DNA from: an uncultured Bacteroidota bacterium
GTDB lineage: Bacteria > Bacteroidota > Bacteroidia > Chitinophagales > Chitinophagaceae
DNA: 34,589 nt
Reading direction: 5' to 3'
Assembly: GCA_903887005.1 (NCBI GenBank)
Contig: CAISOH010000334.1
Coordinates: 1 to 34,589 of the forward strand
A program made the translations under genes and the position numbers. Below, piece after piece: positions 1-34,589 of the stretch (the first letter of the stretch is position 1; the number at the start of each line of letters is the position of its first letter). The notes below the pieces were generated by a model. The model had not been told where the DNA came from. It saw only the letters and a list, made by a program, of their open reading frames with translations, and did no database searches.

Positions 1-640
1 AACGCGAGTAGTTGCCCCGATAAATCGGGGCGAACCTGACTTCATTGTTTTTGCTACAAAGCTTGAACACCTGACGGTGTTATTCGATTTTATTCAAATG
101 CCGCTTGACTGAACGCGAGTAGTTGCCCCGATAAATCGGAGCGAACCTGATTTCATTGTTTTTGCTACAAAGCTTGAACACCTGACGGTGTTATTCGATT
201 TTATTCAAATTGCCGATTGACTAAACGCGAGTAGTTGCCCCGATAAATCGGGGCGAACCTGACTTCATTGTTTTTGCTACAAAGCTTGAACACCTAACGG
301 TGTTATTCGATTTTATTCAAATTGCCGACTGACTGAACGCGAGTTGTTGCCCCGATATATCGGGGCGAACCTGACTTCATTTTTTTTGCTACAAAGCTTG
401 AACACCTGACGGTGTTATCCATTTTATTCACATGCCGATTAACTAAACGCGAATAGTTGCCCCGATAAATCGGGGCGAACCTGACTTCATTTTTTTTGCT
501 ACAAAGCTTGAACACCTGACGGTGTTATCCATTTTATTCACATGCCGATTGACTAAACGCGAATAGTTGCCCCGATAAATCGGGGCGAACCTGAATTCAT
601 TTTTTTTGCTACAAAGCTTGAACACCTAACGGTGTTATCC
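1..640. repeat. Tandem array of six ~110-112 bp units, each with two short inverted repeats; may continue left of the window
   Basis: The unit start 'aacgcga' recurs at 1, 112, 224, 336, 446 and 556. Each unit carries GCCCCGAT-aa-ATCGGGGC (copy 1 at 14-31) and AACACC-tgac-GGTGTT (copy 1 at 66-81). Spacing is 110-112 bp. Confidence 0.95.
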
Positions 641-666
641 ATTTACTTGCATCTATGTAATGTATA

Positions 667-1782
667 ATGGGCATATTTCCATATTTTTACATTTCCCTCC
701 TTATTGGAGCAATTTCAACTGTATTTTTTATGTTTTTAGATTTTAACACGAACAGGGACGAGGCAAAGATGACAGAAAGTAAACGTATCCTTATTGACGA
801 GCAAACATCTCCATTGCAACGGATTATGTGGATATATAATGATGATGAACCACAGAAGCGTACTTTTGAAAATAATATTTGTGCCTTTCATATCGGTAAC
901 GGATATTTTTTAAGTGTAGCCCATAATTTAAGAATACAGGCCGGATATTACCGGTCTATTGATGAGGCCCTTTTTAAAAAGGAACTATACCCGATACTTG
1001 ATGGTTCTCAAACAAGGTTTTTAGACCAGCACTATTTTATGGATGACTATACGGGTAAAAGGTATCTTAATACGGCAGATCCTGCAGCACTGCAGGCAAT
1101 TGCTAATATTATGAAGCAAAAACGGTTCGATACCCGATGGGTAACGCTTTCTGAAAAGAAGATTTGCAAACCCCACCTCGTATTCCAGTTTAAAAACAAC
1201 GCTTTCTATAATGATTCCATGCTGACACGCCAGTTTAAAGAACATAAGCAAATGTTTGATAAGGACTCCCATAAGCATACATTTTTATTAGAGGTAGAGC
1301 TTGTGAATGCGTTTTACAGCGCAGACATTGCATTGTACCGGATAACGGGCGAGTTGCCGGAGGTCATTAATAAGATTCCCGCAGTTGATATTAATTTCGA
1401 CTTCCTCGATGAATCAAAAGATAAACTATACTGCCTGCAAAGTTCTCCGAGCGGCCCGGCTGGCAGATTGCTGAATATGGCTACTATAGAAGGAATGCTT
1501 GATCATTTAAATGTTTTCCCGGATGAGATAGGCGGGAATTATTTATTTGAAGGTTACCGTTACCTGATAAAAGGTTACTTCCGGTTCGGTTCTTCGGGAG
1601 CGCCCTATCTTTTTTATGATGATGAACGCGGCAGATATGTGGTGAATGCGATCCAAAGTGAAGCAAGCGGCATACAGCTTTCCATAAAAAATGACAAGGA
1701 AGGAAATTTCCAGTACGTTAATGCGATTGCATCGCCTTTATACATTATCAAAGATGAATTGGAGCGTTATATAAATGTGTAA
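667..1782 (+). CDS. Membrane-anchored trypsin/chymotrypsin-fold serine protease-like protein
   Basis: ORF with an N-terminal hydrophobic segment. Triad-like motifs appear in order: GNGYFLSVAHN (His), SADIALYRI (Asp), FGSSGAPYLFYD (Ser in GSSGAP). Confidence 0.65.
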   Translation: MGIFPYFYISLLIGAISTVFFMFLDFNTNRDEAKMTESKRILIDEQTSPLQRIMWIYNDDEPQKRTFENNICAFHIGNGYFLSVAHNLRIQAGYYRSIDEALFKKELYPILDGSQTRFLDQHYFMDDYTGKRYLNTADPAALQAIANIMKQKRFDTRWVTLSEKKICKPHLVFQFKNNAFYNDSMLTRQFKEHKQMFDKDSHKHTFLLEVELVNAFYSADIALYRITGELPEVINKIPAVDINFDFLDESKDKLYCLQSSPSGPAGRLLNMATIEGMLDHLNVFPDEIGGNYLFEGYRYLIKGYFRFGSSGAPYLFYDDERGRYVVNAIQSEASGIQLSIKNDKEGNFQYVNAIASPLYIIKDELERYINV

Positions 1783-2487
1783 TCATTGTTTTGTTACAGT
1801 GTCTTTTGCGGCAATTTTTATCCAGGTCTTATAATTGTTCCGTATCCACATTTTCACTTCCAGATCTGAAGCAGTGCGGGCAAAATCATAAGGCATAGGG
1901 TTAGCGTACATAAAATGACCAATACTATCTCCTGAGAGACCGGTAAGGACATTTACCAGAGTAGGTGTATAACGGGTATCAATAAACTTCTCTATCTCTC
2001 CCGCTGCGAAAATTTTCTGGAAATCATACGTTCTCCGGGCTTTCCTTGAAAACTTTTCTGCTATCGCAGACACAGGACTAATAAAAGGCTGCGGATGTTC
2101 CCGTTGTAAAGGCAATTTATAGATACTCGCACGTTCGGCAGAATCTAACTGGTATTGTGTAAGATGGCCGGGATGCAACCTGAATTCCTCCAACTGGTAA
2201 TCAGTGGGTTCCATGATAATGTTGAGCGATGCAATTACTTCAGCCAATGGTATAGTCTTTTGTACTGTTTTAAAGCCTATATATGACCAGGCGATAACAT
2301 CGCCTGGTTTGGCAGGAATTGAATATTGTCCGTTTTCGCTGGTAGCGGTTGATTGTTGGGTGAATACATTTACAACGGTAACCAGGTATAAGGGCTTGCC
2401 TGTACTTATGTCCGTAACAGTACCTTGAAGGGTTTGTGACCTCCCGGTAAATGAATACAATAAAAAGACAAACGTAAAATAACGCAA
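1783..2487 (-). CDS. Carboxypeptidase-regulatory-like (CarboxypepD_reg-like) domain protein, exported
   Basis: Signal peptide, then LQGTVTDISTGKPLYLVTVVNVFTQQSTATSENGQYSIPAKPGDVIAWSYIGFKT, a typical Bacteroidetes CarboxypepD_reg-like pattern. Confidence 0.75.
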   Translation of the reverse strand: MRYFTFVFLLYSFTGRSQTLQGTVTDISTGKPLYLVTVVNVFTQQSTATSENGQYSIPAKPGDVIAWSYIGFKTVQKTIPLAEVIASLNIIMEPTDYQLEEFRLHPGHLTQYQLDSAERASIYKLPLQREHPQPFISPVSAIAEKFSRKARRTYDFQKIFAAGEIEKFIDTRYTPTLVNVLTGLSGDSIGHFMYANPMPYDFARTASDLEVKMWIRNNYKTWIKIAAKDTVTKQ

Positions 2488-2696
2488 CTTTTGAAAGTGT
2501 ATATTGTAAAGCTAAACGATAACTGTGATGATATAATTATGTTTTCAACTTTTTGGGAATAGTTTATGAATCAGATACCAGTGTTAAGTCAAAAGGAAAA
2601 AGTCAAAACCTGAAAGCATGTAATAGATTAAAATCAAGAGAAAATAATAAGTTTAAATCAGACAAAATTAACCTGACTGCACACTAGCTTTTTTCA

Positions 2697-3149
2697 TTAT
2701 GCCACACTTTCTATTATGTACTTTTTGCCGTTAAGAACAAACTGATAACCCGGGTTTTGACCAATCATTTTTTCTCCGATCGGGGACGCTGCAGAAATGG
2801 CATAATAAGTTTTGCCATCTACTTTCAACTGACCTGCGCTTATGGTGATGTAATAGATCCCATTATTGGTATAAACTAATGAGCCGGGTTGTACTGTTAT
2901 GCTCATTTGGGCGGGAATTATACGTTCCAGCGTCTGCTTCAGTTTGTTCAATTCTGCTAACCTGTTCAGGTTAAGTTCTACTTCCTGTTGCATTATTTCG
3001 CGCCCGGTTTCAAATTTATCGCCGGCGCTGCTCCTTGAATCATTATTCGCTGCTTCCTGCGCATCTGAGATGGCATGTTTTATTTCGGATTCCCGATTTA
3101 TTATATACCCGACACAAAGGAGATAAAGCCGCTCTTTTAATTTCGACAT
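2697..3149 (-). CDS. Conserved GreA/GreB-C-like small protein
   Basis: 150 aa. N-terminal helical segment with SSAGDKFETGREIMQQEVELNLNRL, then a beta-rich C-terminus (SPIGEKMIGQNPGYQFVLNGKKYIIESV), reminiscent of GreA-like Bacteroidetes proteins. Confidence 0.5.
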   Translation of the reverse strand: MSKLKERLYLLCVGYIINRESEIKHAISDAQEAANNDSRSSAGDKFETGREIMQQEVELNLNRLAELNKLKQTLERIIPAQMSITVQPGSLVYTNNGIYYITISAGQLKVDGKTYYAISAASPIGEKMIGQNPGYQFVLNGKKYIIESVA

Positions 3150-3275
3150 AATCCGTTTTTTTGATTTTCAATGGGTTAATATAATACACCTTGATGAAAA
3201 AGCGGAAATGTAATTTTTTAATGAATATCACGTTTTGATGGCACGCTTTTTTATAGAACTATCATAAATAGAATT

Positions 3276-3887
3276 ATGATGATCACAACGACTATAAAAG
3301 GATTCATGGATGAGCAAAAAGGAAAGCTCAAAACAATTGCAGTTGCGGCAATGCTTCTGATAACTGCGAATAGCTATGGACAGGATAAAACCGTTTCCCG
3401 CAGAGATGAAACATATGGCCATACGCTGAATTTAGGGTTGGGTATAGGATATTACGGATACCTGTATCAGTCGGTGCCATTTTTCTTTGCCAATTATGAA
3501 ATTGATGTGGCGAGGAATTTTACATTAGCACCATTTATTGGAATTGCTTCTTATCGCAGCGAAAATTATTATGTATATGCGGGAGATCATTATTATTATC
3601 ATGAAACGGTGATCCCAATGGGACTTAAAGGCACTTACTATTTCGACAGGATACTTGGTGCAGGCCCACGATGGGATTTTTACCTTGCGGCATCTATCGG
3701 ATTTAATTACGACAGAGTAGTTTGGGATAATGGTTATTATGGCGATAAAGGAGTATCACATGATGCAAGTCCATTATACCTGGATGCGCATATTGGAACT
3801 GAATATCACCTGAACAGAAATATAGGTTTGTTCCTTGATCTTTCAACCGGAGTTTCAACTGTCGGGCTTGCGGTGCATCGACTTTAA
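3276..3887 (+). CDS. Outer-membrane beta-barrel-like protein
   Basis: Exported N-terminus and alternating aromatic/polar strands (GLGIGYYGYLYQSVPFFFANYEIDVARNFTLAPFIGIASYRSENYYVYAG). Confidence 0.55.
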   Translation: MMITTTIKGFMDEQKGKLKTIAVAAMLLITANSYGQDKTVSRRDETYGHTLNLGLGIGYYGYLYQSVPFFFANYEIDVARNFTLAPFIGIASYRSENYYVYAGDHYYYHETVIPMGLKGTYYFDRILGAGPRWDFYLAASIGFNYDRVVWDNGYYGDKGVSHDASPLYLDAHIGTEYHLNRNIGLFLDLSTGVSTVGLAVHRL

Positions 3888-3908
3888 AATATTTACAGTT
3901 ATTTGCAG

Positions 3909-3945
3909 ATAGCATTATTTCAGAAATGAGATAATGCTATTTTTA
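3909..3945 (+). terminator. Probable intrinsic terminator after the 203-aa barrel gene
   Basis: ATAGCATTAT (3909-3918) pairs with ATAATGCTAT (3931-3940), with an additional inner TCA/TGA pair, followed by TTTT. Confidence 0.7.
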
Positions 3946-3967
3946 CGTCTGGTAATTCAACTTCACT

Positions 3968-3975
3968 TAGTTTTG
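3968..3975 (+). promoter_or_regulatory. Bacteroidetes -7 element match (TAgtTTTG) ahead of the phosphatase gene
   Basis: TAGTTTTG matches TAnnTTTG and ends 5 nt before the ATG at 3981. No clear -33 TTTG was seen. Confidence 0.4.
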
Positions 3976-3980
3976 CACCT

Positions 3981-4451
3981 ATGCGCATATTAATGGTTTG
4001 CCTCGGGAATATTTGCCGGTCGCCTATAGCGGAAGGAGTGTTACGTCATAAGGTAAAGCAACATGGCCTGAACTGGACAGTAGCATCTGCCGGAACAGGA
4101 GCTTATCATATAGGAGAAGCGCCTCATCATTTTTCACAAAAGATATGCATGGCAAATGGTATAGACATATCTGCATTAAGAGCAAGTAAATTTATTGAGG
4201 CGGACTTTGTAGGTTACGATAAGATATATGCCATGGCAGGCGATGTGTATAATGAAATAGAATTAATAGGCGGTGACGCGGCAGATATGAGTAAGGTGGA
4301 TTATTTCCTGAATGAATTGAACAAAGGCAGCAATGCCCCTGTGCCTGATCCGTATTTCGGACCGGAAGAGGGATACAGAATTGTATTTGAAATGATCAAT
4401 AAAACATGTGATGCTATTATAGCACGCTACAAGAAAGAGAACTATGTCTAA
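3981..4451 (+). CDS. Low-molecular-weight protein-tyrosine phosphatase
   Basis: N-terminal VCLGNICRSP P-loop (CX5RS) and a C-terminal DPYFGPEEGY motif with the DP general acid. Confidence 0.93.
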   Translation: MRILMVCLGNICRSPIAEGVLRHKVKQHGLNWTVASAGTGAYHIGEAPHHFSQKICMANGIDISALRASKFIEADFVGYDKIYAMAGDVYNEIELIGGDAADMSKVDYFLNELNKGSNAPVPDPYFGPEEGYRIVFEMINKTCDAIIARYKKENYV

Positions 4452-5850
4452 ACCATCAATACCACAGGGTACGCGTGATTTTTCGCCGGTTGAAGTGCGG
4501 AAGCGCCAATTTATATTTAATACACTGCGCGATATTTTTGAATTATATGGTTTCCAGCCTTTGGAAACCCCTTCTATGGAAAACCTTACTACGCTTACCG
4601 GTAAGTATGGTGAAGAAGGCGACCGCCTGATTTTTAAAATACTGAATAACGGATTGCATGAAAAGAAAGAGGATGACAAGAACAGGCTGAATGCTGAATG
4701 GGATAAAATCCTGAGCAAGCCTTATTCTTCTCCTGTAGTTACAGAGCGTGCATTACGTTATGATTTGACTATTCCCTTTGCACGGTATGTGGTGATGCAC
4801 CAGAATGAGCTGGCATTTCCTTTCCGGCGTTACCAGATGCAGCCCGTATGGCGTGCCGACAGGCCGCAAAAAGGCCGTTACCGTGAATTCTGGCAATGTG
4901 ATGCCGATGTGGTAGGCAGTACATCACTGATTAATGAGGCGGAATTATTGTGTATTTACCAGGAGGCATTCCGGCAGTTGCAGATTCCGGTGGTTATAAA
5001 AATAAACAGCAGGAAGTTATTGGCCGCATTAGCTGAATTATGCGGTATGCCCGAAAAAATGATGGACATAACCATCGCTATGGACAAATTAGACAAGATA
5101 GGGTGGGTGGGTGTTGCCAAAGAACTACAGGAGCGGGGTATTTCGGATGACGGTATATGGCAGATAGAAAAGGTGATAAATGTAAAGGGTACTAACGAAG
5201 AAAAACTGCTGGCTTTTGCAGATATTATGCAGCATAGCGCAACCGGAATGGAGGGCATAAACGAACTAAGCAAAACACTGGCTTATTATAAGGAATTGGC
5301 AGGTGATAATCTGGAATTAGGATTGAATATTGATGTGGATATTAGCCTGGCCCGCGGATTGAATTATTATACCGGTGTGATTGTTGAAGTAGTATGTAAT
5401 CATCCGGAGGTAAAGATGGGCAGCATAGGCGGTGGCGGCAGATATGACGACCTTACCGGCTTATTTGGTTTAAAAGGGCTGTCGGGCGTAGGCGTGTCAT
5501 TTGGGATTGACCGTATCTATGATGTGATGGATGAACTGAAAGTATTCCCGGAGCAGATAGCTACCGGCTCTCAGGTAATGTTAGTAAATTTTGGCGGGGA
5601 AAATGAAAGCTATGCTTTACGTCTGTTACAGCAATTAAGAGCGGCGAATATAGCAGCCGAGATATATCCTGATTCAGCAAAGTTTGATAAGCAGATGAAG
5701 TATGCCAACAGACGGGGCTTTGCCTATGTGATGCTGCCCGGCGATGAAGAACGCCAGAAGAACATGGTGAGCCTTAAAAACTTTAAGACAGGTGAGCAGA
5801 AAATGGTTTCGTTAGAGGAGTGTGTGGGGATATTAAAGCAACCAAGCTGA
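4444..5850 (+). CDS. hisS: Histidine--tRNA ligase
   Basis: PQGTRDFSPVE, class II aaRS motifs (RYDLTIPFARYV, PFRRYQMQPVWRADRPQKGRYREFWQCDADVVG), GLNYYTGVIVEV, GGGGRYDDLTGLFG, GVGVSFGIDRI. Start overlaps the phosphatase stop by 8 bp. Confidence 0.97.
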   Translation: MSKPSIPQGTRDFSPVEVRKRQFIFNTLRDIFELYGFQPLETPSMENLTTLTGKYGEEGDRLIFKILNNGLHEKKEDDKNRLNAEWDKILSKPYSSPVVTERALRYDLTIPFARYVVMHQNELAFPFRRYQMQPVWRADRPQKGRYREFWQCDADVVGSTSLINEAELLCIYQEAFRQLQIPVVIKINSRKLLAALAELCGMPEKMMDITIAMDKLDKIGWVGVAKELQERGISDDGIWQIEKVINVKGTNEEKLLAFADIMQHSATGMEGINELSKTLAYYKELAGDNLELGLNIDVDISLARGLNYYTGVIVEVVCNHPEVKMGSIGGGGRYDDLTGLFGLKGLSGVGVSFGIDRIYDVMDELKVFPEQIATGSQVMLVNFGGENESYALRLLQQLRAANIAAEIYPDSAKFDKQMKYANRRGFAYVMLPGDEERQKNMVSLKNFKTGEQKMVSLEECVGILKQPS

Positions 5851-5925
5851 TAGGAGAATTTGGTTCTCGTGTTTCATGTTTGATTAAACTATTTAATATT
5901 GCAAAGGTCTTACCTCTAATATCTA

Positions 5926-5933
5926 TATATTTG
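5926..5933 (+). promoter_or_regulatory. Possible Bacteroidetes -7 promoter element (TAtaTTTG)
   Basis: TATATTTG about 20 bp upstream of the ATG at 5954. No well-spaced -33 element, so weak. Confidence 0.3.
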
Positions 5934-5953
5934 ATTCTCAAAATACAGATTTT

Positions 5954-6799
5954 ATGACCAGAGGTTTGTTTTGCATAATAGCTTTATTGTTCTTTTCCCA
6001 AACAACATTTTCCCAGACTCTGTTTAATAAAGACGATGACGATGATCCCTATGAGCATTTGTCTTACTTCATGTATGGATTAAACTACGTCAGCAATAAT
6101 GTCTATCTCGGCAGGAAGGACAGTATTGTAATACCTTACTATAGCCCTTATGTTGGATACCATTTCAAGAATGGGTTGTATGCAAAAGGTATGATGTCCT
6201 TCACTTCTGCAAATGGCAGGCATTTAGACCTTACAACGATTGAAATAGGTTATGACCGCAACTTTGGTGAACATTTTAACGGCGGTATAAACATAGACAA
6301 GTATTACTTCCATAAAAATAGCCTGAGCGTATGGGCGAATACCAAAGGTTTTGCAAGTATCAACGGGCAATACACCAATGACTGGATAGAACCACAGATA
6401 ACCTTTGACGCCAACGTGAATAAAAATTCTACTGACTATGTTACCAACATTACATTAGACCATGATTTCAAATTAGCAGATAAAAAACTACATATCATAC
6501 CCGCCATTGCAACCAATATAGGCACCAAGCATTATTATGATGAGTACTTTATTAACCGCCTTACCAAAAAAGATAATACACTCAAAATAAAGAAAGCGGT
6601 TGTTGATGCAGGCAAGTATAGACCCGCGGATTACGAATTCAGCATAAAAACAACTTATCTTCTATCCAAATGGTTATTCATGCTGATATCGACCTATGTA
6701 ATCCCTGTTAACCCTGCTACGGTAATACTTCCTACCCGCACCGTGACGGAAAAACTCTCCAACAGTTTTTATATCGAATTAGATGTTTGCCACAGGTAG
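5954..6799 (+). CDS. Outer-membrane beta-barrel-like exported protein
   Basis: Signal peptide (GLFCIIALLFFSQTTFSQ), acidic DDDDDPYE stretch, then amphipathic strand-like repeats. Confidence 0.5.
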   Translation: MTRGLFCIIALLFFSQTTFSQTLFNKDDDDDPYEHLSYFMYGLNYVSNNVYLGRKDSIVIPYYSPYVGYHFKNGLYAKGMMSFTSANGRHLDLTTIEIGYDRNFGEHFNGGINIDKYYFHKNSLSVWANTKGFASINGQYTNDWIEPQITFDANVNKNSTDYVTNITLDHDFKLADKKLHIIPAIATNIGTKHYYDEYFINRLTKKDNTLKIKKAVVDAGKYRPADYEFSIKTTYLLSKWLFMLISTYVIPVNPATVILPTRTVTEKLSNSFYIELDVCHR

Positions 6800-8083
6800 T
6801 TAATTATCGTGGTTGTGGTGCCGGGCCAATATCTCTTTTGCACTATCTTTGTTTACATGAACATGAAGCATACTGCCGAATTTCCGGCATTCATCCAGCC
6901 TGCAAGAGTTTACAAGTTTGCCTTCATGCACGCACATATCCGGGCAATCATCGCACATGTCCACGCTGCCATCCGCCAATAAATCAGGCCCCTGTATAAC
7001 GCCAAGGCCAATTGCTTTTACAGGATGAAAGAACCGTACAGGGTTAGCCAGGCAATAAAGCAGGTAATTTTTGAATGCTTTTCTTACCTGCTTATCCAGG
7101 ATGCTCATGATAAAAATCCTCTTACCCATTTTCATGCGCGGATAAACAAGATACTTTGAATAAAACAGATGATGCATTACCTGAGCCCATTCAATAGTTT
7201 TTTTTCCATAAGCACCGAAAATATGCCCTTTGTTGTCGGTTATTAAATTCCCGATAAGCCATTTGAAAGAAGTGTGATCTACAGTGCCGCCTAAATAAGA
7301 TGTAGCCTCATAACCGGGAAAATGTTTTTTAAGCACGGCATACACTTCCTGCGAGGGGACATTGGCAACGTCCTTCATAGTTTCAGCGGAAATAGCATAG
7401 CCGAGCGAGCTGGTATTAAAAGAAACATTTTCGCCTTTATCCGTACAATATTCCAGTCCGTTAAGGTCAGGCAAACCCCTGAAAGTAATCAGTGATATGC
7501 CATTCACATAGTCCACATTATCTATAGCCCACCTGATAAAATCCGGAACTTCTTCCAGGTTATTCCGGTGAACCGTCATGCCGAAATGCGTATAAAAATC
7601 TCCTGATTTTTTAACCAGTTTGGCAAATTTCAACCGTAAATCATTTAATTGTTCTTCATGTTCAATCTTCTCTTTTTTAAACTCAGGCCTGGTCTGTGTG
7701 CTGTCAATATGAAAACTGAGCCCGGTAAGCCCGGCTTTTTTCAGGTTAACTAATTTTTCTTCATTCAGTGCATAGCCATTGGTGAGCATCATGCTCTTCA
7801 TGCCATTATCTGTAATAAATTGGATAATCTCATAAATTTGAGGATGCAAAACAGGTTCTCCTCCTGCAAGGGAAATACCGTCACAATTTCTCCATTTTTT
7901 TATAAACAGAATTTCTTCCTTGATTTGTTGCAGGGGCTTATGCCCCCCGCCCATTACCAACCGGTAACAGCCATCGCAATGTATATTGCAGATATCGGTG
8001 ACTTCTACCCACCCGATAGGATTATCATTCATTGACCACGGTAAACGATATAGATTCCCCTTGTCGAGGGTTGATTTTTCCAT
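6800..8083 (-). CDS. Radical SAM protein with C-terminal Cys cluster (SPASM/twitch-like)
   Basis: WVEVTDICNIHCDGCYR (CX3CX2C), GGEPVLHP motif, and C-terminal MCDDCPDMCVHEGKLVNSCRLDECRKF. Confidence 0.88.
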   Translation of the reverse strand: MEKSTLDKGNLYRLPWSMNDNPIGWVEVTDICNIHCDGCYRLVMGGGHKPLQQIKEEILFIKKWRNCDGISLAGGEPVLHPQIYEIIQFITDNGMKSMMLTNGYALNEEKLVNLKKAGLTGLSFHIDSTQTRPEFKKEKIEHEEQLNDLRLKFAKLVKKSGDFYTHFGMTVHRNNLEEVPDFIRWAIDNVDYVNGISLITFRGLPDLNGLEYCTDKGENVSFNTSSLGYAISAETMKDVANVPSQEVYAVLKKHFPGYEATSYLGGTVDHTSFKWLIGNLITDNKGHIFGAYGKKTIEWAQVMHHLFYSKYLVYPRMKMGKRIFIMSILDKQVRKAFKNYLLYCLANPVRFFHPVKAIGLGVIQGPDLLADGSVDMCDDCPDMCVHEGKLVNSCRLDECRKFGSMLHVHVNKDSAKEILARHHNHDN

Positions 8084-8487
8084 GATAAATAGTTTGTGTC
8101 CTGCAATGCTAACATTAAAATTGCCTTTTAGACTGAGACGAAAACCTGATTCAGATCATTGGAAAATTATATATTTTTACAGGTTAAATTTTTACGATAA
8201 ATACGAATCAATATCCTGGATTATTATTGGTTTGTCATATAAAATGGCAGCTATCAGCAATCGTGTTTAGGGCATGTCAGGAAATAGCTTGTACATATTG
8301 GCCTGTTCTTTTCCATTTTTTTTGAAACATTGAATACCTCATGCCAGTATTGCGTGGGCAAAAATGCCTTTGAGCCTTATTTTGTGAAATTGAATTATAG
8401 GTAATTACCGGTTAACCGCTTCTGCTTTTTTGTTTTTTAAATATTAATGGCATGGGTTTTGCTAACAGGTAATAGAGGCTATTAGTT

Positions 8488-8613
8488 ATGTGGAAAGGAT
8501 TTCATAATATAGATATTGTAGCGTCAATCGGAAGAATCTTTCTATTGATATTAACATTAGGGGTTGTATTGGCTGCATTGTACGGATTTATTTATTGGCT
8601 TGGTCATTATTAA
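8488..8613 (+). CDS. Candidate 41-aa single-pass membrane protein
   Basis: Manual translation: MWKGFHNIDIVASIGRIFLLILTLGVVLAALYGFIYWLGHY*. Below the 60-aa cutoff of the supplied ORF track. Confidence 0.4.
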   Translation: MWKGFHNIDIVASIGRIFLLILTLGVVLAALYGFIYWLGHY

Positions 8614-8687
8614 TCGGAAACAGACATCAACTTTTAAATTCCTGTAAATAGCGACCATGCAATTAACAGGGCAATTATTTTACTCCT

Positions 8688-9374
8688 TCAATTTGCAGGT
8701 TGGTCTTCCGTTTTTTTATCTTCCTGCTTTTGCCCGGCAACAAACCATGATGCAATAAACCCTGAAAATGTTCCGTATAGTGCAACACCCATAGTCATTA
8801 GGGCAATTCCTATAAATCTTCCTTCCCAGGTAACAGGATATTTGTCATCGTAACCGGCGGTTACTACTGATACATAAGCCCAATATAAAGCATCTCCGGC
8901 AGTTTTAATGTTACTTTCCGGGTCGGTTTCTACTTGTAAAATGCCGATGGCAGAAAAAATTATCAGAAGGATGGTGAGTATTATAACAGAAGTAAATGTT
9001 CCTTCCACTTTGTTACGAAAGATATGATGTATAAAATGTCTTGTGGTGCGGAACGTTCTTACAATCCGCAATAACCGGATTAAACGAAGTACCCGGCCTA
9101 CTCTTAAATAAGTGATCACCGGAATGCTTGCAACCAGGTCGATCCACCCCCAGCGCATAAATTCCATTTTATTTTCCGCCTTATATAATCTTATGAAAAA
9201 CTCCACCAAAAAGAAAACACAAATACAATCATCAATAATATTAATTACCCTGGAAGTTTCCTGGGGTAATTTGACAAAAAGGTCAACGAGCATTGCTCCT
9301 AAGACATAAATTGTCAGAATTAATACAATCAGATTTAAAAAACCAATTTTTTGTTGTTGATTATTTTCTTCCAT
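8688..9374 (-). CDS. Voltage-gated-type ion channel (6TM) with atypical selectivity filter
   Basis: S4-like RVGRVLRLIRLLRIVRTFRTTRHF, pore AGDALYWAYVSVVTAGYDDKYPVTWEG, S6 GVALYGTFSGFIASWFV. Start set at MEENNQQQ (9374); the ORF track opens at 9413. Confidence 0.85.
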   Translation of the reverse strand: MEENNQQQKIGFLNLIVLILTIYVLGAMLVDLFVKLPQETSRVINIIDDCICVFFLVEFFIRLYKAENKMEFMRWGWIDLVASIPVITYLRVGRVLRLIRLLRIVRTFRTTRHFIHHIFRNKVEGTFTSVIILTILLIIFSAIGILQVETDPESNIKTAGDALYWAYVSVVTAGYDDKYPVTWEGRFIGIALMTMGVALYGTFSGFIASWFVAGQKQEDKKTEDQPAN

Positions 9375-9450
9375 TCTTTTTAGGTTATGGATAAAGATAA
9401 AATCATTTATCAAATAAACTGTTAAATCCCAACCCTATCTTCTCTCTTCT

Positions 9451-9576
9451 TCAGATGCATTTTCCTTCAATGCTAACCAGGCGATCATTCCATGCAAATA
9501 TTACTTCCAATGTCTCATTTTTCAGACTTAGATATTCCCAGATGCTGTTATAAATCAGTGGTTGTTCTAATGACAT
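9451..9576 (-). CDS. Candidate 41-aa small ORF
   Basis: Manual translation: MSLEQPLIYNSIWEYLSLKNETLEVIFAWNDRLVSIEGKCI*. Lies in the intergenic gap upstream of the channel gene. Composition is protein-like, with no other support. Confidence 0.25.
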   Translation of the reverse strand: MSLEQPLIYNSIWEYLSLKNETLEVIFAWNDRLVSIEGKCI

Positions 9577-9809
9577 TAATTTCCAAAATACGGAAAATAG
9601 TTCCTGTTTAAGGAATTAATGCATTTTATTTAAATACGTAAGTGATTGAATATTTTCATTTTAATAAATAGGCATGTTTATTGCCAATAATCTCTTGAGG
9701 AAAATACCCCCAAATTGGGAATTGTGTATAATGACAGATAGTGAAAAAGCATTTGCTTATATAAAAATATAATGAATTAGTCCGTGATAATATTTCAAAA
9801 ACAAAACAA

Positions 9810-12800
9810 ATGAAACAAACAACACTTCCATTTCCAGGACTCAATGCAAATCCAATCGGATTATTTACAAAAAAATTGTTTTTTTTGATATTGGCTATGT
9901 TACTGTTTTTTGTTACAGTAAAGGCAACGCCGGCCGCAATTACCGGTACTACAACCATAGCGGTAGGTAGCACAACCACATTATCGGATGCCACCACCGG
10001 GGGGACCTGGATGAGTTCCAATTTGTCAATAGCGACAGTTGGGTCTCTGACAGGCGTTGTTAGCGGATTAACTGCAGGTACCTGCAATATTACATATACT
10101 GCCGGAGGCTCTTATGTATATACAACCATGACTGTTTCAACGGTGTCTTCTTCACACCTGATCACAACATTTGCAGGCAATGGAACAGCTGGTTATAGTG
10201 GTGACGGAAGCGCTGCTATTGCCGGGGAATTAAGTGATCCATATGCAGTAGCAGTTGACGGAAGCGGTAATGTATATATTGCGGACAAGGGTAACAATTG
10301 TATTCGTAAAGTAAATACATCCGGCATTATAACCACATTTGCAGGTAATGGTACAGCCGGCTATTCCGGAGATGGCGGACCTGCATCTTCTGCGAAGTTA
10401 GATAAGCCTACGGGTGTAGCCTGCGATATAAGCGGTAATGTTTATATTGCTGATCAGGTTAATAATTGTATCCGTAAAGTAAATACTTCAGGCATAATCA
10501 AAACATTTGCCGGTAATGGCACAGCAGGATATACAGGTGATGGCAGTGCGGCCACGGCAGCTGAATTAAATCAACCTATAAACGTAGCAAGTGATTTTTC
10601 AGGTAACCTGTTTATTGTTGACTTTAACAATAGCGCTATACGCAAAGTTAATTCATCAGGAATTATCAGCACGGTAGCCGGTAACGGCACATGTGGATTT
10701 AGCGGTGATGGCGGTGCGGCAACCAGCGCTAAATTATACCATCCTACCATGATGGCCTGCGATGCAAGCGGGAACCTGTATATTGATGATGAAAATAATG
10801 ACAGGATACGTAAAGTAAATACTTCCGGAGTGATTACAACTATCGCCGGCGATGGCATTGATTCCTTTAGCGGCGATGGCGGACCGGCAACGGCTGCGAG
10901 ATTAAATGAAACTTATGGTGTTTGTGTAGATGGAAAAGGAAATGTGTATATAGCGGATTTAGTAAATCAGCGTATCCGTAAGGTTGACACTTCAGGTATT
11001 ATTACTACCATATGCGGAACAGGAGTAAGGGGCGCTTTGGGAGACTGCGGCCCTGCTACAGCAGCGCAATTATATAACCCATATGGTATTTGTATTGATA
11101 ACTCAGGTAATATATTTATTGCTGATAATATAAATGAAAAAGTCCGTAAAATATCTGGCTATTCATCAGTAATTACAGGTGCCACAACAGTGATGGCCGG
11201 AAGTATAATTACTTTAAGTAATGCCACTCCAGGTGGCGTCTGGACCAGCTCTAATACATCAGTAGCCACAATAGGTTCCCTTACCGGAATAGCAACAGGA
11301 GTAGCTGCCGGTACCTGCACTATTTCATACAACATCAGCGGCTGTTATGTTTATGCAACATTGACTGTTACCGCCATATCATCCATCACGGGAACTTCTT
11401 CAGTTTGTGCAGGCTCTTCAATTACTTTATCCGATGCTACAACCGGAGGCACATGGAGCAGCAGCAATACTGCTGTTGCTACAGTGGGCTCATCAACTGG
11501 AATTGTAAGCGGTATATCAGCAGGTACTTCAATTATATCTTATACAATATACGGGGGAGCGGTTACAAAAACAGTTACTGTCAATGCAACACCATCTGCA
11601 ATTGCCGGTATTACCACCTTAGGAAGCGGAAGCTCTACAACATTATCCGATTGTATCACTGGTGGAACCTGGACAAGTTCAAATACGTCTGTAGCGACAG
11701 TTGGGGCTATGACTGGCGTGGTTACAGGAGTAACTGCAGGTACAACCAATATTACCTATTCTATTGGGGGCTGTTATGTATATACAACCTTTACTGTTAT
11801 TTCCGTATCCTCTATTACAGGTACGGCCACTGTCTGTAAAGGGTCTGTCACTACTTTAAGCAACGCCATAACCGGCGGCACATGGAGCAGCAGTAATACA
11901 TCTGTTGCAACAGTGGGTGCTTCCACAGGGGTAGTTACCGGTGTATCTGCAGGCACATCCGTTATTTCTTATACCATATACTGCAGTACGGTTACAAAAA
12001 CAGTTACTGTAAATGCAATGCCTACTGCAATTACCGGTAGTACAACTGTAGGAACGGGAGGTGCCACAACATTATCCGATGTCATCACAGGCGGTACCTG
12101 GACGAGTTCAAATACGGCAGTTGCTACGGTTGGGTATCTGACAGGCGTGGTTAACGGAGTATCAGCCGGTACAACCAGTATTACCTATTCTATTGCGGGT
12201 TGTTATGTATATGCAACCTTTACTGTTATTTCCGTATCTTCTATTATGGGTACGACTACTGTTTGCAAAGGGTCTGCCACTACATTAAGCAACGCCATAG
12301 CCGGCGGCACATGGAGCAGCAGCAATTCATCTGTTGCAACAGTGGGTTTATCCACAGGAGTAGTTACCGGTATATCAGCAGGCACATCCGTTATTTCTTA
12401 TACAATATATTGCAGTACGGTTACTAAAACAGTCACTGTAAATGCAATGCCGTCTGCAATTATCGGTAGTACAACCGTAGGAACGGGAGGCACAACAACA
12501 TTATCAGATGCCATCACAGGTGGCACCTGGACGTGTTCCAATACTTCGGTAGCAACAATTGGAGCTTTGACAGGCGTGGTTACGGGAGTATCTGCTGGTA
12601 CAGCTACTATTTCATACAATATCAACGGCTGTTATGTAACTGCAACAATGACTGTTAAAGGCATATCATCCATCACCGGAACTGCAACTGTTTGCACCGG
12701 CTCTTCAATTACTTTATCCGATGCTACAACCGGAGGGACCTGGAGCAGCAGCAATACAGCTGTTGCAATAGTGGGTTCATCAACGGGAACTGTCAGCGGA

Positions 12801-14966
12801 CTTGCCGCCGGAACTTCGGTTATTACGTATATGGTGTATGGCAGTGCGGTAACAACAGTAGTAACGGTAAATGCAACGCCGGCTGCTATAACCGGAGGTA
12901 CAAAAGTAGGCGTGGGCAGTAAAATTATCTTAACTGATGTCATTCCCGGGGGCATATGGACGAGTTCTGATACGACAGTTGCAAAGGTCTGTGCTCCCTG
13001 CGGATTTGTAACCGGGATATCGGCAGGTACCGCCACTATTACATATAATATTGGTGGCTGTTATGTAATTTCTCCAATTACTGTTGTTTCGATATCATCC
13101 ATTACGGGAACTACCACAATTTGCGCAGGCTCCTCTACCACTTTGTCCGATATGACTACCGGAGGCTCCTGGACAAGTAGCAATCCTTTGGTTGCAACAA
13201 TCGGTTTAACTACGGGTACTGTAACCGGCATTGCCGCAGGGACCGCTACCATATCTTATATGGTGTATGGTGGAACTGAGACAACGGTAGTTACAATTCA
13301 TGCAATGCCGGCGGCTATTACCGGGGCCTCTGTTGTTGCATGCGGAGGTACAATTACCTTAAATGATGCCACTGCCGGAGGTGCCTGGACGAGTTCAAAT
13401 ACGTTAACGGCTGCAATAGGCTCCCTTACCGGAGTAGTTACAGGAACAGCAGCAGGAACCAGCATTATATCTTATAGTCTGGGCTTTTGTTTTGCAACTT
13501 CTTTATTGAATGTAATTCCAATAGCGCCAATCACGGGTACGACAACGGTTTGTGCCGGCAATACTTCCACCTTATCAGATGCAACAACCGGGGGCACATG
13601 GAGCAGCAGCGATACTTCAATAGCTACAATAAACCCGACTTCAGGCCTTATGTACGGCGTTTCAGCAGGTACCTCGATTATATCTTATAATATCGCAGGA
13701 TACTCAAGGACTATCATAGTTACCATAAATGACATTCCAACGGTAGGTGCGGTTTCAGGTTTTACAATGGTATCAGTGGGCAACTCTATAAATTTAACAT
13801 GCTTTAGTTCAGGTGGGTCAATCGCCTGGACCAGCAGCAATTCTTCAATAGCCTCAGTTAATTCCATGGGAACCGTTACGGGAGTATCAAACGGAACTGC
13901 TATAATTACTTATAGTGTAACAGATGGCTGTGGCACTTCCGCTTCAACAATTACGATTACGGTTTATACCGGCATAACAGGAAGTATAGAAGTTTGTACC
14001 GGTGGTACCACAACTTTATTACATTCTATCTCTGGAGGTACATGGAGCAGCAGCAATACCTCAATCGCAACAATTAATTCCGGGACCGGGGTCCTGACAG
14101 GGATTTCTGCCGGAACTGCATATATTACTTATGAAATGGGAGGCACCGTTATAGTTACAGTGACCGTATTGCCTTTGCCGTCAGTAACCGGAACTGTAAC
14201 CAATGCAAGTTGCAATGGATATGCAAATGGTAATATTGAAATTTCCGTTTCAGGAGGTTCAACAAGGGGTACATGGCTCTATTATTCCTATCTGTGGAGC
14301 AACGGAGCAACAACAGATGGAGCATGGGCGTTAACGCCAGGTATTTATTCAGTTATCGCGACAGATCCTAATGGGTGTAGCGGAACTGCATCTTTTACTG
14401 TATCTGAACCTTCACCACTTGTTACTTCCGGCATTATTACTGATACTTTGCTAGGTTGCAGAGTAGGTAAAATTGATTTGACGGTTTCCGGAGGAACAAG
14501 TCCTTATACATATACCTGGAGTAACGGAGAAACAACGCAGGATATTTATGGATTATTGGAAGGGGAATATGTGGTTGACATTACAGACTCGAATAATTGT
14601 CAAAGCACCGGATGGTATTATATAGAATACTGCACAGGTTGTCATCAGGATGGCGTGCGCAGAACTAATAATCCGACAGCCGTTGTTCCTGTTAATGCTA
14701 ATGACATACCTGTAAAGGCTTACCCGAATCCGTTTACATCGAAAACAAATATAACATTTACGACTCCTGTATCCGGCCAAACTATTGTTGAAGTAATCAA
14801 TCCCGTTACCGGTGTGAAAGTCGGGACAATTTTTAACGAACATACAAATGCAGGTTCTGAACACAGCTGCGTTTTAAATGGAGATAATCTTTCCCCGGGA
14901 ATTTATTTATATAATATTTCTGTTGGTAATGCTACTTATACCGGCAAAGTAATCCTGGTAAAATAA
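9810..14966 (+). CDS. Giant T9SS-secreted adhesin: one Ig-like domain, about six NHL repeats, 14 further Ig-like (BIG_2-type) domains, two SprB-like repeats, T9SS type A sorting domain
   Basis: Signal/TM N-terminus; repeated GNVYIADxxNNxIRKVNTSGIITTFAGNGTAGYSGDGGPA (NHL); repeated TTLSDATTGGTWSSSNTSVATVGxxTGVVTGVSAGT (Ig-like); SVIATDPNGCSGTASFTVSEPSPL (SprB-like); C-terminal VKAYPNPF...LSPGIYLYNISVGNATYTGKVILVK. Confidence 0.93.
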   Translation: MKQTTLPFPGLNANPIGLFTKKLFFLILAMLLFFVTVKATPAAITGTTTIAVGSTTTLSDATTGGTWMSSNLSIATVGSLTGVVSGLTAGTCNITYTAGGSYVYTTMTVSTVSSSHLITTFAGNGTAGYSGDGSAAIAGELSDPYAVAVDGSGNVYIADKGNNCIRKVNTSGIITTFAGNGTAGYSGDGGPASSAKLDKPTGVACDISGNVYIADQVNNCIRKVNTSGIIKTFAGNGTAGYTGDGSAATAAELNQPINVASDFSGNLFIVDFNNSAIRKVNSSGIISTVAGNGTCGFSGDGGAATSAKLYHPTMMACDASGNLYIDDENNDRIRKVNTSGVITTIAGDGIDSFSGDGGPATAARLNETYGVCVDGKGNVYIADLVNQRIRKVDTSGIITTICGTGVRGALGDCGPATAAQLYNPYGICIDNSGNIFIADNINEKVRKISGYSSVITGATTVMAGSIITLSNATPGGVWTSSNTSVATIGSLTGIATGVAAGTCTISYNISGCYVYATLTVTAISSITGTSSVCAGSSITLSDATTGGTWSSSNTAVATVGSSTGIVSGISAGTSIISYTIYGGAVTKTVTVNATPSAIAGITTLGSGSSTTLSDCITGGTWTSSNTSVATVGAMTGVVTGVTAGTTNITYSIGGCYVYTTFTVISVSSITGTATVCKGSVTTLSNAITGGTWSSSNTSVATVGASTGVVTGVSAGTSVISYTIYCSTVTKTVTVNAMPTAITGSTTVGTGGATTLSDVITGGTWTSSNTAVATVGYLTGVVNGVSAGTTSITYSIAGCYVYATFTVISVSSIMGTTTVCKGSATTLSNAIAGGTWSSSNSSVATVGLSTGVVTGISAGTSVISYTIYCSTVTKTVTVNAMPSAIIGSTTVGTGGTTTLSDAITGGTWTCSNTSVATIGALTGVVTGVSAGTATISYNINGCYVTATMTVKGISSITGTATVCTGSSITLSDATTGGTWSSSNTAVAIVGSSTGTVSGLAAGTSVITYMVYGSAVTTVVTVNATPAAITGGTKVGVGSKIILTDVIPGGIWTSSDTTVAKVCAPCGFVTGISAGTATITYNIGGCYVISPITVVSISSITGTTTICAGSSTTLSDMTTGGSWTSSNPLVATIGLTTGTVTGIAAGTATISYMVYGGTETTVVTIHAMPAAITGASVVACGGTITLNDATAGGAWTSSNTLTAAIGSLTGVVTGTAAGTSIISYSLGFCFATSLLNVIPIAPITGTTTVCAGNTSTLSDATTGGTWSSSDTSIATINPTSGLMYGVSAGTSIISYNIAGYSRTIIVTINDIPTVGAVSGFTMVSVGNSINLTCFSSGGSIAWTSSNSSIASVNSMGTVTGVSNGTAIITYSVTDGCGTSASTITITVYTGITGSIEVCTGGTTTLLHSISGGTWSSSNTSIATINSGTGVLTGISAGTAYITYEMGGTVIVTVTVLPLPSVTGTVTNASCNGYANGNIEISVSGGSTRGTWLYYSYLWSNGATTDGAWALTPGIYSVIATDPNGCSGTASFTVSEPSPLVTSGIITDTLLGCRVGKIDLTVSGGTSPYTYTWSNGETTQDIYGLLEGEYVVDITDSNNCQSTGWYYIEYCTGCHQDGVRRTNNPTAVVPVNANDIPVKAYPNPFTSKTNITFTTPVSGQTIVEVINPVTGVKVGTIFNEHTNAGSEHSCVLNGDNLSPGIYLYNISVGNATYTGKVILVK
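11391..13964 (+). repeat. Higher-order 429-bp (143-aa) direct repeat, six units, each encoding an alternating pair of Ig-like domains
   Basis: The GGNAC start of the 'TVCxGS' domain recurs at 11391, 11820, 12249, 12678, 13107 and 13536, exactly 429 bp apart each time. The last unit diverges toward its end. Confidence 0.9.
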
Positions 14967-14990
14967 GGATAGTAAAGTTTCTGTATTTAT

Positions 14991-15029
14991 AAGTGGCTGT
15001 CTCGAAAATCCGGGACAGCCACTTTTTAT
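14991..15029 (+). terminator. Strong intrinsic terminator after the adhesin gene
   Basis: AAGTGGCTGTC (14991-15001) pairs with GACAGCCACTT (15014-15024), followed by a T-rich tract. Confidence 0.9.
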
Positions 15030-15098
15030 TAAGATACAGGTAAAGAAAATTTCCCGTCACAGCGAAGAATGAAGCAGCCAAATTCCCCTTATATTATG

Positions 15099-15106
15099 TA
15101 GCTTTG
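15099..15106 (+). promoter_or_regulatory. Possible -7 promoter element (TAgcTTTG) upstream of fabI
   Basis: TAGCTTTG matches TAnnTTTG 47 bp upstream of the ATG at 15153. No clear -33. Confidence 0.4.
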
Positions 15107-15152
15107 CGCGCAACTTAATATATATTTTAGGTTTTAACTTCTAATTTTGCTC

Positions 15153-15986
15153 ATGTCGCATCAATTACTGAAAGGAAAGAAAGGAATTATTTTCGGAGCG
15201 CTCGATGAGCGCTCTATTGCATGGAAAACCGCTCTGGCTGCCGTAGCCGAAGGCGCAGAGATAGTGCTGACCAATGCCCCTATTGCCCTGCGCATGGGAA
15301 AAATAAACGAACTGGCAAAACTTTGCAATGCGCAGGTAATACCGGCAGATGCCACCAACACTGCAGACATAGAAAACCTGATGACGAAAAGTATGGAAAT
15401 CCTGGGAGGTAAACTGGATTTTATACTTCACTCTATAGGCATGTCGCCCAATGTTCGGAAGAATATACCTTATACCGATACCAATTATGATAATTTTCTG
15501 AAGACCATAGATATATCGGCTCTGTCGCTGCACAGGGTATGCCAGGTGGCTATGAAGGCTGATGCAATGAATGAATGGGGTTCTATACTTGGGCTTAGCT
15601 ATATAGCAGCGCAACGTGTATTCCCCGGCTACAATGATATGGCCGACACCAAGGCTATGCTGGAAAGCATCGCCCGCAGTTTTGGTTATCAATACGGTAT
15701 TACGAAGAAAGTACGTATTAATACCATCAGCCAGTCGCCTACGGTTACTACTGCAGGTTCTGGAGTATCCGGCTTCGATGTATTTTACCATTATTCCGAA
15801 AAAATATCGCCATTAGGTAATGCCAGCGCTGAAGATTGCGCCAACTACTGTGTAATGATGTTCAGCGACTATACCCGGATGGTAACGATGCAGAACCTGT
15901 TTCATGATGGCGGTTTCTCCAATACCGGGGTAAGCCATGCATTGGTAGAGGATTTGCTGAAAGCTAATACCACCCCCAACCCCTAA
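15153..15986 (+). CDS. fabI: Enoyl-[acyl-carrier-protein] reductase (NADH), FabI-type SDR
   Basis: KGKKGIIFGALDERSIAWKTA (atypical Rossmann motif of FabI), LHSIGMSP, LSYIAAQRVFPGYNDMADTKAMLE (YX6K), RINTISQSPTVTTAGSGVSGF. Start set at the ATG at 15153 rather than the TTG at 15147. Confidence 0.95.
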   Translation: MSHQLLKGKKGIIFGALDERSIAWKTALAAVAEGAEIVLTNAPIALRMGKINELAKLCNAQVIPADATNTADIENLMTKSMEILGGKLDFILHSIGMSPNVRKNIPYTDTNYDNFLKTIDISALSLHRVCQVAMKADAMNEWGSILGLSYIAAQRVFPGYNDMADTKAMLESIARSFGYQYGITKKVRINTISQSPTVTTAGSGVSGFDVFYHYSEKISPLGNASAEDCANYCVMMFSDYTRMVTMQNLFHDGGFSNTGVSHALVEDLLKANTTPNP

Positions 15987-15987
15987 A

Positions 15988-16007
15988 GGGGAGCTTCCCC
16001 TCATTTT
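15988..16007. terminator. Possible terminator/intergenic repeat hairpin at the fabI 3' end
   Basis: GGGGA (15988-15992), GCT loop, TCCCC (15996-16000), then TCATTTT, within CCCCCAACCCCTAAAGGGGAGCTTCCCC. Confidence 0.5.
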
Positions 16008-16070
16008 GTATTCGCGGGTGAGGTTTTTTGGAGTGTGTCATATTATTGATTTAATGTGCCGGAATTACAA

Positions 16071-16078
16071 TATTTTTG
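16071..16078 (+). promoter_or_regulatory. Possible promoter of the porQ-like gene (TTG-N22-TAttTTTG)
   Basis: TTG at 16046-16048 and TATTTTTG at 16071-16078. The ORF-track TTG start (16076) falls inside the -7 element. Confidence 0.45.
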
Positions 16079-16081
16079 ATA

Positions 16082-17206
16082 ATGCAGCGTTTACAATTTA
16101 TGCGGATATTGAAATATACATTAGCGTGCCTGTTGATGCTATGCTGTCATTTAGTGGAATCGCAGGTAACAGGCGGACAATATGCTTTTGAATACCTGCG
16201 TATGTCTGACGCGCCCCATGTTTCGGCATCAGGTGGCATCAGTGTAGCCAATCCGGATAATGATATCGCATTCGCGCTGCAAAATCCCGCTATGATGCGC
16301 CCGGGGCTGCACAATAACCTGGAGCTTTCATACAACAATTATTATGCGGATATCAAGGTAATGAATATGCAATATGGGTACCATGTGCCAAAGCTGAATA
16401 CATCCTTCTTCTTTGGTGTTCAATACCTTAATTACGGTAGTATGACGGAAACGGACCCCATCGGTAATACATACGGTACTTTCCATGCTATTGATTATGC
16501 CCTTACTTTTGGAGCTTCCCATACCTACTTAGAGCACTGGCGTTACGGGGCAGATATAAAAATTGCCCATTCAGATTATTCGCTGGTAACTGCAACCGCA
16601 ATTATGACAGATGTGGGAATCAATTATTTCGACACATCTACTTTATGGGATTTTGGGGCGGTGGCGAAAAATATGGGCGTGATCACAAAAACATATACCC
16701 CGCAAAACCATGAGCCTATCCCATTCGATCTGCAAATTGGAGTAAGCAAGCGTTTCAAGCACCTTCCGTTGCGCCTGATTGGTACTGTTCATCATCTTTA
16801 TGAATGGGATATCCGTTACAGCAATCCTGCAGACCTGACCGGCGCCAATGCCTTTGGCCAAAATGATACTGTTTCAGACAAAGGCTCCCATTTTGCCGAT
16901 AAGTTTTTCCGCCACTTTATTTTCGGCGCTGAGCTTACGCTTGGAAAGCGTATCACCCTCTCCGCATCCTATAACGACCTGCAGCGGAGAGAACTGGCGC
17001 TCTCCACCAGGCCGGGCCTTGCCGGGTTTGCATTTGGCGCAGGCATAGAGCTTAGTAAGTTCCAGGTTCACTATGCACGGACATACTACCATATAGCAGG
17101 CGCTTACAACGAGATAGGTATTACCATGGCGCTGAATAAGCTGATAGGCCTCAACAAAACAGGTGATAAGATACACTGGAGTGATGAGTATCCCGATGCA
17201 GAATAG
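16082..17206 (+). CDS. porQ: Type IX secretion system protein PorQ-like
   Basis: Signal peptide (RILKYTLACLLMLCCHLVESQ), GGQYAFEYLRMSDAPHVSASGGISVANPDNDIAFALQNPAMMRPGLHNNLELSYNNYYADI. The start could also be 16100. Confidence 0.8.
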   Translation: MQRLQFMRILKYTLACLLMLCCHLVESQVTGGQYAFEYLRMSDAPHVSASGGISVANPDNDIAFALQNPAMMRPGLHNNLELSYNNYYADIKVMNMQYGYHVPKLNTSFFFGVQYLNYGSMTETDPIGNTYGTFHAIDYALTFGASHTYLEHWRYGADIKIAHSDYSLVTATAIMTDVGINYFDTSTLWDFGAVAKNMGVITKTYTPQNHEPIPFDLQIGVSKRFKHLPLRLIGTVHHLYEWDIRYSNPADLTGANAFGQNDTVSDKGSHFADKFFRHFIFGAELTLGKRITLSASYNDLQRRELALSTRPGLAGFAFGAGIELSKFQVHYARTYYHIAGAYNEIGITMALNKLIGLNKTGDKIHWSDEYPDAE

Positions 17207-17210
17207 GCTG

Positions 17211-17282
17211 GGTTAATTGGTTAAAGGGTTAAAAGGTTAATAGGTTAAAAAGTTAATAGGTTAAAAGGTTAATTGGCTAAGA
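17211..17282. repeat. 8-bp short tandem repeat, about 9 degenerate units (GGTTAAAA/GGTTAATA)
   Basis: ggttaatt-ggttaaag-ggttaaaa-ggttaata-ggttaaaa-agttaata-ggttaaaa-ggttaatt-ggctaaga, in phase every 8 bp. Confidence 0.9.
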
Positions 17283-17302
17283 TAGTAAAGACAGAATAAC
17301 CA

Positions 17303-18358
17303 TTAAACTGACGCCTTATCTAATGTAAATCCAAATGAAGATCCTACACCTAACTTACTTCTGACATTCACGGTTTGACCGTGCGCTTCCACAATGTGTT
17401 TTACGATAGCGAGGCCAAGGCCTGTGCCACCAATTGCCCGCGAACGGCTGCGGTCGGCACGGTAAAAGCGCTCAAAAATGCGCAATAAATGTTCTTCTGC
17501 AATACCCGGCCCATCGTCTGATATTTCTATGTAAACATGCCTGTCGTCCATTTCATAGCAACCTGCCACCACAGAACCACGATCATTTCCATATTTCAGG
17601 GCGTTCTCTACAAGGTTCACCAGCACCTGTTTTATCTTCTGCTTATCCGCGTTCACGATGATAGGGCGTTCCGTGCCTTTTTTAAAAATCATTTGAGCAT
17701 CTCTTTCTTTAGCCTTCATGGATAATTCTTCATACACATCCTTAATCAGGTCCTGGATGATAAAAGACTCCTGTATCAGCGGTATCTTGCCCGATTCCAG
17801 CTTCGATATTTCATCCAGGTCATCCACGAGGCGTACCAACCTGTCAATACCTTTTGAGGCGTTTGTGAGAAATTTTTTGTTAACTGTTTCATCTTCAAGG
17901 GCGCCGCCCAGCAAGGTATCCACATAGCCCTGCACCGAAAATATGGGTGTGCGCAGTTCATGCGCCAGGTTCATTAAAAATTCCTTTCTGAATTGCTCAT
18001 TGGCCTGCAGCATTTCAATTTCATCCTTGCGTTGCATTGCCCATTTCTGCACATCCTCGCTTACTTCTTCCAGCGATTTCTGAGGCAGTATCTTCTCATA
18101 AAAAAACTCTTCTTTCTTTGTGGCCTTGGTCTGGTAAATGAATTTATAAATGATCTTGATCTTCCGGTAAATAAAGCGCTGCAGCGTATAATAATACAGC
18201 CAGTAAATGATAATGAAAGTGACCCCGAATACCAGTAAAGGCGTGTACCATACCTGGTGCAGGAACAGGCTTAAGATAGCATTGGCAGATGCGATTATAA
18301 GGGCGGTTATAAATGATAACCTCTGCGGAGAAAGATTTTTAGTATTCAGTACAGACAT
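17303..18358 (-). CDS. Sensor histidine kinase, PhoR-like
   Basis: Two N-terminal TM segments; H-box FLMNLAHELRTPIFSVQGYVDTLL; N-box LVNLVENALKYG; G-boxes ISDDGPGIAEEHLLRIFERFYRADRSRSRAIGGTGLGLAIVKHIVEAHG. Confidence 0.95.
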   Translation of the reverse strand: MSVLNTKNLSPQRLSFITALIIASANAILSLFLHQVWYTPLLVFGVTFIIIYWLYYYTLQRFIYRKIKIIYKFIYQTKATKKEEFFYEKILPQKSLEEVSEDVQKWAMQRKDEIEMLQANEQFRKEFLMNLAHELRTPIFSVQGYVDTLLGGALEDETVNKKFLTNASKGIDRLVRLVDDLDEISKLESGKIPLIQESFIIQDLIKDVYEELSMKAKERDAQMIFKKGTERPIIVNADKQKIKQVLVNLVENALKYGNDRGSVVAGCYEMDDRHVYIEISDDGPGIAEEHLLRIFERFYRADRSRSRAIGGTGLGLAIVKHIVEAHGQTVNVRSKLGVGSSFGFTLDKASV

Positions 18359-18466
18359 GGAAGTACTAAGGTAAGTGAAAATTTAAAAGTGAAAGTTGAA
18401 AGTATAAAATGATAATAGAAAGTTTATAATGGAATCATTCGATGTTCAGGAGGCTGACAAATTAAC

Positions 18467-18598
18467 GTACTGAAGCTGAGGAATGATAATAGAGTACTCC
18501 CCTTTAGAGGCCAGTAGGTTGACGGTGGCTATTGTGCTTTTCCTGGCTGACTGACCGGAGAGGAACTGAAGCTGAAGTATGAACACATAGTACTCTCC
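18467..18598. repeat. Pair of imperfect 36-bp direct repeats
   Basis: gtactgaagctgaggaatgataatagagtactcccc (18467-18502) and gaactgaagctgaagtatgaacacatagtactctcc (18563-18598); 28 of 36 positions identical by hand alignment. Confidence 0.7.
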
Positions 18599-18646
18599 GG
18601 AACAAGGTCCCGCTTTTTCAGCGGAAGGGGTCGGGGGGGGCGGGTA

Positions 18647-19573
18647 TTACCACTTCTTCTCAATACTCTCCAATATAGCTACATAGCTCCAATACCGTTC
18701 TTCGGAAATCTTTTTATTGATGACTGCCTTTTTTACGGCGCAACCGGGCTCATTTATGTGCAGGCAGTTGTTGAACTTACAATCTTTAAGGACTTTGCGC
18801 ATCTCCGGGAAGTATTGGGAGAGTTCTTCCTTTTCAAAATCTATAATGCCGAATTCCTTTACGCCGGGTGTGTCTATAATTTTTCCACCACCAGGCAGGT
18901 CGAACATTTCTGCGAATGTGGTGGTATGCTGCCCCTTGCCGCTCCAGCCGGATACCACTTTTGTTTTTATATCAATGCCTGGAATGAACTGGTTTATCAA
19001 TGTGCTTTTGCCCACTCCTGAATGTCCGCTGAATAGGGTGGTCTTATCTTTTATTTTAGCTTCAAGTTGGGCTAATGAGGTACGGTCATTTGCTGAAACA
19101 GGATATACTTCATACCCTGCATTGCTATATATTTCCTGCCAGCGTTGTAATATATCTTCATGCTTTGTTTTCAGCAGGTCTGTCTTGTTTACAACAATTA
19201 TAGCGGGAATATGATAGGCTTCTGCGGTCAATAAAAAACGGTCTATGAAGCCGGTTGAAGTGCGTGGGTCTGCCACTGAAGCTACCAGCAATGCAAGGTC
19301 TATATTGGCGGCAATGATGTGTTTCTGGTTTTTATTGTGCGGGGAAACGCGCACCATATAATTATGCCGGTCTGTTACATTCGTTATTATGCCTGTTTTT
19401 ATGCGCTCGTCTTCTGTATCGAACAACACAGTATCACCAACGGCCACAGGATTAGTAGAGGATATATCTTCGTCAATTTTCAGTTTGCCTTTTATTCTCG
19501 CATCCCAGAAAACGCCGTCCGGGGCCTTGACCGCATACCAGCTTCCAGTTGATTTATATACTAAGCCGAGCAT
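18647..19573 (-). CDS. rsgA: Ribosome small-subunit-dependent GTPase A
   Basis: Circularly permuted GTPase motifs: VVNKTDLL (G4), GHSGVGKSTLIN (G1), IIDTPGVKEFG (G3), then a C-terminal Cys/His zinc knuckle (CKFNNCLHINEPGCAV). Confidence 0.96.
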   Translation of the reverse strand: MLGLVYKSTGSWYAVKAPDGVFWDARIKGKLKIDEDISSTNPVAVGDTVLFDTEDERIKTGIITNVTDRHNYMVRVSPHNKNQKHIIAANIDLALLVASVADPRTSTGFIDRFLLTAEAYHIPAIIVVNKTDLLKTKHEDILQRWQEIYSNAGYEVYPVSANDRTSLAQLEAKIKDKTTLFSGHSGVGKSTLINQFIPGIDIKTKVVSGWSGKGQHTTTFAEMFDLPGGGKIIDTPGVKEFGIIDFEKEELSQYFPEMRKVLKDCKFNNCLHINEPGCAVKKAVINKKISEERYWSYVAILESIEKKW

Positions 19574-19579
19574 TTAGTT

Positions 19580-19640
19580 GGCAGTTTACAGTTTGCAATT
19601 GGCAGTTTGCAGTAAACAGTGGGCAGTTTACAATTTTCAG
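19580..19640. repeat. 21-bp tandem repeat, ~3 units (GGCAGTTTrCAGT...)
   Basis: ggcagtttacagtttgcaatt (19580-19600), ggcagtttgcagtaaacagtg (19601-19621), ggcagtttacaattttcag (19622-19640). Confidence 0.85.
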
Positions 19641-19672
19641 GCTCCATAATTAGCATGATTTATGGATTTGAA

Positions 19673-20587
19673 TTATTTAAAAATCTGTACATTTTTAAAA
19701 CCATACAAACGCGCTAATGAATCTTTGCAATGAGTAGTATCCATTGCCCTGCAACTTACGGAGGCAAGCACAAGATAATTTAGTGAATCCAATTGCAGGG
19801 TTTCGGCATGAACACCATTAATTTCCATGGTCTTTACACGCTTGTCAGCCTGGTTTTTAGAATGGTAAGATTTCACAGACATTTTATAAGTACCTAACTG
19901 CATACTGTCCACCGGCATGGTTAATGGCATAGACAAGCTGTCAGGCTGCAGGTGCGTGGTATCAGGCGCCGGAGGTGGCGCAGGTGTTGTATCTCTTATA
20001 ATAACCGGCAGAGGCGTTTTAATGCTCTTATTGCTGCTGCCGATGGTATAATACCAGATACCATAACCGCCGCCGCCTAAGATTAGTAATAAAACCGCAA
20101 CCAGGATCACCATGCTCCAGTTGATGGAATCCGCTTTATGCGGTGGCGGATAAGATGGTTTATGTGCAGGTTTCGAGTTTTGTTCCTCCAGTTGCTTGCT
20201 GTTTTTTATTGTAGGGATGCCTGCAGGAGTAAACCGGAAATTAGCATCAGTAATAAAAGTTACTTTGCCATTCTCCTCAACAAATTTACCAATATTGGGA
20301 ATAGGTACTTCTTTTCCCAGCGCCATATCTTTCCTGGCCTGTATGCTGTAATCGCGAAGCGCGTTCGCGGCTTTTGAAATGCTTATAAGTTCGTTTGTGG
20401 CAATAAAATTCGCGAGATTATCATCAATAGACCCGCCGGGCGTAACTGCCACTGAATAAGACGGGGCCAGCAAAGCCTTGCCATCATGGGTAGCCGGCAA
20501 TTTGTGCAGCTCCATGTTACCAAGACCATGTATGTAACAGAAATGGTTTTTTAATAAAAACTGTCCTATGTATTTAGCTATGTCCAT
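19673..20587 (-). CDS. HU-CCDC81-type and SPOR domain-containing membrane protein
   Basis: N-terminal MDIAKYIGQFLLKNHFCYIHGLGNMELHKLPA...VPIPNIGKFVEENGKVTFITDANFRF; TM INWSMVILVAVLLLILGGGGYGIWYYTI; SPOR-like C-terminus. Confidence 0.8.
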   Translation of the reverse strand: MDIAKYIGQFLLKNHFCYIHGLGNMELHKLPATHDGKALLAPSYSVAVTPGGSIDDNLANFIATNELISISKAANALRDYSIQARKDMALGKEVPIPNIGKFVEENGKVTFITDANFRFTPAGIPTIKNSKQLEEQNSKPAHKPSYPPPHKADSINWSMVILVAVLLLILGGGGYGIWYYTIGSSNKSIKTPLPVIIRDTTPAPPPAPDTTHLQPDSLSMPLTMPVDSMQLGTYKMSVKSYHSKNQADKRVKTMEINGVHAETLQLDSLNYLVLASVSCRAMDTTHCKDSLARLYGFKNVQIFK

Positions 20588-20621
20588 TGTGATAATTGCC
20601 CATTAAAAGTACTTTATTTCT

Positions 20622-22247
20622 TTAAAATTTCAATCTTATTCCGCCGTAAATATTCAATCCGTAAACCTGGTAACTGTACCAGCGCTGGTATTTATCGTTA
20701 AATAAATTATTCACCTGTGCGAAGGCTGACAAACGGGGAATGATTTGATATTCTGCATTCCCGCCAATGTCGGCAATCATATTCAGCTTCACAACATTAT
20801 GATTAAAATCCTTCGAATAAATACCACCCAGTAATGCAAGGTACGCAGTAACTGTTAATTTGTGTACCGGAATTACCATAAAATCGCCTTTAATTTTTGT
20901 GGCGGGCTGTTGCCAGACATATTTTTCTGCGCCGCCGGAGAAACTATAAAAATCTCCGGTAACTCCCAGAGACCATGTATTGGCAACCTGGTACCTGGCC
21001 GCAGTCTTGAAGGAGATGGCTTTTACATCCTGGTAATCAACATAGAACTGCCTGTGATCACCTATGTCATTAAGAAATGTGGGCAGCGAATTTAAATTCC
21101 ACCAGCTTATCCGCCCGGAAAAGGAGAGATGGTCTCCACTATTTCCAGTTAAGTTTATAAAAGCTTCCTGGGTTTTAGATTGCATTACGGTATAGGAGCC
21201 AGACAAATAAGGGTTTTCGGTAGTCAGTTGTTCATAGGTATTCTGGCGTAATAAAGCCTGCCAACCACCACTGACTGTAAACTTAGCTCCTATATTGTAA
21301 GCAATAAGTATATCAGGCAAAAAATAAATATTTGAACCTTTACCTAAAGCAAACCCAAACAGCGCATGTCCATTCAAAGGATCTTTATGCAGATTAATGC
21401 CCGGCTGCAACTCTATGAAATTATTATTTGTAGCAACAGAATTAACATTATAACTTGTAAATGCCCCGGTAAGCGCTCCCTGAAAATCAAGGTTTGAATC
21501 AATTTTATAAGTAACAGGCGCACTAAGCCCAATGGTTATTTCTGAAGCATTGAGCCGGGCATTGTAAAAAGAGGCATTAATAGCAGGATGATAATTAAGT
21601 ACAGTATTGCTGTCCTGTTTATTTTTCATGTCAACAACAGCCCTGATCGTAGTGTAAACCTGTTTTATTGAATCCGGCAGGAAATAAGCAGACTGGTCGC
21701 CGCCATAATAATTATACTGGTTTCTTTCGGCTATGATAGCTGTGTGCCAGTCGCTTTGATTATTATGAAACATACCCTCTGCTTCTATACCACTTAAAGC
21801 CGATTGCTGGTTTACAATTTTGCCTTGCTGGGAAATGTGGTGGAGGTGAATATCCGTTTCATAATTTTTACCTGAAATACCACCTACGCCTGCATCAAGA
21901 AAAAGAGTGGATAAATTGCCTCCGCCTAATTTAATATAATTTGGGAAAGGGGGCCTGGCCTGTTCTTTACCTAAAGCCAGGGGCCGCAATGGCAAAGAAC
22001 TATAAGTATAGTATAATGTCTGCTGCGGTACATCATAATTAAATGGAGGATGGGTAGTGTCGGAAGGGGGCAACTGAGGTATCCATTCAGGCTTGGGGGC
22101 CTGTTTTATCTGGGGTTTATATGCCTGGATAACTTCAATAGAAGAACCTTTTAAAACCGTATCGTTTCCGGGTGTGGCACGTTGCGCCCGGGCGCTATAT
22201 GCGACAATAAGGGAAACTGATAAAATGAAAAAAGTTTTTACGCTCAT
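20622..22247 (-). CDS. Outer-membrane beta-barrel protein (TonB-receptor-like barrel without evident plug)
   Basis: Signal peptide, strand-rich sequence, C-terminal barrel signature (NNLFNDKYQRWYSYQVYGLNIYGGIRLKF*). Confidence 0.75.
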   Translation of the reverse strand: MSVKTFFILSVSLIVAYSARAQRATPGNDTVLKGSSIEVIQAYKPQIKQAPKPEWIPQLPPSDTTHPPFNYDVPQQTLYYTYSSLPLRPLALGKEQARPPFPNYIKLGGGNLSTLFLDAGVGGISGKNYETDIHLHHISQQGKIVNQQSALSGIEAEGMFHNNQSDWHTAIIAERNQYNYYGGDQSAYFLPDSIKQVYTTIRAVVDMKNKQDSNTVLNYHPAINASFYNARLNASEITIGLSAPVTYKIDSNLDFQGALTGAFTSYNVNSVATNNNFIELQPGINLHKDPLNGHALFGFALGKGSNIYFLPDILIAYNIGAKFTVSGGWQALLRQNTYEQLTTENPYLSGSYTVMQSKTQEAFINLTGNSGDHLSFSGRISWWNLNSLPTFLNDIGDHRQFYVDYQDVKAISFKTAARYQVANTWSLGVTGDFYSFSGGAEKYVWQQPATKIKGDFMVIPVHKLTVTAYLALLGGIYSKDFNHNVVKLNMIADIGGNAEYQIIPRLSAFAQVNNLFNDKYQRWYSYQVYGLNIYGGIRLKF

Positions 22248-22257
22248 GCGTTCTGTT

Positions 22258-25200
22258 TTAATCCTCCGACAATTTGCTTTTGTGTTTCTCTGATTTTTTT
22301 ACTTCATCCAGTTTTTTCACGGCTTCCTGCTTCAGTTCTTCGATCTTCGTATGCTTAACAACGCTTTCCAATGTGGCTTTTGCATTGAAGTAATCCTTTT
22401 CTTTAACCAAAATATCAGATAACAGAATATAAGATTTCACAATCCAATAATCGTATCCTGCGGAAAGATGAATGGCATCATTGGCAGCTGGTTCAGCTGC
22501 TTTGGTATTGTTCTGTTTAAAAAGTATTTCAGCGATATGATATCTTGACTCGGCGGCAATATCCCCGTTTTTATTAGCGCTCAGTTGCCTGTATAATTTT
22601 ATAGACGCTTCCAGATTCCCGGTATGCTGCAGTGATTTTGCTTTGTAATACTGGGCGTCATTAATAGTTTCTGCAGATATGCCGGGCATTGCAAGCAATG
22701 AATCAGCATAAGAGCTGGTTTCGGAAAATTTATCAATATTAAACCCGCTTTTCATCAGGCCATCGTAAGACAATTCTATCATACGGTTAGTTAACGCACT
22801 TGCCCTTAATTTCTGATAATACATGTAAGCCCCGTTATAATCCTTTTCTGCATAGGCTATGCCTGCAGCACGGCGCGCGCTGTTTTCAAAGAAATCATTC
22901 CATTTTCCCGAAAGCGTCATATCGTAATCCGGCAGCGCATCTTTATATTTTTTAAGCTGGAAATTACTTTCAGCCCGGTAGTAATGCGCTTTGACAGCGA
23001 ATATTCCATTAGGGTATTGCTGCAGGTAATTTTCAAACCCTATTCTTGCTTCCTCCCATTTCCCATTCGCAAATTGCGTTTCTGCTGCGGCATAAAAAGT
23101 GGAATCAATAGAACTGCTCTCTGCATTTGGTAATTTATTATCCTTTAGCATCCGGGTAAATGCAGCCGGTTGATTGGTTTGGATATACAGGCTTTTAAGC
23201 GCATCCAGGGCAGAGAACCGGTCTTCAGACGCAGGGTAATCAATTAATACATGCTTGTAAGCTTCTATTGCTTTATTATTTTCATTGAGCTGCTGATATA
23301 CAAATCCCATTTTCATCCATGCTTTGGGTGCATAGCTTTTATCTTTTACAGAGTCGGTAAGTTGTTGTAAGTAGGGTAGGGCAAGCGCGTATTTATCATC
23401 ATCAAGGTAAGTAACAGCCATTTCGTAACGGGCGTGGTTTGCATAGGCTGATGGCGGAATGGCATTTATCAAAGACTTCAAAACGGCAATCTTTTCACTG
23501 TTTTTCCCAAGAAGTCCCAGCAAAATACTTTTTTGATAACGGGCATAATCCGCATCAATATTATCAGTAGCTATGATCTTGTCATAAAGTACAATGGCGC
23601 GTGAGTAGTTTTTCTGCATGAAAACCGCATCCGCTTCACGTAGCGTAGCTATTAAACCCGAATAATTATCTTTACTCTGCACTTCCTGAGCACGGCTGAA
23701 ATAATTCTGGGCAGACATATAGTTTTGCGTTTCCATAGCCGCATAACCCATATTCAGGTAAGCATGCTGCACAGTAGCTAACGGGCTTATGTGCTCAATC
23801 TGCACCTTATTATTCTTTTTGTTTATGAAATCCAGTGAACAGGTAACTACGTCACTATAGTGGTGTAAGTGATAAGCCAATTCTCCTTTCCAGAAATTTG
23901 CCGCGCCTTCATAGTCAGCATTCACCGGGTATTTTGTTGAAAGTGTAAAGTATTTTAAAGCGCTGTTCAAATCCCCATTGCGGAATTGCTGTACCGCAAA
24001 ACCGAATGTAGCCTTTTGAAATACCTGTTTGTAACCTTCATCCTTCAGTTTTACTTTTTCCAGGTGTTTCAGCGCTTCGCTGTAATTATTTGTTTTTATA
24101 AGCAGTCCTGATATGAGCGTATTTGCTTCATCCTTGTATTTGGTATTCGGGAAAGTTGTTAACAGGTTATATAGCTGTCGCAAAGCTTCATCCTCATAAC
24201 CGGTTTCGTAACTTATTTTGGAGTAAACTATCATGGAAGCTTCCTGCTGCCGGGGATTGTACTCCATGTCGGCGCAAATACCAAAAGCATTCCGTGCGCT
24301 TTGCAAATCACCAACTTTAAGATAGCAATCACCAAGCAGGTAAACGGATGATTGACCAAGAGAATCCTGTGTATTACTGAGCATTTCAAACTTTTCTATC
24401 GCCTTAGCCCATTCATTGGTCCTGTAATCGCAATAGGCCATTTCATACAGGTCTTCTTTTCTTATTTTGTCGGCATTCGTGTAGTAGTAGTCAAAATAGG
24501 GATGCGCTTCCGTGTATTTCTGATCTTCAAATAGGCATTGTGCCGCGAGCAGGTGAAGTTCATTATCATAAAAAGATTTCTCCCTGGCCCTAATCAATGT
24601 ATCTGCCAGCCGGAAAGCTTTTGCCTTATTGCCCATAAAGTAATATATCTCTGCAATATAGTAGGGCACCACATTGCGGTATTCCTTTGCATCCTTGATC
24701 CTTTCAAAACTTTTGAGTGCTTCTTTATATTTGTTCTTATTATAGGCAAGCAGGCCATAATAATAATTGCCGGACATATAATACTTGCCATCCTTTAATT
24801 CCTTGATTGATAACAAAAGCGGCTCTGCTTTATCGAACTGGTGATTATTAAAATAACAGTAAGCAAGCTCAAATTTAGCATCCGCTATCTCTGTGTTATT
24901 TAAGTTGCCGATCCCTGATGATTCATATAAAGGTATTGCCCCGGCCAGATCGTTATGTTTAAAATAATATTGGGCAAGCGTGAAAGCAATACGCTGATGG
25001 TAAGCCGTATTCACAACCGTTCCCATGGCGCTTATTGCGTCATCAGTGCAGCCCGGCAAATCTGCTTTAAGGCCTGCGAGAGCAAGGAAATATTTTGCTT
25101 TTTCGGCATCTGCTGCTTTCTCAGTAAAATTTTTATCCGCCTGGGCGGCCAGGTATTGACGTGCAGATTGTGCAGCCAGTGAATAATGTTCCTGAAGGTA

Positions 25201-25353
25201 CTGCTCTTCAATAAGTATTAAATACCTGTTTTGAGGAATATCGGGAGTTAATACCTGGGCAAAACAACTCCCCCCCGATAGCAGAATGATTGCTATAAAT
25301 ATTGCGTGCAGTATTGACCATTTTTGTTTTTGAAGCATCATTAAATGCAACAT
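22258..25353 (-). CDS. Tetratricopeptide-repeat protein, exported
   Basis: Signal peptide and many TPR-like helical repeats (e.g. AWMKMGFVYQQLNENNKAIEAYKHVLIDYPAS; AKFELAYCYFNNHQFDKAEPLLLSI). Confidence 0.9.
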   Translation of the reverse strand: MLHLMMLQKQKWSILHAIFIAIILLSGGSCFAQVLTPDIPQNRYLILIEEQYLQEHYSLAAQSARQYLAAQADKNFTEKAADAEKAKYFLALAGLKADLPGCTDDAISAMGTVVNTAYHQRIAFTLAQYYFKHNDLAGAIPLYESSGIGNLNNTEIADAKFELAYCYFNNHQFDKAEPLLLSIKELKDGKYYMSGNYYYGLLAYNKNKYKEALKSFERIKDAKEYRNVVPYYIAEIYYFMGNKAKAFRLADTLIRAREKSFYDNELHLLAAQCLFEDQKYTEAHPYFDYYYTNADKIRKEDLYEMAYCDYRTNEWAKAIEKFEMLSNTQDSLGQSSVYLLGDCYLKVGDLQSARNAFGICADMEYNPRQQEASMIVYSKISYETGYEDEALRQLYNLLTTFPNTKYKDEANTLISGLLIKTNNYSEALKHLEKVKLKDEGYKQVFQKATFGFAVQQFRNGDLNSALKYFTLSTKYPVNADYEGAANFWKGELAYHLHHYSDVVTCSLDFINKKNNKVQIEHISPLATVQHAYLNMGYAAMETQNYMSAQNYFSRAQEVQSKDNYSGLIATLREADAVFMQKNYSRAIVLYDKIIATDNIDADYARYQKSILLGLLGKNSEKIAVLKSLINAIPPSAYANHARYEMAVTYLDDDKYALALPYLQQLTDSVKDKSYAPKAWMKMGFVYQQLNENNKAIEAYKHVLIDYPASEDRFSALDALKSLYIQTNQPAAFTRMLKDNKLPNAESSSIDSTFYAAAETQFANGKWEEARIGFENYLQQYPNGIFAVKAHYYRAESNFQLKKYKDALPDYDMTLSGKWNDFFENSARRAAGIAYAEKDYNGAYMYYQKLRASALTNRMIELSYDGLMKSGFNIDKFSETSSYADSLLAMPGISAETINDAQYYKAKSLQHTGNLEASIKLYRQLSANKNGDIAAESRYHIAEILFKQNNTKAAEPAANDAIHLSAGYDYWIVKSYILLSDILVKEKDYFNAKATLESVVKHTKIEELKQEAVKKLDEVKKSEKHKSKLSED

Positions 25354-27683
25354 TAAAAGTTCCAGGTAATATTCATACTTGGGAATAAAGGTAGTTGATA
25401 CACTTTAACATTCGTGATGCGGTTAACATAAAAAATATTTTGGCGTGCGTAGGCGTTTGTGATTGCAAAAGTAACGTCAAGGTTCGTTTTTTTGCTGGTT
25501 TTAAAACGTTTACGCACAGAAACATCAAGGCGGTGATAATAGGATAAGCGACCGCCATTTATCTGGTCGGCATATAAAACTGATAAGTTGCCATTTGTAG
25601 TTAGTGGGTTACTATTCAGTTGCTGAGTAGGTTGGTTTTCATAGAATCCCTGTGTTTGTGTAAAAGGGAAGGGCGCATGCATATTAAACCTGCTGGAGAT
25701 GTCCCAATCCTTCTTTTTGCCTGCAGTATATGCTGCCACGAGGTTTACATTGAACCGTGTATCAAAAGGAGTAGGATATGTTTGAATTTGTCCCTTTGAG
25801 TCAACACTGGTATAATGTACATTCTGGTAGCCTAGTGCTCCCCACAGATACACCCTTTCAAAACTGTATTTTCCGGAAAGATCAATACCATTGGCGAGCC
25901 CTGTTGCAGCTACAAAATCAGGATCATTTACATATTGTTTGTTCCTGTTGAGTTCATCTACCTGCCCGAAGTATTTTATCCATGGTTCAACATTCAATTC
26001 TACCCTTTGAATATCCACTTCTATTCCGCCAACTGCATGATAAGCAGTCTGAAGGTTTGATAAAACCACATTACCATGTGGATCTTTAATTTGCTGGTCA
26101 GGACTGAGCAAAAAGCCTGAAAACAAGTTCACAATGTCCAGGTCTGATTTTGTACTGATAATATTCTGGGAATAAACACCACCGGCCAGTTTCATACGTA
26201 CATTGCTGGAAATATTATACTTAATACCTAATCTTGGTTCAGGAGATATTTTGTTAATCTCCGAATAATACTGGATCCGTAAGCTTGGCTCAAAAATAAA
26301 CCTGCTGCTGAAATTCTGCCTGTATAAAAAATACAAGCCTGCAAGTGTACTCTGCCTTTCTTCTGAAGTAGCAATACCGGGGGTGATATAATAATTAAGC
26401 GATGTATGCGTGCCGCTCATTTCTATACCATACTTCAGTTGGCTGTAGTTTGGTAAAAAATAAGTAAAGTTGATGGCTGCTTCAAAACCATTGATCTGGC
26501 TGGTGCGCTCCACACTGTCGGCAGGTACGCTTGCCTGGTTCAGCCCTATATTATAGTTGGAATATGCGAATTTGCCCTCTATTAATGAAGAAGTACCGGT
26601 CGGAGACAGTACCACATTAGCCCCTACGCCTCTTGCCTGCCAGTGGTAATCGGCAATCTGCAAATGAGAAGTATCATTCAGCAAATTAGCATGGTCATCA
26701 AAATTAAAACCGAATATATTCAGTTTGCTGCCGTTGTCTCCGCTGAAGGTAATCTTGCCATACATATCAGTAAATCTATAAGGCAGGCCGCTGCTGAATG
26801 GCTCGCCAAGGCTGCTGTATAATAGTTTTGAAGACTGGTCAAGATAACTGCTTTTCGCAGTTACAAGGAAGGTAATATTTGAACCATTGTCTATTCTGGG
26901 TTTAACTATCGGGCCTTCCAGTAATACGCGGCTCATAATAGGAGAAACGGAAACGATACCGGTCAGATCATTTTTATTGCCATCCTTTGTATGGACATCC
27001 ACTATCGCAGATGTGCGGTTGCCGTATTGTGCGCTAAACCCGGCAGTATATACGTCCACATTTCGTATTGCTTCTGTTTCAAACACGGAGAAAAGGCCTA
27101 TGGAGTGAAACGGGCTGTAAATAGTAATACCGTCTAAGTAAATACCTGTCTGCGACGGGGAACCACCACGAATATATAATTGTCCACCCTGGTCGCCGGT
27201 GAATACTACGCCGGGTATTACCTGTAAATATTGCGCTATATCAGGTTCGCCGCCCGAGCTTGGCAGCAATTTCAGATCACGTGGAGTAACAGTAGTAACC
27301 CCTGTATTGATACGTGTTATTTTATCAGTTTTTCTTGCATTGATCTCTACACCTTTCAACTGATGCTCCCTTGAAATCATTAATATCTTTTTTGTAACAA
27401 TAGCTTCCGGCAGCAGGTTGACCGTAGTTAAATTGGAGTCAAATCCTATACCTGTAACCAGCAAAGTATATGCACCCGATGGCAATGAAATGGAGAAATA
27501 ACCATTAACATCAGTTTGAACACCTGTCTTTGCGTTCAGTACCTGTACATTGGTATAGATTACCGGTTCACCTGTTTTTTTATCATATACAAACCCTTTG
27601 ATAGTTCCATTGGTGTTTTGTGCTGTAGCAACACATGAAAATAGTAACAGGTAAGCAGCCAGCAGGCTTATGCTTTTCCACAT
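25353..27683 (-). CDS. TonB-dependent receptor with N-terminal carboxypeptidase-regulatory-like domain
   Basis: GTIKGFVYDKKTGEPVIYTNVQVLNAKTGVQTDVNGYFSISLPSGAYTL; plug PSSGGEPDIAQYLQVIPGVVFTGDQGGQLYIRGGSPSQTGIYLDGITIYSP; barrel ending FPSMNITWNF*. Start set at MWKSISLL (27683), not the ORF-track 27731. Confidence 0.93.
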   Translation of the reverse strand: MWKSISLLAAYLLLFSCVATAQNTNGTIKGFVYDKKTGEPVIYTNVQVLNAKTGVQTDVNGYFSISLPSGAYTLLVTGIGFDSNLTTVNLLPEAIVTKKILMISREHQLKGVEINARKTDKITRINTGVTTVTPRDLKLLPSSGGEPDIAQYLQVIPGVVFTGDQGGQLYIRGGSPSQTGIYLDGITIYSPFHSIGLFSVFETEAIRNVDVYTAGFSAQYGNRTSAIVDVHTKDGNKNDLTGIVSVSPIMSRVLLEGPIVKPRIDNGSNITFLVTAKSSYLDQSSKLLYSSLGEPFSSGLPYRFTDMYGKITFSGDNGSKLNIFGFNFDDHANLLNDTSHLQIADYHWQARGVGANVVLSPTGTSSLIEGKFAYSNYNIGLNQASVPADSVERTSQINGFEAAINFTYFLPNYSQLKYGIEMSGTHTSLNYYITPGIATSEERQSTLAGLYFLYRQNFSSRFIFEPSLRIQYYSEINKISPEPRLGIKYNISSNVRMKLAGGVYSQNIISTKSDLDIVNLFSGFLLSPDQQIKDPHGNVVLSNLQTAYHAVGGIEVDIQRVELNVEPWIKYFGQVDELNRNKQYVNDPDFVAATGLANGIDLSGKYSFERVYLWGALGYQNVHYTSVDSKGQIQTYPTPFDTRFNVNLVAAYTAGKKKDWDISSRFNMHAPFPFTQTQGFYENQPTQQLNSNPLTTNGNLSVLYADQINGGRLSYYHRLDVSVRKRFKTSKKTNLDVTFAITNAYARQNIFYVNRITNVKVYQLPLFPSMNITWNF

Positions 27684-27728
27684 ACAAAAAATAATTTTAA
27701 ATGGTAAGTTGAAAGTTTTAAAAGTAAA

Positions 27729-27758
27729 CAAAGATAGGTATTACAAGTTTGCACACAA
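27729..27758 (-). promoter_or_regulatory. Bacteroidetes-type promoter (TTG-N19-TAtcTTTG) driving the TonB receptor operon
   Basis: Minus strand reads TTG TGTGCAAACTTGTAATACC TATCTTTG. Spacing and -7 element match the Bacteroidetes consensus. Confidence 0.65.
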
Positions 27759-28011
27759 TCCTTATAATTTTGTGAAATTTTATTTATTTAATCCGAAAAA
27801 ATGTAAAAAAATGCCACCTCAAGATTATAGACTATAAGTATAGACGTAATTTTTGATTGATATCTTGGGTAGCTTATTAATATTTTCGAAAGGTACAATT
27901 TTTCCTATGTCAGTTAATCAGTTCTATAGCCCAACCTGGGAAGGTTTTTCAGAAGCGGACGCTTCGGCATGAGAAGACACAGCGACCACTGTTCTCTTTG
28001 TTTCTTTTTTT

Positions 28012-28599
28012 TTACCTTTGACCATCGGAAATTTGCTTACCATGGTTTAACATCCATTTCTTAATATCCTCGTTAGTGGGGGCTTTTTTTATAGTATAAA
28101 GATACCCAACATCGCTTAAACCAACATAATAATTGTTATCGAACAATACAATCAAAGCAATCAATATCTCTCTTGCGGGAGGTATTTCATCCTCCGTACT
28201 TCCATATTCTCCTGTTGAAAAATACCTTTTATAAAGTGAATCTGCGTTCAAGCGATTATATTCTTCCAACGAAAATTTCAAATCTGTGCTAATATATTCT
28301 CCTTTTAAATCGAAGCACTCCTTTCTGAATATTTTTTCTATAACAAGTTTATCAAATTGCTTAAATGAATACTTTTTATACTCATTAAATTTCAAACCTA
28401 TCAAATCACCTATGTATATATACTCACTATCAGCCTGATTTCTGCACAATCTGATAGGAGCCCATATAGGACCCGAACCAATATTTACAGAATCGCCCAA
28501 AAAAATGGTTTTATAAAGCGAATATTCGTCAGAATATTTTGATTGGTTATAGGCCGTGAAACTTTGAAATAATAAAAAAATAATTGAGATAATTTTCAT
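28012..28599 (-). CDS. Hypothetical exported protein
   Basis: 195-aa ORF with signal-peptide-like N-terminus (MKIISIIFLLFQSFTAYNQ). No family recognised. Confidence 0.55.
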   Translation of the reverse strand: MKIISIIFLLFQSFTAYNQSKYSDEYSLYKTIFLGDSVNIGSGPIWAPIRLCRNQADSEYIYIGDLIGLKFNEYKKYSFKQFDKLVIEKIFRKECFDLKGEYISTDLKFSLEEYNRLNADSLYKRYFSTGEYGSTEDEIPPAREILIALIVLFDNNYYVGLSDVGYLYTIKKAPTNEDIKKWMLNHGKQISDGQR

Positions 28600-28693
28600 A
28601 TTTTTTTAATTTTTATGCTGTTTACTCCCGGCTAATTTGAAACTATTAGACTATATACAAATAATCAATCCAGTAAATGTAAGCAAAATTTTT

Positions 28694-28734
28694 ATCTGAA
28701 AAAACCTTTAAAAAAACGGTTTTTTATTTCAGAT
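28694..28734 (-). terminator. Probable intrinsic terminator downstream of the 245-aa lipoprotein gene
   Basis: ATCTGAAAAAACC ... GGTTTTTTATTTCAGAT, an inverted repeat with a small bulge, between the minus-strand genes at 28873-29610 and 28012-28599. Confidence 0.5.
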
Positions 28735-28872
28735 ATTTTATTATGGCATTTTTTTTTGCTCACAAGTTTCTAAAAATAGCAAAGCCCATTGGCAGGAAAC
28801 AGTGCACATTCGACCTCACCCCTCCGGTCATTGTAAGTTTTTCTCAGAGTCCTGGGTCAGGTGCAAAAATAT

Positions 28873-29610
28873 TTATTCACCAATATAAGACCGTGTAGTA
28901 TATACCTTTTTTACATAAATATCCTTGTTTTTTCCGATAACAAATTCACTTAAACCTACATGGCTTTTGTTTTTGGGAGACCAGTCATAGGTATATCCGA
29001 GGTGGGAGAAGGGATACCTCTTCAGCATATCAGGGTCGCTATACGAATCATATATATACTGGTATAGCCAGCAAAGATAATCCCCTCGGTTATTGTCCTT
29101 TTTAGAAGGGGTGAATTCACATACATTTGTGTCAATAGCCGGATCAAAACAGGGCCTTATCAGATCTTCCGGCTTTACCCATACTTCTAAAAAATAAGAA
29201 TAATGCGATGTGGGGGGCAATCCCAGCAACTGGTCTAAACGGGCAGTGAGTTTTTTATCGTTTAGCTTATTCAAATGCTTTTCTTTCAGGTAGGGTGCTG
29301 CGGTTACAAATATCGGGTAACCTCCGGTATTGTATAGGTATTGTCCGTTTATGGGATCGTATTTGTCTTTCCTCGTATAATAAGTCGTATCCGCTTTCCA
29401 GGTAATTGCCAACACATATTGCTGGCCATTTATGGTTTTCCAGGTCAGATCTTTATTAGAGGGCGTTATTTCTGTTAGCTTATTATAAACGCTGCCGGGT
29501 GTAGGATTTTGGGCATTTTTAAGGCCTTTTACATAATAGTATTTACTGCTGCAGGAGCAGATACTAATAGCCAGTATCAATAACACCGCTAAGTTTTTAT
29601 TCTTCGACAT
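28873..29610 (-). CDS. Hypothetical lipoprotein
   Basis: Lipobox-like N-terminus (LAVLLILAISICSCSSKYYYV). No family recognised. Confidence 0.65.
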   Translation of the reverse strand: MSKNKNLAVLLILAISICSCSSKYYYVKGLKNAQNPTPGSVYNKLTEITPSNKDLTWKTINGQQYVLAITWKADTTYYTRKDKYDPINGQYLYNTGGYPIFVTAAPYLKEKHLNKLNDKKLTARLDQLLGLPPTSHYSYFLEVWVKPEDLIRPCFDPAIDTNVCEFTPSKKDNNRGDYLCWLYQYIYDSYSDPDMLKRYPFSHLGYTYDWSPKNKSHVGLSEFVIGKNKDIYVKKVYTTRSYIGE

Positions 29611-29775
29611 GTTTTACCATTTATATGAGCCATAAAGGTATTAAGACAATGCCGGATTAAGAACTGAAACTGTAATGTTTTGATGGTTTCAGAATTTTAT
29701 CTTTTTCCTGCCATCCATTTATACAATCCCAAAATCCGTATATTTACGCTTTATTTCAAAGCATAATATCTACGT

Positions 29776-32175
29776 ATGAAACCAATATTCTTATTACTCG
29801 CTATCACCCTGTTTATTAATTGTGCATCCGCGCAAAAGCAGGAGCATTATTCCAGGGCCAAAATATACCTCGACGCCCAAAGCCATACTATCCGCGACCT
29901 TGCCGCCCAGGGTATAGCCGTTGACCATGGAGAATACAAGAAAAATACTTTTTTCATTTCCGACTTTTCAGAGAGCGAGATAGCATTGGTAAAGAAGGCC
30001 GGATTTAAGGTGGATATTGTTATTGCCGATGTAGTAAAACATTACCAGGACCAGAATAAAAAAAAAGCCCAAAAAAGCACAGCCGTAAGTTGTGACTTCA
30101 CCCCGAATATAGCCGTACCTGCGCATTTCCATCTCGGCACTTATGCAGGAGGCTACTTCTCTTATACCGAAATGCTGGCGATCCTTGATTCCATGCAATT
30201 GTTATATCCGGGGATCATCAGCGTAAAGCAGCCAATCAGTTCCTTCCTCAGCATTCAGGGCAGGCCGCTTTTCTGGGTAAGAATTTCCAATAACCCTGCT
30301 GTTGACCAGCCGCTCAAACCACAAATGCTTTATACTGCACTGCATCATGCACGGGAGCCGGGAAGCCTTTCTGCAACGATATTTTACCTGTGGTACCTGC
30401 TGGAGCATTATGCCACTGATCCACATATTAAGACCATCATTGACAATACGGAATTATATTTTGTGCCTTGTGTAAATCCTGACGGATATATTGATAATGT
30501 TACTTACAACCCCTATGGCGGCGGTATGGTGCGTAAGAATTTGCGTAACAACCTCGATGGCACTTTTGGTGTTGATCTTAACCGCAATTACGGGAAATTC
30601 TGGGGATATGATAATATTGGCTCCAGCAATAAAACATCAAGTGATACTTACCGGGGTACAGCCGGTTTTTCGGAGCCTGAAACGCAGGCTATAAAGTGGT
30701 TTTCCGAAAACCACCATTTTAAACTCTGCCTTAATTATCACTCCTACCATAATGATATTTTGTACCCCTGGGGTTACATACCGAACTTTCAAACTGTTGA
30801 TTCCGGTTTATTTAACAACTATTGCGATTTTCTCACTAAAGAAAACCATTACCGCCACGGCACCTGCGACCAGGTATTGAACTATATCAGTAATGGCGAT
30901 TCAAACGACTGGATGTATGGCGATACTTCCATCAAGAAAAAGATTTATGCCATGACGCCCGAAATAGGTACAAACGACAATGGTTTTTATCCGCCCACAA
31001 CACAGATAATTCCTGATTGCCAGAATAATATACTGGCAAATATCAATAGCGCATCTCTCCTGTTACCATTTGCCAAAATAAGCCATACGGATAAAAAAAT
31101 CTTGGTTCAGCAATCCGGTTATCTCCATTATTCATTACAACGCCTCGGCTTTCCGGATACTGCTACGTTTACAGCAAGCATAGTTCCGCTTGATAGCTGG
31201 ATGACAGTTTCCCCAACACCTAAAGTTTATACTAACCCCTCCATGTTCCAGCAGATAAATGATTCTATTAGTTATACCTTACTCCCATCCACCCCGAACG
31301 GGCAATTGGTAAGCTATGTATTGAAACTGAATAATGGCTTCTATGATATTTATGATACCGTGCAGTTTTACTATGGTAAACAATACAATATTACCACTCC
31401 ATCCACTAAATCACTTACTGACTGGATAAACAACGGTTGGGGATTATCAACGGCTTCTTATTACACGCCTTCCGCGAGTATTCAAAGCAGCGCTACAGGC
31501 TCAGATAATTATCCTGACAATTCTGATCTCACTATTTCCACAGCTAAACCTGCCGACCTTACCTATTCTACACAGGCTTACCTGCAGTTTTATACAAAAT
31601 GGGCGGTAGAAACCGACTATGATTATGCAACGGTTAGCGCAGCCGTTGCCGGAACAGGTTATTGGCAGCCATTATGCGGAAGATATACAAAAACAGAACC
31701 AGGAACAAGCGGAGGCTTCCCGATGTATGACGGACAGCAGCAAGACTGGGTGCAGGAAGAAATAGACCTGCATGATTTTATAGGCCAGAAAATAAATATC
31801 CAGTTTGAGTTATTCAGTGACGGACAAGTGAATTATTCCGGTTATTATTTCGATAATGTCAGCATCACCACCGTGCAGGATAGCCCCATAATAGTTATTA
31901 ATGGTGTGCAGAACATTACCGGCACAAACCCTTCCATAAATATCTACCCTAATCCTGCCCATAACCAGCTAACCATATCCGTAACCAGCCACACCTTCAC
32001 CCAGCCACTCAATGCCGTATTGTATGATTGTACCGGACGGGAAGTAATGCATATTACAATTGATAAGCCAACGTTTATTGTTGATGTTAGTCAATTACCC
32101 GGTGGTGTTTACTATCTGAAAACTTTTGAGAATGAGAAGGGTTTGAAAGTGATGAAGGTGGTGGTGGAGAGGTGA
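29776..32175 (+). CDS. Secreted M14-family zinc carboxypeptidase with T9SS type A sorting domain
   Basis: LYTALHHAREPGS (HXXE zinc motif), FVPCVNPDGY, VRKNLRN...GVDLNRNYGKFWG, TPEIG; C-terminal NIYPNPAHNQLTISV...LPGGVYYLKTFENEKGLKVMKVVVER. Confidence 0.92.
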   Translation: MKPIFLLLAITLFINCASAQKQEHYSRAKIYLDAQSHTIRDLAAQGIAVDHGEYKKNTFFISDFSESEIALVKKAGFKVDIVIADVVKHYQDQNKKKAQKSTAVSCDFTPNIAVPAHFHLGTYAGGYFSYTEMLAILDSMQLLYPGIISVKQPISSFLSIQGRPLFWVRISNNPAVDQPLKPQMLYTALHHAREPGSLSATIFYLWYLLEHYATDPHIKTIIDNTELYFVPCVNPDGYIDNVTYNPYGGGMVRKNLRNNLDGTFGVDLNRNYGKFWGYDNIGSSNKTSSDTYRGTAGFSEPETQAIKWFSENHHFKLCLNYHSYHNDILYPWGYIPNFQTVDSGLFNNYCDFLTKENHYRHGTCDQVLNYISNGDSNDWMYGDTSIKKKIYAMTPEIGTNDNGFYPPTTQIIPDCQNNILANINSASLLLPFAKISHTDKKILVQQSGYLHYSLQRLGFPDTATFTASIVPLDSWMTVSPTPKVYTNPSMFQQINDSISYTLLPSTPNGQLVSYVLKLNNGFYDIYDTVQFYYGKQYNITTPSTKSLTDWINNGWGLSTASYYTPSASIQSSATGSDNYPDNSDLTISTAKPADLTYSTQAYLQFYTKWAVETDYDYATVSAAVAGTGYWQPLCGRYTKTEPGTSGGFPMYDGQQQDWVQEEIDLHDFIGQKINIQFELFSDGQVNYSGYYFDNVSITTVQDSPIIVINGVQNITGTNPSINIYPNPAHNQLTISVTSHTFTQPLNAVLYDCTGREVMHITIDKPTFIVDVSQLPGGVYYLKTFENEKGLKVMKVVVER

Positions 32176-32283
32176 GGTTTTTTTGTGACTTATTATCGCT
32201 ATTATTTATTTCTGACAGTATCAGATTATTCATGAAGGTATCAGAAAATAGCATTCTCCTTATTATATACAAAACCATTTCTA

Positions 32284-34086
32284 ATGACTTTAGAAGATTT
32301 AATTAGTAAAGGTTATTTCCCAAGAGAATTGCCACCGCCATTTAATACGAAAGAATTTGCTGCAAAATATAATTTAATCAAGAACATTTTGAAAGGCGCA
32401 ATTGCCAATGAGCCGTCAAGATGTGTTACATATTCAATAGCCAAAATAGGGCTTATTAGAAAGTTAATACAAATACCTAACCCAATGCATCAAGCCAAAT
32501 TATGCGAAGTAATTATTGATAATTGGATTGACATTGAAAAGATTTATAAGCATTCGAATTTCTCCTTTAGTCGTCCTAAAATATCCGGGGATAGAGCTGC
32601 GAACCCTGGCAAATTCAAAGATTTTTTAAGAAAAGGATTTTTAACTTCATACTCCTATAATTATGAATTAAAAACAGACATTTCAAAATATTATCCTACG
32701 ATTTATACTCATAGTATTCCATGGGCAATGCATGGAAAATCTGTAGCAAAAAAATCACCTAAAAAGAATACGCTTTTAGGCAATAAAATTGATGAATGTG
32801 TAAGACAAACTATGTATGGTCAAACTATTGGTTTGCCAATTGGCCCAGACACTTCATTAATTATTTCTGAATTAATTGGTTGCTCTATAGATACTCAATT
32901 AATGTCCTTAATGCCAGGCTTAAAAGGGTATCGATATATTGACGATATGTATTTCTATTTTCATAGCTTATCTGATGCGGAAAGTGGATTGCTCCAATTA
33001 CAAAGAACATTAAAAGAGTATGAACTTCAAATAAATGCTGAAAAAACAAAAATCAGGAAATTACCAATTGGAATCGAGCAAGAATGGGCAATTCATTTGA
33101 GAGCATTTATTTTTAGAGAAACAGAATTTACTCAATACAATGATATTATTAGTTTTTTCAGTATGTCATTTGATTTAGCTAATAAATTCCCCAACGAGTA
33201 TGTTTTATCTTACACAATAGAAAAAATAAAGAGAATTAATTTATTGTCAGATAAGAACTACGAACTATTGGAGACTATGTTTTTGAAAACAATGATTGCT
33301 GAACCATCAACAATAAAAGAAGTTTTTAGATTCCTTTTCACTTACCATAGTAAAGCTGACATCAAGAAAATTGAAAAAGTGCTTTTTGATTTTATTATTT
33401 ACCATTGTCAGCGTGCAAATGACTATGAACTATCTTGGGCTTTATGGATTGCAAAAACTTTTAAAATCAAAATTCCAAAAATAATCTCAGAATTGCTTTC
33501 TAAATCTGAAGATGTAATTTCAAATATAATAACATTGGACTTACTTCATTCTAGTTTAATTGAAAGGGCGGATTTGGATATTTCATCTTTCGAATCGAAA
33601 TTAGATGAACTATCTTTAATGGATGAAAACTGGCTTTTATCATATGAAATTGCATGTAAAAAGTGGTTAGGGCGTCGGGCATATTCTTACATAAATAACG
33701 TTCCCTATTTCAAAATTTTGCGGCATAATAAAATATCTTTTTATGATGAAACTCTCCAGATTGAACCGATTGAATTAAATAAAAGTGAAAAGTCTAATGA
33801 ACCTAAAGTTCGTTATACTGATGGGAATGAAAAGAATAAGCCGCCTATTAAAAAAACAGAAATTTCCAGTACAGAACAAACATCTATTGCTGGATATAGT
33901 TTTGATGGGGATAATGAAGACTATGAAGATGAAGCTAATTTCGTAGAATATGAAGGTGAGGATGATTTTGAAGATTATGAAAGTGAAGGTGAAAATGATG
34001 ATGAAGATTATGAAGGCCATGATAATAATGAAGATTATGAAGGTGAAGATGATAACGAAGATTATGACGGCGAGGACAATAATTAA
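32284..34086 (+). CDS. Reverse transcriptase (RNA-directed DNA polymerase), Abi/UG (DRT)-like, with acidic repetitive C-terminal tail
   Basis: ELKTDISKYYPTIYTHSIPWAMHGK (motif A), GQTIGLPIGPDTSLIISELIG (motif B), GYRYIDDMYFYF (YIDD, motif C), LQINAEKTKIRKLP (motif D); alpha-helical C-terminal region; tail FDGDNEDYEDEANFVEYEGEDDFEDYESEGENDDEDYEGHDNNEDYEGEDDNEDYDGEDNN. Confidence 0.88.
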   Translation: MTLEDLISKGYFPRELPPPFNTKEFAAKYNLIKNILKGAIANEPSRCVTYSIAKIGLIRKLIQIPNPMHQAKLCEVIIDNWIDIEKIYKHSNFSFSRPKISGDRAANPGKFKDFLRKGFLTSYSYNYELKTDISKYYPTIYTHSIPWAMHGKSVAKKSPKKNTLLGNKIDECVRQTMYGQTIGLPIGPDTSLIISELIGCSIDTQLMSLMPGLKGYRYIDDMYFYFHSLSDAESGLLQLQRTLKEYELQINAEKTKIRKLPIGIEQEWAIHLRAFIFRETEFTQYNDIISFFSMSFDLANKFPNEYVLSYTIEKIKRINLLSDKNYELLETMFLKTMIAEPSTIKEVFRFLFTYHSKADIKKIEKVLFDFIIYHCQRANDYELSWALWIAKTFKIKIPKIISELLSKSEDVISNIITLDLLHSSLIERADLDISSFESKLDELSLMDENWLLSYEIACKKWLGRRAYSYINNVPYFKILRHNKISFYDETLQIEPIELNKSEKSNEPKVRYTDGNEKNKPPIKKTEISSTEQTSIAGYSFDGDNEDYEDEANFVEYEGEDDFEDYESEGENDDEDYEGHDNNEDYEGEDDNEDYDGEDNN

Positions 34087-34132
34087 GGCTATGAGGGTGA
34101 ATGAGGGTGAATATGATCATGAAGAAAAATAA
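33901..34132 (+). repeat. Degenerate coding tandem repeat (GAAGATTATGAAGGTGAAGATGAT-like) of the RT tail, extending past the stop codon
   Basis: Repeated gaagattatgaaggtgaagatgataa/gaagattatgacggcgag. Related EGEYD-type sequence continues after the TAA at 34084-34086. Confidence 0.8.
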
Positions 34133-34288
34133 TTGAATAGGATCAATTCCCAAGATTTGAGCATATTGTTCCAAATAAAAAAATCGTAGTTGGGCGTAGA
34201 TTTTATCTAAGTCCTTATAGAAGCCTCAAATTTGTGTTAAGTTTGATTTGTATTTCAGGAAGAATTATTTTTACAAAAAGCATCTGAA

Positions 34289-34450
34289 ATGGTAGTTTCC
34301 GAGATTGAATTAAATGAACTTTTGAGGACAAAGCTTACTTTGGCAACAAAGGAAGATGTAACTCAGGCCAAACTTGATACGGTGAAGTGGATGGTAGGTT
34401 TTTGGATTGTCCAAATGGCTGCAATAATTGGGCTATACCTGAAAAAATAA
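34289..34450 (+). CDS. Candidate 53-aa coiled-coil plus single-TM protein
   Basis: Manual translation: MVVSEIELNELLRTKLTLATKEDVTQAKLDTVKWMVGFWIVQMAAIIGLYLKK*. The 'LATKED...K.D.(I/V)KWM.GFWI.Q' pattern resembles small CCDC90/DUF1640-like coiled-coil membrane proteins. The reading frame is open back to 34247. Confidence 0.6.
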   Translation: MVVSEIELNELLRTKLTLATKEDVTQAKLDTVKWMVGFWIVQMAAIIGLYLKK

Positions 34451-34589
34451 AGTAGCAAATTATTCCCCTCAGGAAAAGTTTCAAAATAACTTCCACTGCA
34501 AATATAAATATATAGTATTTTTATGTTTTGCAATAGAATATGGGGTATAGGAGAATTCATTTATCATCATTACTTACAAAATATAATAA

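What the first reader, a model, noticed from the sequence alone, without database searches (positions are those of the whole stretch)
32284..34086. Stand-alone reverse transcriptase with a long, almost purely acidic repetitive C-terminal tail
Seen: RT motifs A-D including YIDD, then a helical C-terminal region of more than 200 aa, then ~60 residues of D/E/N/Y/G repeats (EDYEGEDDNEDY...) with no Lys or Arg. Known: Abi-type and UG/DRT reverse transcriptases (AbiA, AbiK, Abi-P2, DRT classes) combine an RT with a helical C-terminal region and act in phage defence. I know of no acidic repetitive tail as a standard part of these families. Inference: the tail could be a nucleic-acid mimic that autoinhibits the RT, a priming or regulatory element (Tyr-rich, which is notable because AbiK and related RTs prime from protein), or a contact site for a partner. 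This is the best candidate for an undescribed system here.
Basis: partly seen in the sequence, partly recalled or inferred. Interest (0 to 1): 0.82.

Follow-up and report, generated by a model that had tools for sequence, protein, structure and literature searches.

The report
DRT6 phage-defence polymerase with acidic tail
This is a member of a known family of bacterial anti-phage DNA-making enzymes (DRT6); its odd acidic, tyrosine-rich tail is not a quirk of this gene but an expanded version of a disordered tail found throughout the family, whose tip is unusually often a tyrosine that might serve as the primer for DNA synthesis.

Summary
In detail: a 600-aa ORF at 32284-34086 (+) with a complete RT domain (YIDD), an alpha-helical domain, and a 112-aa disordered tail (net charge -35) whose last ~75 residues hold no Lys/Arg and carry a 27-bp tandem repeat (DNEDYEGED, Tyr in 7/7 units). 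It is a DRT6/UG12 reverse transcriptase: best solved match 9wy8 (DRT6) by sequence and fold, and it groups with 9wy8 apart from DRT4 in a tree. So it is a known kind of stand-alone defence RT, not an undescribed system. The tail is not strain-specific. All 26 DRT6-clade proteins collected have a 15-143 aa tail after the same core end motif, while most DRT4-clade proteins stop there. Eleven of 24 tails are more acidic than any equally long stretch of their own core, and the solved DRT6 protein has an unresolved acidic tail too. The tip is strongly enriched in Tyr (last two residues 12/24, 1.9 expected). Best mechanism (inferred): template-independent, protein-primed ssDNA synthesis, primed from a tail Tyr as shown for DRT3b and DRT9; the acidic part is a mobile, non-sticking tether. 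A rival: a few tails end in the SSB-like DLPF. No wet-lab test exists; AlphaFold2 does not dock the tail.

The parts
32284..34086 (+). DRT6/UG12-type reverse transcriptase, 600 aa
   Evidence: PADLOC Drt6 569 bits and Drt4 577 bits; 9wy8 DRT6 262 bits against 101 for DRT4; Foldseek TM 0.93 of target to 9wy8; tree
32284..33100 (+). RT-like domain; catalytic D132 and YIDD 218-221; 3' boundary approximate
   Evidence: RVT_1 match 124-258; invariant D132, D220, D221
33101..33750 (+). alpha-helical (alphaRep-like) domain ending in the conserved core motif K-I-S-F-Y-D; 5' boundary approximate
   Evidence: AlphaFold2 helices to residue ~481; F486 invariant
33748..34083 (+). disordered acidic C-terminal tail, 112 aa, net charge -35
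33910..34101 (+). 27-bp tandem array (consensus D N E D Y E G E D), seven units, Tyr codon TAT in all; runs past the stop codon
34084..34086 (+). stop codon TAA lying inside the repeat array at a position that is GAA in five of the six earlier units

Best explanation
The gene is a DRT6 (UG12, class 1) defence-associated reverse transcriptase that works alone. Like its solved relatives it most likely assembles into a hexamer and makes single-stranded DNA without a nucleic-acid template, starting from a hydroxyl of its own chain; a phage DNA-binding protein then lets that DNA accumulate and the cell stops growing before the phage can spread. The C-terminal tail is a disordered, often strongly negative arm that is standard for DRT6. 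Its tyrosines, usually one at or near the very tip, are the most likely primers: the arm carries a Tyr into the active site, and its acidity keeps it from sticking to the DNA channel. In this gene the arm has grown by 27-bp tandem duplication, giving a Tyr about every nine residues and so several candidate primers on a longer tether. Shown here: family, fold, tail disorder, recurrence of the tail, C-terminal Tyr enrichment, repeat anatomy. From literature: protein priming and phage trigger in relatives. Inferred: that this tail primes, and that the acidity serves that purpose. Family membership alone I hold at about 0.95; the stated confidence is for the whole mechanism with tail priming.
For: Membership. 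Tail in all 26 DRT6-clade members collected (15-143 aa) against 0-6 aa in most of the DRT4 clade. Tyr in the last two residues in 12 of 24 tails against 1.9 expected from within-tail shuffles; aromatic in the last three in 19 against 6.6, with tails otherwise unalignable. Tails more acidic than any equal-length core stretch in 11 of 24. The solved DRT6 has the tail ...FDDMDEEYFDSDHSDDDDD, and its model holds 495 residues, so the tail is unresolved. Precedent: DRT3b primes from Y666, the penultimate residue of its C-terminal tail (PMC13174585); DRT9 from Y496/Y498 in a tail ending NYDYE (PMC12483538); DRT4 described as Tyr-primed and template-independent, and DRT6 as activated by the same phage ORF55 (PMC13213688, PMC13314766). 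Tyr codon identical in 7/7 repeat units. Accessory gene: 30% GC against 40% in the window, a relative in only one other of 35 congeneric genomes (39% identical), absent between the M14 and nnr genes in three congeners; the nearest relative lies beside an AriAB (PARIS) gene.
Against: AlphaFold2 leaves the tail undocked in this protein and in the short-tailed relative L018 (pLDDT about 30), with a shallow alignment of 12. Six of 24 DRT6 tails have no Tyr in the last seven residues (L013, L017, L002, L034, L037, L043), so a tip Tyr is not universal; four of them have a Tyr in the N-terminal loop where AbiK and Abi-P2 prime, so the primer could lie there. This protein's own last Tyr is seven residues from the end, and a nonsense change appears to have cut off the final repeat. 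Seven-of-seven Tyr identity may partly reflect recent duplication. The shuffle test ignores relatedness among the 24 proteins. No phage, DNA-product or priming experiment on this protein exists.
Confidence: 0.45

Rival explanations
1. The tail is an SSB-like lure. Its acidic, aromatic-ended tip imitates the C-terminal peptide of host or phage SSB and binds SSB partners (for example ExoI, which silences DRT9 products) or phage ssDNA-binding proteins, coupling the nascent ssDNA to its degradation or its trigger.
For: Three tails end in [DE]LPF (L053 YDDLPF from the window's own genus, L034 DDDDDDDLPF, L006 EPTDLPF) against 0.003 expected in shuffles; the host SSBs of the window's genome and of L053's genome end in DDLPF. 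DRT9 product is degraded by ExoI and protected by a phage DNA-binding protein (PMC12483538).
Against: Most DRT6 tails, this one included, do not end in PF; the pattern was noticed after the fact in a small set; L006 belongs to the DRT4 clade.
Confidence: 0.15
2. The tail is an autoinhibitory ssDNA mimic: the acidic arm occupies the DNA channel between the RT and helical domains until product or phage protein displaces it.
For: High negative charge next to an enzyme whose relatives hold ssDNA in a channel; very acidic tails also in L054 and L059 (net -31, -51).
Against: Several DRT6 tails are short or near neutral (L018, L012, L004, L028), so acidity is not needed in the family; no confident contact with the core in the models.
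Confidence: 0.15
3. The tail repeat is a neutral by-product: a disordered linker enlarged by slippage of a GA-rich 27-bp unit, with priming done elsewhere (N-terminal loop) and no function for the repeat.
For: The array runs past the stop, unit lengths vary and one unit is 33 bp; tail lengths vary from 15 to 143 aa across the family; the particular array was seen in this gene only.
Against: Acidic tails with aromatic tips recur in distant relatives with unrelated sequence; differences between units fall most often at third codon positions, 46 against 29 and 23, though the counts are small.
Confidence: 0.25

Closest known systems
DRT6 / UG12 defence-associated reverse transcriptase (PDB 9wy8)
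   Same: Same RT plus helical architecture over the whole core (33% identity, TM 0.93 of target), same clade, single gene, acidic disordered C-terminal tail
   Different: Here the tail is longer, carries a 27-bp repeat array with Tyr in every unit, and ends in N rather than an aromatic
DRT4 / UG15 (PDB 9ltm, 9vdo, 9l9s)
   Same: Sister clade, similar fold, single gene, template-independent ssDNA synthesis reported for DRT4
   Different: About 24% identity; most DRT4-clade proteins end right after the core motif without a tail; NCBIfam Drt4 score 249 is below its cut-off of 450
DRT3b / UG8
   Same: Class 1 RT with helical domain and a C-terminal tail whose penultimate Tyr (Y666) primes DNA
   Different: Works with DRT3a and an ncRNA; makes alternating poly(dCdA); only the RT core aligns
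DRT9 / UG28
   Same: C-terminal tail tyrosines near the end (NYDYE) act as probable primers; hexameric
   Different: Class 2, ncRNA-templated poly-dA; distant in sequence
AbiK and Abi-P2
   Same: Class 1 RT plus helical domain, protein-primed untemplated synthesis; Abi-P2 relatives L010, L039, L040 also have acidic tails
   Different: Primer Tyr lies in an N-terminal loop; more distant in sequence and fold

Membership tests
DRT6 / UG12 | Best profile and nearest solved relative are DRT6 | tested here: met
   PADLOC Drt6 569 bits; Drt4-named models PDLC02177 and PDLC02179 score about as high here and on other DRT6-clade members, so the names do not separate the two; PDB 9wy8 262 against 101 bits for DRT4
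DRT6 / UG12 | Groups with solved DRT6 apart from solved DRT4 in a tree | tested here: met
   27-row clade with 9wy8, SH-aLRT 95; 11-row DRT4 clade with 9ltm, SH-aLRT 100
DRT6 / UG12 | RT catalytic motifs intact and helical C-terminal domain | tested here: met
   D132, YIDD; model and Foldseek
DRT6 / UG12 | Single-gene system without ncRNA or effector partner | tested here: inconclusive
   No Rfam match and no defence partner recognised upstream; the contig ends 503 bp downstream
DRT6 / UG12 | Anti-phage activity and untemplated DNA synthesis | not testable with these tools
   Needs experiments
DRT4 / UG15 | NCBIfam Drt4 equivalog cut-off | tested here: not met
   249 bits against a cut-off of 450
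Group II intron RT or retron | Maturase profile or adjacent intron or msr/msd | tested here: not met
   group_II_RT_mat 35 bits against a cut-off of 300; no Rfam match

The most novel reading that the evidence does not exclude
DRT6-type RTs carry on their C-terminus a fast-evolving acidic arm whose aromatic tip does two jobs: its Tyr primes ssDNA synthesis, and in some lineages it imitates the SSB C-terminal peptide to recruit the host exonuclease or the phage SSB that decides whether the DNA is destroyed or becomes toxic. The repeat array in this gene would then be a multi-primer arm with several alternative start points for DNA on one subunit.
Probability: 0.12. Interest if true: 0.75.

Novelty: new member of a known kind. 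Interest (0 to 1): 0.42.

Why it matters
DRT6 product chemistry and mechanism are described as unresolved in the reviews read here. The survey gives a concrete, testable prediction (the primer is a C-terminal tail Tyr) and shows that a part unresolved in the solved structure is a recurrent, probably functional feature of the family. If the SSB-like tips hold up, they would link these enzymes directly to the host exonuclease that keeps a related system (DRT9) silent.

Tried and rejected
An undescribed system: rejected, it is DRT6. Group II intron or retron RT: rejected. Strain-specific repeat without counterparts: rejected as a description of the tail in general; the particular 27-bp array was seen only here. 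Orthologs in the genus to follow the tail over short times: only one other of 35 genomes has a relative, 39% identical. E. coli genomes and plasmids for close relatives of three acidic-tailed DRT6 genes (L057, L058, L059): no useful match. AlphaFold2 docking of the tip: inconclusive. A clean trade-off between N-loop Tyr and tail Tyr: suggestive only. The primary DRT4 paper (Wang et al. 2026) is not held and the DRT6 paper (Wang et al. 2025) did not turn up in the held library, so their priming data were read through reviews only.

Full report
What is there. The ORF 32284-34086 (+) encodes 600 residues. The RT core carries D132 and YIDD; the helical region ends with a conserved motif, ISFYD here; the 112 residues after it form a tail with net charge -35. 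The last ~75 residues have no Lys or Arg. The window is a whole contig of a Bacteroidota-like genome (T9SS sorting domains), and the contig ends 503 bp after the stop.

What it is. Profile, sequence, fold and tree agree on the DRT4/DRT6 pair, and the solved structures and the tree point to DRT6/UG12. PADLOC gives Drt4 577 and Drt6 569 bits; the same names are near-tied on other members of the clade, so the model names do not separate the two families, but the solved structures do: 9wy8 (DRT6) 262 bits, DRT4 101 bits, AbiK 68 bits. The AlphaFold2 model matches 9wy8 with TM 0.93 of the target and DRT4 with 0.83. In a 47-protein tree the window falls in a 27-row clade with 9wy8, apart from an 11-row clade holding solved DRT4. 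NCBIfam's Drt4 cut-off is not met.

The tail is a family feature. I collected 26 DRT6-clade proteins (the window's included) from genomes, viral contigs and plasmids. All extend 15 to 143 residues beyond the core motif; DRT4-clade proteins mostly extend 0 to 6. The closest relative (67% identical, L011) has a 74-residue, net -21 tail ending DIDYLNYH, without the repeat. Others end GADDGY (L044), SDY (L054, net -31), LDYFDR (L059, net -51), DPFDY (L018), EETDIDYF (L035). The protein of the solved DRT6 ends with ...FDDMDEEYFDSDHSDDDDD and up to 17 further residues that I did not see, and its deposited model has 495 residues, so the tail was not resolved. Tyr stands in the last two residues in 12 of 24 non-redundant tails against 1.9 expected, and an aromatic in the last three in 19 against 6.6. 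Not every tail is acidic: 11 of 24 exceed every same-length window of their own core in acidity.

The repeat. Seven units of 27 bp (one 33) run from 33910 to 34101, the last beyond the stop. Differences fall most at third codon positions (29, 23, 46 at positions 1, 2, 3). The Tyr codon is the same in all seven. The TAA at 34084 stands where five of the six earlier units have GAA, so the stop looks secondary; an assembly error cannot be excluded.

Mechanism. Published relatives synthesise DNA primed by their own side chains: AbiK Y44 and Abi-P2 Y61 in an N-terminal loop (PMC9508834), DRT9 Y496/Y498 in the C-terminal tail, DRT3b Y666 as the penultimate residue, and DRT1 a serine (PMC13275509). 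DRT4 is reported as template-independent and Tyr-primed, and DRT6 as activated by the same phage protein. The frequent tip Tyr of DRT6 tails, the lack of a conserved Tyr in the DRT6 N-loop and the precedents make tail priming the best guess. It is not shown: AlphaFold2 does not dock the tip, and six tails lack a Tyr near the end.

A second pattern. Three tails end in [DE]LPF, the SSB C-tip, against 0.003 expected; the SSBs of the window's genome and of L053's genome end in DDLPF. This was noticed after the fact and concerns a minority.

Context. The gene is 30% GC in a 40% GC window. In three congeners the upstream M14 gene is followed directly by the nnr gene (identified by eye), with no RT between; here nnr is on another contig, preceded by what reads like the start of a transposase on the opposite strand (by eye). 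The relative in G448 lies next to an AriAB gene and that of Sinorhizobium next to an AAA ATPase and a helicase. The window's own upstream genes are housekeeping or surface proteins. These fit an accessory, single-gene defence module.

Noticed in passing
window 34084-34104: The repeat array continues in phase after the TAA stop (GGC TAT GAG GGT GAA TGA), so the stop seems to have arisen inside the array.
   Followed up: partly
L010:959-2542, L039:2605-4149, L040:2578-4125: Abi-P2-type RTs also end in acidic, sometimes repetitive tails (ELEPELEYESAYESEE, DHEFEDEDLDDED).
   Followed up: no
L053:1372-2979, L034:2950-4752, L006:1333-2910: DRT4/DRT6-type RTs whose C-terminus ends in the SSB-like DLPF.
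   Followed up: partly
L044, L045 (Rhizobiaceae plasmids): DRT6 gene directly downstream of an AAA ATPase and an ATP-dependent helicase, an arrangement reminiscent of Gabija.
   Followed up: no
L104:5006-7117: AriAB (PARIS) gene immediately upstream of the closest relative of the window RT.
   Followed up: yes
window 34289-34450: Small ORF of 53 aa with a hydrophobic C-terminal segment downstream of the RT; no family match.
   Followed up: partly
L120 (G000:C290), first 170 bases of the reverse complement: A reading frame resembling the start of a transposase lies upstream of the nnr gene, at what would be the right side of the insertion.
   Followed up: partly
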